A stretch of 64,000 nt of DNA from an uncultured SAR86 cluster bacterium (GCA_902594545.1 CACJMO010000001.1:85112-149111); one strand, 5' to 3'. Shown: positions 1 through 64,000, numbered from the stretch's first letter. A program made the numbers and translations. The notes: a model not told the origin generated them from the letters alone.

Positions 1-993
1 ATTTCTTACAGACTCAGCGTAAACTGTACAGTCATAATCAGGTGCGGCTCCTATTCTTCGGGTGTTAATGACGTAAAAAAACATATAACCCTTAACGTCA
101 AATAGAGAATGATTTTCAGAAAAGAAAGGGCGTTTATCGGAATAGAATGTTTCGCTGGAATTAAAATTTACAACCAATTCATCGCTCTCTACCTGACCAA
201 AATCTGGATTTAAGGCCACATTTAATTGTTTACCGGCATCGATATTCCAAAAAATTTCTGCTCCTACTTTTGTATCTATCTCGTCCAGAATCCTATCTTC
301 GGAAAAGTTTACATAAGGGAAGTAATCTATCTTCGATACACTGTAATTATTGAATTCGTAATCGTTAAAGATTGATATAAATTTTTCTGTTCTGGGATTG
401 CCCTTAATCGTGGTGTAAACCTTAAAATCACCCCTCAACCATCTGTAAAAAGAAAGTTTAACTTTTCTTTTTTCTCCTGTTTGAGCTTTCATCGGAGCAA
501 CACTCCAAGGAATAAACATTTCGGCATACCAAGCATCTCCATCAATGCTTACTCCATATCCCCAATCAGAGTCCCAATCGTAATTTACTTCATTTTCGTT
601 TCTAACAACATTGTCAAGAATTGATCCTCCGGCAGAAATAGAAAATCCGTAAGATAAAAGCCCATCTCCATCAAAGTCTATAGATACACCAACCATGTCG
701 GCATTTGCCATCTCGTCGTCACGTTGGTGTTTTTGGGTCCTTATTGTTTCATTAGCCTGATAGCTAATAAAACCTAAATAGATTCCTTTTTCATCCTCCA
801 ATACTAGAACTTTTTGAGAGCCCGAAGCATCATTCAGAGTATAAGGAAGGCTTTCATAATATTTAGTTATCTCTCTAGCATTTAACCAATCAGCTTCATC
901 AAGATTGCCATCGATCACAAGATCTAATGAACTAAGGTTTGAGGTAAAAAGTACGAAAAGTACTGTAGTGAAAAGATTGAGCTTCCTATGCAA
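1..993 (-). CDS. DUF5916-family outer-membrane protein, partial (3' end beyond window)
   Basis: An uninterrupted minus-strand frame runs from the window edge to a TTG start at 993, absent from the ORF track because its stop lies outside. It begins with a signal-peptide-like stretch (LFTTVLFVLFTSNLSS) followed by 'DGNLDEADW', the opening of a CBM9-like domain, then the DUF5916 motif 'NPDFGQVESDE' and 'FYSDKRPFF'. It aligns along its whole visible length with the next gene upstream, so the two are tandem paralogues. No ATG occurs early in frame, and GGGGAT lies just ahead of the TTG. The family is predicted to form an outer-membrane beta barrel behind an N-terminal sugar-binding-like domain; its substrate is unknown. 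Family call firm, function open. Confidence 0.82.
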   Translation of the reverse strand, partial: MHRKLNLFTTVLFVLFTSNLSSLDLVIDGNLDEADWLNAREITKYYESLPYTLNDASGSQKVLVLEDEKGIYLGFISYQANETIRTQKHQRDDEMANADMVGVSIDFDGDGLLSYGFSISAGGSILDNVVRNENEVNYDWDSDWGYGVSIDGDAWYAEMFIPWSVAPMKAQTGEKRKVKLSFYRWLRGDFKVYTTIKGNPRTEKFISIFNDYEFNNYSVSKIDYFPYVNFSEDRILDEIDTKVGAEIFWNIDAGKQLNVALNPDFGQVESDELVVNFNSSETFYSDKRPFFSENHSLFDVKGYMFFYVINTRRIGAAPDYDCTVYAESVRN

Positions 994-1036
994 AGTTTAT
1001 CCCCGTGGAGGCGGGCTATTTTATATTTTTGAGTTA

Positions 1037-3316
1037 TTAAAATCTATATCTCAATTTGATCGTGAAATTTTCTTTTGCAGGATCTTTCCAAGACCTTCTG
1101 TAGAGAGTGGCTAAATTATCTTCTTCGTCATTAAGGGAAACTCTCCCACCTTTAGAATAAACTAAATAAAGATAGGACAGAGGCATAATTTCATATCTAT
1201 AACGAACCTGAAAAGCTAATTCACTAATAGTGATGGGCGAAATATTTATATTTGATGAATTTAAATTACCTCTTAAATCTCCCAGATAAGGTTTTGGATT
1301 TCTCCCTGTAAAAGCAACTAGCTGCGCCTTGATTCTCAGTTCATGTTTATTATCTTTAAACCACTCAAGTTCAAAAACGCTAGTTCTTTGCTTTCTGTCA
1401 AAAGTAGCTAAAAGGTTTTCATCTAACCAATTTAACCAATTCTTTTCATCTGTGTGTCTGTACACCATACTGAAAGATAGGTTTTCAGCCGGCATAAATT
1501 TAATCAGCCCTCTAGAGGAGTTTTTCCAGCCTATCTCAGGTGAATGTTCACTGCCCTTTCCTCTTTCAAACCTTAAGCTGTAGATGTATTTTGGTCTCCG
1601 AGGCCCCGTGAATTCAAAATATCCTCCCATTCCTTTAGGCATATTTATAAAAGGAGCTAGTTGGGAGCCTCTTGTTATTCGTGTATTTCTTCCAGTACTC
1701 CTATAAAAGATTTCAGTCTTTATCTCTGATAAGTCAGTAAAATTAGTCTCAAGTTTTAATGCGAAATTCGAAGACTCTCGCACAGTATCTGCATTGAATT
1801 TAGATCCATAACCAATTTCGTATAGTCTCGATCTAAGGACAGAGCCTTTGGGGAAACTAGTCTTCTTAAATTGTGTTCTGCCATTAAACATTAGGCGATC
1901 ATTCAGTATGAGATAACCCATGTCATTTAGATCAAGCTGATCATCATAAAAATTAATACCGATACCGGAAGAAAAGTTTGTATTAGGATTGTAGCTGTAA
2001 CCTAAAGTCATACCTAGGCCATCCTGATTATTCACATTTGAATGCATTAAGTTACCATTCATCCTGTGTACTTTTGATGGAAGGTAAATAAAATCAATAG
2101 AATTTACTTGAGAGTTGTTACCTGTGACAGGTTTATTTACATACGTACCCAAATATCCGTACTTCAGATCATTAGATTTAGTATTCAGCCTTAATGCATA
2201 AAAATCTCTTCCTTCAGAGAATTTTTCGTCTCTCTCAGATGCACTCATAAATCCAAAATCAACCTCTCCTTTTTGGGTGTATTTCAATGCAAAATCTATT
2301 TCGCTTGTTTCTGCTTTAGTTTGTTGGCAGTAATCTTGTAGATCTCCGTACGAACCGCAATCGTAATCAGGCCTTCCTCCAATCCTCCTTGTGTTGATGA
2401 TTCTATGCATACGATCGCTTACATCAAACATACTGTTATTTTCTGCGAAGAAAGGTCTCTTGTCGGAATAAAATGTTTCGAAAGCAGAAAAATTAACAAC
2501 AACTTCATCACTTTCAACCTGTCCAAAATCAGGATTCAAAGTTAAGTTAAGTTGTTTACTTGAGTCTATTTTCCAAAATACTTCGGCTCCCGCTTTGGAA
2601 ATTTGATCAGAATTTGTAAAGTCATCAGTTAATGTTGAGTACGGAAAAAAATCTAAATTTGATCCGGAATAATTATTAAATTCAAACTCATCAAAAACCG
2701 ACAAATAAACATTTTCATAGACACTTCCTTTAATGGTGGAAAAGCCTCTTCCGATTCCCATAAGCATTCTATAAAAAGCCATTCTTATCTTTCTTTTTTC
2801 ACCGGCCTGCGTTTTCATAGAGGCAATTGACCACGGAATAAAGGTTTCGGAGTACCATACTCCATCTTGAATTGAGGCAGCAGATTGCCAATCAGCATCC
2901 CAATCCCAGTTTCTTTCCTTCTCGTCGGTTACAGTTGCATCTCCTATTGAGCCGCTAGAGGAGATAAAAAAGTTGTAACCTTCAACACCGTCTCCATTAA
3001 AGTCTATTACTATGCCGTTTTTATCTGATAAGGCTCTCTCTTGATCACGCAGGTGATTCATAGTCCTCATAGACTCATTGGGCTGATAATTTTTAAATCC
3101 AAAATAAAGGCCCTCTTCAGATTCAATAATTAAAATCTGAGTTTTAAAGTCCGTTACCTCTCTTAGAGAGTATGGATATACCTCATAAAAATCATTGAGG
3201 GTTATAGCTTCTTGCCATTCAGGTTCGTCCAATACTCCGTCAATATCAATCTCAGCCTTTAATGCAAGAGATAGAAATAAAGTAATAAATAAGTAAGTAA
3301 TATGAAAATTACGCAC
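1037..3316 (-). CDS. DUF5916 / CBM9-like outer-membrane protein
   Basis: A 759-residue protein with an N-terminal signal peptide (about residues 1-20), a CBM9-like domain near 'DGVLDEPEW' (residues 25-200), and a long C-terminal region rich in alternating hydrophobic residues that ends in aromatic Phe ('LRYRF'), as expected for an outer-membrane beta barrel. The DUF5916 motifs 'NPDFGQVESDE' and 'FYSDKRPFFAEN' are present. The start is GTG (plus-strand cac at 3314-3316), sharing one base with the TAG stop of the DUF4399 gene, so translation is probably coupled. It is followed 43 bases later by a paralogue. Substrate and role are unknown; surface glycan or protein handling is possible but not shown. 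Confidence 0.85.
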   Translation of the reverse strand: MRNFHITYLFITLFLSLALKAEIDIDGVLDEPEWQEAITLNDFYEVYPYSLREVTDFKTQILIIESEEGLYFGFKNYQPNESMRTMNHLRDQERALSDKNGIVIDFNGDGVEGYNFFISSSGSIGDATVTDEKERNWDWDADWQSAASIQDGVWYSETFIPWSIASMKTQAGEKRKIRMAFYRMLMGIGRGFSTIKGSVYENVYLSVFDEFEFNNYSGSNLDFFPYSTLTDDFTNSDQISKAGAEVFWKIDSSKQLNLTLNPDFGQVESDEVVVNFSAFETFYSDKRPFFAENNSMFDVSDRMHRIINTRRIGGRPDYDCGSYGDLQDYCQQTKAETSEIDFALKYTQKGEVDFGFMSASERDEKFSEGRDFYALRLNTKSNDLKYGYLGTYVNKPVTGNNSQVNSIDFIYLPSKVHRMNGNLMHSNVNNQDGLGMTLGYSYNPNTNFSSGIGINFYDDQLDLNDMGYLILNDRLMFNGRTQFKKTSFPKGSVLRSRLYEIGYGSKFNADTVRESSNFALKLETNFTDLSEIKTEIFYRSTGRNTRITRGSQLAPFINMPKGMGGYFEFTGPRRPKYIYSLRFERGKGSEHSPEIGWKNSSRGLIKFMPAENLSFSMVYRHTDEKNWLNWLDENLLATFDRKQRTSVFELEWFKDNKHELRIKAQLVAFTGRNPKPYLGDLRGNLNSSNINISPITISELAFQVRYRYEIMPLSYLYLVYSKGGRVSLNDEEDNLATLYRRSWKDPAKENFTIKLRYRF

Positions 3317-3708
3317 TAATCTTTAACTGTTATATTTATTTGTCTTGAAACTACTGGGGGCGTATGTGGTGTATGAGTCATATCGCCAAGAACTAACTGT
3401 AAGCTGTAATCTCCAGGTGGCAACTCAACCAATGACTCAGTCTGACCTCCACCAAAATGGATATGGTTTTTGGAAGCTGGGATAGGTTTTGAAAAATCAA
3501 GATCTTTGACATTTATTAGCAAATGATGATGACCTGTATTTTCTCTATCTATACCTGCAGGCGCTATACCCATTTTCGATAGACCAAACTGTATTAGGAA
3601 GGGTGATTCAACTTCATCTCCGTCTTCTAAATTAATAAAATAAACCCTCGCCTCAGCAAAAGCTGAACTTGTAATCAAAAAAGAAATGAGAAATAGAATT
3701 GATTTCAT
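3316..3708 (-). CDS. DUF4399 domain protein, exported
   Basis: About 130 residues from the ATG at 3708: a signal peptide (KSILFLISFLITSSAFA), then a single DUF4399 domain with the conserved 'GHHHLLIN', 'HIHFGGGQTES' and 'LQLVLGDMTHTPH' segments. The His-rich pattern suggests metal binding, but the family has no proven function. The ORF track extends the start to 3759, which would run into the flavin reductase gene; I prefer 3708 because it begins the signal peptide and lies 4 bases after the upstream stop. The G-rich run GGGGGGG in the end of the upstream gene may serve as ribosome-binding site. The stop overlaps the GTG of the DUF5916 gene. Confidence 0.82.
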   Translation of the reverse strand: MKSILFLISFLITSSAFAEARVYFINLEDGDEVESPFLIQFGLSKMGIAPAGIDRENTGHHHLLINVKDLDFSKPIPASKNHIHFGGGQTESLVELPPGDYSLQLVLGDMTHTPHTPPVVSRQINITVKD

Positions 3709-3712
3709 AATT

Positions 3713-4186
3713 TTATAAATACCCCCCCATTCCATATAAAAGTGGCTTAAGTTCATCATTATTAATTGCCTTTTCTACCCTGCCGATAAAAATTGTATGA
3801 CTTGTATGATCAACTTCATTTAATTTCGAGCAAAACAGAGTAGATAAAGCATCTGCATTGTAAATATAAGAGCCTTGATCTTTCCATGATTCATTTACAA
3901 ATCTTGATTCCCCCTCATCACTATTACTGCAAACTTCTGCAAGCTCTCTCTGAGAGCTAGATAAAATATTGATGGAGAAATGAGAGCCCTCAGATAAAAT
4001 TTTATGTATTGAGGCATCTTTATTAACGCAAACCAGCATAGAAGGAGGGTCTAACGAAAGGGAAGTAACTGAAGTAGCTGTCATAGCATGCCTTTCACCT
4101 TCGTGTGATGCAGATATAACATTGACAGTAGAAGTTACTGCCCGCATCGAGGCTAAAAAGGTTTTCTTTAAATCAGAGTTTTGCAT
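3713..4186 (-). CDS. flavin reductase-like domain protein
   Basis: A 157-residue protein of the flavin reductase-like (HpaC/DIM6-NTAB) family, recognisable by the N-terminal 'SMRAVTSTVNVISA', 'HAMTATSVTSLSLDPPSMLVCVN' pattern and 'FSINILSSSQRELAEVCS'. Members are small FMN/FAD-binding split-barrel proteins that pass reduced flavin to a monooxygenase or reduce flavin with NAD(P)H. No partner oxygenase is adjacent; it heads a minus-strand operon with DUF4399 and DUF5916 genes. There is no Shine-Dalgarno: the 5 bases before ATG follow an oligo-T tract and a hairpin (separate entry). Family is clear, substrate unknown. Confidence 0.85.
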   Translation of the reverse strand: MQNSDLKKTFLASMRAVTSTVNVISASHEGERHAMTATSVTSLSLDPPSMLVCVNKDASIHKILSEGSHFSINILSSSQRELAEVCSNSDEGESRFVNESWKDQGSYIYNADALSTLFCSKLNEVDHTSHTIFIGRVEKAINNDELKPLLYGMGGYL

Positions 4187-4190
4187 ACAG

Positions 4191-4227
4191 AAAAAAAACC
4201 ACTAGTTAATTTAGCTACTAGTGGTTT
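4191..4227 (-). terminator. hairpin plus U-tract in leader of flavin reductase gene
   Basis: An 11-bp perfect stem AAACCACTAGT / ACTAGTGGTTT with a 10-base loop, followed on the minus strand by eight T (plus-strand 4198 to 4191). That is the shape of an intrinsic terminator, though the stem is not GC-rich. It lies only 4 bases before the minus-strand ATG at 4186 and between divergent genes, so it could attenuate the operon or be a palindromic operator. Structure seen directly; role inferred. Confidence 0.45.
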
Positions 4228-4249
4228 GAAAGGGCATAATATTGTCGAT

Positions 4250-4813
4250 ATGCCCAAAAGACAAGCCACTTCAAGAATAATTGCCGGTAAATTTAGAGGG
4301 ACTAAAATCTCTTTTAAAGAAAGTAAGGCATTAAGGCCTACAGAAAGTAAAACCAAGGAAACTCTCTTTAACTGGCTGATGAATGACCTGGAAAATAAAA
4401 ATTGTTTGGATATGTTCGCAGGAACTGGCGCTCTAGGATTCGAGGCACTCTCAAGAGGTAGCAAAAATGTTGTATTTTTTGATAAAGATAAAAGACTTTG
4501 TTCGGCTATCGATCGTATGGCAAAAAAGTTAGAAATTTCCGATCAATGCAGAGTAATCAACTCAAATGCCATGACCTTTGACTACAGTGTGCTGGAGAAG
4601 AAATTTGATTTAATCTTTATTGATCCTCCATTTGAAGAAGATCTAGTATCTAAGTCTTTAGACTTAATTTCAAAATATGATTTACTGAAGGTTGGTGGCC
4701 AGATTTATGTAGAATGTGAAGCAAGCCTTGTATTACAGGATCATGTAAAAAACTTGAAAAAAATAAAGGAATCTAAGGGAGGAGCAACTAAATATTACTT
4801 ATATGAAAGCTAG
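4250..4813 (+). CDS. rsmD: 16S rRNA (guanine-966-N2)-methyltransferase RsmD
   Basis: SAM-dependent methyltransferase that modifies G966 of 16S rRNA on the assembling 30S subunit. Visible marks are the N-terminal 'RIIAGKFRGTKI', the 'LRPTESKTKETLFNWL' segment, the SAM-binding 'DMFAGTGALGFEALSRG', and the catalytic 'FIDPPFE' (DPPF). From ATG 4250 the protein has 187 residues, the normal family length; the ORF track starts at 4181, but those 23 residues include the operator-like hairpin and are unlike RsmD. The gene is divergent from the flavin reductase and overlaps the next small membrane-protein gene by 11 bases. No clear Shine-Dalgarno is seen before 4250. Confidence 0.93.
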   Translation: MPKRQATSRIIAGKFRGTKISFKESKALRPTESKTKETLFNWLMNDLENKNCLDMFAGTGALGFEALSRGSKNVVFFDKDKRLCSAIDRMAKKLEISDQCRVINSNAMTFDYSVLEKKFDLIFIDPPFEEDLVSKSLDLISKYDLLKVGGQIYVECEASLVLQDHVKNLKKIKESKGGATKYYLYES

Positions 4814-5039
4814 ACTATTTCTCATACTAATATTTTTGACTGTGCTGACAGTGCTTATAACTAACGATAAATTCACTCTTATTGAGCCATTCATTTTTTT
4901 TGTCTACGGAAAAGAAATTACCGTAGGAACAGAACTAACTTTAGCGGTGACAGTACTGACAACGTTGTTTGGGGTATTGATAGTTGGAATCTTAGAAGCT
5001 CTATTTTTTAGCAAAAAAAGTAAAGCTAAAAAAGAATAA
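4803..5039 (+). CDS. small two-helix membrane protein (LapA-like topology)
   Basis: A 78-residue protein with two hydrophobic segments (about residues 4-20 and 47-69) and a basic, Lys-rich C-terminus (KKSKAKKE). Length and topology resemble the LapA / DUF1049 domain of envelope-assembly proteins, but I see no decisive motif, so the family is tentative. The start overlaps the end of rsmD by 11 bases, implying co-transcription and coupling. It ends tail to tail with rho, 9 bases away. Confidence 0.6.
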   Translation: MKARLFLILIFLTVLTVLITNDKFTLIEPFIFFVYGKEITVGTELTLAVTVLTTLFGVLIVGILEALFFSKKSKAKKE

Positions 5040-5048
5040 ATCAGAAAT

Positions 5049-6308
5049 CTATTTTCTTTTCATGGACTCAAAAAATTCGGCATTAGTCTTATAATCTTTG
5101 AGTTTGTCTAACATCCATTCCATTGCAGCAGTATCGTCCATTTCGTTCAATAACTTACGCAAAACAGTAATATTTCTCAATTCCAATTCTGAAGTTAATA
5201 AGTCTTCTCTTCTAGTACCAGTTTTTCTAACATTAATCGCAGGGAATACTCTCTTTTCAGCGATTTTTCTATCCAAATTAATTTCTGAATTTCCTGTTCC
5301 CTTGAACTCTTCAAAAATAACCTCATCCATTCTTGAACCAGTATCAATTAAGGCTGTAGCAATTATGGAAAGGCTACCTCCTCCTTCAATATTTCTTGCA
5401 GCTCCAAAAAATCTCTTAGGTTTCTGAAGCGCATTGGCATCTACACCACCAGTAAGAATCTTCCCTGAAGCAGCTTGAGTTGAGTTATAAGCCCTTGCCA
5501 AACGAGTAATTGAATCTAAAAGTATAACTACATCATGTTTGTGTTCTACTAACCTTCTTGCCTTGTTAATTGCCATTTCGGCAACTTGGACATGTCTTGT
5601 TGGAGCTTCATCAAATGTACTTGCTATGACCTCACCCTTTACTGAGCGCTTCATTTCGGTAACCTCTTCCGGCCTCTCATCCACAAGTAGAACCATAATT
5701 TTACATTCTGGATTATTCCGTTCGATAGAATGAGCAATACTCTGGAGCAATAATGTCTTACCTGCTTTAGGCGGCGACACAATCAAAGATCTTTGCCCTT
5801 TTCCTGTTGGAGCCGTTAAATCTATAACTCTCGAGGATAAATCTTCAGTACTCCCGGTTCCTAGCTCAAACAACATTCTCTCATCAGGAAATAGAGGAGT
5901 GAGATTCTCAAAGGAGGGCTTATTCTTTGTTTTGTCCGGCTGTTCGAAATTAATTTCCTCTATTTTTAAAATAGCGAAATACCTTTCTCCATCTTTGGGT
6001 GATCTGATTTTGCCTTTTATGGTATCTCCAGTTCTCAGGCCAAACCTTCTTATTTGACTAGGAGAAACATAAATATCATCTGGGCCTGCCAAATATGAAG
6101 AATCAGGAGATCTTAAGAAACCGAATCCATCTTGGAGAATTTCTAACACACCTTCTCCTTCTATGTCTTCGCCACTTTTAGCTTTGCTCTTCAATATTCC
6201 AAAGACTATGTCTTGTCTTTTTGCACGAGAAGCATTTTCTATCCCGCACTCTTCGCCAAGCTCAATGAGCTGTTCTACTGGCATTTTTTTTAATTCTGTT
6301 AATTGCAT
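5049..6308 (-). CDS. rho: transcription termination factor Rho
   Basis: Hexameric RNA-dependent ATPase that ends transcription. At 419 residues it has the length of the E. coli protein. It carries the N-terminal helical domain ([15 protein letters not shown]), the RNA-binding cold-shock-like domain ([25 protein letters not shown]), the Walker A 'PPKAGKT' near residue 180, Walker B-type '[15 protein letters not shown]', and the secondary RNA-binding 'TGGVDANAL' Q-loop region. Essential and normally autoregulated; its leader has a short inverted repeat (separate entry). It lies downstream of trxA on the minus strand, the usual gammaproteobacterial order. Confidence 0.98.
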
Positions 6309-6340
6309 AAGTTAGGTTTAATGCTTGAAAAAAGGAGGTA

Positions 6341-6357
6341 ACCAAAGAAACTTTGGT
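6341..6357 (-). promoter_or_regulatory. small inverted repeat in rho leader
   Basis: ACCAAAG-AAA-CTTTGGT forms a 7-bp stem with a 3-base loop in the trxA-rho interval; on the minus strand it is followed after a few bases by CCTCCTTTTTT. It could be a weak terminator for trxA or part of rho autoregulation. Only the repeat itself is observed. Confidence 0.3.
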
Positions 6358-6399
6358 GTGGAAATAGTAACCTTGTTGGAAATTAGAGTCTAGTGTTTT

Positions 6400-6720
6400 C
6401 TATAAATTTGATTCGATAAATTCAGTTAACTGAGTTTTGCTCAAAGCACCTACTTGTTGAGCTACCAATTCACCACCTTTGAAGATAGCCAAAGTTGGAA
6501 TACTCATTACATTTTGCTGAGCAGCTGAAGTTTGATTGGCATCGACATCTAACTTGCCTACTTTTAATTTGTCTGAAAACTCAATTGCTATTTCTTCAAC
6601 AATTGGTCCAACCATTTTGCAAGGACCACACCAAGTAGCCCAATAGTCTACTAAAACTGGTTTATCTGACTCACTTACTTCAGCTGTAAAATTGTCATCT
6701 GTCAGTGTGACAACATTCAT
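6400..6720 (-). CDS. trxA: thioredoxin 1
   Basis: A 106-residue cytoplasmic thioredoxin with the active site 'WATWCGPCK' near residues 28-36, the cis-Pro loop 'SIPTLAIF' and conserved 'KLDVDAN'. It reduces protein disulfides using electrons from thioredoxin reductase. A strong ribosome-binding site (AAGGAGGAAAT) precedes the ATG. It sits upstream of rho in the same direction. Nothing is unusual. Confidence 0.97.
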   Translation of the reverse strand: MNVVTLTDDNFTAEVSESDKPVLVDYWATWCGPCKMVGPIVEEIAIEFSDKLKVGKLDVDANQTSAAQQNVMSIPTLAIFKGGELVAQQVGALSKTQLTEFIESNL

Positions 6721-6816
6721 ATTTCCTCCTTGGAAAATTTAGATGGGATATTTAAAAGAATCATTTAATTTATCTCATTATTGGGTTTATTTTGTAATTT
6801 ATCAAGACGCAATAGA

Positions 6817-8490
6817 TTATTTTTTTGTGGTTACTGCGCCTAAAGATGCTGAAGTAACCAAAGATCTATACTTATCAAGAACACCGCCCTCTTCTTCTTT
6901 TACTGGACAAACCCAAGACTCTTTTCTTTTTTTCAATTCTTCTTCCGAAAGGTCAAAATTTATTTGGTTTGTTTCAGCATCAATAGAAATTACATCCCCA
7001 TCTTTGATTAAAGATATTGGCCCTCCATCAAATGCCTCGGGTGTAATATGTCCCACTACAAACCCATGAGTCCCTCCTGAAAATCTTCCGTCAGTTAAGA
7101 AAGCAACCTTATCTCCGAGCCCTTTTCCCATTATTGCCGAAGTTGGGCTAAGCATCTCCCTCATGCCAGGTGCTCCGCGAGGGCCTTCGTATCTTATGAC
7201 CAAAACATCTCCTTCAGATATTTGATTGGATAAAATTCCTTCCATAGCCGACTCTTCAGAATCATAAACCTTGGCTTTACCCTGAAAACTGAGTCCTTCT
7301 TTACCAGATATCTTTGCCACTGCTCCTTGAGGTGCTAAATTTCCATAAAGAACTCTTAGATGACTGTCAGCTTTTATGGGGGTTTTGGTCTCTTTAACAA
7401 TATCTTGATCCTTTGGATAGTAATCATATGACTCCAGATTTTGAGCTATTGTTTCACCAGTTACGGTCATTTGATCACCATCAATTAAACCCTCATCAAG
7501 CATAACTTTCATAAGAGGGACTATGCCACCAATTTCTATCAATTCCGACATTAAGAAATTTCCGCTTGGTCTTAGATCTGCCAATACAGGAGTTTGCTTA
7601 CCAATTCTCTCGAAGTCATCTAAAGTCAGATCAACTTTAGCTTCGTGGGCGATAGCAAGTAAATGCAAAACAGCATTAGTAGAACCACCAAGTGCTATAA
7701 CAACTGCAATTGCATTTTCGAATGCCTGCTTAGTCATTATGTCTCTGGGCTTGATATCCTTAGATATGAGGTTCATTATCGCTTCGCCTGCTTTTAATGA
7801 ATCTTCCAATTTGCTGGATGAGACAGCTTCTTGCGCAGAACTATTAGGCAAGCTTAAACCCAGCGCTTCTATAGCAGATGCCATGGTATTGGCTGTATAC
7901 ATTCCACCGCATGACCCAGGGCCTGGAATAGCAGAAGACTCTATGTCTAAAAGTTCAATATCAGAGATTGAACCTTGCGAGTGCTCACCTACAGCCTCAA
8001 AGACCGATACTACATCAGTTCTATTTGCTCCAGGCTTGATACTTCCACCATAAACGAATATCGAAGGCCTATTTAATCTCGCCATAGCCATAACACAAGC
8101 AGGCATATTCTTGTCACAACCCCCTATCGTAATTAGTCCATCAAAGCCCTGACCACCCACAACGGTTTCAATGGAGTCTGCAATAACTTCTCTGGAAACA
8201 AGGGAATATCTCATACCTTTTGTGCCCATCGAAATACCGTCTGAAACAGTTATAGTGTTGAAGATTACCGATTTTGTTCCGGCTGCATCGGCTCCTGCTG
8301 ATGCAGACTCAGCAAGTTTATCTATATGCATATTGCAAGGTGTAACCATACTCCATGTAGAAGCTATACCTACCTGTGGTTTTTCAAAATCTTGCGTTTC
8401 AAATCCAACGGCTCTAAGCATAGCCCTTGAAGGGGCTTGCTCTACTCCATCAACTATTTCAGAAGAAAATTTTCTTTTATCTTTGGACAT
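6817..8490 (-). CDS. ilvD: dihydroxy-acid dehydratase
   Basis: Iron-sulfur enzyme of branched-chain amino acid synthesis that converts 2,3-dihydroxy-isovalerate and -methylvalerate to the 2-oxo acids. At 557 residues it belongs to the shorter IlvD form. Cluster-binding cysteines are visible in '[15 protein letters not shown]' and '[14 protein letters not shown]'; the substrate-binding '[16 protein letters not shown]' lies near the C-terminus. The ATG at 8490 follows TATAAT by exactly six bases with no Shine-Dalgarno, so the message may be leaderless. No other ilv gene is adjacent; it lies 37 bases after the ABC ATPase gene on the same strand. Confidence 0.97.
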
Positions 8491-8496
8491 TTAAAT

Positions 8497-8526
8497 ATTA
8501 TAAGTTAGAAAAACTTAATCTAGTAA
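8497..8526 (-). promoter_or_regulatory. putative ilvD promoter, leaderless type
   Basis: On the minus strand TTACTA, 18 bases, TATAAT, then six bases to the ilvD ATG. The -10 is a perfect consensus and the -35 matches 4 of 6. Initiation about 6-7 bases after the -10 would start the transcript at the start codon. Confidence 0.5.
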
Positions 8527-8527
8527 G

Positions 8528-10120
8528 TTAAGCCAACGAAGCAGTTAGAAGTTCTTTTGTGTAATCATGTTTGGGGTCTTCAAAAAGCTCTTCTGATATT
8601 CCATTTTCTACAATATTTCCCTCTTTCATGACATAAACATAATCGGAGAGGAACCTGATGACTTTCAAATCGTGGCTAATACAAAGATAGGCCAGGTCGA
8701 GTCTCTTTTGAAGGTCCCTTAAAAGATGGAGAATTTGCATTTGTATAGAGACATCTAAGGCGGAGGTTGGCTCGTCCAGTAATATGAGTTTAGGTTCTAA
8801 TATGATAGCCCTTGCTATGGCTACGCGTTGTCTTTGTCCACCTGATAACTCGTGGGGGAATCTGGAGATAAAAGATGGATCCAGTTCAACATCACTTAGA
8901 GCTTTAATAATTTTTTCATTTCTATCTGATTTGGATATGGAAGGCTCATGAACCCTCAAACCTTCCCCTACAATTTCACCTATAGTCATTCTGGGTGAAA
9001 GAGAACCAAATGGGTCTTGGAATACTATTTGAAAATCTTTCTTGAAAAATCGTGTTTCATTTGAGCTTAAGTTATTAATATCCAATCCATCAAATTGAAT
9101 TGCTCCCTCAGATTTTTCAATCCCCAACAAGGCTCTTGCTAGAGATGATTTTCCTGATCCAGATTCACCTACCAATCCTGTAGTGGAACCTGAATAAATT
9201 TGTATGTTCACTTTTTTTACAGCATTGAGATATTCAGTTACTTGCCCTAATAAATTTTTTGTAATGGGGTAATTGATATCAACATCTTTAGCATCCAATA
9301 GAACATCAGATTCGGAATTCATAGATTCTTTTTTTCCTGGAATAGAATCTAAAAGTTTTACAGTGTAAGGATGTTGAGGATTTTGGAACAAAGCAGAAAC
9401 TTCTCCAGACTCAACAATCTCTCCATCCTTCATTACACATACGTTGTCAGAGAATTTTTTAACAATATTGAGATCGTGTGTAATAAACAATATAGACATT
9501 CCAAATTCTTCTTGTAGATCTGAAAGTAAGTCAAGCAATGCTTTCTCCACGGTTACATCTAAAGCTGTAGTGGGTTCATCAGCAATTAACAAATCTGGTT
9601 CATTTGCCAACGCCATTGCAATCATTATTCTTTGCCTTTGGCCACCAGAAAGCTGATGAGGATAAGAATTTACCTTAATTTCTGGCTCGGGTATCTTAAC
9701 TTTTTTCAATAATTCAATGGTTCTCTGTCTTGCATCGGTTTTTGTCAAATTTTTATGGATTATCAAAGTTTCATCAATCTGATAACCCACCTTTTGGTAT
9801 GGGTTCAAAGAAGTCATAGGCTCTTGAAAAATCATAGATATTTTATTGCCCCTTAAAGACGTTAAGAATTTCTTAGAAGAATTTAGAATTTCTTTACCTT
9901 CAAATTTAATTGAAGATTCATTGAGATACCTGACAGTCCCTTCAGGTAAGAGCTGCAATATAGAGAGAGCAGTAACAGATTTTCCTGAACCAGACTCACC
10001 TACTAAAGATAAAGTTTTTCCTTTTTCAATTTGAAGTGAAATACCATCAACGGCCCTAAAAGTAGAATCTTTAGACTCAAACTCTACTATCAGATCTTTA
10101 ATATCTAGTATTTTATCCAC
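8528..10120 (-). CDS. ABC transporter, fused double ATP-binding protein (peptide/nickel type, YejF-like)
   Basis: Two ABC ATPase domains in one chain, each with Walker A 'GESGSGKS', signature 'LSGGQRQR' and Walker B 'ADEPTTALDVT' or 'LDEPTSALDVS'. The first follows the N-terminus and the second starts near the middle. The OppDF-type C-terminal extension ('QNPQHPYTVKLL', 'EDPKHDYTKELL') follows each. Such proteins energise oligopeptide or microcin uptake (YejF, GsiA). No permease or binding protein lies alongside, so the partners are elsewhere. I use the GTG at 10120, which gives about 530 residues like YejF and begins 'DKILDIKDL'; the tracked ATG at 10159 would add 13 atypical residues. It overlaps the copper-chaperone gene by 8 bases. 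Confidence 0.88.
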   Translation of the reverse strand: MDKILDIKDLIVEFESKDSTFRAVDGISLQIEKGKTLSLVGESGSGKSVTALSILQLLPEGTVRYLNESSIKFEGKEILNSSKKFLTSLRGNKISMIFQEPMTSLNPYQKVGYQIDETLIIHKNLTKTDARQRTIELLKKVKIPEPEIKVNSYPHQLSGGQRQRIMIAMALANEPDLLIADEPTTALDVTVEKALLDLLSDLQEEFGMSILFITHDLNIVKKFSDNVCVMKDGEIVESGEVSALFQNPQHPYTVKLLDSIPGKKESMNSESDVLLDAKDVDINYPITKNLLGQVTEYLNAVKKVNIQIYSGSTTGLVGESGSGKSSLARALLGIEKSEGAIQFDGLDINNLSSNETRFFKKDFQIVFQDPFGSLSPRMTIGEIVGEGLRVHEPSISKSDRNEKIIKALSDVELDPSFISRFPHELSGGQRQRVAIARAIILEPKLILLDEPTSALDVSIQMQILHLLRDLQKRLDLAYLCISHDLKVIRFLSDYVYVMKEGNIVENGISEELFEDPKHDYTKELLTASLA

Positions 10121-10550
10121 GGTCTTTAAGGAGAAACTTAAATTTAACTGGATCTGCATCAGATACTAAAACTGAGCAGTCCACATATTCTGACTTTATT
10201 TGTTGTAAGCCCCATGCCATGACATGCTTGCCGCCAGGCTCCAGAACTAGGCGGGAACCAGATTTTAAAGAGTATGTATTCATCTTACCCATTTTCATTA
10301 CGCCTGTATCCGTAGATGATATATCATGAATTTCAGCCATAATTGAGTCGCAATTAATTCCTTCGATATCAACCGAAGCATCAGATCTGTTAGTTACTGT
10401 TAAATATCCTGCTGTCATAGGCGACCCTTCTATAGGGACATACATAATTGCATCACTCACTATTATTTCAGAAAGGTCTTTATCTGAGCATTGAGTTAAA
10501 ATAATCGGTATGACAAGCGCCATTAAGATTCTATTAAGATTCATTTTCAT
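10113..10550 (-). CDS. copper chaperone PCu(A)C family, probable lipoprotein
   Basis: Periplasmic copper-binding protein of the PCu(A)C/DUF461 family, which delivers Cu(I) to the CuA or CuB centre of cytochrome c oxidase. The copper motif H-x(n)-M-x(n)-HxM is visible as 'EIHD', 'GVMKMGKM' and 'GGKHVMAWG', and the fold-typical 'AGYLTVTNRSD' is present. The hydrophobic N-terminus ends in 'LTQC', a slightly atypical lipobox, suggesting lipid anchoring. I prefer the ATG at 10550, 11 bases after AGGAAG, over the first ATG at 10559. Its 5' end overlaps antisense with the DsbD-alpha gene, and its 3' end overlaps the ABC ATPase gene. Confidence 0.85.
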   Translation of the reverse strand: MKMNLNRILMALVIPIILTQCSDKDLSEIIVSDAIMYVPIEGSPMTAGYLTVTNRSDASVDIEGINCDSIMAEIHDISSTDTGVMKMGKMNTYSLKSGSRLVLEPGGKHVMAWGLQQIKSEYVDCSVLVSDADPVKFKFLLKDRG

Positions 10551-10968
10551 GTTGTTCATTTCTTCCTATGCGTCGGTTGCCTTTTCTAATCCTTTATTGA
10601 AGCAATTAGAAAAGCAATCAGTACCATCAGCAGATGAAGCTTTTATTTTCAGTGCCCACAAGCTTGACGAAGGTAGCATGATACTCACATGGGCTTTGAA
10701 AGAAAACTGCTTTCTGTATGAGAACAAATTTAAAGTGGACTCAGATGATATTGAATTAGAACCGTTTGATATCATAGGTGAAGCAGTCGAAATTCAAGAT
10801 ATCTATTTCGGAGAAGTAAAAGTTTATTTTAATTTAATTTCAAAAAAATATAAGTTTCAAGACGAAACTAATGAAATAAATATTACCTATCAAGGCTGCA
10901 ATGAAAAAGGATTCTGCTATCCGCCAATAAGCAAAAAAATAAAGCCTAAAAATTTGAATTATTTATAA
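10510..10968 (+). CDS. stand-alone DsbD N-terminal (alpha) domain protein, exported
   Basis: A 152-residue protein: signal peptide (to about residue 26, ending VAFS), then a single domain matching the periplasmic alpha domain of the DsbD reductase. The diagnostic redox motif 'YQGCNEKGFCYPP' keeps both cysteines six residues apart, as in DsbD. In E. coli this domain takes electrons from DsbD gamma and passes them to DsbC, CcmG and DsbG. The membrane beta and thioredoxin gamma domains are missing here, so the electron source must be encoded elsewhere. It overlaps the PCu(A)C gene head to head by about 40 bases, which hints at a copper or cytochrome-oxidase maturation role. An internal ATG at 10549 is an alternative start. 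Confidence 0.8.
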   Translation: MTSAIKILLRFIFMLFISSYASVAFSNPLLKQLEKQSVPSADEAFIFSAHKLDEGSMILTWALKENCFLYENKFKVDSDDIELEPFDIIGEAVEIQDIYFGEVKVYFNLISKKYKFQDETNEINITYQGCNEKGFCYPPISKKIKPKNLNYL

Positions 10969-11034
10969 TTTTTTGTATACCTTTTTACTTAAATTTCGAT
11001 TAAAATCGCCGAAAATAGCTCGAAATCCCTGCAA

Positions 11035-11469
11035 ATGACTAAATATATGCTAATTAATGGACCCAACTTAAATTTATTGGGCACTAGAGAACCTGAAATA
11101 TATGGTCATGAGACTCTAAATGATATTGAACTAAACCTAACTGCAATAGCAAAAGAAAATGATGCTGAACTTGTCTGCTTTCAATCAAATGCGGAACATG
11201 AATTAGTAGAGATTGTTCACTCTGCAAGGACAGATACAAACGGAATTATCATTAATCCTGGTGCTTTGACGCACAGCAGCATCGCTCTAAGAGATGCTTT
11301 ATCGGGAGTTGGCGTACCTTTTATAGAAGTTCATATCTCAAACATATACGCAAGGGAAGATTTCCGACAAAAATCATTTTTGTCAGATATAGCTGAAGGT
11401 GTAATTTCTGGTCTAGGTATTCAAGGTTATGAACTTGCTTTAAGTACAGCAATAAATAAATTTAAATAA
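11035..11469 (+). CDS. aroQ: 3-dehydroquinate dehydratase, type II
   Basis: Shikimate-pathway enzyme that dehydrates 3-dehydroquinate. The 144-residue length and motifs '[18 protein letters not shown]' (with the catalytic Tyr and Arg loop), '[15 protein letters not shown]', '[17 protein letters not shown]' and 'VEVHISNI'-like '[15 protein letters not shown]' identify the dodecameric type II enzyme. It heads the aroQ-accB-accC operon found in many gammaproteobacteria, 16 bases before accB. No Shine-Dalgarno is obvious before the ATG. Confidence 0.97.
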
Positions 11470-11485
11470 ATTAAGAGGAGAGAAG

Positions 11486-11935
11486 ATGGATATAAGAAAG
11501 GTAAAAAAACTCATTGAGATGCTAGAAAATTCAAATCTTGAAGAAATTGAAATACAAGAAGGTGAAGAATCTGTCAGGCTAGTAAAAAGCAATGGGTCTG
11601 CTCCAAAACTTCAACAACAATCTATAGTTGTTCCACAAGAAAATCTTGCTGTGTCTGCTCAACCAGTGACTGAAGAAACTGAGGTTGCTCCGAAAGATAG
11701 CAACTCAATAAACTCACCGATGGTAGGAACTTTTTATGCTTCCGCATCTCCTGGTGCTAAACCATTTATATCTGTAGGTGATGTTGTTCAAGAAGGGGAT
11801 GTTGTTTGCATAGTGGAAGCTATGAAGATGATGAATGAAATTAAATCAGAATTTTCCGGAACAGTGCTCTCTGTAAATGTAGAAAATTCAGAGCCCGTAG
11901 AGTACGGACAATCACTATTTGAAATCTCAAAATAA
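11486..11935 (+). CDS. accB: biotin carboxyl carrier protein of acetyl-CoA carboxylase
   Basis: Carries the biotin that shuttles CO2 between biotin carboxylase and carboxyltransferase in malonyl-CoA synthesis. The N-terminal helix '[15 protein letters not shown]', a flexible Pro/Gln/Val linker and the biotinyl domain with 'EAMKMMNEI' (biotinyl Lys near residue 115) are all present; 149 residues is typical. GAGGAGAGAAG precedes the ATG as ribosome-binding site. Its stop shares a base with the accC start (TAATG), so the two subunits are translationally coupled. Confidence 0.98.
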
Positions 11936-13269
11936 TGATAAGTAAACTCTTAATCGCCAACAGAGGTGAAATTGCTCTTCGTATATTACGAGCAGCAAAA
12001 GAACTTAAGATACCTACCGTGGCAGCTTACTCAGAAGCTGATAAAGATTTAATGCATGTAAAAATGGCAGATGAATCAATTTGCATTGGTCCTGCTGACT
12101 CAAGTCAGAGTTACTTGAACATACCAGCTATTATTAGTGCTATGGAGCTTTCTGGAGCGGATGGTGTGCATCCAGGGTATGGTTTTTTATCTGAAAATGC
12201 AGATTTCGCTGAAAAAATTGAAAAGAGCGGTTTTGACTTTGTAGGACCATCAGCTTCAGTTATCAGAATGATGGGAAATAAAGTTTCCGCAAAAGAATTT
12301 GCACTCGAAGCAGGACTACCTATTGTCCCTGGCTCAACTGGCCCTATTGATGAAGATACCCATAAAAAAGCTGAAGAAATTGGTTATCCAGTAATAATTA
12401 AAGCTGCTTCAGGGGGTGGGGGACGTGGCATGCGAATTGTGCATTCTCCGCAAGAGTTAGATGATGCAATAGAGTTAACTCAACAGGAATCTGCTGCTGC
12501 CTTTGGTGACTCAACTGTTTATTTAGAAAAATTCTTAGAGAGCCCCAGGCATATTGAAGTGCAAGTGCTCGCCGATAGACATGGAAATGTTCTCCATCTG
12601 GGAGATAGAGACTGTTCCTTACAAAGAAGACATCAGAAGGTTATAGAAGAAGCTCCTGCCATGGGCATTAAAGAAGAAAAAAGAGAGGAAATTTATGCTC
12701 AATGCATAGAGGCTTGCAGAAAAATGAATTATGTAAGCGCGGGCACTTTCGAATTTTTATATGAGAATGATAACTTTTACTTCATCGAGATGAATACCAG
12801 AATACAAGTTGAACATCCTGTAACAGAGAGTGTCACAGGGCTAGATTTGGTGAAGCTGCAACTTCGAATTGCGAGAGATGAAGAATTGAAGATCAAACAA
12901 GAAGATATCGCAATGAAGGGTCATGCCATCGAATGCAGAATTAATGCAGAAAACTCGGAAACTTTTTTACCGTCTCCTGGAAAAATATTGGAATACCATG
13001 CTCCAGGTGGCATAGGAGTCAGGATGGATTCACATCTTTATAAAGATTATGTAGTCCCTCCCTATTACGATTCTCTGATTGCTAAGGTTATTTGCAGAGC
13101 AAACGACAGGGAAGATGCTAGAGCTAGATTGGAAAGAGCTTTAGAAGAAATGTATGTCCTAGGAATTGATACTAATTTAGACATGCACAGAAAATTAATA
13201 AATGATCCAAATTTTATTAATGGAACCTTCAATATCAACTATCTAGAAAATCTAACTAAGGAAAAATAA
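11935..13269 (+). CDS. accC: biotin carboxylase subunit of acetyl-CoA carboxylase
   Basis: ATP-grasp enzyme that carboxylates biotin on AccB. At 444 residues it matches the family. Visible: N-terminal '[15 protein letters not shown]', '[16 protein letters not shown]', the Gly-rich ATP loop '[15 protein letters not shown]', '[13 protein letters not shown]', '[19 protein letters not shown]' and catalytic '[16 protein letters not shown]'. It is coupled to accB upstream and followed one base later by leuS. Confidence 0.98.
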
Positions 13270-13270
13270 T

Positions 13271-15721
13271 ATGCCCAAGAAAGATCTTCCTTATGAACCG
13301 GGAGACATCGAAGAGGCGGTTCAGAAATATTGGCAAGATAGTAATACTTTTTCTGTTACTGAAGACCCAAATAAAGAAAAGTTCTATTGTCTGAGCATGT
13401 TTCCTTATCCAAGTGGCTCAATACATATGGGTCACGTAAGGAATTATTCTATTGGCGATGCCATTAGTAGATTTCATAGAATGTTAGGCAAGAATGTTCT
13501 TCAACCAATGGGCTGGGATGCCTTTGGTCTACCCGCAGAAAATGCAGCTATAAACAATAAAGTCCAACCCTCTGAATGGACCTTAGAAAATATTGAGAGT
13601 ATGAAAACGCAATTATCCAGATTGGGTTTTGCTTACGACTGGAAAAGGGAATTTGCAACTTCGCAATCAGATTACTATAAATGGGAGCAATGGTTCTTTC
13701 TGCAAATGTTAGATAAAGGCTTAGCCTATCAAGAAGAAGCAGAAGTTAATTGGGACCCAATAGATCAAACAGTTTTAGCAAACGAACAAGTAATAGATGG
13801 GAGAGGATGGCGATCTGGAGCAGAAGTTGAAAAGAAGAAACTAAAACAGTGGTTTTTGAAAATAACTGATTATTCAGAGGAACTCCTAGAAGGAATAGAA
13901 ACTCTCAAAGGGTGGCCTGAGCAAGTAAGAATCCAACAAAAAAACTGGATAGGTAAGTCTGAGGGAATGAACTTCAGTTTCAAAGTAAAAGACAGTGATG
14001 AAATTATAAATGTTTTCACTACAAGACCGGACACAATTATGGGGGTTTCTTTCATAGCTATTTCTGCCTCACATAAGTTAAGTATTGATCTTTCTGAAAA
14101 GGAAGATAAGTTCAAGTCATTCATCGAAAAACAAAATAAAGTAAAACAATCTGAAGCAGAGTTTGCTAAACAAGAAAAAGAAGGGCTTTTTACTGAGCTT
14201 TATGCCATACATCCCTTCACAGGAGATCAAATACCAATTTGGATAGCTAACTTTGTGCTTAGTGACTACGGGTCCGGAGCTTTAATGGCTGTTCCTGCTC
14301 ATGATCAAAGAGACTTCGAGTTTGCGAATAAATATGACCTGCCGATCTTGCCAGTAATTGAAGACAGATCTGATGCCTCTGACACCCTTGAAGAAGCTTA
14401 TCTTGAAAAAAACACTTTAATCAATTCTAAGGAGTTTAACGGTTTAAATTTCGGTGAAGCTTTTAAAGCTATTGAGAAAAAAGCAGAAGAATTGGGTTGT
14501 GGGTATAGAGAGACCAATTTCAGATTAAGAGATTGGGGAGTATCTCGACAAAGATATTGGGGAGCACCAATACCAGTACTGCATGATAGTGAAAACACTT
14601 ATCCTTCAAAAACCTTACCTGTAGAACTACCATCTAAAGTTGAATTTAAAGGAGTTAGTTCTCCTCTGCACAATATGCCTGAATTTTTAAATGTAGAGGT
14701 TGATGGAAAAAAACTTATACGAGAAACAGACACATTTGATACGTTCTTTGAGTCTTCATGGTACTACGCCAGATTTGCCAGCTTTGATTCTAATAAATCT
14801 ATGCTGGATGAGCGTGCTAAATATTGGTTACCAGTCGATCAATATGTGGGTGGTATAGAGCATGCTGTATTGCATCTCTTGTATTCTAGATTCTTTTATA
14901 GGTGCATGAGAGATATGGGTCTTGTTGAAGGAGATGAGCCTTTTACTAATCTACTTTGTCAGGGAATGGTTTTGAAAGACGGAGCTAAAATGTCTAAATC
15001 AAAAGGAAATACTGTTGACCCTCAAGGTTTAATTGAAAAGTATGGAGCAGATACTGTAAGACTCTTTGTTTTATTTGCTGCTCCACCCGAACAATCTCTG
15101 GAATGGTCTGATCAGGGTGTACAAGGAGCCCATAGATTTATAAATAGAATTTGGAAGATAGTTAATAGATATTTAGAGGCTGATCACACAACAGACTTTA
15201 ATTTTGAAGATTTGAATAAAGATCAGAAGCAACTACGTAATAAAACTCACAAAACACTGGTAAAAGTTAAAGATGATTATTTGAGGAGGCATAGCTTTAA
15301 TACTGCTATAGCAGCTATTATGGAATTATCTAATGCTATTCCTACAAAATATCTAGAAGAAAGCGCTAGTAAAAAAGAAAGAGCAATAGCTGCAGAGGCT
15401 ATAGAAGCAATATTGCTAATGCTATCGCCTATAACTCCACATTTGTGCCAACACTTGTGGTGGGAGCTATATCCTGGAGATTCCATAGTAGATAAAGAAT
15501 GGCCTGAAGCAGATGGAAGTCTTTTAGAAGAAGATTCCATCAGAATAGCTATTCAAATTAATGGAAAGTTAAGGTCGGAAATAGAAATTGAAAAGAATAT
15601 GGTGTCTGAAGAAATTGAAGAGATTGCTTTAAATGATTTAAAAATCTTAAAACATTTAGAAAATGCCGAAGTAAAAAAAGTGATTTATGTTCCAGGAAAA
15701 ATAGTGAACATAGTTATATGA
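13271..15721 (+). CDS. leuS: leucyl-tRNA synthetase
   Basis: Class I synthetase that charges tRNA-Leu. The signature 'SIHMGHVRNYSIGD' (HIGH-type, residues 52-55) and 'KMSKSKGNTVDP' near residue 573 are present, with the CP1 editing domain between ('TTRPDTIMGVSFIAIS', 'MAVPAHDQRDFEFA') and a C-terminal anticodon-binding region. At 816 residues it is somewhat shorter than the E. coli enzyme (860), with no sign of a lost catalytic motif. It overlaps lptE by four bases (ATGA), the common leuS-lptE-holA order. Confidence 0.98.
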   Translation: MPKKDLPYEPGDIEEAVQKYWQDSNTFSVTEDPNKEKFYCLSMFPYPSGSIHMGHVRNYSIGDAISRFHRMLGKNVLQPMGWDAFGLPAENAAINNKVQPSEWTLENIESMKTQLSRLGFAYDWKREFATSQSDYYKWEQWFFLQMLDKGLAYQEEAEVNWDPIDQTVLANEQVIDGRGWRSGAEVEKKKLKQWFLKITDYSEELLEGIETLKGWPEQVRIQQKNWIGKSEGMNFSFKVKDSDEIINVFTTRPDTIMGVSFIAISASHKLSIDLSEKEDKFKSFIEKQNKVKQSEAEFAKQEKEGLFTELYAIHPFTGDQIPIWIANFVLSDYGSGALMAVPAHDQRDFEFANKYDLPILPVIEDRSDASDTLEEAYLEKNTLINSKEFNGLNFGEAFKAIEKKAEELGCGYRETNFRLRDWGVSRQRYWGAPIPVLHDSENTYPSKTLPVELPSKVEFKGVSSPLHNMPEFLNVEVDGKKLIRETDTFDTFFESSWYYARFASFDSNKSMLDERAKYWLPVDQYVGGIEHAVLHLLYSRFFYRCMRDMGLVEGDEPFTNLLCQGMVLKDGAKMSKSKGNTVDPQGLIEKYGADTVRLFVLFAAPPEQSLEWSDQGVQGAHRFINRIWKIVNRYLEADHTTDFNFEDLNKDQKQLRNKTHKTLVKVKDDYLRRHSFNTAIAAIMELSNAIPTKYLEESASKKERAIAAEAIEAILLMLSPITPHLCQHLWWELYPGDSIVDKEWPEADGSLLEEDSIRIAIQINGKLRSEIEIEKNMVSEEIEEIALNDLKILKHLENAEVKKVIYVPGKIVNIVI

Positions 15722-16221
15722 AAAACCTAACTTCTCGAAGTACAAGATACATTATCCTGCTACTTAGTTTCATTTGTTTTACTTCTTGCGGATACGAATT
15801 AAGAAACCCCTCTAGTTCGTTATCGGACATACAATTCAGAATAATTTCTGAGAATTCAGAATTAAATCAAGAGTTCGAAAAGCAAATCAAACAAAGAAAT
15901 GTAATCTTTCAGTCAGATCAAGCAAAATCTACTATAACTCTCAAAATAAAAAATCATGATCTTCAAAGATTTGTTGGTTCTGTGGGAGGGGGTGCCCGCA
16001 CCACTCAAGTTAGATTTGAATATAAAATAGTTTATGAGATTTTGAGTGAAGGAATGAAGATGCCTCTATTGATTAATTATGAAGACTCTTCTTTTGTAGA
16101 CTTTAATCAGTCAGATCTTTTGGCATTTGAAGAGGAGTCAGCTTCTGTAAAAGAAAGCTTTGTTAGAAAAGCAATTAGAAATTTAGAGTTTAAAGTGGTT
16201 AGTTATCTCAATGAAACTTAG
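15718..16221 (+). CDS. lptE: LPS-assembly lipoprotein LptE
   Basis: Outer-membrane lipoprotein that plugs the LptD barrel and helps insert lipopolysaccharide. The 167-residue protein has a signal sequence ending in 'CFTSCGYELRN'; Cys-Gly-Tyr followed by a short hydrophilic beta domain is typical, and 'RFVGSVGGGARTTQVRFEYKIVYE' fits the beta-strand region. Identification rests mainly on the N-terminus plus its position between leuS and holA, both overlapping. It supports a classical LPS-bearing outer membrane. Confidence 0.88.
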   Translation: MKNLTSRSTRYIILLLSFICFTSCGYELRNPSSSLSDIQFRIISENSELNQEFEKQIKQRNVIFQSDQAKSTITLKIKNHDLQRFVGSVGGGARTTQVRFEYKIVYEILSEGMKMPLLINYEDSSFVDFNQSDLLAFEEESASVKESFVRKAIRNLEFKVVSYLNET

Positions 16222-17185
16222 CAAATCTCATCTATTCAATCATCTCAAAGAAAGTGATCTAAACCGTATATATTGTTTTTGTGCTGATGAATCAATTCAA
16301 ATTACCGCCCTATCAGACAAAGTGATAGCGACAGCAAAATCTAAAGGTTTTGAAGAAAAACAAACTTTTGTTATTTCAAAAGATACAGATTGGTCTTTTC
16401 TAAATGCAAATAATGAAAATCTAGATTTATTTGGATCAAGCAAAATACTTGAGATTAAATTAATTGGAACAGGTCCAGGATCAAAAGGATCAAAAGCCAT
16501 AAAAGAATACTGCCTGAATGCTGATCCCAATAAATTACTAATATTCTCAGTCGAGAAATTAGATAAAAAACAACTGAATAGTGCATGGATTAAAGCTCTT
16601 GAAGAAAATGGTATTTTGGTGATCGAACCTCCTATAACAAAGAATTCTATGCCTGAATGGATTAAGGCCAAATCGATAGAAATGGGATTAACTTTAGATG
16701 AAAGTGCTATAAAACTTCTATCAGAAAAAACGGAAGGAAACCTCTTTGCCGCATCACAAGAATTAATGAAGTTGTCTCTTCTCTTTGATAACAAAGAAAT
16801 ATCTATTGAAGAAATGGAAAAATCAATTTCCAACTCATCCAAATTTGGGGTATTTGACCTATCTAATGCTTTTGTTGAGGGAGATAAAAAAAGAGCTGTA
16901 AGAATAATAGAGACCTTGAGAGCTGAAGGCACTCAACCTCCACTAGTTTTATGGGCTCTTTCTAAGGAAATTAAAAATCTATATACGGTCATCGAAGAAG
17001 GAAATACTAAAAGTATCTGGGGTCCAAAGTTCTATCTAGATTCTCTTTCAAAAAGAGCAAGGACATTATCAAGTGCTAAAATCAAAAAATCCCTTAAAGA
17101 TGTCGCCGAAATAGATATGGCCATAAAGGGTCTATCCAGCAAGAGTCCATGGCAATCAATAAGAGACCTAGCTCTTGATCTATAG
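16211..17185 (+). CDS. holA: DNA polymerase III delta subunit
   Basis: Clamp-loader subunit that opens the beta sliding clamp. The 324-residue protein has the delta pattern: N-terminal 'IYCFCADESIQITALSDKVI', the AAA+-like 'LDLFGSSKILEIKL', 'KKQLNSAWIKALEENGILVIEP', and the C-terminal 'LVLWALSKEIKNLY'. It overlaps the end of lptE by 11 bases. The gene ends tail to tail with the aminotransferase gene; a short AT-rich hairpin spans both stop codons. Confidence 0.93.
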   Translation: MKLSKSHLFNHLKESDLNRIYCFCADESIQITALSDKVIATAKSKGFEEKQTFVISKDTDWSFLNANNENLDLFGSSKILEIKLIGTGPGSKGSKAIKEYCLNADPNKLLIFSVEKLDKKQLNSAWIKALEENGILVIEPPITKNSMPEWIKAKSIEMGLTLDESAIKLLSEKTEGNLFAASQELMKLSLLFDNKEISIEEMEKSISNSSKFGVFDLSNAFVEGDKKRAVRIIETLRAEGTQPPLVLWALSKEIKNLYTVIEEGNTKSIWGPKFYLDSLSKRARTLSSAKIKKSLKDVAEIDMAIKGLSSKSPWQSIRDLALDL

Positions 17186-17202
17186 ATTTTAGAAAAAATC
17201 TA
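17183..17202. terminator. short hairpin spanning convergent stop codons of holA and aminotransferase
   Basis: TAGATTTT-AGAA-AAAATCTA gives an 8-bp AT-rich stem with a 4-base loop and A/T runs on both sides. It covers both convergent stop codons and could act weakly in both directions. The stem has few GC pairs, so termination is unproven. Confidence 0.35.
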
Positions 17203-18019
17203 AAGCTCTGTGCCATATAGACTCTTTAGGGTCTTTAGAGGGTAAGATAAAATCATCTATTGAGTGGATCGGCTGTACCTCTTTAGTGGAGCTTGTTAGC
17301 CAAACTTCATCTGCTGAATACAATTCTTGAATATCAATATCTTGCTCAAGAACATCAATGCCTTCACTCAGCAGCTTATCAAGAAGATACTGTCTAGTTA
17401 CTCCCGGAAGGATCTTATTGCTTAAGGGAGGTGTAAAAACAATTCCTTCTTTAACCATGAATAGGTTTGATTTGGAGCCTTCGTTAATCAAACCATCTTT
17501 ATGAAAAATGACCTCGTCAACCGGATTAAGAGTTGGGTTATGACTAGACAATATGTTTCCAATTAATGCCGTAGTTTTGATATCGCATCTTTGCCATCTT
17601 ATGTCTTCTTCTAGTCTTGTAGTTAAGCCTTTCAAGTTAGGTTGAGATTTATATGGATTTGGTTCTAATTCTTGAGAAGTTATGAATAAAGAGGATTGAA
17701 GATCCTTATCTGCCGCATGAGACCTTACAGCCTGAACACCTCTTGATACTTGAATGTAGAAGGATTGATTTTTATGAAGGTTTTTTTTGTGAAGTAGCTT
17801 TAAGATATTTTCAAGATCTTCTAACTCCTGAGGAGAGGATATGAAGGTTTTATACAAAGAGGATTTTAATCTTTCAAAATGTTCCTCGAATAAAAAAAGC
17901 TTTTGATCATAGGAGGGAATAACCTCATAAATTCCATCTCCAAAAGTAGCACTTCTATCTAGAGGTGATATTTTTGCATCTTCAGCTTTTATATAGCTTC
18001 CATTTAAATATACCCACAT
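17189..18019 (-). CDS. dat: D-amino acid aminotransferase-like class IV aminotransferase
   Basis: PLP enzyme of fold type IV, 276 residues. Marks are 'GDGIYEVIPSYDQKLFLFEEHFERL', the PLP lysine in 'CDIKTTALIGNILSS', and the phosphate-cup 'INEGSKSNLFMV'. 'SRGVQAVRSHA' resembles the D-alanine aminotransferase substrate loop more than IlvE. It would interconvert D-Ala/2-oxoglutarate and D-Glu/pyruvate, fitting its place directly after dacA in a peptidoglycan operon (8 bases apart). An aminodeoxychorismate-lyase-like role is the main alternative. Confidence 0.82.
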   Translation of the reverse strand: MWVYLNGSYIKAEDAKISPLDRSATFGDGIYEVIPSYDQKLFLFEEHFERLKSSLYKTFISSPQELEDLENILKLLHKKNLHKNQSFYIQVSRGVQAVRSHAADKDLQSSLFITSQELEPNPYKSQPNLKGLTTRLEEDIRWQRCDIKTTALIGNILSSHNPTLNPVDEVIFHKDGLINEGSKSNLFMVKEGIVFTPPLSNKILPGVTRQYLLDKLLSEGIDVLEQDIDIQELYSADEVWLTSSTKEVQPIHSIDDFILPSKDPKESIWHRALDFF

Positions 18020-18027
18020 GGAATATT

Positions 18028-19197
18028 TTATTCTTCCATTAAAAACTGATAGGTAAGTAGCTTAATATTAGACCAAGCCCTACCAAAGAATCCTAAGGCA
18101 GGAATATCTTTCATAGAGACAACATCAATAGATGCTACTGCATCTCCGTCTAGCATAAGCTCTACTTTTCCAACAATCTGTCCTTTTTCTATTGGAGCTT
18201 GGAGATAATCATTCAATTTAATAGTCGATTCAATTCTTGGGAAATCCCTTGGAGAGAGTGTTAGGTATAAGTCTTGAATTGCAGAAAGGTCAACAGTTTC
18301 TTCTTCCCCTCCCCAAACCTGCTCTTTTATCAAAACAGTATCGCTTTCAAGCACTTGCTTTGTTCTATAGTACCTAAAGCCATAGTCTAAGAGCCTTCTG
18401 TTATCTGTAAGTCTTGATTTTTCACTGGAACTTTTTAAGGTTACAGCGATTAATCTCGTATCATTTCTAACCCCAGAGGAAACTAAACAATAACCAGCAC
18501 TTTCAGTATGTCCAGTTTTTACACCGTCTATTGAGTCATCCTGCCATAAAAGGCTGTTCCTATTGCGTTGTTTGATATCGTTATAGGTAAAGTATTTTTC
18601 TTTATATAGGGCATAGTGATCAGGAAATTTATCTATAAGACTTTTTGTGAGCTTTGCTAGATCTCTTGCTGATGAATAATGTTCAGGATCAGGCCAACCT
18701 GTAACATTCATAAATTGTGTATTAGTCATACCCAATTCTCTTACATACATACCCATAAGCTCTACAAAGCCTTCTTCGGAGGAAGCAACATGTTCTGCAA
18801 TGGCACAACTAGCATCATTTCCTGACTGAATTACCATACCTTTCATTAAGTCAGAAAAGAGAACCTTAGTTCCCTCTCTTATAAACATTTTAGAGCCGCC
18901 TTTTCTCCAACAATTTTCACTTATGAATACCTCATCATTTAGGTTAATAAAACCTTTAGCTGCTTGGTCCGCAGCCACATAACCCGTCATTATTTTAGTG
19001 ATACTCGCTGGTTCTATTCTTTCATCAGCTCCATTCTCAGCTAATATCCTGCCTGATACTGAATCCATTAATATGTAATTCGTCGCATTCAAAGAAGGAG
19101 GTTTAGGAATAAAACTTTCTTCGGAATGCATAGGAAACGCAAAAGCAAGAGTAAATAAAATTTGAATATGTATAAGAAAATTTATTTGTTTTTTCAT
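18028..19197 (-). CDS. dacA: D-alanyl-D-alanine carboxypeptidase (PBP5/6 family)
   Basis: Periplasmic low-molecular-weight penicillin-binding protein that trims the terminal D-Ala from peptidoglycan pentapeptides. The active-site triad is visible: 'ASITKIMTGYVA' (SxxK), 'QSGNDASCAIAEH' (SxN) and 'VDGVKTGHTESAGYC' (KTG). A C-terminal beta domain and a short amphipathic tail ('SNIKLLTYQFL') follow, as in PBP5. I start at ATG 19197, beginning a signal peptide one base after the mltB stop, rather than at 19248, which would run into mltB. Confidence 0.95.
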   Translation of the reverse strand: MKKQINFLIHIQILFTLAFAFPMHSEESFIPKPPSLNATNYILMDSVSGRILAENGADERIEPASITKIMTGYVAADQAAKGFINLNDEVFISENCWRKGGSKMFIREGTKVLFSDLMKGMVIQSGNDASCAIAEHVASSEEGFVELMGMYVRELGMTNTQFMNVTGWPDPEHYSSARDLAKLTKSLIDKFPDHYALYKEKYFTYNDIKQRNRNSLLWQDDSIDGVKTGHTESAGYCLVSSGVRNDTRLIAVTLKSSSEKSRLTDNRRLLDYGFRYYRTKQVLESDTVLIKEQVWGGEEETVDLSAIQDLYLTLSPRDFPRIESTIKLNDYLQAPIEKGQIVGKVELMLDGDAVASIDVVSMKDIPALGFFGRAWSNIKLLTYQFLMEE

Positions 19198-19198
19198 A

Positions 19199-20173
19199 TT
19201 AGAAGAATTCCGATAAAGCATTGCTAAATTCAAATACTGCCATGACATAAAGTTTACTACGATTGTACCTGGAGATTGATTGATAATTGTCGAACCCTAG
19301 CCAGTATTCATAACCTTCACTCAAATCAAGTGATATAGGGACAAATTTTAAATTTCCTGGAATAGACTCAGTAGATTGCAACCCCAACTTATCGAGCTCC
19401 ATGCTAGTCATGTAAGGTTTAAAAGACGATTTAATAGGAGCGTCTTGATTAACGGCTATTGCCCTTATCGCTACAGGTGTATTGGGTTTCCATTTCCCTT
19501 TTTTGCTTAAAAAATTAGCCACGCTACCTATCGCATCGACAGGATTATTGAGAATGTCTCTTGTACCATCGTTATCAAAATCTACAGCGTAATTCCTATA
19601 GCTATCAGGCATAAATTGACCATAACCCATTGCTCCAGCAATAGATCCAACAATCTGATCAGGAGCTAAGTTTTCTTCCCGGCTTAATAATAAAAACTCT
19701 TCTAATTGAGTTTTAAAAAATTTTGATCTTCTAGGGTAATCAAATGCTAATGTAGCTAACGAATCAATAACTCGAATATTGCCTTTTATCCTTCCATATC
19801 TTGTTTCAATTCCTATGATTGAAGCAATAATTTCAGCAGGTACCCCATAAACAGACTCTGCCCTTAGCAGATCACTTTTGTGCTGCTCAATAAAAACTTC
19901 ACCAGCAGAGATTCTCGAGTCATTAACCATGATGCTTTTATAACGCTCCCAAGTCATGGTCCCTTCGGGTTGTTTATTCATTATCCTTATTACTCTTTCT
20001 TGATGATTGGCTTCTCCAAGAAGGTTGTTTAGAAGGTCTCTGTCAAAATCATGTTTTTCATTCATATAGTCTATGAAGTCAGAGACCTCTTCTCTCGCTA
20101 AGTAATCTGAGTGAATACTCTGCACAAAAAAGATGGCTAATAAGAAAACAAGTTTTGATTTTATTTGATTCAT
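19199..20173 (-). CDS. mltB: membrane-bound lytic murein transglycosylase B
   Basis: Cleaves glycan strands of peptidoglycan to 1,6-anhydro-muropeptides. The 324-residue protein carries an N-terminal signal, the catalytic Glu in 'IIGIETRYGRIKGN', and SLT-fold motifs 'DSLATLAFDYPRR', 'GSIAGAMGYGQFMPDSYRNYAVDFDNDG' and 'SVANFLSKKGKW'. No clear lipobox is seen at the N-terminus, so it may be soluble or anchored by the uncleaved signal. It lies between rodA (4-base overlap) and dacA. Confidence 0.93.
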   Translation of the reverse strand: MNQIKSKLVFLLAIFFVQSIHSDYLAREEVSDFIDYMNEKHDFDRDLLNNLLGEANHQERVIRIMNKQPEGTMTWERYKSIMVNDSRISAGEVFIEQHKSDLLRAESVYGVPAEIIASIIGIETRYGRIKGNIRVIDSLATLAFDYPRRSKFFKTQLEEFLLLSREENLAPDQIVGSIAGAMGYGQFMPDSYRNYAVDFDNDGTRDILNNPVDAIGSVANFLSKKGKWKPNTPVAIRAIAVNQDAPIKSSFKPYMTSMELDKLGLQSTESIPGNLKFVPISLDLSEGYEYWLGFDNYQSISRYNRSKLYVMAVFEFSNALSEFF

Positions 20174-21294
20174 AGTTGTGGTCTCTTACTTGAAAGAATA
20201 ACTCCAAATGCCAGTAAATGCACGACTATAGAAGTTCCTCCTTGACTTATTAAAGGTAGAGGAACACCAACCACAGGAATTATTCCTACTACCATGGAAA
20301 CATTGATCAATATAAATAATAAAAAAATAAAGCCCAAGGAGCAGCAGGCTAACCTTTCAAAGGTTGATTGAGCCATTAAACCAATTTTAAAAACCCTCCA
20401 TAAAATAAAGCTATAAACAACGAAAAGAAAGGCAATGCCTAATAGTCCAAGCTCCTCTCCAATTACAGAAAATATAAAATCAGAGTGACTTTCTGGAATA
20501 AAGTTCAATTGGCTTTGGGTTCCCTGCAAGTAGCCCTTACCAAAAAAACCACCTGAACCAATAGCAGTTTGCGACTGAGCAATATTCCATCCATCGCCCA
20601 AAGGATCAACATTGGAATCAAAATAGGTAAGAATTCTCTGCTTTTGATATTCCAGTAAATTTGACCAAACATAAGGAGAAATAAGAGCGATAATCAATAG
20701 ATAGGAGGCTATAATCCTCAGAGGTAATCCGGCTAGAAATATAGGGATCATCCCTGATGTAAACACAATAAGAGAAGTTCCTAAATCAGGCTGTTCGAAT
20801 ATTAAATACGAGACAAGTAGGGCTGCAAAAGTTGTTAAAAACCAGTCAGAGAATTTGATTTTAGACTCCTTTCTACACAAGTATGCAACTAATGATAAAG
20901 GCAGTATCAGACGCAAAATCTCTGAGGGCTGAAAACTAAAAAATCCTAAATCTATCCAACGGCTTGTGGAGTAACCTTCTGCAGGATTGATTAATACGTA
21001 TATCAGCATTAAAAATCCCAACCAATAAGAATGCATCAAAATATTTTTATAAGACTCAGGTTTTAGGTGAGAGACGAAAGTCATAATAGCTAACCCGCCC
21101 AATATATAAATAAACTGCCTGCTTACCATCGCGAGAGATTGACCGCTAGAGCTGTAAAGCATCAATAATCCAAAAGACAAAATTAATATCAAAGAAATAA
21201 ACAGAGGTATATCTTTAACAACATACCGAAAAGGGTTGTAATCGGTTGATAACGGCTTATTGATCGAATAATCAAGAGGGGTTCGTTTGCTCAT
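20170..21294 (-). CDS. rodA: rod-shape peptidoglycan glycosyltransferase RodA
   Basis: SEDS-family multi-span membrane glycosyltransferase that polymerises lipid II in the elongasome with PBP2. About ten hydrophobic segments are visible, with 'RQFIYILGGLAIM', 'GSGGFFGKGYLQGTQSQLNFIPESHSDFIFSVIGEELG' and the C-terminal 'PVVGVPLPLISQGGTSIV' signature. I use ATG 21294 (SKRTPLDYSINK), overlapping mrdA by 23 bases, rather than 21321. The product should be about 374 residues, the usual length. Confidence 0.96.
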   Translation of the reverse strand: MSKRTPLDYSINKPLSTDYNPFRYVVKDIPLFISLILILSFGLLMLYSSSGQSLAMVSRQFIYILGGLAIMTFVSHLKPESYKNILMHSYWLGFLMLIYVLINPAEGYSTSRWIDLGFFSFQPSEILRLILPLSLVAYLCRKESKIKFSDWFLTTFAALLVSYLIFEQPDLGTSLIVFTSGMIPIFLAGLPLRIIASYLLIIALISPYVWSNLLEYQKQRILTYFDSNVDPLGDGWNIAQSQTAIGSGGFFGKGYLQGTQSQLNFIPESHSDFIFSVIGEELGLLGIAFLFVVYSFILWRVFKIGLMAQSTFERLACCSLGFIFLLFILINVSMVVGIIPVVGVPLPLISQGGTSIVVHLLAFGVILSSKRPQL

Positions 21295-23116
21295 TTTTTT
21301 TCTCGTTTTGATATTCTTCAATTAATTTTTTTGCGATTGGAGCTGCAACTGCACTTCCAGATTCACCGTTTTCAACAATCACTACAACAACAAGATTGGG
21401 TTCGGGTATGGGTCCATAACTTGCAAAAAGGGCGTGGTCTCTATCTCTAATATTCTGTCTAACATCCTCATACTCTTCGCTTACAGTTAATTCTTGATCC
21501 ATAAGACTCTTAATCTGTGCTGTACCTGTTTTACCTGCTATTGAGATACTATCCTCACTATAGAGGTTATGAGCAGTCCCATTCCATGATTCAATCACTG
21601 AAATCATTGACTCTTCGATTACATCCCAATGCTGAACTTCTCTCAAAAAGACTTCGAAGTAGTTTTCAGGATTAAAATTATTCCGTACTGCAAGTACGGG
21701 CTTATAAGTTTTTCCTTTGTTTGCGAGTGCAGAGATAGAAACCGCTAACTGCAATGGTGTAGAAGTAATATATCCTTGGCCGATACCTATATTAATTGTA
21801 TCGCCTACAAACCAAGTCTCACCCATAGTTCCTAACTTCCAGTTTCTGTTAGGTAAAATACTTTTTGATTCAGTTACTAAATCAATCCCAGTAATCTCTC
21901 CAAAGCCGAACATAGAAAGAAAATCAGATATTCTGTCTATAGTTAGTTGCGAAGAAAGTTGATAAAAATAGACATCAGAAGATTCTACAATTGCTTTCTT
22001 AAGATTAACTTTGCCATGACCATCTTCCTTCCATCCTCGATATTTTCGTCCATCCTCTTTTAGTTGAAAAAAACCCTTATCTTCTATAATTGTGTCTTCC
22101 TGTATAACTTCTGCTTCCAGTCCAAGTAGTCCTATGAAAGGCTTTAGTGTAGAAGCTGGAGGATAAGATCCTGAAATTGCCCTATTGAAAAAAGGAGCAT
22201 CTTCTAGATCCTCTTTGCTTAATGAATTTGCCAGCTCAGATTGATTTAATGAATTTGGATTATAGTCGGGCGAGCTAACTAGGGCCTTAACTTTACCGGT
22301 ATTAGGATCTAAAGCTACCACGGCCCCTCTTCTGCCATTTAGCTCCTCTTTTGCCAATTGTTGGAGCTTTAGATTGAGTGTTACTGTGATATCGGAAGGT
22401 CTCTTTGGAGAAATTCTTTCTATTTCCCTGACTTGATTTCCGAATACATCCACTTCGACCACTCTCTTTCCAGAGACACCTTTGAGTTCTTGTTCATAAG
22501 CTCTTTCTAATCCAACCTTTCCGACGTAAGCATCATAAGAATACTGCCTATCTGAAAAAATCACTCTATCTTCCTTATCTACAGGTCCTAAGTGACCAAT
22601 AACATGAGAAAAGAGATTACCATGAGGCAGATATCTTCTGAGCTTTGCTCTAATCACCACATTAGGTAAAGAATCTTTTTGAAGCTCATACCTGGCTATC
22701 TCTTTTTCCGTTAATCTTCCAGCTAAAAGAATAAATTCTTCTGGGTTTCCATTTTTATTGGGAAGATTAATTTTTCTAGTTTCTTCAAAAACCTTTTCTT
22801 TGAGCAGGTCTATCTGAAGTTTTGATATACCGAGCAAGCTTCTCTTGATGAGTAACTCTTGAGTGACAATATTCTCAGCTATTACCGTACCATCTTCTAA
22901 TTTGAAGAGACCTCTTGCAGGATAGATAGGAATTTCAACAATTCGATTCTTATCAGACTCTGCTTCAAAACTATCTTGTTGCAAAACAGTTAACTGTACT
23001 ATCTTAAAAGAACCTATTAAACAGAGGACCAGCAACGGATATAATATGACTCTAAATCTGCCTTTTAGAGATTTAATCTCCATTTCTTCCTTCCTTAAAT
23101 CTTGAAGATTCTTCAT
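21272..23116 (-). CDS. mrdA: penicillin-binding protein 2
   Basis: Class B transpeptidase that cross-links lateral-wall peptidoglycan together with RodA. The 614-residue chain has one N-terminal membrane helix (VILYPLLVLCLIGSFKIVQL), the pedestal domain ('YPARGLFKLEDGTVIAEN'), and the catalytic motifs 'ASTLKP' (SxxK), 'ESSDVYFYQ' (SxD) and 'AGKTGTAQI' (KTG). It sits in the standard order rlmH-mrdA-rodA-mltB-dacA on the minus strand. An internal Met (EIKSLKGR) is a possible alternative start. Confidence 0.96.
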   Translation of the reverse strand: MKNLQDLRKEEMEIKSLKGRFRVILYPLLVLCLIGSFKIVQLTVLQQDSFEAESDKNRIVEIPIYPARGLFKLEDGTVIAENIVTQELLIKRSLLGISKLQIDLLKEKVFEETRKINLPNKNGNPEEFILLAGRLTEKEIARYELQKDSLPNVVIRAKLRRYLPHGNLFSHVIGHLGPVDKEDRVIFSDRQYSYDAYVGKVGLERAYEQELKGVSGKRVVEVDVFGNQVREIERISPKRPSDITVTLNLKLQQLAKEELNGRRGAVVALDPNTGKVKALVSSPDYNPNSLNQSELANSLSKEDLEDAPFFNRAISGSYPPASTLKPFIGLLGLEAEVIQEDTIIEDKGFFQLKEDGRKYRGWKEDGHGKVNLKKAIVESSDVYFYQLSSQLTIDRISDFLSMFGFGEITGIDLVTESKSILPNRNWKLGTMGETWFVGDTINIGIGQGYITSTPLQLAVSISALANKGKTYKPVLAVRNNFNPENYFEVFLREVQHWDVIEESMISVIESWNGTAHNLYSEDSISIAGKTGTAQIKSLMDQELTVSEEYEDVRQNIRDRDHALFASYGPIPEPNLVVVVIVENGESGSAVAAPIAKKLIEEYQNEKKNEQTNPS

Positions 23117-23120
23117 AAGA

Positions 23121-23588
23121 TTATTTATGATAAGGATGGTTTTGGCTTATAGACCACACTCTATAAATCTGCTCTAAAGCCAATACGGGAACGATGGAAT
23201 GAGGAAAGGTAAGGTTGGATAAAGACCAACAGAAATCACTCTTTTCAATTAATGCTTTACTTAAACCGTCCGGACCACCGATGATAAAAGACAAGTCTTT
23301 AGAATTTGAAATCCAATTATCGAAATGTACTTTAAATCTCTCCGTACTCAATTCTGATCCACCTTTATCAAGAGCAATAACAAAATTATCTTGCCTAACT
23401 TTAGAAGCAAGTAGATTGCTTTCCTTTTTGACAACTTCGGAAACACTATAGTTCTTATTCCTAGAGATTGGCTTTATACCAGTCCAATTAACAGCAATTG
23501 ATTTGTTAAACTTTGTTTTGTAAGAATCAAATGCAGTCTCAGCCCATTTAGGTCTGCTGGATTCAATTGATACAAAATTGATTTTCAT
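23121..23588 (-). CDS. rlmH: 23S rRNA (pseudouridine-1915-N3)-methyltransferase RlmH
   Basis: SPOUT-class methyltransferase that modifies pseudouridine 1915 in helix 69 of 23S rRNA. The 155-residue length and motifs 'VIALDKGGSELSTERF', 'LSFIIGGPDGLS' and C-terminal 'LTFPHSIVPVLALEQIYRVWSISQNHPYHK' are diagnostic, including the knot and the terminal Tyr-His-Lys. Its start coincides with the stop of rsfS, indicating coupling. Confidence 0.97.
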   Translation of the reverse strand: MKINFVSIESSRPKWAETAFDSYKTKFNKSIAVNWTGIKPISRNKNYSVSEVVKKESNLLASKVRQDNFVIALDKGGSELSTERFKVHFDNWISNSKDLSFIIGGPDGLSKALIEKSDFCWSLSNLTFPHSIVPVLALEQIYRVWSISQNHPYHK

Positions 23589-23911
23589 TACAGTTCAGGA
23601 TCCCACAAACTTTCTAGATCATAGAACTCTCTGGCATCGGAAGACATTAAGTGAATAATTACATCTCCAGCATCGACCAAAAGCCATTCGTCTCCTCCCT
23701 GACCTTCTATACTTATCCCAGAAACATTATTTTCTTTAAGTCCTTCTAGCACTCTCTCGCTCATCGCAGCTAAATGTCTGTTGGAAGTACCTGAGGCTAT
23801 GACCATAAAATCTGTTAAAGAACTAATGTTCTTTACATCAATAGCAACAGGGTTAACTGCTTTTATGTCCTCTAAGCTATTTAGAATGGTTTCTTTTAAT
23901 TCTTTATTCAT
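23588..23911 (-). CDS. rsfS: ribosomal silencing factor RsfS
   Basis: Binds ribosomal protein uL14 and blocks 50S-30S joining during starvation. The 107-residue protein shows 'IDVKNISSLTDFMVIASGTSNRHLAAMSE' and 'EGQGGDEWLLVDAGDVIIHLMSSDAREFYDLESLW', the family's hallmark. It sits directly between nadD and rlmH, the classical arrangement. Confidence 0.97.
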   Translation of the reverse strand: MNKELKETILNSLEDIKAVNPVAIDVKNISSLTDFMVIASGTSNRHLAAMSERVLEGLKENNVSGISIEGQGGDEWLLVDAGDVIIHLMSSDAREFYDLESLWDPEL

Positions 23912-24532
23912 CTATTTGTATAAGTTATTTTCTTTGATGAAAGCATTCACATTTGGATCAATAAACGAGGCAACATCCTTATCAGAATATATCATCTGCC
24001 TTATATGGGTAGAAGTGATCTCAATAGGCTTAATCTTCAAAAGATAGACTTGATTGGGGCCATTTGAAAAATCTTTCTTTGTGAAATTCGATCTTTCTGT
24101 AATAGGGTCAGTGAGACCATTCTTTTTATTCAAGAAGTAGTTAGGTCGTTGAAGAACCAAAATGTTTACTTCCTTTATAAATTTCTTATAAGAATACCAA
24201 CTTTCAATATCTAAAAAAGAATCGGATCCCATAATCCAAAGTAATTCATCCTGCGGATGTTCTTTCTTCAGGTCCAATAATGTTTCGTAAGCATAAGAAG
24301 GTTCTTTCTTATTGAGTTCTCTGGAATCAATTACAACTCCAGGAATATGCTCTAAAGCCATCTTGGTCATAGCTAACTTGAGCGACTCTTCTATTCTCTT
24401 TTTCTTATGCGGGGGATTTCCGTTTGGGATGATGATGAGCTCATCTAACTCCACGAGAGATAAAAGGTCCTCAATTATATTTACATGACCATTGTGAATA
24501 GGATCAAAGGTTCCGCCAAAGATACCAATCAA
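23912..24532 (-). CDS. nadD: nicotinate-nucleotide adenylyltransferase
   Basis: Makes nicotinic acid adenine dinucleotide from NaMN and ATP in NAD synthesis. The nucleotidyltransferase motif 'GGTFDPIHNGHVNI' opens the protein; 'PNGNPPHKK' and 'WIMGSDSFLDIESW' and the late 'ISTHIRQ'-type 'ITSTHIRQMI' are family marks. At 206 residues it is typical. It is followed immediately by rsfS and preceded by proA 16 bases away. Confidence 0.96.
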   Translation of the reverse strand: MIGIFGGTFDPIHNGHVNIIEDLLSLVELDELIIIPNGNPPHKKKRIEESLKLAMTKMALEHIPGVVIDSRELNKKEPSYAYETLLDLKKEHPQDELLWIMGSDSFLDIESWYSYKKFIKEVNILVLQRPNYFLNKKNGLTDPITERSNFTKKDFSNGPNQVYLLKIKPIEITSTHIRQMIYSDKDVASFIDPNVNAFIKENNLYK

Positions 24533-24548
24533 TTTTTTTTTGGCTATT

Positions 24549-25817
24549 TTACACTCCTCTCAAATTTGAATTACCTTTCACTATAAATTTTTGTGAAGTT
24601 AAACCTTCTAACCCTACTGGGCCTCTGGCATGAATCTTGTCGGTTGAAATTCCAACTTCAGCACCCAACCCGTATTCAAATCCATCTGCCCAGCAAGTAG
24701 GTAAATTATGCATGACAGAGCTTGAGTCTACATTTTTGAAAAAGAACTCTGCTTTTGTTAGATCTTCTGTAACAATTGAATCAGTGTGTTGAGATCCATA
24801 CTTTTGTATGTGATCTATAGCATTACCCATACCTTCAACAACTTTTATTGATAATATTGGTGCAAGGTATTCTGTCATCCAATCAACTTCGTCAGCTTCA
24901 AGTGCATCAATTATTTGTAGTGTTCTTTGGCACCCCCTCACCTCAACTCCTTTCTCAGTAAATCTCTTCATTAACTTTGGAAGCAAGGATTCAGCTACTG
25001 ATTTATGAACTAATAAGGTTTCCATTGCTCCACAAATCCCATACCTATAAGTCTTTGCATTGAAAGCAATATCTTCGGCTTTTTTAAAATCAGCATCTTT
25101 ATCTATATATACGTGGCAAATCCCATCTAAATGTTTTATCACTGGCACTCGAGATTCATCAGATATAAGCTGAACCAGACCTTTGCCACCTCGAGGTATG
25201 ACCACATCTAAAAATTCATCTAAATGTAGTAAAGTTCTAACCGCTTCTCTATCAGTTGTTTCTACGAGCTGAACAGATTCCTTGGGTAAGCCTGCTTTTT
25301 GAAGGCCCTCTTGCAAGCAGTTCCATATCATCTTATTCGATAGTATCGCTTCAGAACCTCCCCTTAAGAGACAAGCATTTCCTGATTTTAGGCAAAGTGC
25401 TGCGGCATCAGCAGTCACATTAGGTCTAGACTCATATATGATGCCTACTACACCTAAAGGAACTCGCATTTTACTTACTTTGATGCCAGATGGAGTAGGA
25501 TCGAGGTCTTTAATTTCTCCTACGGGATCTGGAAGATCAGAAACAACTTTAAGGCCTGAAATCATTGAATCTATTCTGCTGTTGTTAAGCTCCAATCTAT
25601 CAATCAGAGCTGATCCAATAGATTTTTGTTTTGCTAATTCTAAATCCTCAGCGTTTACCTTTAGTATCTGCTTTCTTTTTGACTCGATTTCATCTGCTAT
25701 ACAGCCTAGAGCTTCATTTTTTTTCTCTAAAGAAGCTTGTGCAAGGACCATCGAAGCCTCTTTTGCTTCAGAACCTAACTTTCTCATATAAGAAATTATT
25801 TCTTTACTCTGTGACAT
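24549..25817 (-). CDS. proA: gamma-glutamyl phosphate reductase
   Basis: NADPH-dependent enzyme of proline synthesis that reduces glutamyl-5-phosphate to the semialdehyde. At 422 residues it has '[38 protein letters not shown]', the catalytic Cys in '[15 protein letters not shown]' and the terminal '[27 protein letters not shown]'-type segment (here YGLGAEVG). A TAGAAT hexamer lies 8 bases before the ATG, with no Shine-Dalgarno. proB is not adjacent. The gene heads the nadD-rsfS-rlmH-mrdA operon, as in many gammaproteobacteria. Confidence 0.97.
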
Positions 25818-25862
25818 TGTGCAATATTCTACCTAAGTATCTGGGCTTTGAAAAAACTTAAG

Positions 25863-26468
25863 ATGTTTGAATTTACTGAATTATTATTTTGGCTAGAGAA
25901 AAATCCTCAATGGATAGCTTTAGGAATTATTGGAGCTTCCTTTATAGAAAGTTTTGCGCTTATCGGAATAATAGTTCCTGGGGTGGTCTTATTAGCAGTC
26001 ATAGCAGGCCTTGCTTCAGCCTCTCTGACTGTATACGAGGTGGTAGCCCTTGCTTACCTGGCTAGTTTAATTTCAGATATAGCAAGCTATTTCATAGGCT
26101 TTGCGTTGAGGAATTCTATATCTAAAGTTTGGCCCTTCATTAAATATCCTGAATTTTTAACTAACGGAAGAATTTTTTTCAAAAGATACGGAGTAATAGG
26201 CCTATTTTTTGGGAAATTTATAGGCCCAGTAAGGCCCTTACTTCCAATTACAGCCGGCTCAATGAGCATGAATCGTAAACATTTCTTTTTGATTGAAATT
26301 GTCTCATGCTTTCTTTGGTCGTTAATGTATACCTTGCCAGGCTATTATGCTGGAAAATCCGTAAATATTGAGAGCGGGAATCCTTTTGAGTCTATTTGGG
26401 TAATAGCAGGCATTATTGTTTTATTAATCCTTATAAGGTACTTTAGTAAAAAATTTAAAACACAATGA
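25863..26468 (+). CDS. DedA family membrane protein
   Basis: Integral inner-membrane protein of the DedA/VTT family, recently linked to undecaprenyl-phosphate or phospholipid flipping. Marks are 'FIESFALIGIIVPGVVLLAVIAGLA' and 'FFKRYGVIGLFFGKFIGPVRPLLPITAGSMSM', with several hydrophobic helices and a basic C-terminus. I choose ATG 25863; the tracked start at 25848 is a TTG. The stop overlaps the carotenoid oxygenase start by four bases (ATGA), so the two are likely one transcript. Confidence 0.9.
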   Translation: MFEFTELLFWLEKNPQWIALGIIGASFIESFALIGIIVPGVVLLAVIAGLASASLTVYEVVALAYLASLISDIASYFIGFALRNSISKVWPFIKYPEFLTNGRIFFKRYGVIGLFFGKFIGPVRPLLPITAGSMSMNRKHFFLIEIVSCFLWSLMYTLPGYYAGKSVNIESGNPFESIWVIAGIIVLLILIRYFSKKFKTQ

Positions 26469-27865
26469 CAGAAATATATCCAGATCACCCAAATTTAAGA
26501 GGGAACTATGCTCCGTTAAGGATGGAGTGCAATATCAATGATTTAATTATAGAAGGAGAAGTGCCCAAAGAGCTTTTTGGAAGCTATTACAGAAATGGCC
26601 CCGATCCACAATTTCCACCCATGGGAGGAGATTATCATTGGTTTGCAGGAGACGGTATGGTTCATGCATTCCATTTTGAAAATGGAAAAGTGTCCTATCT
26701 GAATAGATGGGCGCAGACTTCAAAATGGAAACAAGAAAGGAAAGCAGGAAGATCTCTAATTAATGCCTTAAATCCTATGGAACCAGATCCTATTTTTGAC
26801 TTCGAAGGAGAGGATGGAACAGCAAATACAAACATTGTTTATCATTCAGGAAAATTATTAGCTCTAGAAGAAGGGCATAAGCCTTTTGAGCTTGATCCTA
26901 TAACTTTAGAGTCAAAAGGCGCTTATGATTATAAAGGGAAACTTAATTCAGCAATGACTGCGCATCCCAAAATCGATCCTTCTACGGGAGATATGATTGG
27001 ATTCAGTTACGGTTTCGGAGTTAACAAAATGAGTTATTTTGTTATAAATCGCGAGGGAGTGCTGACAACATTTTCGGAGTTTGATACTCCCTATTCAAGC
27101 ATGGTTCATGATTTCGTTGTAACAACAAAACACGTAATTTTTCCAATTTTTCCTTTGATCATAGACTTTAACCTTGCAGCACAAGGAAAATCACCTATAG
27201 CTTGGGATGTCAATCGTCCAAGTCAAATCGGTGTCATGCCCAGAGATGGCAGTGTTAGAGATATTAGATGGATTGAAAGTGATCCCTGTTTTGTATTTCA
27301 TCCGATGAATGCCTATGAGAGTGAGGGAAAAATAATTGCCGATATGATGCAATTTGAAGAAGCACCTATGTTTCCTCACCTGGATGGCTCAGCACCCGAT
27401 CTTAAAAAAGGAGAGGCAAGATTAAACAGATGGGAAATTGATCTTAGTTCAAATTCCGGGTCAATCAGTAAGCTATACCTTGATGATAGTATTGGAGAGT
27501 TTCCTAGACTGGACGAAAGAAAATCTATGTCTGAATATAGATTTGGCTATTATGCATCTAATAATGGCAATTCTCCAAAAGGAGTTAGTTTCAATTCTGT
27601 TTCGAGCTATGACTTCGATACAGGAACCAAAGATAGTTATACGCTCTCGGAATATGATGCAGTTGGAGAGCCTATATTTGTTCCAAAAAGTGATGCTAGC
27701 GAAGAAGGAGAAGGATTCTTAATTGCGCTATCATTTTTAGGAGAAGAAAATAGATCCGATTTGATGATTTTCGATGCAGAAAATATTTCAAGTGGACCTT
27801 TGGCGAAAGCACAATTGCCCCATCGGGTACCCTATGGATTCCATGGTAATTGGAGACAAGGCTAG
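26465..27865 (+). CDS. carotenoid oxygenase (RPE65/CCD family)
   Basis: Non-haem Fe(II) dioxygenase family that cleaves double bonds of carotenoids, apocarotenoids or stilbenes. The four iron-ligand histidines can be placed in 'TAHPKID' (~168), 'MVHDFVV' (~215), 'FHPMNAYE' (~278) and the C-terminal 'GFHGNW' (~461). 'YYRNGPDPQFPP' and 'WFAGDGMVHAF' are N-terminal signatures. At 466 residues the length is normal. Substrate cannot be read from sequence; retinal supply for a rhodopsin or lignostilbene-type cleavage are both possible. It is coupled to a DedA gene. Confidence 0.93.
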   Translation: MTEIYPDHPNLRGNYAPLRMECNINDLIIEGEVPKELFGSYYRNGPDPQFPPMGGDYHWFAGDGMVHAFHFENGKVSYLNRWAQTSKWKQERKAGRSLINALNPMEPDPIFDFEGEDGTANTNIVYHSGKLLALEEGHKPFELDPITLESKGAYDYKGKLNSAMTAHPKIDPSTGDMIGFSYGFGVNKMSYFVINREGVLTTFSEFDTPYSSMVHDFVVTTKHVIFPIFPLIIDFNLAAQGKSPIAWDVNRPSQIGVMPRDGSVRDIRWIESDPCFVFHPMNAYESEGKIIADMMQFEEAPMFPHLDGSAPDLKKGEARLNRWEIDLSSNSGSISKLYLDDSIGEFPRLDERKSMSEYRFGYYASNNGNSPKGVSFNSVSSYDFDTGTKDSYTLSEYDAVGEPIFVPKSDASEEGEGFLIALSFLGEENRSDLMIFDAENISSGPLAKAQLPHRVPYGFHGNWRQG

Positions 27866-28459
27866 TCAGCCACCAAGTTTCTTAATTATTCCCTTGAGAT
27901 AGTCGAGCTTTTCACGACTACTATCAAGTTCAAGGATTGTCTGTTTTTCTATGGGTTGAATGGGAAGTACGCTTGCCAAGATGTAGCACACGCTACTTGA
28001 GCTTGTAGTATCGAGATCTAATTCAAGTTTCTTTATTTCGGGATGATTAGTGATTTCTTCTACCATATTCCACATATCGCTGTACTTGGGCTCCTTAGAT
28101 AAGTCTTCGTCTAATTCTTCAATTTTCAAGACTTTACCCACTAGTAAATCATCATCTTCCTTCCATTTTTCTTGGACTTTAATCTTATCTTTCCCTCGAA
28201 CCGTTATCCCTAGAAGGCCGTTATCAAGTTGATCAAAATCAACTATTTCAACGTATGTGGCAATGTTATGGTGACTTGGCAAGCCAGTTTTATCATCATA
28301 ACCTTGCTTTGCTAGGACTATACAAAAGCCTTCAGAATTACTAAGGCATTTTCTTACCATATCTATGTATCTAGGCTCAAAAATTTGGAGGGGCAAAAGA
28401 GCACCCGGAAGAACATTGATATTCAGCGGAAATAAAGGCGAGGTCAGCCCTTCAGTCAT
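27866..28459 (-). CDS. Lon substrate-binding (LON) domain protein
   Basis: A 197-residue stand-alone LON domain without ATPase or protease parts. The N-terminus 'FPLNINVLPGALLPLQIFEPRYIDMVRKCL' and 'FCIVLAKQGYD' are typical of the 'peptidase S16, LON domain' family common next to housekeeping genes in proteobacteria. Its function is not established. It overlaps the 3' end of mpl by 8 bases and ends tail to tail with the carotenoid oxygenase. Confidence 0.9.
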   Translation of the reverse strand: MTEGLTSPLFPLNINVLPGALLPLQIFEPRYIDMVRKCLSNSEGFCIVLAKQGYDDKTGLPSHHNIATYVEIVDFDQLDNGLLGITVRGKDKIKVQEKWKEDDDLLVGKVLKIEELDEDLSKEPKYSDMWNMVEEITNHPEIKKLELDLDTTSSSSVCYILASVLPIQPIEKQTILELDSSREKLDYLKGIIKKLGG

Positions 28460-29807
28460 TTTTATATTCCTTTAAAAGTAATTTAGTGAGGTTATCAAAA
28501 TTACCGTTAGACATAACAACCAATAGATCATCCGCTTGATTAAGCTTTTTAAACTCTTTCACGAATTCACTAATGTTAACAATTTGCGAGGATTTGGAAG
28601 GTTCCGCACCTACTAATTTTTCCGTTTGAGTAAAGTCTTCACTCTTCCAAAATACCTTATCTGCAACAGCAATAGCCTCTACGAGGTTATTATCATGAAA
28701 TCCAGACTTCATCGTATTGGACCTCAACTCAATGGCAGCAATTAATCTCTTATTAGGAAATTTCTTTTTTATGCCCTCAAGCGTGCTCTTTATAGCTGTA
28801 GGATGATGGGCAAAATCTTCAATCAATACCAGTCTATGATCTTCAAAAAGTAAGTCTTGACGCTTAGCAACTCCCTTAAATTTTTTCAAAGAATTCAAAG
28901 CATCTTTCATCTCAATGCCGTATTGTTTAGCTGCTAAGACTGCAGTTATTGCGTTTCTAGCATTATGTTCTCCTAGCATTGTCCAATCTAATTCTCCTTC
29001 ATTTCCAGCAATCCTAAGCCGTGTTGGTGTATTATCTTGTGAAAAAGAGATGGAATTTTCATGTTGCCCATTTATTCCATAGCTTATCAATTTACTCCAA
29101 CAGCCCATGTTGAGAACCTTGGAAATATTTAAATCATCGGTAGGAAATATTATTCTGGCCTCCTCTTTTAGAGTTCTAATTAAATGGTGAAATTCTCTGT
29201 ATATATACGATATGTCTGGAAATATATCAGCATGATCAAACTCTAGATTATTAATGATTAAAGTATCTGGTTTATAGTGAATAAATTTTGATCTCTTATC
29301 GAAAAAAGCTGTGTCATATTCATCTGCTTCTAGAACGAATATATCATCCTTGCCTCTTCTAGCTGATTTATGAAAATCTTTTGGTCTTCCTGCTATTAAA
29401 TACCCTACATCGATGCCTTGATCTTCAAATATCCATGCAATCATTGCAGTTGTTGTTGTCTTTCCGTGGGTTCCTGAGACGGCAATTACCTTTTTATCTT
29501 TTAGAATTGTTTTGTATAACCAATCAGGTCCGGAAATTAAATCAGCCTTGGTGGATAAGAGATATTCAAGTGCCGGATTCCCACGAGAAATAGAATTGCC
29601 AATGACATATCTATCTGCATCGGGTATCAGGGAAGCATCATAGCCCTGCATTATCTGAATTCCCATCTCCTCGAGATGATCTGACATAGGCGGATAGATA
29701 TTTTCATCACACCCCGATATGTCTATGCCATTTTCTTTTCCTAAAATTGCAAGCCCACCCATGAAAGTTCCACAAATTCCAAGGATATGTACTCTTTCTT
29801 TAGACAT
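28452..29807 (-). CDS. mpl: UDP-N-acetylmuramate:L-alanyl-gamma-D-glutamyl-meso-diaminopimelate ligase
   Basis: Mur-ligase family enzyme that recycles murein tripeptide by joining it to UDP-MurNAc. Visible are 'HILGICGTFMGGLAILGKE', the ATP loop 'VSGTHGKTTTTAMIAW', 'LEADEYDTAFFDKRSKF', 'NNLEFDHADIF' and 'EDFAHHPTAIKSTLEG'. ATG 29807 starts the protein at 'SKERVHILGICG'; the ORF track's 29900 start adds 31 residues that overlap the promoter region of the divergent phosphofructokinase gene. It complements the wall-synthesis and wall-cleaving genes upstream in the window. Confidence 0.95.
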   Translation of the reverse strand: MSKERVHILGICGTFMGGLAILGKENGIDISGCDENIYPPMSDHLEEMGIQIMQGYDASLIPDADRYVIGNSISRGNPALEYLLSTKADLISGPDWLYKTILKDKKVIAVSGTHGKTTTTAMIAWIFEDQGIDVGYLIAGRPKDFHKSARRGKDDIFVLEADEYDTAFFDKRSKFIHYKPDTLIINNLEFDHADIFPDISYIYREFHHLIRTLKEEARIIFPTDDLNISKVLNMGCWSKLISYGINGQHENSISFSQDNTPTRLRIAGNEGELDWTMLGEHNARNAITAVLAAKQYGIEMKDALNSLKKFKGVAKRQDLLFEDHRLVLIEDFAHHPTAIKSTLEGIKKKFPNKRLIAAIELRSNTMKSGFHDNNLVEAIAVADKVFWKSEDFTQTEKLVGAEPSKSSQIVNISEFVKEFKKLNQADDLLVVMSNGNFDNLTKLLLKEYKND

Positions 29808-29870
29808 TAATTCATTATAACTAGCAAGAATGAATACAAGATAGATTTGTTTTAAAGTATTATTCGACCG

Positions 29871-31127
29871 ATGAAAGCCAAAAACGCGGTTTATGCCCAA
29901 TCGGGAGGTGTCACCTCAGTCATAAATGCAACTGCCTGTGGAGTTATTGAAGCTTCACGGAAGTCCAAGAAAATCGACAAGCTCTTTGCAGGAAAAGATG
30001 GAATAGTTGGAATTCTTAATGAGGATTTAATTGATACAAGCATAGAAAAAAGTTCTGAAATCAAGAAATTAATGCACACTCCAGGTGGTGCGTTTGGTTC
30101 TTGTAGACATAAGCTTAAAGACCCTAAAAAGAGCCAAAAAGAATTCAAAAGACTCATAGAAGTTTTTCAAGCTCACGATATTGGATACTTCTTCTATAAT
30201 GGTGGAGGAGATTCTCAAGATACATCAAATAAAATAGCACAATACACAAAAGAGGCAGGATTTCCCGTAACTTGTATTGGTATCCCAAAAACCATAGATA
30301 ATGATTTGCCTTTCACAGATAACTGTCCTGGGTTTGGATCTGTAGCAAAGTATATTGCCACTTCAACAAAAGAAGCTGCTCTAGATGTTAAAAGTATGTC
30401 CAAAAGCTCCACAAAGATTTTTATTCTTGAAGTTATGGGAAGGCATGCGGGATGGCTTGCTGCATCCGCTGGACTAGCCAAGTCAAGCAATAACTCGGCG
30501 CCTCATATTATTCTTCTGCCAGAAGTCCCCTTTAACGAAAAGAGTTTTTTGAAAAAAGTAAAAGAAGTGGTAAAAAAAGAAGATTATTGCGTAATCGTTG
30601 TTTCTGAAGGAGCACAATACAAGAACGGAAAATTTCTTGCTGATGCCGGCACGGTTGATTCTTTTGGTCACAAACAACTTGGGGGAGTTGCACCTAGAGT
30701 TGCTGAATTGATCAGTAGTAAATTAGGGCTAAAGTATCATTGGGCTGTTTCGGATTATTTACAAAGATCCGCTCGTCATATTTCTTCTCAGGTAGATTTA
30801 GATCAAGCCTATGCAGTAGGTAAAGCTGCTGTTGAATTTGCCTCTAAAGGTGAAAATGCGATTATGCCAATTATTGTGAGAAGAAAATCAAAGCCCTATT
30901 CTTGGGATATTGGAAAAGTTGAATTATCAAAAGTAGCTAACATTGAAAAGAAAATGCCTCAAAAATTTATATCGAAGGATGGTTTTGGCATAACTCAGTC
31001 TTGCAAAAACTATCTTCTTCCTTTGATTCAAGGGGAAGCCTGGGCGCCGTTTAAGGATGGCGTGATAGATACTGCTTCTTTGAAAAATAAGCTTACTAAA
31101 AAGAAGTTGAAAAGGTTTAAAATTTAG
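29871..31127 (+). CDS. pfp: 6-phosphofructokinase, pyrophosphate-dependent type
   Basis: Phosphorylates fructose-6-phosphate. Two positions point to pyrophosphate rather than ATP as donor: an Asp in 'GGGDSQDT' (~110) where ATP enzymes have Gly, and Lys in 'GIPKTIDNDL' (~138) where ATP enzymes have Gly. Other family marks are 'QSGGVTSVINA', 'VMGRHAGWLAAS' and 'LGGVAPRVAEL'. At 418 residues it fits the PPi-PFK group. The PPi reaction is reversible, so it could serve glycolysis and gluconeogenesis. A TATTAT lies 7 bases before the ATG and no Shine-Dalgarno is seen. Confidence 0.9.
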   Translation: MKAKNAVYAQSGGVTSVINATACGVIEASRKSKKIDKLFAGKDGIVGILNEDLIDTSIEKSSEIKKLMHTPGGAFGSCRHKLKDPKKSQKEFKRLIEVFQAHDIGYFFYNGGGDSQDTSNKIAQYTKEAGFPVTCIGIPKTIDNDLPFTDNCPGFGSVAKYIATSTKEAALDVKSMSKSSTKIFILEVMGRHAGWLAASAGLAKSSNNSAPHIILLPEVPFNEKSFLKKVKEVVKKEDYCVIVVSEGAQYKNGKFLADAGTVDSFGHKQLGGVAPRVAELISSKLGLKYHWAVSDYLQRSARHISSQVDLDQAYAVGKAAVEFASKGENAIMPIIVRRKSKPYSWDIGKVELSKVANIEKKMPQKFISKDGFGITQSCKNYLLPLIQGEAWAPFKDGVIDTASLKNKLTKKKLKRFKI

Positions 31128-32302
31128 CTCAAAACCTTAAACTCGATTTCTGCCTTTTTTAGTCTTTCCACCAGAACATCCCCCAACCCAACAGCAGAAG
31201 TCAAAACTCCTCCATACTCTTGACCTCCGGGTAACTCATTTGATCTTGCAAGAGCTAAAGCAGATTCACAAACTAACTTTGCTGTAGATTTGTATCCGGG
31301 ATCTCCCGATCCATACATTGAACATATTTTTCTTTCATTATCTTCAGAAGTAGCAACAAAAGTGGCTCGAAACCAACCATTATCTTGAGTTTCTTGAGTA
31401 GGACCTTCCCCTGGCTTAGGAAGAAAAGGTCTTACAAGATGCTTTAAAGGAGTGCTTAAAACTAGAAAACCTATAACTAAACCCAAAGATGCTAATCTAG
31501 CAGTTCTTTTGGTAGCGAACAAACCATGTTCTCCAAAAGTAAAATTATTGCCGTATGGCTTTTGATTTTGTTCCATTAAAGCTGCTGACCTTCTGACGAC
31601 TCGGGTATTTGCGACAGCCATAACGCCGACGCCTGCCCAGCCCTCAAGCCCATCAACTTGCTCGACTTTGATACTGTCTTTTGATTTTTCTCTTTGTTCA
31701 TCAGAAACGGTATGCTCAGGATTTAAAACAAATGGATCACGCATTTCTTTTCCTACTCCATCCATAGTAAAAATAGTTTCTGTAGTTCCACCCGAAGCTC
31801 CCCCTTGTGCTTGATGATAGACATCTACTCTGGATACGGGTTTATTAAATTGAGAAACTGTAAAAAATGCTCCTATATCTGAAGGAATAGAATCATAACC
31901 ACAGGAAGGGATAATTCTTATACCCTTTGAAGCAGCTTCTTCATGGTGTTTATCAATTAAACCTCTTACCCAATGATTTTCACCTGTTATATCGGTGTAG
32001 TGCGCTCCCTCTTCTACACATGCCTGCACAAGCAATGATCCATAACGCGCAAATGGGCCAGCAGTCGATAGAACTACTTTAGTTTGACTAGCCAAAGATT
32101 TAAGCGCGTCGAGATCTCCGCCGTCTGCTACTAAAATATCGCAGTCAAGGTTAAACTCTGACTTAATCTGATCAAGCTTAGTAGCACTTCTGCCAGCCAT
32201 AGCCCATACCAAATCACTGTAATTGTCCCTTAGATACTTACAGCATATCTGACCCGTAAATCCTGTTGCTCCGTAAATTATAATTTCGTATTTTTTATCC
32301 AT
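31124..32302 (-). CDS. saccharopine dehydrogenase-like / trans-acting enoyl reductase family oxidoreductase
   Basis: A 392-residue NAD(P)-binding protein. The N-terminal Rossmann motif 'IIYGATGFTGQICCKYL' and 'AGRSATKLDQI' followed by 'VLSTAGPFARYG' and 'GCGYDSIPSDIGAF'-like 'SCGYDSIPSDIGAFF' place it with the saccharopine dehydrogenase-like (SCCPDH / trans-acting enoyl reductase) family, often tied to lipid metabolism. The actual substrate is unknown. Its start overlaps the stop of the hotdog thioesterase gene (TAATG), so the two should be co-expressed. A hydrophobic segment (LGLVIGFLVLSTPL) suggests membrane contact. Confidence 0.85.
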   Translation of the reverse strand: MDKKYEIIIYGATGFTGQICCKYLRDNYSDLVWAMAGRSATKLDQIKSEFNLDCDILVADGGDLDALKSLASQTKVVLSTAGPFARYGSLLVQACVEEGAHYTDITGENHWVRGLIDKHHEEAASKGIRIIPSCGYDSIPSDIGAFFTVSQFNKPVSRVDVYHQAQGGASGGTTETIFTMDGVGKEMRDPFVLNPEHTVSDEQREKSKDSIKVEQVDGLEGWAGVGVMAVANTRVVRRSAALMEQNQKPYGNNFTFGEHGLFATKRTARLASLGLVIGFLVLSTPLKHLVRPFLPKPGEGPTQETQDNGWFRATFVATSEDNERKICSMYGSGDPGYKSTAKLVCESALALARSNELPGGQEYGGVLTSAVGLGDVLVERLKKAEIEFKVLS

Positions 32303-32709
32303 TATGTTTTGAGTATCTTTCCAACCCCTCCAAATGTAATTATTGTTTTATCTCCCACAGTTATATCGCCCTCAGAAAAACCTAGAGATTTTCCTATCTT
32401 TGTCGCCCTGCATCTGATTAGCAACATGCTTCCAATCGGTGCTGGTGCTAAAAACTCCGTATGAAAACTGACCGTAGTTACCAAACTATTCCTGTCCTTC
32501 ATCATAGAGGATGTCATGCAAAAATCTGCAAGAGCCATAAGGGCTCCTCCATGTGCAGATTCATAAAAATTGCTGTGTTCCTTCTTGGCAAAGAAGATCA
32601 TAAATAACTCATCATCTTCTTTTTTATAATAACCTGGACCCATACCCTCAATATGAGGCTGAGGTATTTTGAGTTCTTTAAAACCTTCTGGTATTTCTTG
32701 ATCTGTCAT
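32302..32709 (-). CDS. PaaI-family hotdog thioesterase
   Basis: A 135-residue single hotdog domain. 'ESAHGGALMALADFCMTSSM' is the PaaI/YbgC-type active-site helix with the conserved His-Gly-Gly, and 'VTTVSFHTEFLAPAPIGSMLLIRCRATKIGKSLGFSEGDI' forms the beta sheet. It probably hydrolyses an acyl-CoA. It is coupled to the saccharopine-dehydrogenase-like gene downstream and diverges from the CoA transferase gene, where a TATAAT (32718-32723) may serve the plus strand. Confidence 0.88.
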   Translation of the reverse strand: MTDQEIPEGFKELKIPQPHIEGMGPGYYKKEDDELFMIFFAKKEHSNFYESAHGGALMALADFCMTSSMMKDRNSLVTTVSFHTEFLAPAPIGSMLLIRCRATKIGKSLGFSEGDITVGDKTIITFGGVGKILKT

Positions 32710-32768
32710 ACCTTGATTATAATCTGTTGTCTGATTAAGTGAATGTATGAAACGAAAAGAATTGAATT

Positions 32769-33953
32769 ATGAGTGGAATACTTGAAGGTGTAAAAGTATT
32801 AGATTTTGGTCGATATATAGCAGGACCATTCTGTGGAGCCCTATTAGCAGACTATGGGGCTGATGTGATAAGAATAGAGAGGGTTAGTGGAAGCGAAGAT
32901 AGGTACGTTGCTCCAGTAACTGAGGATGGGCAGGGTGCAATGTATCTTCAGTTAAACAGAAACAAGTTAGGTTTGACTCTAAACCCCACTAAAGAAAAAG
33001 GGAAAGAAATAGTAAGAAAACTAGTAGAGGGCGCAGACATTGTAATTGCAAACCTTCCCGAACAAACGCTCAAATCTATGAGTTTAGATTATGAGACTCT
33101 AAGATCCATAAACCCTGGAATTATTCTCACATCTAATACTGCTTTTGGAACAACAGGTCCTTATGCAGAGCGAGTAGGTTTTGATGGCGTGGCGCAAGCT
33201 ATGTCAGGAGCAATGGATATGACAGGAGATCCTAATCAACCTACTAAAGCATATGCCCCATATGTTGATTTTTGTAGTGCTTCACTTGCTGCTTTTGGAA
33301 CTGTATTGGCATATCTTGAAAAGCAAAAAACTGGAAAAGGACAAAGAGTGCAAACTTCATTACTTCAGACTGCTCTTACAACCACAAACAATCTTCTGAT
33401 AGAACAGGAGCTTTTAAATATCAATAGAGTAGCTTCTATGAATAGAGCTCAAACTTCAGGTCCATCTGACACTTTCCAAACTAAAGATGGGTGGATACTT
33501 GTTCAAACTGTAGGCCAACCACTGTTTGAAAGATGGGTTGCTCTCATGGGGGAAGAGAGTTGGTTAAATGATAAAAGATTCAAAGACGATCTGAGCAGAG
33601 GAGAAAACGGGCATCTAATCAGCGAAAGAATGTCTCTATGGTGTTCGGAACGAACCTCACAAGAAGCTATCCTAGAGCTTGAAAAATCTAGAATACCCGT
33701 TGGTGAAGTATTGAAAGCTGAAGAAACATTAAATGAGAGACACATTAATGAAAAAGGATCTTTCGTAAAACTGACTTATCCTTCTTTAGACAGAGAATAT
33801 TCTGTCGTTGGGCCAGCAGTCGAATTGTCAGCTAACCCAGGAAAAATTAGACATAGATCCCCGGAATTGGGCGAACACAATAATCAAATCCTCACTGAAT
33901 TAGGTTACAGCGAAGAAGAAATTAACCAACTAAAAACTGACAGAGTTATCTAG
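32769..33953 (+). CDS. class III CoA transferase (CaiB/BaiF family)
   Basis: Transfers CoA between a carboxylic acid and an acyl-CoA donor. 'LEGVKVLDFGRYIAGPFCGALLADYGADVIRIE' is the N-terminal signature, followed by 'LNRNKLGLTLNPTKEKGKEIVRKLVEGADIVIAN' and the catalytic Asp in 'APYVDFCSASLAAFG'. At 394 residues it is full length. It lies 9 bases upstream of an acyl-CoA dehydrogenase gene, so the pair probably activates and then oxidises an organic acid. The true substrate is not evident. Confidence 0.92.
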   Translation: MSGILEGVKVLDFGRYIAGPFCGALLADYGADVIRIERVSGSEDRYVAPVTEDGQGAMYLQLNRNKLGLTLNPTKEKGKEIVRKLVEGADIVIANLPEQTLKSMSLDYETLRSINPGIILTSNTAFGTTGPYAERVGFDGVAQAMSGAMDMTGDPNQPTKAYAPYVDFCSASLAAFGTVLAYLEKQKTGKGQRVQTSLLQTALTTTNNLLIEQELLNINRVASMNRAQTSGPSDTFQTKDGWILVQTVGQPLFERWVALMGEESWLNDKRFKDDLSRGENGHLISERMSLWCSERTSQEAILELEKSRIPVGEVLKAEETLNERHINEKGSFVKLTYPSLDREYSVVGPAVELSANPGKIRHRSPELGEHNNQILTELGYSEEEINQLKTDRVI

Positions 33954-33962
33954 GAGATAAAT

Positions 33963-35126
33963 ATGGATTTTAAACTTTCTGAACAACAAAAAGAATTACA
34001 GTCTACGGCAAGGAACTTTGCACAAAAAGAAATGGTAGATGTGGCCAACTCAATGGAGGATACCAGCGAACCTCTCTCTAAAGAATGGTTAAAAAAGTAC
34101 TCGGAAATGGGATTCTTAGGAATAAATGTGTCTGAAAAATATGGAGGTTTAGGTCTTTCAAATCTAGATGCCTTGATAGTCATGGAGGAGTTTGCAAAAG
34201 TATCTTCAGCAGTTGCATTTCCTATATTCGAGAGTTGTGTAGGGCCTGTGAAAGCTATTGAGCATTTTGCTTCTGAAGAATTAAAACAAAAAGTAATTCC
34301 ACAAGTTTGCCAAGGTAATATTGTAGTAGCTGTATCAATGTCTGAACCGAATGCAGGTTCTGCATTAACAGACCTGACTACAAAAGCTGAAATTAAAGAT
34401 AATAAATTCATCCTCAATGGAACAAAGAGATGGTGTTCTGGGGGCGGTCATTCAGAAGGATATGTTGTTTATTGCAGGATGTCAGAAGAGCCAGGTGCTA
34501 ATGGTATTGGTGCTGTATATGTAGAAAAGGATTCTCCTGGAGTTAGTTTCGGACAACAAGAAAAGTTAATGGGCTGGAACGGAATTCCTTCTGCAGATAT
34601 TTACTTTGATAACGTCGAGGTTCCTCTTGAAAACATAATCGTTGAAGCTAATGGAGGGTTTAAGAAATTAATGGAGGCGTTTGATTTAGAAAGGTGTGGA
34701 AATGCAACCATGTGCCTTGGCCAAGCTTCTGGTGCTCTAGAGAGTGCCATCGAATACGTCCAAGAAAGAGAGCAATTTGGAAAACCCATAGTGGAGTTTC
34801 AAGCTGTACAAATGAAATTAGCCGAAATGGCTATGAAAGTTGAAGCCTCAAGACTGCTTATACACAGAGCTGCGCATAATGCTCAAGAAGGTTTTCCCAG
34901 CATATTTGAATCCAGTGTTGGTAAATGTTTTTCTAATGAAACAGCTAGAGAAGTTGTAGCTGCTGCAATGCAACTTATGGGGGGCTACGGATTCAACAAG
35001 GAGTATTCCATGGAAAGAAAATACCGAGATGTATGGGGCTGGGGAATTGCTGGCGGGACTATAGACATTCAAAAAATAAATATCACATCCGCTATGGTCG
35101 GTAAGAGATTCAATCAGAGAAAGTAG
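33963..35126 (+). CDS. acyl-CoA dehydrogenase
   Basis: FAD-dependent dehydrogenase, 387 residues. Family marks: 'DFKLSEQQKELQSTARNFAQKE', 'MSEPNAGSALTDLTTKA' (FAD/substrate loop), 'FILNGTKRWCSGGG', 'QEREQFGKPIVEFQAVQMKLAEMAMKVEASRLL' and 'AMQLMGGYGFNKEYSMERKYRD'. The usual catalytic 'YEGT' near the C-terminus reads 'IAGGT', so the standard Glu is absent, as in some subfamilies that place the base elsewhere. GGAGATAAAT lies before the ATG. Co-transcribed with the CoA transferase. Confidence 0.93.
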   Translation: MDFKLSEQQKELQSTARNFAQKEMVDVANSMEDTSEPLSKEWLKKYSEMGFLGINVSEKYGGLGLSNLDALIVMEEFAKVSSAVAFPIFESCVGPVKAIEHFASEELKQKVIPQVCQGNIVVAVSMSEPNAGSALTDLTTKAEIKDNKFILNGTKRWCSGGGHSEGYVVYCRMSEEPGANGIGAVYVEKDSPGVSFGQQEKLMGWNGIPSADIYFDNVEVPLENIIVEANGGFKKLMEAFDLERCGNATMCLGQASGALESAIEYVQEREQFGKPIVEFQAVQMKLAEMAMKVEASRLLIHRAAHNAQEGFPSIFESSVGKCFSNETAREVVAAAMQLMGGYGFNKEYSMERKYRDVWGWGIAGGTIDIQKINITSAMVGKRFNQRK

Positions 35127-35609
35127 TTACTTTAACTGATTTATTATCTTTTCTAAGGACATTACTAAGTCTTCTTTTTCTTCTTCATTAAGAAAATCAC
35201 CTATGGGAACTCTCTCCCCTTTTGATCTAATAACTATATGAGCCGGATACCAAGGATGTTCAGGTTTTTCAACCGAAACGTAAGACCACATTCTGAAGTA
35301 TTCCCAAACCTGATCAATTTTTCCTGCACCTTTTTCAATTTTTAATTTTTCTTTGGTAAGAGTTATTACTTCTTGTTTATAAGTTTTTTTCATCACTAGA
35401 TAAACACAAACTCCAACAAATAAAACCTCTAGACCAGCAAACGGAAGAATCATTGTTGCTCCAGCAAAGGCAAAACCTATACCAATAGCAAGGCAGGTAA
35501 ATGCAATAACAAATACGAAGAGTAAGCTAGTTTTCCAACTAGTAGATTGATTTGGGCGAAGCAATATACGATGTATATTTTCTTCTATGTTGCTTTCAAC
35601 TTTGACCAT
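35127..35609 (-). CDS. DUF2244 integral membrane protein
   Basis: A 160-residue protein with two adjacent membrane helices (about residues 27-50 and 52-72) followed by a cytoplasmic beta-rich domain with 'WEYFRMWSYVSVEKP' and 'IVIRSKGERVPIGDFLNEEEKEDL', characteristic of DUF2244. The role is unknown; members often neighbour cytochrome oxidase genes, but not here. It ends one base from the stop of the acyl-CoA dehydrogenase gene on the other strand. Its start codon overlaps the -35 element of the divergent argD promoter. Confidence 0.82.
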   Translation of the reverse strand: MVKVESNIEENIHRILLRPNQSTSWKTSLLFVFVIAFTCLAIGIGFAFAGATMILPFAGLEVLFVGVCVYLVMKKTYKQEVITLTKEKLKIEKGAGKIDQVWEYFRMWSYVSVEKPEHPWYPAHIVIRSKGERVPIGDFLNEEEKEDLVMSLEKIINQLK

Positions 35610-35629
35610 ATAAAAAGGGAATCTATAAT
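35602..35629 (+). promoter_or_regulatory. strong sigma70-type promoter for argD
   Basis: TTGACC, 16 bases, TATAAT: five of six and six of six matches. The -35 overlaps the start codon of the divergent DUF2244 gene. Transcription would begin about 22 bases before the argD ATG at 35659, and would exclude the upstream TTG start in the ORF track from having a useful leader. Confidence 0.6.
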
Positions 35630-35658
35630 ACTATTGCTTGCCCAGAAAGTTTCTTCCG

Positions 35659-36855
35659 ATGAAAGTAAATAGTAAAAATAATCAATTAAGAGAGCTGTAC
35701 GACAAAGTCATGCTACCTAATTACTCTCCGGCATCATTTATACCTGAAAGGGCCGAAGGTTCAAGATTATGGGATAAGGATAACAAAGAATACATTGATT
35801 TTGGAGGTGGCATTGCAGTTAATTCTCTTGGCCATTCGCATCCTGAGCTGGTAAAGGCCTTAGCGGATCAATCAAAAAAAATATGGCATTTGAGCAATTA
35901 CCTTACCAATGAACCTGCTATTGAACTAGCCGAGCGGCTTACAAAACATACTTTTGCTGAAAATATTTTTTTTAGTAATTCAGGTTCAGAAGCTAATGAG
36001 ACTGCTATAAAGATTGCTAGAAAATTTCACGCTTCAAATAATGAAAAAAGAGATCGGATAGTGTCATTTAAAAATTCCTTTCATGGACGTTCTTTACTCA
36101 ATATATCGCTCGGTAGTTCGGACATGCATAGAGACGGCTTTGAACCCTTGATGCCTGGAATAATTCATGGCAAGTACAACGACATAGATGAACTAGAAAA
36201 ACTCATTGATAGGCGCACTGCTGCCGTAATAGTTGAGCCGGTTCAGGGTGAAGCAGGTGTATTTGAAGCTTCAAAAGAATTTATGCAAAGACTCAGAGAT
36301 ATTACCAGAGAACACAATGCTCTCTTGATCGTTGATGAGGTCCAAAGTGGAGTAGGAAGAACGGGCAGTCTATATGGTTATATGAATTTCGATATCGTGC
36401 CAGACATAATCACATCAGCGAAAGGTTTGGGAGGAGGAATACCTATTGGCGCAACATTGACAACTAAAACAATAGGAAAATTTATGCAGCCAGGTACTCA
36501 TGGATCAACTTTCGGAGGAAACCCCCTTGCCTGTTCAGTTGCCAATAAGGTAGTAGAAATAGTTTCGGAAGAGGGATTCTTAACTGAAGTAAAAAGAAAA
36601 GAAAAAATCTTCTTGAAGTTCCTCTCAGAATTGAAAAAGGATAATGTGATCTCTGATATAAGATCCGCGGGCTTATGGATAGGTTGTGATCTGGTTAAAG
36701 ATACCGCAGAGTCAGTATTAAATGATTCTTATGATAAAGGGCTAATAATGGTTTCAGCTGGGGCAAATTGTTTAAGATTGGCTCCTGCTTTAAACATTCC
36801 AGATGAAGACATATTAAAAGGTCTAGAAATACTTAAAGAAGTTTTAGGGGGTTAA
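35659..36855 (+). CDS. argD: acetylornithine/succinylornithine aminotransferase
   Basis: Class III PLP aminotransferase of arginine synthesis (or succinylornithine catabolism as AstC). Marks: 'YDKVMLPNYSPASFIPERAEGSRLWD', 'GGGIAVNSLGHSHPELV', 'NSGSEANETAIKIARKF', 'SFHGRS', 'VEPVQGEAGV', 'LLIVDEVQSGVGRTG' and the PLP Lys in 'TSAKGLGGGIPIGA'. The start is set at ATG 35659; the ORF track start at 35638 is a TTG. The following aldo-keto reductase begins 2 bases after the stop. Confidence 0.93.
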   Translation: MKVNSKNNQLRELYDKVMLPNYSPASFIPERAEGSRLWDKDNKEYIDFGGGIAVNSLGHSHPELVKALADQSKKIWHLSNYLTNEPAIELAERLTKHTFAENIFFSNSGSEANETAIKIARKFHASNNEKRDRIVSFKNSFHGRSLLNISLGSSDMHRDGFEPLMPGIIHGKYNDIDELEKLIDRRTAAVIVEPVQGEAGVFEASKEFMQRLRDITREHNALLIVDEVQSGVGRTGSLYGYMNFDIVPDIITSAKGLGGGIPIGATLTTKTIGKFMQPGTHGSTFGGNPLACSVANKVVEIVSEEGFLTEVKRKEKIFLKFLSELKKDNVISDIRSAGLWIGCDLVKDTAESVLNDSYDKGLIMVSAGANCLRLAPALNIPDEDILKGLEILKEVLGG

Positions 36856-36857
36856 AA

Positions 36858-37826
36858 ATGGAATATAGAAATTTAGGAAAATCAGGATTAAAGGTTTCAG
36901 AATTATCTTTCGGTTCTTGGGTGACATTTAATAAACAAGTAGATACCAGGCTTGCTGAAAAAATGTTTGGTACCTGTTTAGATGCAGGTATAAATTTTTT
37001 CGATAATGCAGAGGGGTACGAAAGAGGAGAATCTGAAATAGTTATGGGTAAAGCTCTCAAAGCATTAAATAATCCCAGAGATTCTTATTGCGTATCATCG
37101 AAAGTTTTTTTTGGTGCTAAAGAAAATCCGCTTCCAACTCAAAGAGGGCTGAGTAGAAAACATATAACCGAAGCCTGTCATCAGGCCATGGAAAGGTTAC
37201 AGGTTGATTATTTAGATCTTTTCTTCTGCCACAGAGCAGATCCTGAGACTCCGATTGGTGAGACTGTTTGGGCAATGCATAACTTAGTGTCGCAAGGCAA
37301 AGTTCTCTATTGGGGAACTTCAGAATGGTCTGCTGAAGAAATTACAGAAGCATATGAGTTTGCCTATTCAAATAACCTTACTCCTCCCTCTATGGAGCAA
37401 CCCCAATATAATCTTTTAGACAGAAAAAGATTTGAAAATGAATACGGTCCTTTGTATGAGAAATATGGACTTGGTACCACAATCTGGTCTCCTCTCGCGT
37501 CAGGTGCTTTAACTGGAAAATATCTTGATGGTGTACCTAAAGATTCTAGAGCTTCCTTGGAAGGCTATGAGTGGTTAAGAAAATCAATGGTTGATTCCGA
37601 ACGAGGTCAAGAGAGAATGAAAAGAGTGTCTGCTCTCCTTCCCATCGCAGAGCAGCTCAACACTAGCCTTTCTAAATTAGCTATAGCCTGGTGCTTATTA
37701 AATAAAAATGTTTCTACAGTTATTCTAGGAGCATCAAAACTAGAGCAACTTGAAGAGAATCTGGCAAGTTTAGATGTACTTCCTTTGTTGGAAGAAAATG
37801 TAAGGGCCGAATTAGAAAAAATTTAA
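36858..37826 (+). CDS. aldo/keto reductase (Kv-beta / YghZ-like)
   Basis: NADPH-dependent carbonyl reductase with a TIM-barrel fold, 322 residues. The catalytic tetrad can be located: Asp and Tyr in 'FFDNAEGYERGESE', Lys in 'VSSKVFFG', His in 'DLFFCHRADP'. 'MEYRNLGKSGLKVSELSFGSW' and 'VDYLDL' match the group that includes voltage-gated channel beta subunits and YghZ (methylglyoxal reductase). Physiological substrate unknown. It is probably co-transcribed with argD and converges on a thioesterase gene, overlapping by 4 bases. Confidence 0.92.
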   Translation: MEYRNLGKSGLKVSELSFGSWVTFNKQVDTRLAEKMFGTCLDAGINFFDNAEGYERGESEIVMGKALKALNNPRDSYCVSSKVFFGAKENPLPTQRGLSRKHITEACHQAMERLQVDYLDLFFCHRADPETPIGETVWAMHNLVSQGKVLYWGTSEWSAEEITEAYEFAYSNNLTPPSMEQPQYNLLDRKRFENEYGPLYEKYGLGTTIWSPLASGALTGKYLDGVPKDSRASLEGYEWLRKSMVDSERGQERMKRVSALLPIAEQLNTSLSKLAIAWCLLNKNVSTVILGASKLEQLEENLASLDVLPLLEENVRAELEKI

Positions 37827-38284
37827 ATCTTCAATCTAAGATCAAAATCAACTTCACCTGTTGCGGAGTGATTAGCAACCATCTCATTAAGATGGGCAAT
37901 CGTAGAAGAATTCATTTCACATGACCTTCTAGTGTTCATATCAACGTGGATGAGAACATTTTCAGTGATAGAGCATACGTCACCAACTTCATTTAGGAGA
38001 ACACCACCGTAATGAATTAACTTAGGCTTAACAGAAAAATATCTAAAACATGGAGAAGCCTTTTCACCTTTTCGCATTTCTTTAAGATATCTAATATTCA
38101 TCTCCAAAGTAAAAAAGGAATACCCTTGTTTGAAATAATCTGAAGTAAAGCCCAAGGAATCGTAAAATGGAAATTCATCTTCAAATATTTTGGCATAATA
38201 AATTACGTTCATGTGTTCGTTGAGATCGCACATATCTTGAGTTATCAAAACATCTTTACCAAGATAGGGAAATTTATCTTTCAT
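37823..38284 (-). CDS. acyl-CoA thioesterase, 4-hydroxybenzoyl-CoA thioesterase-like
   Basis: A 153-residue hotdog protein with the 4HBT active-site pattern 'DLNEHMNVIYYAKIFEDEF' (Asp plus the helix) near residue 20 and 'EMNIRYLKEMRKGEKA'. It most likely hydrolyses a carnitine, betainyl or fatty acyl-CoA ester. A good GGAGGATTCG ribosome-binding site precedes the ATG. It stands alone between argD-AKR and topoisomerase IV genes. Confidence 0.85.
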   Translation of the reverse strand: MKDKFPYLGKDVLITQDMCDLNEHMNVIYYAKIFEDEFPFYDSLGFTSDYFKQGYSFFTLEMNIRYLKEMRKGEKASPCFRYFSVKPKLIHYGGVLLNEVGDVCSITENVLIHVDMNTRRSCEMNSSTIAHLNEMVANHSATGEVDFDLRLKI

Positions 38285-38321
38285 CGAATCCTCCTTGTAT
38301 AAATCATTGGTGATTTAGAAT

Positions 38322-40568
38322 TTATTCCTTTGAATTTTTTAAGGTAACTACTTCAACTCTATCTACCTTTCTAAATCCTTTGGGCAAGAAGTTTCCCCGT
38401 CTACCTCTATTTCCCGCAAAATTTTCTAAATCTTTAAATTTTATGGTGAAGTGCCTTTTTCCGCTAATAAGCTTTAATTCCTTTTCTTCATTTAAGGTAA
38501 CTACTTCCTGTAAAAAATCCTCTCCAGAATCAAAATTAGCCTTTGGTATCCCTATAATCTTATTACCCTTACCTCTTGCTAATTGAGGCAGTTCTGAACA
38601 TGGAAAGACAAGCATTCTACCTTGGTTTGTTATGGCAGCTAGATAGTCATTTTCACTTTCTACCAAGTACGGTTTTAGTACTTTTGCATTTTCTTGCACT
38701 CTGATTGCAGCTTTACCAGATTTATTTTTTGTCTGCAAATCAATAAGCTTCGCTATAAAACCATATCCAGAAGAAGATGCTAAAACTACCTGTTCATCAT
38801 CTTTACCGGACATGACACCCATAAAAGTTTCTCCCGATTCAGCATTTAATCTTCCGGAAAGAGGTTCTCCTTGACCACGAGCAGACGGAAGAGAATGACA
38901 AGGTAATGTATAAGCCTTGCCTTTAGAGTCTAGAAAAATAGCATTCAAATTATTTCTGGATAATGCTGAAGAAAAATACGAATCTCCTTCACGGTAATTT
39001 AAGGATTCGGCATCAACATCATGCCCTTTAGCAGCTCTAATCCATCCTCTTTCTGAAAGAACTAAAGTTACTGGATCAGAAGAAATTAATTCCGCCTCAT
39101 CGAAAGCTGTTGCCTCCTCTCTAACTACAATAGGACTGTTCCTGTCATCACCATAAATCTCTGCATCAGCTTTAAGTTCCTTCTTGATTAAAGTCTTTAG
39201 TCTTGCTTTAGAGCTAAGTAACTTTTCTAACTCTTTTCTCTCGGTGTCTAGAGTACCTTGCTCCTCTTTAATTTTGATTTCTTCCAGCTTTGCAAGTTGT
39301 CTTAATCTAATTTCCAAAATTGCATCAACCTGCACCACACTTAGTTTAAATTTCTTTTGCAGGACTTTCTTTGGCTCGTCTTCATTTCGAATAATGTTGA
39401 TAACTTCGTCAATATTCAGATAAATAACTAGGAGCCCTTCTAATATGTGTAACCTGTCTAGAACCCAATCTAATCTATGTTGCAACCTTCTAGTAACAGT
39501 TTGAGTTCTGAAAGTAAGCCACTCCTTAAGAACTGATTTTATATCTCTCGTCTGGGGCTTGCCATTGAGACCAATTAAATTCATATTTACTCGATAGTTC
39601 TTTTGAAGATCAGTCGTAGCAAACAGATGATTCATGACTGCATCTTTGTCTACTCGATTGGATTTGGGCACTAATACCAATCTTGTAGGATTTTCTTCAT
39701 CGCTCTCATCTCTTAAATCAACAATCATAGGAAGTTTCTTTGAGTCCATTTGGATAGCAATTTGTTCCAATATTTTTGAACTGGATGTTTGATGAGGTAA
39801 GGCTGTAATTATTATTTCACCACTTTCTATTTCATAAGTAGATCTCATTTTTATTGAACCTCTGCCGGACCTATAAATCTCTTTCAAGTCCTCTTCAGAA
39901 GAAATTATTTCTGCTTTTGTAGGAAAATCAGGTCCTGGCACTATTGCGTACAATTCTTCTACCGAAACTTTTGGTTCATCCAAGATCTTGATACAAGCCT
40001 TAACTACCTCATTTAGGTTATGAGGAGGTATATCGGTGGCCATTCCTACGGCAATTCCTGTTGCTCCATTAAGAAGAAGATTGGGTAATCTTGAAGGGAG
40101 AACCGAGGGCTCTAAAAGAGTCCCATCGAAATTACTGACCCAATCAACTGTTCCTTGTCCAAGCTCTTCAAGAAGGCTCTTTGCATAAGGCGATAGACGA
40201 CATTCAGTATATCTCATAGCGGCAAATGATTTAGGATCATCAATTGACCCCCAATTACCCTGTCCATCTATGAGAGGATACCTGGTTGAAAATGTTTGGG
40301 ATAAAAGAACCATTGCCTCGTATGCTGCAGTATCCCCATGAGGGTGAAATTTTCCGATCACATCGCCAACTGTTCTTGCACTCTTCTTATATTTTGCTGC
40401 AGAACTTAGGCCTAATTCCGACATTGCATAAATAATTCTTCTTTGCACAGGCTTTAATCCATCTCCAATATGAGGTAAAGCTCTGTCTAAAATTACGTAC
40501 ATGGAATAGTCAAGGTAAGCCTTTTCACTAAACTGGCTTAAAGACTGTTGTTCAAGTTTTTCAGACAT
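38322..40568 (-). CDS. parC: DNA topoisomerase IV subunit A
   Basis: DNA-cleaving subunit of topoisomerase IV, which decatenates chromosomes. At 748 residues it matches ParC rather than the longer GyrA. Marks: '[21 protein letters not shown]', '[20 protein letters not shown]', the catalytic Tyr in '[11 protein letters not shown]', and C-terminal beta-pinwheel repeats. In the quinolone-determining region the residue equivalent to E. coli Ser80 is Thr and Glu84 is kept. It overlaps the end of parE by 8 bases, so both subunits are translated from one message. Confidence 0.96.
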
Positions 40569-42447
40569 TTGCTAAGTTTCCTTTATCTTCCAACCATTCT
40601 TTTCTGTCTTGTGATCTTTTTTTGGATAAGAGCATATCAACCATCTGAGCTGATTTATCTCCATTTTTAACTGTCAGCTGCACCAATCTCCTCGCCCCAG
40701 GAAGCATCGTTGTTTCTCTAAGCTGTGATGCATTCATTTCTCCAAGGCCTTTAAAGCGCTGCACTTCTATCTTAGTTCTCTTATTCTTCTTTTGAAGCTC
40801 ACTTACAAGCTTATCCTTTTCATCATCATCTAAAGCATAATAGACATCTTTACCTTGATCGACCCGATACAAAGGAGGCATAGAGACATATACTCTTCCT
40901 GCCTCAACCAATGGCCTAAAATGTCTGAGGAATAGTGCGCACAAGAGTGTTGCAATGTGCAATCCGTCAGAATCTGCATCGGCCAAGATACAAACTTTTC
41001 CGTACCGCAATCCATCTAGATTATTACTTCCTGGTTCCACACCTAAAGCTATTGCTATGTTATTTACTTCTTGGGAAGCAAGGACTTCGCTGACATCAAC
41101 TTCCCAAGTATTCATAATCTTTCCCTTCAAGGGTAATATCGCTTGGAACTTTCTATCTCTTGCTCTTTTAGCAGACCCGCCAGCCGACTCACCTTCTACT
41201 AAAAACAACTCCCCCTCTTCAGGATCATCACAAGTACAGTCTGTTAATTTTCCAGGCAAGGCAGGGCCAGAAACAATTTTCTTTCTATCTACTTTTTTAT
41301 TATTCTTTTGTCGGGCTTGAGCATTAGCAATACAGATACCTGCAATTATCTCTCCTTCTTCGGTATGCTGATTGAGCCATAAACTGAAAGAATCTTTAAT
41401 GATCTGAGAGGAAACATTAGTAAATTCTTTTGAAGAAAGACGTTCCTTAGTTTGACCAGTAAATTGCGGATCTTTAACTTTAGCAGAGATTATAGAACTG
41501 CAATTCTGCCAAATATCATCTGCTGTAAGCTTAATACCCCTAGGTATTAAATTCCTAAAATCACAGAATTCCTTTAGAGCTTCAGTTAAACCCGTTCTAG
41601 TTCCGTTTACATGCGTTCCTCCTTGAGAGGTTGGTATGAGATTTACATAGCTCTCTGAAATAGGATCAGCAATTCCTTGAACCCATTGCAGAGCCCAAGT
41701 CAATCCACCCTCATCAGACAAAAATTCACCCTCAAAAGGATCTGAAGGAACAACCTCTCCCCCTTTGTTGGAAGAAGCCAAATAAGCTGCAAGTCCTTCA
41801 ACAAAACACCAAGATTCAGACTGGCCTGTGTTTTCGTCTTTGAAGGAAATCTTTAATCCAGGCGAAAGAACTGCTTTTGCTTTTAATGCAGATGTAAGTT
41901 GAGAAACTGAAATTTTAGGATTATCAAAATATTGAGGATCCGGGAGAAATGTAACCTTTGTTCCTGTATTCTTCTGGCCAACCTTATCAATGGCTTTTAA
42001 ATCTTTTTTCTTCTCACTATCTTCAAATCTAATTGAATACTTTTGACCATCTCTTTTTATTTCAGCTTCAAGAAAACTTGATAGGGCATTGACAACCGAT
42101 ACACCCACACCATGTAAACCTCCTGAAAATTTATAGTCTTCATTTGAAAACTTAGCTCCAGCATGGAGTCTTGTGAAAATAAGCTCAACAGCAGGCACAT
42201 CCTCCTCTGGGTGTAAATCAACTGGCATCCCTCTTCCATCATCTTCTACACCAAGAGATCCATCTTTGTGCAGAACTACATCTATCTTTGAGGCAAAGCC
42301 TCCAAGGGCTTCATCAATACTATTATCTATTACCTCTAAGGCGAGGTGATTAGGTCGGGAAGTTTCCGTATACATTCCAGGTCTTTTCTTGACCGGATCA
42401 AGTCCAGAGAGGACTTCTATAGACTTTGCGGTATATTCTCTTGCCAT
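40561..42447 (-). CDS. parE: DNA topoisomerase IV subunit B
   Basis: ATPase subunit of topoisomerase IV; 628 residues as in E. coli. The GHKL ATPase shows '[14 protein letters not shown]', '[13 protein letters not shown]' and '[19 protein letters not shown]'; the Toprim domain shows '[12 protein letters not shown]' and '[15 protein letters not shown]'; '[18 protein letters not shown]' ends the core. The C-terminus lacks the GyrB insert, supporting ParE. A TATAAT lies 13 bases before the ATG with no Shine-Dalgarno, so the leader is very short. Confidence 0.96.
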
Positions 42448-42460
42448 GGAGTTTTAACTT

Positions 42461-42466
42461 ATTATA
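42461..42466 (-). promoter_or_regulatory. putative parE -10 element
   Basis: TATAAT on the minus strand, 13 bases before the parE ATG; no good -35 at standard spacing is seen. The implied leader is about 6 bases long and has no Shine-Dalgarno. Confidence 0.4.
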
Positions 42467-42576
42467 CCTGTGCTAATGTAACAAAGGGATATGAAAATAG
42501 TTTTTTGAGCGTACGTAATTTATTATTAATCACCGTTATTGGTTTTCTAACAAGTTTTAATGAAAGAGAGAATCAA

Positions 42577-43560
42577 ATGCAAATTGAAATAACCCGTTTT
42601 GTAGATGAACCTATAATCAAACCATATCATAACGAAGAAATAGGTTTTAACGTTCAGGGTCCCTCATTAATAAAAGTGCCCACTTGGGTTGAAAAGCCCT
42701 TAGGTAAATACTATCTTTACTTTGCTGACCACAAGGGCGATAGAATTAAAATGGCTTTTTCAGACAGTCTATCCGGACCATGGCAAATTCATAAAGGAGG
42801 AGTATTGAGCCTGGAAGATTCAAATTTTTTAACGGCCAAGCCAAAGGTTCCTAAAGATTTTGATCTAACTGCCCTTGAGCCAAGAGAAGTCGATGAGAGT
42901 CTGAGAAAATTTATTCCAAAAAAAATTGATGATTTAACAATTCCGCATATCGCTTCACCAGATGTTCACGTTGATGATCTAAACAATAGAGTATTAATGT
43001 ATTTTCATGGTCTTGATGAATTTGGCCTTCAAAAAACTAGAGTTGCCACTTCTTCTGATGGACTAAACTTTGTTGCAAAAGAGAAGATAGTAGGATGGCC
43101 GTATTTCAGAAAATTTTCATATAGAAATGAAGACTATGCCCTCTCAATGCCAGGTGTAATCTACAAAAGGAATGGAGATATTGAGGACTTTAAGATACTC
43201 AATCAGCTTATGGAAGAAAATACTCGCCATTCAGCTGTCATGGTAAGAAATGACTTTCTATTAGTTTTTTTTACAAGGAAAGGAGATTCACCAGAGAGAA
43301 TCCTTATGACAACTATTGATTTATCCAAACCCATTATGCTGTGGCGAACTAGCGAACCTGTTGAAGTTCTAAAACCAGAAAAAGAATGGGAAGGTGCCAA
43401 TTTACCTCTGTATAAATCAGTTGCGAGTGCGATAAATACTCCAGTTAATCAATTAAGAGATCCTGCGTTATTTATTGAAGGGGGTAAGAATTATCTTCTT
43501 TATTCAGTGAGGGGTGAAAATGGTATAGGAATTGTTGAATTTTCAATCAAGGAACCTTGA
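42577..43560 (+). CDS. predicted five-bladed beta-propeller protein, GH43-like, unknown function
   Basis: About 327 residues from ATG 42577, which follows GAGAG at a good distance. Segments such as 'KYYLYFADHKGDRIKMAFSDSLSGPW', 'HIASPDVHVDDLNNRVLMYFHG' and 'TRVATSSDGLNFVA' resemble blades of glycosidase families 43/32/68 (arabinanase, levansucrase fold). I cannot assign the acidic catalytic triad with certainty, so enzymatic activity is open. The ORF track start at 42346 lies inside parE and is wrong. An in-frame TTG further upstream would add a hydrophobic 'NLLLITVIGFLTSF', a possible signal peptide. Single-gene unit. Confidence 0.6.
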   Translation: MQIEITRFVDEPIIKPYHNEEIGFNVQGPSLIKVPTWVEKPLGKYYLYFADHKGDRIKMAFSDSLSGPWQIHKGGVLSLEDSNFLTAKPKVPKDFDLTALEPREVDESLRKFIPKKIDDLTIPHIASPDVHVDDLNNRVLMYFHGLDEFGLQKTRVATSSDGLNFVAKEKIVGWPYFRKFSYRNEDYALSMPGVIYKRNGDIEDFKILNQLMEENTRHSAVMVRNDFLLVFFTRKGDSPERILMTTIDLSKPIMLWRTSEPVEVLKPEKEWEGANLPLYKSVASAINTPVNQLRDPALFIEGGKNYLLYSVRGENGIGIVEFSIKEP

Positions 43561-43666
43561 AAAATAGCTAATTAACAGTAATTTTTCAATATATTCACAA
43601 TATTTATATACATATATAGATTTAAATGATATTATACACGCGTTTTTAACCTAAATAGAAAAAATT

Positions 43667-43786
43667 GTGAAAAAAATAGAAAAAACGGCAAAAAAAGTAT
43701 CAGAAGTCATACTTCCTACGCTTTACTTGGCACCAATGTTTCTTGGTGCATATGGATTTGTGTCTTTTGTTCAGTGGGCTAGCTAA
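43667..43786 (+). CDS. 39-residue single-helix membrane protein, hypothetical
   Basis: A GTG-initiated ORF of 39 codons, too short for the ORF track. It encodes a Lys-rich N-terminus (KKIEKTAKKVSE) and one hydrophobic helix (VILPTLYLAPMFLGAYGFVSFV) ending 'QWAS'. Composition is that of a genuine small membrane protein: basic residues first, then one helix with aromatic residues at the end. Upstream there is a very AT-rich 100-base stretch with TATTATAC about 30 bases ahead as possible -10. The stop overlaps the convergent stop of the LvaB-like gene by 3 bases. No family recognised. Confidence 0.55.
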   Translation: MKKIEKTAKKVSEVILPTLYLAPMFLGAYGFVSFVQWAS

Positions 43787-44223
43787 GACTCGGCTTGCTG
43801 TAACAATCCAATCAAATCACTAACTTTACGTCTTTGATGCATTGATCTCATCAGATCGAACGCACTACCGATAACCTTCAGTTCCCCATTTTCCTCCAAG
43901 GTTGCAACCGTTCTATTAAGTAAGTTTCTCAGTAGTTGATTATTTTTGTCTAATTGATCGATTGTAGTATCTCCGGTTACATAACCCTCAGAATGAAGAT
44001 CCTTTATATTGAACTTTCCTACTCTTTCAAGCCAATCGACAACATCTTTATTTTCTTTTTCTAAAGATGAAGCAGCATCATTGAATTTCATTGCTGAAAT
44101 TAAAACTAAAGCACCCCAAGACCCTAAACGAGATCTTTCATACTCATCTTCTATCAGAGGGCTGAATCTACCAATGATTTCTTGAGCTGCATTCAGAAGA
44201 GCTATATTTATTTCTGGTTTCAC
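43783..44223 (-). CDS. small helical partner protein of APH-type kinase (LvaB / DUF6285-like)
   Basis: A 146-residue, apparently all-helical protein without signal peptide or cysteines. Its start overlaps the stop of the APH-family kinase (ATGA), so the two are made together. In levulinate-degrading Pseudomonas the 4-hydroxyacyl-CoA kinase LvaA needs a small adjacent protein LvaB; gene order, size and the helical pattern ('NAAQEIIGRFSPLIEDEYERSRLGSWGALVLIS') fit that role. The assignment rests on context more than on motifs, so treat it as tentative. Confidence 0.55.
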   Translation of the reverse strand: MKPEINIALLNAAQEIIGRFSPLIEDEYERSRLGSWGALVLISAMKFNDAASSLEKENKDVVDWLERVGKFNIKDLHSEGYVTGDTTIDQLDKNNQLLRNLLNRTVATLEENGELKVIGSAFDLMRSMHQRRKVSDLIGLLQQAES

Positions 44224-45224
44224 AGCTTAGCCTCCAAAAAGTCCAAGATAACTTCAAGGTGTATATCTCCAGGGATCCATGCAGAGAAAAGATTGATCGG
44301 ATCTATGTTTGTTCCTGTTTTAAATTCGTGTCCTGCTGAAATCCAGATTGCCATCCCTTTTACTGCAGCAAATATCTCCCACCAATCTAATTGATCTTGA
44401 TCAATTTGTATTTTGCTCGATTCTTCCCAGATTGTGAGAGCTTCTTCACGACTTATTAAATAAGCAGGCCTCTGCTTATCTTGCCAACTCCATATTGGGG
44501 ATAGTGCCCAAGCAAGATCTTCTAATGGATTTCCAATATGAGCCATCTCCCAATCCAATATTCCTGTTACTTTATTTTCTAGGTATAGGAAATTACCACT
44601 TCTATAATCTCCATGAACCAGGCATTGATGGTCATTTTCTTCAGGTGGATTTCTATACAAATATCTTATCCCTGCTTCTAAAATGGGCTCAATGCTAATT
44701 GAGTCATCACGAATAACCTTAACCCATTTATCTAACTCTTGTTTCCAATGGGGATCTTTAGATTCTGAAGAAAGGGATTCAAAAATCTTCTTATCTATTT
44801 GAGCGCTGGCAATTTGACCAAGAATATACCAAAACTGTTTACCTAGATCCTTTTCGTGGGGATGATAAACATCTGGAGTAAATGGACTGGCTGCTTCTCC
44901 TTTTAATTCCTTCATGAGCATAAAAGGTTTACCAAGTCGCTCCGAGGATTCATCCATATCTATCAGCTCTGGTACAGGAACTTGAGAGTTTTGAAATGCA
45001 GAATAAGCTAGGTATTCGGTCTTTTGTTCGGTTTCTATCAAAGAACTGTCCTGGGAAAGTCTTAGAACCAATTTTTCAATATTTCCTGAATCATCACTTA
45101 ACTTTATTTTATATGTCTCTCTGCTTGCTCCGCCAAATACTCTGTCTACAGTATCAACGGAGTAATTTTTGTTTGATAAGCTGCAGTAATAATCTTGAAA
45201 AAGAGATGCTAAGTTTTCAGACAT
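44220..45224 (-). CDS. APH-family phosphotransferase, LvaA / ACAD10-11 kinase-domain type
   Basis: A 334-residue kinase of the aminoglycoside phosphotransferase fold. The Brenner catalytic motif 'HGDYRSGNFLYLE' (~200) and the metal-binding 'ILDWEMAHIGNPLEDLAW' (~220) are intact, and N-terminal 'GGASRETYKIKL' and 'KTEYLAYSAF' fit the nucleotide lobe. The 'YRSGN' and 'GNPLEDLAW' wording is that of the hydroxyacyl-CoA kinases (LvaA, N-terminal domain of ACAD10/11), not of antibiotic kinases. It likely phosphorylates a hydroxyl of a hydroxyacyl-CoA. It is the fourth gene of a tight minus-strand operon behind P450 and the lipocalin-like protein. Confidence 0.82.
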   Translation of the reverse strand: MSENLASLFQDYYCSLSNKNYSVDTVDRVFGGASRETYKIKLSDDSGNIEKLVLRLSQDSSLIETEQKTEYLAYSAFQNSQVPVPELIDMDESSERLGKPFMLMKELKGEAASPFTPDVYHPHEKDLGKQFWYILGQIASAQIDKKIFESLSSESKDPHWKQELDKWVKVIRDDSISIEPILEAGIRYLYRNPPEENDHQCLVHGDYRSGNFLYLENKVTGILDWEMAHIGNPLEDLAWALSPIWSWQDKQRPAYLISREEALTIWEESSKIQIDQDQLDWWEIFAAVKGMAIWISAGHEFKTGTNIDPINLFSAWIPGDIHLEVILDFLEAKL

Positions 45225-45227
45225 AAT

Positions 45228-46316
45228 TTAAACATCCAAAAGACTAGTAAATCCACTCGGGGAATGCGGTCCGAAAATTAACTGCTCCAAAACTCCTATA
45301 CCTTGTTGCGTGGAATCACCTTCCTGAATATTGAAATCACAGATAGCTTGAATATGAAGAAAAGGAGGATCATGCGGATCCTCCTTAAGATCATAAGTGT
45401 CATATTGAGATTGGTTTTCCCCTCTAAACTGGCCGTGACCCCATTCAGGATGCATGTAACCTAATCCACACATATAGATGTGGTATTTAGGAATTAATGA
45501 CCAACTTAATTTTGTGCCATCAGTTTTAAAAGCAGAAAATTCAGCTTTTGAAATTCTTCTTGAATTATTTTTATACTCGATCATCTTAGTTAGACTATCT
45601 AATTTGATACTTCCTTCTTTTCCTTGTTTTACGCAGTGACTGTGAGTTGCTCTACCTTCTTCATTATCTACAAAATAAAGATGAGATGAAAAATCATTAA
45701 AATTGGCAGGAGCCCATAACCAATAAAATTGGGGCAGCTTATCAGAGGGCATCATTTGGGTATCTGCTGCACCAACAGGTCTTATACCCCAAGATCTATC
45801 TCGCGTGCCGAGAAAATTACCATCGGAAAGATTAAAAAATTTATCTTTAAACTTGATATGTCCATCCCAATTGCCGTGTTGTGTCATACGAGTAGAGTCC
45901 ATAGTAACCCTAGGACCATTCTTCAAAGTCATCCTAGGTTCTTCCATAGGTTCAAATCGACCTGTGAAAACAATGTCGACATCTATTTCCTTTTCTGGAT
46001 CATTTAAGTTGATGTTGAGTTCTTTCAGGGGTTGAACAATCTCGATCTTAAAGGAGCCAACAGTTGTTTCCATTCTCTCCTGATGAAGAAGGTCTGAGTA
46101 ACGAAAGTTATGTTGTATACCTTCGTAAACAAGTACAAAACTTGCATCTTTAATATTCAAATTGGGGTAAACACAAAAGGCTGCACCAAAAAAGATGCTC
46201 GCATCCTCGTTATACCCATTGAAAAAATATCGGTCGTAAAAATTTCTTTCAGTTCCTACTTCTGCTACCGGAGTAGGAAGTTGATGGATTGGAAAATCGT
46301 CGCCTTTAGAAATCAT
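45228..46316 (-). CDS. hypothetical lipocalin/CrtC-AttH-like protein in P450 operon
   Basis: A 362-residue soluble protein with no signal peptide. The pattern of beta strands, 'FLGTRDRSWGIRPVG' and 'WLWAPANFNDFSSHLYFVDNEEGRATHSH' recalls the two-lipocalin fold of hydroxyneurosporene synthase/AttH and related uncharacterised families found beside P450s and APH kinases in actinobacteria; I cannot name the family with certainty. CrtC-type members hydrate isoprenoid double bonds, which would create a hydroxyl group. It starts directly after the P450 stop codon (TAA-ATG) and precedes the kinase by 3 bases, so it is surely part of the same pathway. Confidence 0.6.
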   Translation of the reverse strand: MISKGDDFPIHQLPTPVAEVGTERNFYDRYFFNGYNEDASIFFGAAFCVYPNLNIKDASFVLVYEGIQHNFRYSDLLHQERMETTVGSFKIEIVQPLKELNINLNDPEKEIDVDIVFTGRFEPMEEPRMTLKNGPRVTMDSTRMTQHGNWDGHIKFKDKFFNLSDGNFLGTRDRSWGIRPVGAADTQMMPSDKLPQFYWLWAPANFNDFSSHLYFVDNEEGRATHSHCVKQGKEGSIKLDSLTKMIEYKNNSRRISKAEFSAFKTDGTKLSWSLIPKYHIYMCGLGYMHPEWGHGQFRGENQSQYDTYDLKEDPHDPPFLHIQAICDFNIQEGDSTQQGIGVLEQLIFGPHSPSGFTSLLDV

Positions 46317-47555
46317 TTATAAGCGGACCTTTAATTCAGATATTCCAGCTAAGAAATTGGAAGGGATTCTGACAGGTTCGGCAACTGAGTGAATATTTGG
46401 AAAACGCTCTAATAGTTCCTCGAATAGGATTCTAATTTGCATATGCCCCAACCTATTACCAAGACATAGATGTTCTCCAGCTCCAAAAGCTAAATGTTTT
46501 TTAGCATTTTCTCGGTCCACTCTGAATAAATGTCCTTCAGAAAAAATATCTTCATCTCTGTTTGCGGAACCGTACCACATGATTACCTTATCCCCTGCTT
46601 TAATGTCTTGACCTCTAATATTTGTATCTCGTGTAGCTGTTCTTCTGAAGTAAATAACTGAAGTTACCCATCTCAACATTTCGTCAGTAGCATTGGCAAT
46701 CAAAGATGGATCTTTTAGAAGCTTTTCCCTCTCTTCAGGATTCTCTGTCAAAGCCATCAAGCCACCTGTTAAGGTATTTCGAGTGGTTTCATTGCCGGCT
46801 ATAACCATCAGAAGAAAGAAGCCATCCAGTAGCTCTGGAGGAAGCTCCCCTCCTTCAATCTTTGTATTGGCAACAACACTCATCAAGTCATCCGTAGGAT
46901 TTTTTCTTCGCTCTTCTATCATGTCTCTACCCATCTTGAATAGCTCCATGTAATTAACCCAAATCTGAAAAGAATTATTAGGATCTTGTTGAATAGAAGC
47001 ATCAGTAAGATTATTAACTAAATCTCTTATTTTAGGCCTATCAGATTCAGGTATACCCATCATTTCACATAGCACCCACAAAGGTAATTGCTCAGAAATC
47101 TCAGTAACAAAATTGAATTCTCCTTTATCTTCTACATTCTCAAGAAGCTCTCGTATCTTAAGCCTCATATCATTCTCAAGGCTTCTTATTGCTTTTGGAG
47201 TAAAACTAGGCGCAACCATCTTTCTGTAGATTTGATGATCTGGAGGATCCATGCCTATCATGTTGCCTACTATGGCAGCAACTGCTGCAGGATCTACTAC
47301 TTCCGGATCTCCCATAGACATTAAGTGACCTCCAACAGCTGACGAAAAAGTCATAGGGTCTTTAGAAACCTTGATTATGTCTTCGTGCTTAGTTAGGGCC
47401 CAAAAACCAGGTTCAAAATCTAGACTCTCTTCGTGCCAATATACTGGTGCTTCTTTTCTTAAACGCTCGAATAACTCAAACGGTTGTCCATCAATAAACG
47501 TCTCCCACTTATCTAACTCGCAGATTTGGCCGATGTCATAAATGGGTTTCGTCAT
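46317..47555 (-). CDS. cytochrome P450
   Basis: Soluble bacterial class I P450, 412 residues. The I-helix oxygen-activation motif 'VIAGNETTRNTLTGG' (~250) and haem-binding 'HLAFGAGEHLCLGNRLGHMQ' with the ligand Cys (~364) are intact; 'MIGMDPPDHQIYRKMVAPSFTPKAI' is also typical. The wording resembles the CYP125/CYP142/CYP107-like group that hydroxylates steroids, terpenoids or fatty acids. No ferredoxin gene is adjacent, so reducing partners are elsewhere. It begins 3 bases after the peroxiredoxin gene and is followed without gap by the lipocalin-like gene. Confidence 0.95.
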   Translation of the reverse strand: MTKPIYDIGQICELDKWETFIDGQPFELFERLRKEAPVYWHEESLDFEPGFWALTKHEDIIKVSKDPMTFSSAVGGHLMSMGDPEVVDPAAVAAIVGNMIGMDPPDHQIYRKMVAPSFTPKAIRSLENDMRLKIRELLENVEDKGEFNFVTEISEQLPLWVLCEMMGIPESDRPKIRDLVNNLTDASIQQDPNNSFQIWVNYMELFKMGRDMIEERRKNPTDDLMSVVANTKIEGGELPPELLDGFFLLMVIAGNETTRNTLTGGLMALTENPEEREKLLKDPSLIANATDEMLRWVTSVIYFRRTATRDTNIRGQDIKAGDKVIMWYGSANRDEDIFSEGHLFRVDRENAKKHLAFGAGEHLCLGNRLGHMQIRILFEELLERFPNIHSVAEPVRIPSNFLAGISELKVRL

Positions 47556-47558
47556 TTT

Positions 47559-48041
47559 TTACAATTGCTGAAGTATTGTCTCGGCCGAACTTACATCTAG
47601 GCCTGGTCCTTGCTCAACATTCAAAGAAGAAACAACTCCATCATCTATAATCATTGCATATCTCTGAGATCTTGTACCTAAACCAAAGCCACTTCCATCC
47701 ATTTCTAATCCAATTGCTGCTGTGAATTCTCCATTTCCATCAGAAAGCATTAGAACGTCTTGTCCTACATTCCTATCTTCACCCCATGCTTTCATAACAA
47801 ATGGATCATTTACTGATACACAAGCCACTATATCGACACCCTTTTCTTTTATTTCTGCATTTTTTTCTATGAAGCCTGGCAGATGCTGAGCACTGCAAGT
47901 TGGAGTAAAAGCTCCAGGAACTGCGAAAAGTACTACTTTCTTTCCAGCGGAAATTTCATTTAAAGATACGGGCTTTGGACCTTCCTCAGTCATAGTAGTT
48001 AAATTAACTGAAGGTAAAGTGTCACCAACTTGAATAGTCAT
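47559..48041 (-). CDS. peroxiredoxin, Prx5-type
   Basis: Thiol peroxidase of the AhpC/TSA superfamily, Prx5 group, 160 residues. The peroxidatic Cys lies in 'AVPGAFTPTCSAQHLPGF', and 'VSVNDPFVMKAWG' and 'LMLSDGNGEFTAAIGLEMD' are Prx5 marks. The start is ATG 48041 with a strong TAGGAGAAAAA site; the ORF track start at 48101 would run into the divergent tolC promoter. It is the first gene of a minus-strand operon containing P450, so it may detoxify peroxide leaked by the oxygenase, though this is inference. Confidence 0.93.
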   Translation of the reverse strand: MTIQVGDTLPSVNLTTMTEEGPKPVSLNEISAGKKVVLFAVPGAFTPTCSAQHLPGFIEKNAEIKEKGVDIVACVSVNDPFVMKAWGEDRNVGQDVLMLSDGNGEFTAAIGLEMDGSGFGLGTRSQRYAMIIDDGVVSSLNVEQGPGLDVSSAETILQQL

Positions 48042-48087
48042 TTTTTCTCCTAAAATTAAAATTACCATTATAGGCCAAGAATTAATT

Positions 48088-48115
48088 TTGTTGCGAGTCA
48101 AAGAGGTGTTATACT
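48088..48115 (+). promoter_or_regulatory. putative tolC promoter
   Basis: TTGTTG, 16 bases, TATACT (five of six at -10) about 30 bases before the tolC ATG. No Shine-Dalgarno is visible in the leader. Confidence 0.4.
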
Positions 48116-48145
48116 AGAGTAATACACCTAATCAAAAATTATTTT

Positions 48146-49480
48146 ATGTATTTATTCAAAGAAATTTCTATCATTTTGAGCTTATCGCTAATGATGACTG
48201 CTACTTCTCTTAGAAGTGAAAACCTCGCGGAGGTATATGAACTAGCATTGAAAAATGATCCTCTTCTTAAAGCTGCTGAAGCTACCTACAGAGCGGGGAA
48301 AGAAAATAAAGCTCAAGGAATTGCTGGGTTACTTCCATCTTTGACTGTTTCGGGTACAACTACATGGAATGAATACAGAGTAGAAGAACAACTTATAGAC
48401 CAATATAACTCAAATGCTTATTTGGCAAACCTAAATCAGCCAATCTTTAGACTAGATAAATGGTTCCAATTCGAAAGAGGAAATGCGCTATCAGAAGCAG
48501 CTGCAGCTGAATTCGCTTATCAACAACAAGAAACAATGATTAGAGTAGCTTCTGCTTACTTCAATGTCCTCAATTCAATTGATAGTCTTAATGCTGCAAG
48601 AGCAGAAGAAAAGGCTATAGGAAGACAAAAGGATCTTGCTAAAAAGAGATTTGATGTTGGACTTGCTGCGATAACTGAAGTGCAAGAGACACAAGCAGCT
48701 TACGATCTTACAGTTGTATCTAGAATAGCTAGAGAATCTCAACTGGATACTGCACAGGAAACACTCACATCTATTGTTGGGAGAGATATCAAGCTTCTGT
48801 CACCTCTTAAAGATGATTTTATTATTACATCACCTGATCCTATTGATAGAGAAAGCTGGGTCACTCTTGGACTAAGAAACAATTATCAATTAAAAGCAGC
48901 TAAATTACAGAGAGATGCTGCTCAGGCTACCGCTAGAGCTTCTGCATCTAATCACTTACCACAAGTTGACCTGGTCGGAAGAGTCACGCAAAGCACTTCC
49001 AAACAAGGTAAGTTTGGAGGATTTATACAAAACCCTCTTTTTGGAGTGGAGCAAGATACAAGACAATACTCTATACAATTTAGCTTACCTCTTTTCGCCG
49101 GAGGAGCTATCAGCTCAGCTAGAAGACAAGCTTATGCAAACTACGACAGATCTAAAGAACAAGCCATTTATACTGAAAGATCAACCATCAGAGATGTAAG
49201 ATCTAACCATTTTGGTGTGCAAACACAGGTAGCAAATGTCACAGCTAGAAAACAGGCTCTCGCTTCTGCTGAGTCTGCCTTAGAAGCCACTCAAATTGGT
49301 TACGAAGTTGGTACTAGAAATACTGTTGATTTATTGGATGCACAAAAGAGATTGTTTCAGGCACAAAGAGATTATGCTAGCTCAAGATATGAATACATTA
49401 TTTCTATGTTGCGTCTCAAGGCTTCTGTAGGTTTACTCAGCCCTGATGACCTATTCAATATCAGCAGTCAGATGAATTAA
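48146..49480 (+). CDS. tolC: TolC-family outer-membrane efflux protein
   Basis: Trimeric outer-membrane channel for RND/ABC efflux and type I secretion. The 444-residue protein begins with a signal peptide and 'NLAEVYELALKNDPLLKAAEA', then two repeats of the OEP domain with long coiled-coil helices ('ATEAA..AQRD' type; 'LAKKRFDVGLAAITEVQETQAAYD' and 'EATQIGYEVGTRNTVDLLDAQKRLFQAQRDY'). No inner-membrane pump lies next to it. Five bases downstream is the dehalogenase gene. Confidence 0.93.
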   Translation: MYLFKEISIILSLSLMMTATSLRSENLAEVYELALKNDPLLKAAEATYRAGKENKAQGIAGLLPSLTVSGTTTWNEYRVEEQLIDQYNSNAYLANLNQPIFRLDKWFQFERGNALSEAAAAEFAYQQQETMIRVASAYFNVLNSIDSLNAARAEEKAIGRQKDLAKKRFDVGLAAITEVQETQAAYDLTVVSRIARESQLDTAQETLTSIVGRDIKLLSPLKDDFIITSPDPIDRESWVTLGLRNNYQLKAAKLQRDAAQATARASASNHLPQVDLVGRVTQSTSKQGKFGGFIQNPLFGVEQDTRQYSIQFSLPLFAGGAISSARRQAYANYDRSKEQAIYTERSTIRDVRSNHFGVQTQVANVTARKQALASAESALEATQIGYEVGTRNTVDLLDAQKRLFQAQRDYASSRYEYIISMLRLKASVGLLSPDDLFNISSQMN

Positions 49481-49485
49481 AGCCT

Positions 49486-50586
49486 ATGAGGTTGATTACA
49501 AGAACTCTTTTTCTGTTATCAATACTCTCCTTAAGTTTATTTATTAAATCTTTTGAGATCAGAGAGGGTGTCTTGAGAACACCTGAAGATAGATTTCAAA
49601 ATCTTGAAGGATATTCTTTCGAAGCTAACTATATGATGATCGATGGTCTGAGGATTCATTACCTTGACGAAGGACCCAAAGATGCAGAGCCAATAGTGCT
49701 TTTCCATGGAGAACCCACTTGGAGTTATTTATTCAGAAAAATGATTCCTGTTTTCAAAGAAGCTGGATACAGAGTAGTTGTACCCGATATGGTTGGATTC
49801 GGAAAGTCTGACAAATTCGAATCTAAATATGATTATAGTTACGAACATCATATAGAGGTTATGAAAGAACTGGTTGAAAGGCTTGATCTTAAAAATGCAA
49901 CTCACTTCGGTCAGGATTGGGGAGGCTTAGTCGGTCTAAGGGTTGTTGCCGAGATGCCTGATAGATTTCAACAAATTATTGTTTCAAATACAGGCATGGT
50001 TGCTGGGAAAGGAGCTGCAGCCTGGATAACAAGACGCATGGTGGAACTGGCCGTTTGGTGGAATGGGCCAATTACTTTTGAAGAGCTCAAGACAGCCGCT
50101 AAAGATGCGCTCAATTCCGAAAACTCTTCTACTAGTGATGGTGTTTCAATGTTCACTAAGTGGATAGCCCACTCCTATTATTCAGAAGACATGGACATTG
50201 TAGGTATTATTGAAACTTTTGGCAGACTAGAGCTTTCGGATGGAGAAAAAAGAGCTTATGAGGCGCCTTACCCAAGTGGAAAATATAAGGCTGGAGCTCA
50301 TGTCTGGCCCTATCTAATTCCTACTCAACTGAAGGAAAATGAGAAGTACTGGCAAGAAGTCTATGAAAAATGGGATAAACCTTTTCTTGTTGCTTTTGGC
50401 GGAGAAGAAAGAATTACAATAAGAATGAAAGATGACTTTGTAAACCGGATCCCTAATCCAACAATCATAACTCTGGGTGGGGCTGGGCATTTTGTCCAAG
50501 AGGAAGTTGGACCGGAATTGGCGCAAATCATTATTGATTTTATAGAAGGTAAAGAAGTAAACGACTTATTGGCTTCACAAAATTAG
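49486..50586 (+). CDS. haloalkane dehalogenase-like alpha/beta hydrolase, probably exported
   Basis: A 366-residue hydrolase closely resembling HLD-I enzymes such as DhlA. 'LFHGEPTWSYLFRKMIPVF' (oxyanion Glu-Pro-Thr-Trp), nucleophile Asp with halide-binding Trp in 'HFGQDWGGLVGL', and catalytic His in 'LGGAGHFVQEE' are visible. These enzymes hydrolyse carbon-halogen bonds. Unlike known HLDs it starts with a signal-peptide-like stretch (RTLFLLSILSLSLFIKSF), suggesting periplasmic location. It is probably co-transcribed with tolC. An epoxide hydrolase or serine-hydrolase-like activity cannot be excluded. Confidence 0.85.
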   Translation: MRLITRTLFLLSILSLSLFIKSFEIREGVLRTPEDRFQNLEGYSFEANYMMIDGLRIHYLDEGPKDAEPIVLFHGEPTWSYLFRKMIPVFKEAGYRVVVPDMVGFGKSDKFESKYDYSYEHHIEVMKELVERLDLKNATHFGQDWGGLVGLRVVAEMPDRFQQIIVSNTGMVAGKGAAAWITRRMVELAVWWNGPITFEELKTAAKDALNSENSSTSDGVSMFTKWIAHSYYSEDMDIVGIIETFGRLELSDGEKRAYEAPYPSGKYKAGAHVWPYLIPTQLKENEKYWQEVYEKWDKPFLVAFGGEERITIRMKDDFVNRIPNPTIITLGGAGHFVQEEVGPELAQIIIDFIEGKEVNDLLASQN

Positions 50587-50596
50587 ACTCCCTACT

Positions 50597-51415
50597 ATGC
50601 CTGAACTACCAGAAGTAGAGACAACATTACGCGGAATAGAATCCCACATTATCAATAAAACAATTACTTCTTTTGTTGTAAGAAATCCTTCATTGAGATG
50701 GCCTGTACCAGTCAAGAAAATAAAAAAGGAATTAGAGAATAAAAAAATAGATCGAATCTACAGAAGAGGTAAATATCTCCTACTTGAGAGTCATGGACAG
50801 TACCTGATAATTCATCTTGGTATGTCTGGAAGTTTAAGAATTACTGACGCTAATGAATTAAAAAAACATGATCATATTGATATAAGTTTCAAAGACGGAA
50901 CCATCTTGAGGTACCACGATCCAAGAAGGTTTGGCTGTTTCTTATGGACCGATAATCCTGAAGAACATTTCTTATTAAAAAATTTAGGCCCAGAACCGCT
51001 AGGCAATTCATTTAATGGCGATCACCTTTTTAAACTTTCGAGAAAAAGAAAAGTTCCAGTGAAAAATTTTATTATGGACTCAAAAATTGTTGTGGGAGTT
51101 GGAAATATTTATGCAAGCGAGGCGCTGTATGCTTCAGGCATAAATCCCTATTCTCAGTCAGGCAAGGTAACTAAGAAAAAGTATGAAGAGCTGGCAATAG
51201 AAATTATAAAAGTCTTAAGGCAATCCATCGAACTAGGGGGAACTACCCTAAGGGATTTTGTTAGTGGTGATAGTTCACCGGGTTACTTTAAGCAAAGTCT
51301 GATGGTCTATGGCCGAGGAGGAGAAGAATGTTTTAAGTGCGGTACCTTAATTAAAAGTAGAAGAATAGGACAGAGGGCAAGTGCCTACTGTCCAAAGTGT
51401 CAAACTAGGTTTTAA
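50597..51415 (+). CDS. mutM: formamidopyrimidine-DNA glycosylase
   Basis: Base-excision repair enzyme that removes 8-oxoguanine. The catalytic N-terminus '[13 protein letters not shown]', conserved Lys in '[10 protein letters not shown]', '[10 protein letters not shown]', the H2TH region '[18 protein letters not shown]' and the C-terminal zinc finger 'CFKCGTLI...YCPKCQ' are all present. 272 residues is typical. It overlaps the end of coaD by 11 bases tail to tail, a frequent pairing. Confidence 0.98.
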
Positions 51416-51884
51416 ACCTATTCTCTAGGGCTTCCTTCACTATAGGGTCAACAAAAGAATCAATTTTGCCTCCCATGGATGCAATCTCTCTAACAAGAGT
51501 TGAGGATAAAAAAGAAAACTTAGCCTTTGGTGTTAGGAAAATACTTTCTAAGTCAGGTGACATAGCCCTGTTCATATTTGCTAACTGAAATTCATACTCA
51601 AAGTCTGAGACAGCCCTAAGGCCTCTTATCAAAATATTTGAATTTTGCTCTTTTGCTAAATCTACAACCAAGCCGGTAAAGCCGATTGCCTTTACTCTAT
51701 CATTGCCTTTGAAGATTTTTTCGACATGCTCGATCCTTTCCTCAAGAGTGAATATGGGCTTTTTTGAAGCGCTTGTAGCTATTGCAATTGTCACCTCATC
51801 AAAGAGATGAAGTGCTCTTTCAATAATATCAATATGACCAAGTGTGATTGGGTCAAAGGTTCCAGGGTATAAAGCTTTAGCCAT
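51405..51884 (-). CDS. coaD: phosphopantetheine adenylyltransferase
   Basis: Penultimate enzyme of coenzyme A synthesis, joining ATP to 4'-phosphopantetheine. '[19 protein letters not shown]' is the nucleotidyltransferase signature; '[21 protein letters not shown]' and '[15 protein letters not shown]' confirm CoaD. 159 residues. Its 3' end overlaps mutM; 71 bases of spacer separate it from pnuT upstream. Confidence 0.98.
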
Positions 51885-51955
51885 AATCTACTCCAATTTA
51901 TGCCTCATTCTCTCATATTTTTCTGAGCTTTATACTAAATCTCAATAAACTAGGT

Positions 51956-52537
51956 CTAAGCTACTTCCTGTGACTTATATTCTTTTATCCAGGTTCTTAG
52001 GCCAAAAAAAATAATTATTAAATAAATGCAAAACAATAAAGCCGTTAGATAAAGCTCTCGATTGAGAAAGAGCATCACCGAAATAGCATCGATAAAAAAC
52101 CAATATATCCAATTCTCTAGGATTTTTTTTGCAACCATATAAGTCGCTACAAGCGCTCCGAAAGTTGTAAGAGAGTCAAGAAATGGAAGAGCGGCTTGCG
52201 TGTAAGTTCCAAGAAACATTCCAAATAATAGTGAAAAGCCAAGAATCGAAGAGACTACCAGAAAATGTTTTTTAAAAGTCCATGTAGTTATAAGCAAGCT
52301 CTTGTCGTCTTCAGCCTTAATGTTCCATTGTAGCCATCCGTAGAATCCCATAAGGATGTAAAATATCTGAAGCATTGACTCCATATACAAATTTGCTTGA
52401 AACATTAAGAATAAATATATGGTTGAGCTTATTATTCCAGCAATCCAACATCGAATATCTTGTTTCACAGCCAAGAGCAAATATCCAACAGCCAAGAAGA
52501 CTGCAATAGCTTCAAAGATAAATAAATAATTATTCAA
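51956..52537 (-). CDS. pnuT: PnuC/PnuT-family vitamin transporter, probable thiamine
   Basis: A 193-residue membrane protein with about seven helices of the PnuC family ('YGWLQWNIKAEDD', 'LGTYTQAALPFLDSLTTFGALVATYMVAKKILENWIYWFFIDAISVMLFLN'). Family members take up nicotinamide riboside (PnuC), riboflavin (PnuX) or thiamine (PnuT). Here a TPP riboswitch precedes the operon, and the upstream TonB receptor overlaps by 8 bases, so thiamine or a thiamine precursor is the likely cargo. No thiamine pyrophosphokinase is adjacent. Symbol assigned on this context. Confidence 0.85.
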   Translation of the reverse strand: MNNYLFIFEAIAVFLAVGYLLLAVKQDIRCWIAGIISSTIYLFLMFQANLYMESMLQIFYILMGFYGWLQWNIKAEDDKSLLITTWTFKKHFLVVSSILGFSLLFGMFLGTYTQAALPFLDSLTTFGALVATYMVAKKILENWIYWFFIDAISVMLFLNRELYLTALLFCIYLIIIFFGLRTWIKEYKSQEVA

Positions 52538-54632
52538 TATTATAAGTAATCGTTAGACCAAGATTTCTAGGGTCGCCATGTCTCTCATATAGCGTGTCTT
52601 CAAAATTTGGTGGCTCATTACCAAAGTAAAAACCTCTTACTGAGTAATACTCATCAAATATATTTCTTATCCAGAAGTTATAAGTGATCTTTTGGTTTTG
52701 GTATATCAGGTTTAAATTTGTGAGGACGTAGGAATCAGACTCATTGTCATGAGAATCTGAATAATAGAAGCTATTTTTACCGTTTATATCTAAAAGAAGT
52801 TCTAACTGATCAGTAAATTTCCAGTTTATACCTCCAGCAAAACTGTAAGAAGGAGCATGTGCTTGCTCTCTTCCTTCCAAATCTTTTCGAGATTCGTAAT
52901 TTCTAATTTCAGTTTTTAAAATACCTATGTCGATATAGGCATCCAAAGCTTCTGTTAATTCTGTTTTTAAACTAAATTCCGCCCCATAGTTTTTTCCTTC
53001 TGCGGCATTTTTAGTTAAATACAAAAAAGTATTGGGATCTTGTGGGTCTACTTGAGTGGATATAAGTACTTGCTGATCTTTACGATCTGAGTAAAAGAAG
53101 ACTAAATCAAAGAATGTATCAAAGTTTGTCAGATATTTATTGAATCCAATTTCATAGTTAATTAATGTCTCTGGATCATAATTAATACTATTTGAAAATT
53201 TAGAGTCATTAAAACCAGTTCCCAGATTAAAGCCACCTTGCTTATATCCCTTTGCAATACTTAAAAAATATGTTGTAGCACTGTCAGGATTATTAATATA
53301 TGAAATCTTGCCTCCATTCATATTGTTAGAAGGATTAAAGGACTCGCTATTTGAATCCAGATAATCAGCTTTCCAATCCTCCCATCGATATCCAAAAGAT
53401 AGCTTGCTTTTGTTACTAAACAAATAGTCTAGGTTGCCAAACAAAGATTTGCTTTTCGAAGAGAAGTCACTTGAAAAAAATGAAGAGCTATAAAACGTTT
53501 CATATCCATCGAAAGGATCTCCATAAGCCCCATCATCTGACTTGCTATTATCCTCATCAATTTCAAAAATAGAGATACCTGCAATCCATTCAAATACACT
53601 ATTGGTCACGTTTGAATTATTTGATAGGAGGCGCAATTCCATATTTGAGGTTTTTCTATTTCTTAAAGTTTCAGAAAAATAATCATATATGTAGGGTTGA
53701 TGGGATAGCGGATTGCCCCAATCTGCATCATAGCTAAAAATAATATCGCTATCTGTTCTTGAATATAGAAGTTGTAATTCACCAAAAGTTAAACTATTTA
53801 AATATTTGAGGCCATAAGCATTGGAATCTTGAGCGTCCATACCTGGGCGATCAGAAAGGGTGTTTAAAGAATTATCGATGGTCCAAATATCTGCAGGGTC
53901 ATCGAAATCATGGCCAAAATGTACAAAATTCAATTCAGATTTTTTGTTAGGCTCCCATTTTAGTTTCAATCTGTACGATTGCTCATCCTTTCTAGAAGTA
54001 TCGGATTTATTTAGATACAAGTTGTTCCTAAATCCATCTACATTCTCTTTCTTGACACTTAGTCTGTATTTTAAGTTATCGCTGACTGGAACATTTATCA
54101 CTCCGCCCAGATCTTTCCTTCCATAGTCTCCGATAGTTAAATTTGCTTCTGCTTGATATTTATCCACAGGATCATTTGTTTTAATGTAAATCATTCCTGC
54201 CAAAGAATTAGCTCCCATCCTTGCTCCTTGGGGACCTCTGTAGACTTCTACTTGCTGAATATCATAAGAAGAGGCAATCCCACCTTGACCAGAGAAATCA
54301 ATATCATCAATTAAGAATCCAACTGAAGAATTTGGGGTTCCCTCATATCCTGAACGCTCCCCGATACCTCTAATTTGAAAGTATCTAGGTCTGGAATCGC
54401 TTGCCGCAAAGTTGAGATTAGGGATGGAATAAGTTAAGTCTTCAAAATGTTTAATTTTTCTTTTTTCTAAAAAATTTTCGTTAAAAACTTCAAGACTGGA
54501 TTCTTTCCTGGTCTGCTCAATTTCTCTCCAATCGCCTGAAACAATGATTTCATCCAATGTCTCGGACAGCAAGACTGTTTGGTAGAAAAGAAAAAATAGA
54601 GATAAAAAATATTTGTATAAATTTGATGCCAT
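52530..54632 (-). CDS. TonB-dependent receptor, probable thiamine uptake
   Basis: A 700-residue outer-membrane receptor: signal peptide to about residue 23, TonB-box-like 'ETLDEIIVSG', plug domain with 'RPRYFQIRGIGERSG', 'YRGPQGARMGANSLAGMIYIKT', then a 22-strand-type barrel ending 'RNLGLTITYNIE'. The start codon follows directly after a TPP riboswitch whose last bases supply the Shine-Dalgarno (GGAGGAAT). It and pnuT overlap, so outer and inner membrane steps of the same uptake route are co-regulated by intracellular TPP. The ligand may be thiamine or a precursor such as HMP. Confidence 0.9.
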   Translation of the reverse strand: MASNLYKYFLSLFFLFYQTVLLSETLDEIIVSGDWREIEQTRKESSLEVFNENFLEKRKIKHFEDLTYSIPNLNFAASDSRPRYFQIRGIGERSGYEGTPNSSVGFLIDDIDFSGQGGIASSYDIQQVEVYRGPQGARMGANSLAGMIYIKTNDPVDKYQAEANLTIGDYGRKDLGGVINVPVSDNLKYRLSVKKENVDGFRNNLYLNKSDTSRKDEQSYRLKLKWEPNKKSELNFVHFGHDFDDPADIWTIDNSLNTLSDRPGMDAQDSNAYGLKYLNSLTFGELQLLYSRTDSDIIFSYDADWGNPLSHQPYIYDYFSETLRNRKTSNMELRLLSNNSNVTNSVFEWIAGISIFEIDEDNSKSDDGAYGDPFDGYETFYSSSFFSSDFSSKSKSLFGNLDYLFSNKSKLSFGYRWEDWKADYLDSNSESFNPSNNMNGGKISYINNPDSATTYFLSIAKGYKQGGFNLGTGFNDSKFSNSINYDPETLINYEIGFNKYLTNFDTFFDLVFFYSDRKDQQVLISTQVDPQDPNTFLYLTKNAAEGKNYGAEFSLKTELTEALDAYIDIGILKTEIRNYESRKDLEGREQAHAPSYSFAGGINWKFTDQLELLLDINGKNSFYYSDSHDNESDSYVLTNLNLIYQNQKITYNFWIRNIFDEYYSVRGFYFGNEPPNFEDTLYERHGDPRNLGLTITYNIE

Positions 54633-54711
54633 GTAATTCCTCCGCCATTATTGTATGGATCAGGTTCAAAGGGTTTAATTCTCAGGACTCGTCCTCCCCT
54701 TTACACTTGTA
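54633..54711 (-). ncRNA. TPP riboswitch (THI element)
   Basis: On the minus strand the sequence shows the conserved aptamer pieces in order: GGGGAGGAC, CTGAGA, AAACCC, GAACCTGATCC, TAATGGCGGAGGAA. The P2 arms AAAGGG and CCCTTT and a very short P3 (AGGAC-GA-GTCCT) can be drawn, and TGTAA near the 5' end can pair with TTACA next to the start codon. The Shine-Dalgarno GGAGGAA is inside the aptamer, so binding of TPP should block translation of the TonB receptor directly. Confidence 0.93.
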
Positions 54712-54717
54712 CTATGA

Positions 54718-54745
54718 ATGATAGCTAGGATTTTTAAATCTTCAA
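54718..54745 (-). promoter_or_regulatory. promoter of thiamine-uptake operon
   Basis: On the minus strand TTGAAG, 16 bases, TATCAT (4/6 and 5/6 matches). Initiation about seven bases on, near 54711, would start the RNA just before the TPP aptamer. Confidence 0.5.
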
Positions 54746-54751
54746 CTATAT

Positions 54752-55669
54752 TTAAATGGGATCAACTATATTTGGAAGGTTTTTAACTATAAAGTTTCCC
54801 AAGATCTTCAAATCAGATTCTTTTGAAAAATCTTTCCTATACGCCATTGATATATTTCTATATGCAGTGTCTATCTCTAGTTTCCTTACAATCAATCCTT
54901 GAGAATTTACCCTGCCCTCATAGGTGGCTAAAGCAGGTACGAGAGTTGAACCTTGGCCCTTTGCAACAAATTGAAGAATGGTTTCAAGACTACCTGCATG
55001 CAACCACTGCATGGGGTTGTCAGAGTCATTAGATTTAATGCCGCATACAGATTTAACCTGATCAGATAAACAGTGCTCTTCAGGCAAGAGAAGAAGATCC
55101 AATCTTTGCAGTTGTTTTACAGTAATGTTATCGACACCGTATATTTTATGGTTGGCTGGATGTGCTAACCAAAAAGGCTCTTTGAATAATTTGAGTTCTT
55201 TCAAGTTTTTTTCTTTTTTTATGGAAGTAGCCAATAGAGCAGCATCTATTTTTCCTGACTCTAGCTCCTCGAGAAGTTCATTAGTTGTTGCCTCAAACAA
55301 CACAAGATCAAGATTTGGAAAAGATTCTTTTAACGGAAGCAGAATGATAGGTAAAAGATAAGGGCTTAGTGTATGAATGGCCCCGAGGGTTAATCTGCCC
55401 ATTAGAGGTTCCTTAAATCTATGGGCAATTTTTTGAATTTCTGAAATATTTTCTAGTGTTTTTTTGGCTACATCTAATATCAACTTACCTTCCTGAGTGA
55501 TTGATACTTTTCTATTGGTTCTTTCAAATAAGCTTAACTCTAATTCCTCCTCAAGTTTGCTAATTTGATTGCTGAGTGTTGGTTGGGTAACAAAACACTC
55601 TCTGGCAGCTTTACTAAAGTTTTTATGTTTAGCCAGGCTGATAAAATATTGAAGATCCTTTAGATTCAT
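54752..55669 (-). CDS. oxyR: hydrogen-peroxide sensor OxyR (LysR family)
   Basis: LysR-type regulator, 305 residues, with the N-terminal winged helix ('MNLKDLQYFISLAKHKNFSKAARECFVTQPTLSNQISKLE') and effector domain. The redox switch of OxyR is conserved: Cys at ~200 in 'EEHCLSDQ' and ~209 in 'KSVCGIK', nine residues apart as in E. coli Cys199/Cys208. Oxidation by H2O2 forms the disulfide that activates peroxide-defence genes. It is divergent from the rubrerythrin operon across 190 bases, a typical autoregulated arrangement. Confidence 0.92.
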   Translation of the reverse strand: MNLKDLQYFISLAKHKNFSKAARECFVTQPTLSNQISKLEEELELSLFERTNRKVSITQEGKLILDVAKKTLENISEIQKIAHRFKEPLMGRLTLGAIHTLSPYLLPIILLPLKESFPNLDLVLFEATTNELLEELESGKIDAALLATSIKKEKNLKELKLFKEPFWLAHPANHKIYGVDNITVKQLQRLDLLLLPEEHCLSDQVKSVCGIKSNDSDNPMQWLHAGSLETILQFVAKGQGSTLVPALATYEGRVNSQGLIVRKLEIDTAYRNISMAYRKDFSKESDLKILGNFIVKNLPNIVDPI

Positions 55670-55859
55670 TATAGATTTTATCTATTATTATAATTTAAAT
55701 TAATGATTATACAAATAAATGAAAATCTCATAGTATTCAGTCACCTTAATTAATAGTCGCAACACTTAATGAGAACTGTTATCAATTTAATAATGGATTT
55801 CAACAAGAAATAATTGCTAAATTTCAATTAAAATAAATTTTTTTTATAAGGAGAAAACT
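55670..55859. promoter_or_regulatory. divergent oxyR-rubrerythrin control region
   Basis: 190 AT-rich bases between two divergent genes. It ends with a strong AAGGAGAAAAC ribosome-binding site before rubrerythrin. Promoters for both directions must lie here and OxyR is expected to bind, but I cannot place a convincing ATAG-N7-CTAT tetrad or a full -35/-10 pair by eye. Confidence 0.4.
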
Positions 55860-56279
55860 ATGTCAGGTCTTAAAGGAACTAACACAGAACAAAATTTAAA
55901 AGATGCGTTTGCTGGAGAATCTCAAGCAAATAGAAGGTATTTGTATTTCGCAGCTAAAGCTGATGTTGAAGGTCATAATGACGTTGCAGCTGTTTTCAGA
56001 TCTACTGCTGAAGGTGAAACAGGCCATGCTCACGGTCACTTAGAATATCTCGAGGAAACTGGTGATCCCGCAACTGGTCTTCCCATGGGTGAAACTAAAC
56101 TTAACCTCGAGGCTTCTGTAGCTGGAGAAACACACGAATATACCGATATGTACCCTGGTATGGCAAAAACAGCTAGAGAAGAAGGTTTTGACGAAATTGC
56201 AGACTGGTTCGAAACGCTAGCTAAAGCCGAAAGATCACACGCTAATAGATTTTCTAAAGCTTTAGAAGAGTTAGCATAA
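55860..56279 (+). CDS. rubrerythrin-like di-iron protein without rubredoxin domain
   Basis: A 139-residue ferritin-like four-helix protein. The di-iron ligands are visible as 'AFAGESQANRRY', 'EGETGHAHGH' (ExxH), 'AGETHEY' and 'AKAERSHANRF' (ExxH). The C-terminal rubredoxin domain with its CxxC pairs is absent, so another electron donor is needed. Rubrerythrins reduce hydrogen peroxide; being divergent from oxyR supports that role. It heads an apparent operon with an Fe-S protein and DUF3501, a recurring trio in proteobacteria. Confidence 0.92.
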   Translation: MSGLKGTNTEQNLKDAFAGESQANRRYLYFAAKADVEGHNDVAAVFRSTAEGETGHAHGHLEYLEETGDPATGLPMGETKLNLEASVAGETHEYTDMYPGMAKTAREEGFDEIADWFETLAKAERSHANRFSKALEELA

Positions 56280-56298
56280 CAACTTATCAAATTTTCCA

Positions 56299-56321
56299 TA
56301 AGGTGCGCTATGCGCACCTTA
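56299..56321 (+). terminator. GC-rich hairpin between rubrerythrin and Fe-S protein genes
   Basis: TAAGGTGCGC-TAT-GCGCACCTTA is a perfect 10-bp stem with a 3-base loop. No T-tract follows, so it is more likely a partial attenuator or mRNA-stabilising stem that sets the rubrerythrin to Fe-S protein ratio. The tracked start ATG of the next gene (56310) lies in its loop. Confidence 0.45.
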
Positions 56322-56333
56322 ATGGCTAACTTT

Positions 56334-57680
56334 ATGTCAGATATATTTTCAGACAAAGAAGGAGGTCTAGAAGCCCCTACACGACACCCTTTAAATTGGA
56401 AGGAAGATTCCTTTTGGGATAAGGAAGAATTTCTTAAGGAATCAGAAAGAGTTTACGACGTTTGTCACACATGCCGTAGATGCGTCAGTCTATGCGAATC
56501 CTTTCCTACCCTTTTTGACTTAATTGATGAGTCCGAAACGTTTGAGCTCGACGGTGTGGACAAAAATGATTTCCAAAAAGTTGTCGATGAATGTTACATG
56601 TGCGACTTATGTTACCAAACTAAATGCCCTTATGTTCCTCCACACCCCTGGGCATTAGACTTTCCTCACTTAATGCTAAGAGGAAAAGCCATAGCTTATG
56701 AAGAAAAGAACAAACCCCTAAAGCAAAGAGCTAGAGACAGCCTTCTTACTTCAACAGATAAGCTCGGAAGCCTTATGAAATTGCCTCTAGTAGACATAAC
56801 CTATCAAGCGATTTCTGCAAGCCCCAAAGCAAGAAAGGTTGCTGCAAAAATTACAGGGGTACATGAAGAAGCTCCATGGCCCAAGTTTGGAAAATCAGTG
56901 CAAAAATATGAACCACAGCCCATTGAAACTGTTACCTCAACAGAGAAAACCACAGGAAAAGTTGCCCTATTTGTAGGCTGTTATTGCAGAAACAATGATG
57001 CAGAACTCGCCAATGACCTTCTCAAGGTGCTTGAGCATAACCAAATCGAAGCAAAAATCATGTTAGACGATAAATGCTGTGGCATGCCAAAACTTGATCT
57101 TGGAGACTTGAAATCGGTAGAAGATTTAATGGAACTGAATGTTCCAAAACTCATGCAAGAAATTGAAAATGGATACGACATTATTTCGCTAGTTCCTTCA
57201 TGCGTATTGATGTTCAAGCAAGAACTGCCATTACTTTTTGATGACAAAGAAGAGCTAAAGGTTATTAAACAACATATATTTGACCCTTTCGAATACCTGT
57301 CAGATAGAGAGTCAAAGGGATTACTTAACAAAGATTTTAAAAATTCATTAGGAAAAATTGCATATCAAGTTGCATGCCATCAAAGAGTTCAAAATATAGG
57401 ACCCAAAACAAAAGAACTGTTAGAACTTGTTCCAGAGACAGAAGTGCAAGCTATAGAAAGATGCTCTGGTCATGATGGTACTTATGCCGTCAGAGAAGAA
57501 ACACACAAAAACTCAGTTAAGATTGCCAGACCTGTTTCAAGAAAAGTTGATGAATCAGAACCGGATCATTTAACAAGCGACTGCCCTTTGGCAGCAAAGC
57601 AAATTCAACATGTCTCCAAAAATAAACCAGATTCAGCCCATCCAATTTCACTAATAAAAAAAGCATATGGAGTTGATTAA
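56334..57680 (+). CDS. GlpC/HdrD-like iron-sulfur protein
   Basis: Soluble protein of about 448 residues with two cysteine clusters for 4Fe-4S centres: 'CHTCRRCVSLC' and 'CYMCDLCYQTKCP' in the N-terminal third. Two CCG-type domains follow, the first with 'GCYCRN' and 'DDKCCGMPKLD', the second with 'VACHQRV' and a variant 'RCSGHDGTY'. It is related to GlpC and heterodisulfide reductase subunit D. It probably carries electrons, perhaps to rubrerythrin. Starts at 56310, 56322 and 56334 are possible; the first lies in a hairpin loop and none has a Shine-Dalgarno. DUF3501 follows without a gap. Confidence 0.85.
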   Translation: MSDIFSDKEGGLEAPTRHPLNWKEDSFWDKEEFLKESERVYDVCHTCRRCVSLCESFPTLFDLIDESETFELDGVDKNDFQKVVDECYMCDLCYQTKCPYVPPHPWALDFPHLMLRGKAIAYEEKNKPLKQRARDSLLTSTDKLGSLMKLPLVDITYQAISASPKARKVAAKITGVHEEAPWPKFGKSVQKYEPQPIETVTSTEKTTGKVALFVGCYCRNNDAELANDLLKVLEHNQIEAKIMLDDKCCGMPKLDLGDLKSVEDLMELNVPKLMQEIENGYDIISLVPSCVLMFKQELPLLFDDKEELKVIKQHIFDPFEYLSDRESKGLLNKDFKNSLGKIAYQVACHQRVQNIGPKTKELLELVPETEVQAIERCSGHDGTYAVREETHKNSVKIARPVSRKVDESEPDHLTSDCPLAAKQIQHVSKNKPDSAHPISLIKKAYGVD

Positions 57681-58265
57681 ATGACTAATTTAAATAAAAC
57701 AGACCTTCTTTCATTGGAAGAATACAGCGCCAACAGAGAGGACCTAAGAGCCGAAGTGCTGAAGATAAAGAAAGATAGACTTATCCAAATTGGAGAAAAT
57801 ATTAGCCTACTTTTTGAGAGCCTTGAAACAATAAAGTATCAAGTTCAGGAAATGCTAAGAATTGAAAAAATTTTTGAACCCGAGGGGATAGAAGAAGAGT
57901 TGTCTGCCTACAATCCTCTCATACCAGATGGATCTAATCTCAAAGCAACTATGTTAATAGAATATCCAGATAAAGTAGTGAGAGCGGAAAAACTTCGAGA
58001 TCTGCATCTTGTCGAAGATAAGGTCTGGTTACAAATAGGAGAAAATGAAAGAGTTTTTGCCATTGCTGACGAAGATTTAGAAAGATCCAATGAGGAAAAG
58101 ACCTCGGCAGTCCACTTCCTGAGATTTGAATTCACTCAAACTATGATAGAAGATTTCAAGGCTACTAAGATGCTTTATGCCGGAATTGATCACCCTAATT
58201 ACAACATCAAAACCAAAGAAATTTCTCTAGCTACTGTAAATAGCCTGGCAGCTGACTTTGAATAA
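57681..58265 (+). CDS. DUF3501 family protein
   Basis: A 194-residue cytoplasmic protein starting directly after the Fe-S protein stop (TAA-ATG). 'LLSLEEYSANREDLRAEVLKIKKDRLIQIGENISLLFE' and 'TIKYQVQEMLRIEKIFEPEGIEEEL' match DUF3501, known from the rubrerythrin/Fe-S protein/DUF3501 gene trio. No function has been established for the domain. No cysteines that could bind a cluster are seen; its role may be assembly or regulation of the module. Confidence 0.88.
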   Translation: MTNLNKTDLLSLEEYSANREDLRAEVLKIKKDRLIQIGENISLLFESLETIKYQVQEMLRIEKIFEPEGIEEELSAYNPLIPDGSNLKATMLIEYPDKVVRAEKLRDLHLVEDKVWLQIGENERVFAIADEDLERSNEEKTSAVHFLRFEFTQTMIEDFKATKMLYAGIDHPNYNIKTKEISLATVNSLAADFE

Positions 58266-58274
58266 GAGACAACG

Positions 58275-58304
58275 CTGTCATCAATCGCAAATTTTTGATA
58301 TAAT
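58275..58304 (+). promoter_or_regulatory. putative promoter of 89-aa ORF, leaderless type
   Basis: CTGTCA, 18 bases, TATAAT, then six bases to the ATG at 58311. The -10 is perfect; the -35 matches 4 of 6. No Shine-Dalgarno occurs, so translation from a leaderless transcript is likely if the promoter is used. Confidence 0.5.
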
Positions 58305-58310
58305 TTACAT

Positions 58311-58580
58311 ATGAAATTAAAAGAATTAAAGAAATTGATAGAAGGTTGTCATCCTGAAGACCTTAATAACGAAATAGAGGCAATTGTTATCTCTAAAAAA
58401 AATAAAATATTCAAATCTGACAGCGTTAGGCTGGATACTGATTCTGGAAGAATAATAATAGCTACTCAAGATTCTGAGCAATTTAAGCTCAATAAAGACA
58501 ATGCAGATAAGGAAATGGAATTCGCAAGAAAAATGCTATCCATAAAGTCAGGAAAGACAGACAAAAGCCTAAGACCTTAA
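58311..58580 (+). CDS. hypothetical protein, 89 residues
   Basis: Small, charged cytoplasmic protein (Lys/Glu/Asp rich) with no signal peptide or membrane segment. N-terminal '[29 protein letters not shown]' looks helix then strand. I recognise no family. A perfect TATAAT six bases before the ATG and sense-like codon use support that it is real. It follows DUF3501 by 45 bases and its stop overlaps the end of the convergent acyl-CoA dehydrogenase gene. Confidence 0.6.
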
Positions 58581-59788
58581 TCTAGATACTTACTCAGTTC
58601 ATCCTTGGCAATGGTTCTTAAGTGAACCTCGTCTGGACCATCACCAATACGTAAGTATCGAATGGAGCTATACAAACTTGCTAAGGGAGTGTCTTGCGAA
58701 ACGCCAGCTCCTCCATGTATCTGAACTGCCCTTTCGATGACTCTCACAGCCATACTAGGAACTTCTACTTTTGGCTGAGCTATCTCGCTTTTAGCCTCTT
58801 TATTGCCGACAGTATCCATCATGTAAGCTGCTTTTAAAGTTAAAAGCCTACACATCTCTATTTCATTTCTACATTTAGCAATTACGTCGTAGTTCCCGCC
58901 CAATTCTGCAATAGCCTTACCAAATGCTTTTCGAGTTGTAGCTCTCTTACAGAGCAATTCCAATGCAAGCTCTGCTGCTCCAATAATTTTCATACAATGA
59001 TGGATTCGACCTGGGCCTAATCTACCCTGCGCTATCTCGAAACCTCTGCCTTCGCCTAAAATCATATTTTCTTCAGGAACTCTCACGTTATTAAAAACTA
59101 AGTGAGCATGACCATTTGGAGCATGATCAGATCCATAAACAGTTAACATTCTTTTCAAAGTTATACCTGGTGTGTTTTTTGGAATAATGATCTGAGACTG
59201 TCTTTGATGTTTAGGAGCATCTGGATTAGACACTCCCATAAAAATCATAAAATCACAATCAGGTCGCCCATAGCCCGATGTCCACCATTTTTCTCCATTA
59301 ACAACATATTCATCTCCCTCTTTTATTATGGTGCTGGAGATATTGGTAGCGTCCGAAGATGCGACATTAGGTTCTGTCATAGCAAAAGCAGATCTAATTT
59401 CTCCGTTTAAAAGAGGAGCAAGCCAACGATCTTTTTGATATTCACTTCCATATTTATCTAAAACTTCCATATTGCCTGCATCAGGTGCAGATGAATTAAA
59501 TACTTCTGAGGTCCATCCAACTCCCATCATCTCAGCAAGTGGAGCAAATTCGAGATTGGTCAATCCATAACCGAGCTCTCCAGTAAGAGAAAAATTCCAA
59601 AGCCCTTGATCTTTAGCCTCTTTTTTTAGTTCATAGAGAACTTGTGGAACCTGCCAAGGATTGCCAGATTCCCTGAATGCTTCCATAGAATCTGAGTATT
59701 CTTTTTCTCTGGGCTTAACTCTATCTTCGATAAAGTTTGAAACTAGAGATATGAGTTCTTTTGTTTTTTTAGAGTGTTCAAAGTTCAT
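58577..59788 (-). CDS. acyl-CoA dehydrogenase, ACAD10/ACAD11-like
   Basis: A 403-residue flavoenzyme. Long stretches match human ACAD11's dehydrogenase domain: '[17 protein letters not shown]', '[16 protein letters not shown]', '[15 protein letters not shown]', '[10 protein letters not shown]', '[20 protein letters not shown]' and '[16 protein letters not shown]'. ACAD10/11 and bacterial LvaC act on 4-phosphorylated hydroxyacyl-CoA, eliminating phosphate. In humans the kinase is fused; here the corresponding APH kinase is a separate gene at 44220-45224. It is a single minus-strand gene divergent from the amidase. Confidence 0.92.
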
Positions 59789-59851
59789 AATAATTTAAAA
59801 GCATATTAGAAAAAAAATGATAACATCAATTAAATATTTGGAGAGAATACT

Positions 59852-61252
59852 ATGGATTTTAGAGATATTTCGTTGGAAGAATTAGTTGGCAACGTTAAGT
59901 CTAAAAAGATTTCTGCTACAGAAGTTACACAATCTGCAATAGATAATATTGAGAAGTTAGATCATGAGATAAATGCATTCTGCTCTACTAACCATGAAGA
60001 CGCTCTAGCCCAAGCTGAAAGCTTAGATGCAAGGATACAAAACGGAGAAGATGTTGGAAAACTAGCTGGAATACCCATTGGTGTGAAAGACCTAGAAGAT
60101 GCAAAAGGATTCATAACAGCCTTTGGGTCAGAGCTTCATGTAAATGATGCCCCTGCGAAGGAAGACTCTATCTTAGTTAGAAGGATGCGCGATGAAGGAT
60201 GCATAGTTCTTGGCAAGACAAATACACCTGAATTTGGCCATAAAGGTAAGACTGATAATGGACCTTTCGGAGCAACAAAGAATCCTTGGAATTTGGAATT
60301 TTCACCTGGAGGATCCTCCGGCGGGACTTCTGCAGCCTTAGCTTCAGGAATGATACCTTTAGGAACTGGGTCTGATGGTGGTGGTTCTATAAGAATACCT
60401 GCAGCGTTAGGTGGCTTAGCAGGCATAAAAACTTCACAAGGAAGAATACCAATTGGAGGAGATACACCTCCTGGATCAGGCTTATTGACAGTAAAAGGTC
60501 CTATGGCCAACACAACTAAAGATAATGCCTTAGCTTTAGATGCTACCGTAGGGCCTCACCCTACAGACATTTTTTCACTTGAAGGTGAAAACCTAAATTG
60601 GTTTTCTCAATTAACTGGGGAGCTTCCTAAATCAGCAATTTGGTCTCCAACTATGGGATTCTCGACTGTGGATAAAGAAGTTATGGAGCAATGTGAAATA
60701 GCAATTAATAAGTTGGCTGATGCTGGAGTAGAGATAATCGAAAAAGAAACAATATGGAGTGAGAACCCTGTAGAGGCGTGGATGGTGTTTTGGGCATCAG
60801 CATGTGCTAGAAGACAGCAGCATTTAATAGGTACAGAAGATTTTGAAAAGATTGATCCTCTGTTGAGGCTTTTTATAGAAATGGGAACAACCATGGATGG
60901 AGCATCTTATGCTATTTCTGTTGATTCGTGTCATAAACTAGGCTTTCAACTGCAGCAATTCTTTAATGAATCACCTCTGATCATAACGCCTGCCACTTGC
61001 GGTCAAGCACCTAAATTAGAAGGAGATGGATTTGTAAATGGGGAAGAGACACCATCTTGGGTTGATTTTACAATGGGCATAAATATGACCAGAAATCCTG
61101 CTGGCGTCATTCCAATATCACTCCTTAGTTCGGGCCTACCAGCATCTCTTCAAATAATTGGAGGCCAAAGAAAAGATATAGATGTCTTAAAAGCAATGTA
61201 TGCATTTGAAAGGGTAATAAATTTCTCAGAAAGAGCTCAGAACCATGCATGA
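59852..61252 (+). CDS. amidase signature family hydrolase
   Basis: A 466-residue amidase with the Ser-cisSer-Lys triad region: Lys in 'GIPIGVKDLEDAKGF', the Gly/Ser-rich 'GGSSGGTSAALASGMIPLGTGSDGGGSIRIPAAL', and 'VKGPMANTTKDNALALD'. Family members hydrolyse amides, including GatA, fatty-acid amides and arylamides; it is not adjacent to gatB/gatC, so a catabolic role is more likely. It overlaps the 2OG oxygenase by 8 bases. GGAGAGAATACT precedes the ATG. Confidence 0.93.
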   Translation: MDFRDISLEELVGNVKSKKISATEVTQSAIDNIEKLDHEINAFCSTNHEDALAQAESLDARIQNGEDVGKLAGIPIGVKDLEDAKGFITAFGSELHVNDAPAKEDSILVRRMRDEGCIVLGKTNTPEFGHKGKTDNGPFGATKNPWNLEFSPGGSSGGTSAALASGMIPLGTGSDGGGSIRIPAALGGLAGIKTSQGRIPIGGDTPPGSGLLTVKGPMANTTKDNALALDATVGPHPTDIFSLEGENLNWFSQLTGELPKSAIWSPTMGFSTVDKEVMEQCEIAINKLADAGVEIIEKETIWSENPVEAWMVFWASACARRQQHLIGTEDFEKIDPLLRLFIEMGTTMDGASYAISVDSCHKLGFQLQQFFNESPLIITPATCGQAPKLEGDGFVNGEETPSWVDFTMGINMTRNPAGVIPISLLSSGLPASLQIIGGQRKDIDVLKAMYAFERVINFSERAQNHA

Positions 61253-62198
61253 TCCAAATGTACCTCTTATAGATCTTGAAAATGCCTTCAATGATGAAAG
61301 CCAGCTCAAACTTTTGGATTCGGCATGCAGAGATCATGGTTTCTTTCTCCTAAAAAATCATGGGATGCAACAAGAAATAGACAAGATGTGGTCTATGTCT
61401 GAGTGGTTTTTTTCTCAAGAGAGAGCTGAAAAACTCAAATTGTTGCGTTCCGAAGAAATACCGCTTGGTTACTACGATAGGGAACTTACAAAACAAAAGA
61501 GAGACTTGAAAGAGGTTTTTGATTTTATGGAAACAAGACAAGAAGATGATATTAATCAATGGCCAAAAGAAAAAGAGTTCAAAGAGGCTATGGAGACCTT
61601 CTTTAATAAATCATCGAATGTTGCAGAAAAGACACTACAGCTGGTTCTTGTTTGTCTAGGACTAGACAAAAATAAATACATATTTGGAGACTCTAGAACA
61701 AGCAATGCGAGATTAAATTTCTACCCTGTAGAAGATCCGCTTTCAATTGAAGAAAAAAATCAAGCAAATGATCTAGGAGATATGGCCCTTCATCATCACA
61801 CGGACCCAGGTATTCTTACACTGCTTCTTCAAGATATGACGGGCGGCCTTCAAGCAAAGTCAAAGAAATTTGGCTGGATCGATATTGTCCCCGAAAAAGA
61901 CACTATTGTTGTAAATCTTGGAGATGCGATGCAAGTGTGGACTAATGATAACTACATTGCAGCGGTCCACAGAGTATTGAAAAGAACATCTGAAGCAAGA
62001 TTTAGTACTCCTTACTTTTACAACCCACAAAGAGATTCCTTAATAGAGCCATTGCAAGAATTATCACTTTCTAAACCTAACTACAGATCTTTCACTTGGA
62101 AAGAGTATATACAAGGAAGAATAGATGATAACTATAAGGATCTAGGTCAAGACGACATTCAAATCTCTAAATTCAAAATCAATCATCATCCAGCATAG
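61245..62198 (+). CDS. 2-oxoglutarate/Fe(II) dioxygenase, isopenicillin N synthase family
   Basis: A 317-residue oxygenase. N-terminal 'VPLIDLENAF' and 'DHGFFLLKNHG' match the DIOX_N domain; the iron-binding facial triad is 'HHHTDPG' (HxD) and 'AAVHRVL', and the 2OG-binding Arg-Ser is 'RFSTPYFYNP'. It probably hydroxylates a small organic molecule. Overlap with the amidase gene implies a shared pathway. Its end overlaps the convergent SDR gene by 20 bases. Confidence 0.92.
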   Translation: MHDPNVPLIDLENAFNDESQLKLLDSACRDHGFFLLKNHGMQQEIDKMWSMSEWFFSQERAEKLKLLRSEEIPLGYYDRELTKQKRDLKEVFDFMETRQEDDINQWPKEKEFKEAMETFFNKSSNVAEKTLQLVLVCLGLDKNKYIFGDSRTSNARLNFYPVEDPLSIEEKNQANDLGDMALHHHTDPGILTLLLQDMTGGLQAKSKKFGWIDIVPEKDTIVVNLGDAMQVWTNDNYIAAVHRVLKRTSEARFSTPYFYNPQRDSLIEPLQELSLSKPNYRSFTWKEYIQGRIDDNYKDLGQDDIQISKFKINHHPA

Positions 62199-62964
62199 TT
62201 GCGTGGTTCCACCATGCCAAGTCTGAAAATGCCCTCAGATCTAATTCATGCGTCCAGGCAGAACGATGTTGCTGCGATAAATGAAAATAAGTTTTGGCTA
62301 TCTCCTCAGGCAATAACAGACCATCATGCTCCATTCCTTTGGTTTCTCTAAGCTGTTGATACATTTCAGGGCCTAACATTTTTCCTAAAGTATCAGGAGC
62401 ATCCACGGCGCCATCTACAATAATGTGAGCTACGTGTACGCCTTTCGAAGCAAACTCAGCATTTAGAGACTGACAAAGCATCCTTCGTCCGGCCATAGCG
62501 GCCGCGTGTGAGTGTTGAGTGGCATTTCCTCTCATGGCTGCAGTAGCTGAAGTAACCAAGATGGTCCCCTTTCCCCTCTCAACCATCAAAGGGCAAAGAA
62601 TTTTAGCAACCCTAAATAGCCCAAAGCTTGCCATTTTCCATCCCCACTCAAATTCTTTATAGGTAGTCTGACTTAAAAGTTTCATTCCTGTTTGAGCACC
62701 AAGATTGTAGATGACGACTTCAATCGGACCGACATCTTTTTCTACTTTATTTATGACTTCTTCTATTGCATCCTCTTCAATAGCATTAACTAGCTCGCCA
62801 GAAGCTGAGCCTCCAGATTTTTCTATATTCTTTATAAGCCTGTCTAAACCTTCTTGATCAGAGCGTCGACACAAATGTGAGTGATACCCCTCATTCGCAA
62901 ATTTTGCTGCTACAGTTCCTCCTATTCCGGCTCCTGCACCGAATACTAAACAAACTGGTTTCAT
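62179..62964 (-). CDS. short-chain dehydrogenase/reductase with atypical active site
   Basis: A 261-residue Rossmann protein. The nucleotide loop 'FGAGAGIGGTVA' and 'NLGAQTGM' (NNAG-like) are present, and Ser139 of 'LVTSATAAM' is in place. However the YxxxK catalytic pair reads 'HAAAM' (His153, Met157), so both Tyr and Lys are missing. Related SDRs with 'HVAHVVIDG'-type C-termini also lack the Tyr. Activity may be altered or lost. It is preceded 11 bases away by a thioesterase gene and has a good AGGAGAG site. Confidence 0.85.
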   Translation of the reverse strand: MKPVCLVFGAGAGIGGTVAAKFANEGYHSHLCRRSDQEGLDRLIKNIEKSGGSASGELVNAIEEDAIEEVINKVEKDVGPIEVVIYNLGAQTGMKLLSQTTYKEFEWGWKMASFGLFRVAKILCPLMVERGKGTILVTSATAAMRGNATQHSHAAAMAGRRMLCQSLNAEFASKGVHVAHIIVDGAVDAPDTLGKMLGPEMYQQLRETKGMEHDGLLLPEEIAKTYFHLSQQHRSAWTHELDLRAFSDLAWWNHATMLDDD

Positions 62965-62975
62965 TCTTCTCTCCT

Positions 62976-63383
62976 TTAATTGATATCTACTGGTTGAGCT
63001 GTATGCATTAAAGTAGCAACCAGCTTATTATCTAAATTGAATATTCTTCCCTCTGACGTTGCGCTTCTGCTGCCTAGTTTAATTATTTTGACTTCCATGG
63101 TTGCTCTTCCTATAGGAAGCGGCCTATGAAATAAAACATGTAAATCAGTAGTCATTGGTGCTTTTTTCTCTTTATAACCCGAAATCATTGCAGCTGAAGT
63201 AGCATCATCCAAAGCAGTTGTGATCATTCCTCCTTGTACAAAACCCATTGGGTTGCTACAAAGCTCATTGAACTCGCAGGAAAAAGTAAACACATCATCA
63301 GTGACAGAAACAAACTGAAGATTTAAAAATTCCATTGATTTTCCAAAGAACTCTTCACTAAATTTTTTCAATTTTTCTTCCAT
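62976..63383 (-). CDS. PaaI-family hotdog thioesterase
   Basis: A 135-residue hotdog protein with 'GFVQGGMITTALDDATSAAM' as active-site helix and 'LHVLFHRPLPIGRATMEVKIIKLGSRSATSEGRI' as sheet. It should hydrolyse an acyl-CoA thioester. It is similar in length and layout to the one at 32302-32709 but not closely alike. It forms a two-gene unit with the SDR, divergent from the last acyl-CoA dehydrogenase gene. Confidence 0.87.
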   Translation of the reverse strand: MEEKLKKFSEEFFGKSMEFLNLQFVSVTDDVFTFSCEFNELCSNPMGFVQGGMITTALDDATSAAMISGYKEKKAPMTTDLHVLFHRPLPIGRATMEVKIIKLGSRSATSEGRIFNLDNKLVATLMHTAQPVDIN

Positions 63384-63545
63384 GACGAAACTATCTTAAT
63401 CTTAAAAAGAAAAAAATTGAAACTGGATAGGAAATTGTTGATGAAATGATAGCTGTCGGGCCTTGATAATGCTTATTTTTCCTAGCTTTAGAGTCTAAAA
63501 AACATTAGTATTTACCCTCATTTCAATAAATTCTAAGCACAAAAT

Positions 63546-64000
63546 ATGGATATAAATCTAAGCACTGAAGATCTACAGTTTAGGGATGAAGTAAGGTCTT
63601 TTTTCGAAGAAAACAAAATTAAGCAAGGTGAAGATTATTTCGCTTGGCGTGAAGGTTGGTTCAAAAAAGCTCGTGAAAAGGGTGGCTGGGATGTACCCAA
63701 GTGGCCAGCTAAATTTGGTGGACCAGGATGGACACCTACTCAACATTACATTTGGGAACAAGAAACAGCTCAGGCAAATTTACCCTTCGACCTTCCATTT
63801 GGATTGGGCATGTTGGCTCCAATACTGATGAACTATGGGAGTGAAGAGCAACAAGAAAGATTCTTGCCTGATATAAGAGATAGGAAAGTAAACTGGTGTC
63901 AGGGGTATTCTGAACCAGGTGCAGGTTCTGACTTAGCAAATTTAAAAACTAAAGCTGTACTGTCTAAAGACGGCACTTACTATACCGTTAACGGCTCAAA
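63546..64000 (+). CDS. acyl-CoA dehydrogenase, N-terminal part (cut by window end)
   Basis: An open frame from ATG 63546 to the window edge, missing from the ORF track for lack of a stop. It encodes 'DLQFRDEVRSFFEENK', 'WDVPKWPAKFGGPGWTPTQHYIWEQE' and the ACAD loop 'GYSEPGAGSDLANLKTKA', then 'YYTVNGS'. The Trp-rich N-terminus is typical of the FadE/IpdE-type dehydrogenases of steroid and branched-acid degradation. No Shine-Dalgarno is obvious. About 150 of probably 390 residues are visible. Confidence 0.88.
   Translation, partial: MDINLSTEDLQFRDEVRSFFEENKIKQGEDYFAWREGWFKKAREKGGWDVPKWPAKFGGPGWTPTQHYIWEQETAQANLPFDLPFGLGMLAPILMNYGSEEQQERFLPDIRDRKVNWCQGYSEPGAGSDLANLKTKAVLSKDGTYYTVNGS

Follow-up and report, generated by a model that had tools for sequence, protein, structure and literature searches.

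The window, a 64,000-nucleotide stretch of DNA from an uncultured SAR86 cluster bacterium, carries five co-directional genes on its minus strand, spaced by 3, 0 and 3 bases and, for the last pair, overlapping by 4 bases. All five reading frames are open, and they were found exactly where the earlier note had placed a five-gene operon. The first gene (47559..48041) encodes a Prx5-type peroxiredoxin of 160 amino acids (Pfam Redoxin, E 2.9e-41), with the motif PGAFTPTC and an AGGAG-like ribosome site on its 5′ side. It is followed by the gene for a cytochrome P450 of the CYP125/124/126/153-like kind (46317..47555, 412 amino acids; Pfam p450, E 4e-28), in which the signatures FGAGEHLCLG, AGNETT and EMLRW are intact and the heme, I-helix and ExxR motifs are all present. 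The third gene (45228..46316) encodes a 362-residue protein of the Rv3169 family, or 25-phosphosteroid-lyase type, the fourth (44220..45224) a 334-residue small-molecule kinase with an APH fold (Pfam APH, E 5e-33; motifs HGDYRSGN and LDWE), and the last (43783..44223, with a GTG start) a small all-helical protein of 146 residues, which we presume to be a partner of the kinase. A promoter scan of the operon gave nothing above chance, and the terminator-like sites on the operon strand lie either inside genes or upstream of the operon.

The order peroxiredoxin–P450–lyase–kinase–small protein recurs in each of the 20 neighbourhoods surveyed (L035–L054), which represent six genera of the SAR86 family to which the window belongs. 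In a seventh genus (L033) the locus lies at a contig edge, and the end of the kinase gene and the small protein are all that is visible. Among the matches listed, with duplicate genomes counted once, the public named records that match the operon are SAR86 cluster bacteria. The lowest amino acid identity to the window across these relatives is 76% for the peroxiredoxin, 71% for the P450, 54% for the kinase, 52% for the lyase and 32% for the small protein. The P450, at 71–94%, ranks as the most conserved partner, and the small protein, at 32–69%, as the least; the reading frame of the latter is shortened in one genome (G030, L048). The dN/dS values that could be computed were 0.05–0.16, synonymous sites elsewhere being near or beyond saturation. 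The conservation of the five-gene set is well beyond chance.

The third gene is the one whose identity changes most from the earlier description, in which it was a lipocalin-like protein. Searched against Pfam to E 0.1, the encoded protein has no match, lipocalin and CrtC families included. It does match the NCBIfam model of the Rv3169 family (NF053593) over residues 3–347, scoring 343.7 bits where the cut-off is 150 (E 1e-102), and its sole solved relatives are 25-phosphosteroid lyases (25-PSL; PDB 9fzn, 9g2i and 9g4c, E 7e-43), the alignment to 9fzn covering residues 2–312. The blocks RNFYDRY, YPNL, EPR and RDRSWGxRPVG are common to the window protein and the solved 25-PSL. One relative (L080) matches DUF7065 below the cut-off of that model, and nothing else in Pfam. 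By these matches the protein is a member of the Rv3169 family and a relative of the 25-phosphosteroid lyases, and it is predicted to eliminate phosphate. A hydroxyl-installing lipocalin or CrtC is not supported, since the protein lacks a Pfam match and its relatives eliminate phosphate. It is because the third gene is a 25-phosphosteroid-lyase relative that the general scheme proposed for the operon, in which a substrate is hydroxylated, phosphorylated and then subjected to elimination, is probably right; the conserved gene order also supports it.

Homologues of the lyase are widespread, with at least 584 confirmed relatives in species-representative genomes. At 40 of 64 lyase loci outside SAR86 a kinase gene lies directly downstream, and 24 of the 64 contain a member of the small-protein family. 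The co-occurrence of kinase and lyase spans the Proteobacteria. A P450 gene was present somewhere in the locus in three of the 64, always on the other strand; none of the 64 has a peroxiredoxin gene. The presence of P450 and peroxiredoxin genes inside a kinase–lyase operon, an arrangement absent from these 64 loci, is new in SAR86. The lyase is present in 100 of the 203 SAR86-order genomes surveyed. Loci from other SAR86 families (L201–L203) have lyase and kinase without P450 or small protein, and in SAR86 genera with lyases of 35–37% identity (L204–L207) the lyase gene stands alone, adjoining leuS.

A maximum-likelihood tree of 94 rows, from which LvaA itself was left out, places the window kinase within a 33-row clade of lyase-linked kinases (support 99/98), and the kinases linked to DUF6285 fall in a clade of their own (99/99). 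On this grouping, the description of the enzyme as an LvaA-type kinase, in the narrow sense of an acyl-CoA kinase, is not supported. Nor does it appear to be of the 25-HSK/Rv3168 type. Its match to 9fsg, which we presume to be 25-HSK from the name and size of the structure, is weak (E 3.6e-8 over 43 residues), and it is similarly distant from Rv3168 (3ats, E 2e-7), whereas the kinase of a tandem from another SAR86 family (L126) matches the same two structures with E 1.6e-35 and 5e-30, respectively. In the window's family, therefore, a lyase of the same kind goes together with a kinase from another subfamily. Other matches of the window kinase in the PDB include the kinase domain of ACAD11 and 3dxp. 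Models of aminoglycoside and macrolide phosphotransferases also gave weak matches, all of them far under the curated cut-offs.

The small protein had been described as an LvaB-like partner, LvaB being, we take it, a DUF6285 protein. As a direct assignment this did not survive: neither the window protein (43783..44223) nor eight relatives match the DUF6285 HMM, no Pfam or NCBIfam model recognises the window protein, and the window's own genome gave no DUF6285 match. A profile comparison of DUF6285 with a 19-sequence alignment of SAR86 small proteins also showed no relation. An iterative HMM search started from the SAR86 proteins, however, gathered 55 reading frames, with gamma-, alpha- and deltaproteobacterial groups, and when an extended profile of 48 sequences was compared with DUF6285 by hhalign, the two aligned over 100 columns with a probability of 79% and P 1.6e-5; 40 shuffled controls, by column or by heptad, stayed at P ≥ 0.13, and the reversed profile gave P 0.26. 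A remote relation to DUF6285, as distinct from membership, is thus probable at the level of sequence profiles. Members of the family adjoin lyase-linked kinase genes in SAR86 and in other lineages, and in three Sphingomonas (L163, L180 and L184) the small protein is fused to the C-terminus of the kinase. In its AlphaFold model the window protein is entirely helical (pLDDT 80.6), and a fold search with this model against the PDB returned nothing below E 0.1; in the model of the Sphingomonas fusion the kinase part is confident and the small domain mostly below pLDDT 55. These proteins form an undescribed helical family, and we presume them to be kinase partners.

The best solved match of the P450 is an ancestral reconstruction, CYP125MRCA (E 2e-101; 165 of 390 residues identical, or 42%), followed by CYP126, CYP153 and CYP124, yet natural CYP125 chains score below CYP126 and CYP124. 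The PDB matches include oxidases of branched lipids and sterol side chains (CYP125, CYP124, CYP142 and CYP153), and the SAR86 enzyme falls in the same broad P450 group as CYP125, CYP142 and CYP124. Unlike the genes for those side-chain P450s, its gene is in an operon with a kinase and a lyase. CYP125, CYP124 and CYP153 mostly hydroxylate terminal carbons rather than tertiary ones, which counts against a tertiary hydroxylation by the SAR86 enzyme. The peroxiredoxin gene lies directly 5′ of the P450 gene in all 20 SAR86-family neighbourhoods. P450s of 40–45% identity also occur in other genomes; three of their loci were read, and these contain neither lyase nor kinase.

The closest biochemical parallel comes from Sterolibacterium denitrificans, where 25-HSK adds a phosphate to the tertiary hydroxyl at C25 of sterols and a lyase, by removing it, yields the Δ24 alkene (PMC8449060, PMC11061730), the lyase still being termed putative in PMC11061730. 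The deposited 25-PSL structures seem to postdate both papers, and our literature search found no paper on them. Because this pair has been described (PMC8449060, PMC11061730, PDB 9fzn), and because kinase–lyase tandems with an Rv3168-like kinase occur elsewhere in SAR86, the remark in the earlier note that it knew of no described system with this gene set is not supported as far as the chemistry goes. The two systems have in common a lyase of this family, an APH-fold kinase, and an expected ATP-dependent phosphorylation followed by elimination. They differ in that 25-HSK is a monomer, active alone, whose gene has no lyase candidate nearby (PMC8449060), whereas the SAR86 kinase belongs to another APH subfamily, comes with a small partner, and is encoded in one operon with its lyase; the SAR86 operon also has a P450 where S. 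denitrificans has molybdenum hydroxylases. In Mycobacterium tuberculosis, as in SAR86, a lyase of the Rv3169 family adjoins an APH-like kinase, Rv3168. To our knowledge, that pair is accompanied by neither a P450 nor a peroxiredoxin.

Taken together, we consider the operon, with a probability of roughly 50%, to be an O2-dependent counterpart of the dehydration, driven by ATP, that is known from the anaerobic degradation of sterols. For the substrate, the regiochemistry, the position of the P450 at the start, and what the small protein and the peroxiredoxin do, we infer the following. The P450 would hydroxylate a branched (tertiary) carbon in an isoprenoid chain that the cell acquires from algae, be it the side chain of a sterol or a comparable terpenoid. 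The APH-fold kinase, together with the small helical subunit, would transfer phosphate from ATP to the tertiary hydroxyl, and the 25-phosphosteroid-lyase-type protein would eliminate it to leave an alkene open to further oxidation, while the peroxiredoxin may clear peroxide leaked by the P450. Against this, the P450 is tied to the lyase in the window's SAR86 family only, and the match of the window kinase to 9fsg is weak. A wider proposal, that O2-dependent desaturation of isoprenoid side chains by P450, two-component kinase and lyase goes together with small proteins that are undescribed subunits, remotely related to DUF6285, of tertiary-alcohol kinases across Proteobacteria, is tentative, and we incline somewhat against it.

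SAR86 are among the most abundant uncultured bacteria of the surface ocean and have streamlined genomes. Whilst the chemistry is largely known, the new elements are the P450 and peroxiredoxin in a kinase–lyase module, the kinase subfamily other than that of 25-HSK, and the nameless family of helical partners. With the lyase in about half of the SAR86-order genomes, and with one family tying it to a P450, phosphorylation followed by elimination would, if the O2-dependent reading is true, be a widespread way for marine bacteria to enter the breakdown of algal sterols or terpenoids, beyond its anaerobic use, and the nameless small proteins would gain a testable role as kinase subunits.

The P450 might also act after the dehydration. 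Kinase, partner and lyase would then first dehydrate a tertiary alcohol supplied from outside, either a terpenoid or a sterol, and the P450 would oxidise an allylic or terminal methyl group, replacing the molybdenum enzyme S26DH; we consider this sequence of steps rather unlikely. It would agree with the preference of the closest P450 relatives for terminal carbons, and with the kinase–lyase tandems that other SAR86 families and Alphaproteobacteria carry with no P450 linked to them, but the steps cannot be ranked from gene order alone, and a source of tertiary alcohols is not known for SAR86. It is very improbable, in our view, that 4-hydroxyacyl-CoAs are what the kinase and its partner phosphorylate, to feed them into β-oxidation as LvaA/LvaB do. 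The likeness to the levulinate operon and to ACAD10/11 extends to the APH-fold kinase with a small partner, the logic of phosphorylating before eliminating, the remote DUF6285-like profile and the matches to ACAD11 and 3dxp, and the 12-kDa LvaB binds LvaA, both proteins being needed (PMC6692424). However, the SAR86 operon has no acyl-CoA dehydrogenase, ligase or reductase, its elimination step being assigned to the lyase; its kinase belongs to a clade other than that of the DUF6285-linked kinases; and relatives in the same SAR86 family hold a separate DUF6285-kinase locus. Inactivation of an antibiotic by a drug-resistance phosphotransferase, which the APH fold and the weak phosphotransferase matches might bring to mind, is scarcely credible given scores so far under the cut-offs and an operon with a lyase that is fixed across the whole SAR86 family.

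A further alternative is that the module is not catabolic, the lyase homologue and the kinase acting in biosynthesis or detoxification to modify a lipid or terpenoid other than a steroid. Some Gammaproteobacteria have several copies of Rv3169-family proteins per genome, which suggests varied substrates, and the operon is retained in streamlined genomes that lack KshA. We nevertheless regard this as improbable, since the sole biochemically named relatives of the lyase are 25-phosphosteroid lyases and biosynthetic neighbours are absent. Moreover, no squalene–hopene cyclase was found over the cut-off, which makes a home-made triterpenoid unlikely.

For the O2-dependent dehydration, our best guess at the substrate, judged from the lyase and the group of the P450, is a sterol or another isoprenoid. 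The terpenoid that the earlier note had listed among its candidates fits, because the lyase is a relative of 25-PSL and Rv3169 and the nearest solved neighbours of the P450 include CYP125, CYP126, CYP153 and CYP124. Taking kshA as the marker for aerobic degradation of steroid rings, we found it in two of 12 genomes of the window's family (G020 and G024); it was missing from the other ten, one of which is 95% complete, from both of two further genomes of this family, and from all eight genomes with a lyase of the ∼52% type in other SAR86 families. Full breakdown of the steroid rings is therefore not coupled to the operon, which weakens the guess at the substrate. Steroid catabolism has been predicted for three SAR86 genomes (PMC4810484), and we found kshA in six genomes with the 35–37% lyase type.

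The lyase of the operon, a protein of the 25-phosphosteroid-lyase type, also has homologues that stand alone. At four loci in three SAR86 genera (L204-L207), a homologue with 35–37% identity adjoins leuS, and no kinase accompanies it at these loci; the tested genomes of these genera each carry three KshA-like genes, KshA being the marker taken here for aerobic steroid-ring degradation.

Kinases with candidate partners occur at other loci too. In relatives within the window's family, a true DUF6285 protein adjoins an APH kinase at a separate locus (L096-L099), possibly representing an LvaA/LvaB-like pair in SAR86. At L079 (8829–10695, forward strand), a kinase of a second type precedes a 179-aa protein for which no Pfam family scores above its cut-off; the two are perhaps a further kinase–partner pair.

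In one relative (L048, genome G030) the small-protein ORF of the operon is shortened (its match covers 96 of 146 residues), but the remaining four operon genes are intact. Either decay or an error in the assembly could account for this.

On its 3′ side the operon has a constant flank of two type II topoisomerase subunits (40561–42447 and 38322–40568, both reverse strand), probably ParE and ParC. Converging on the operon's 3′ end is a forward-strand gene for a 329-aa protein (42571–43560), whose only matches, to glycosyl hydrolase family 43, are below threshold; it is kept across many neighbourhoods of the window's SAR86 family and missing in several genera. The alpha/beta hydrolase adjoining TolC (49486–50586, forward strand) is 69–85% conserved in some neighbourhoods, but in others a 26–29% relative takes its place.
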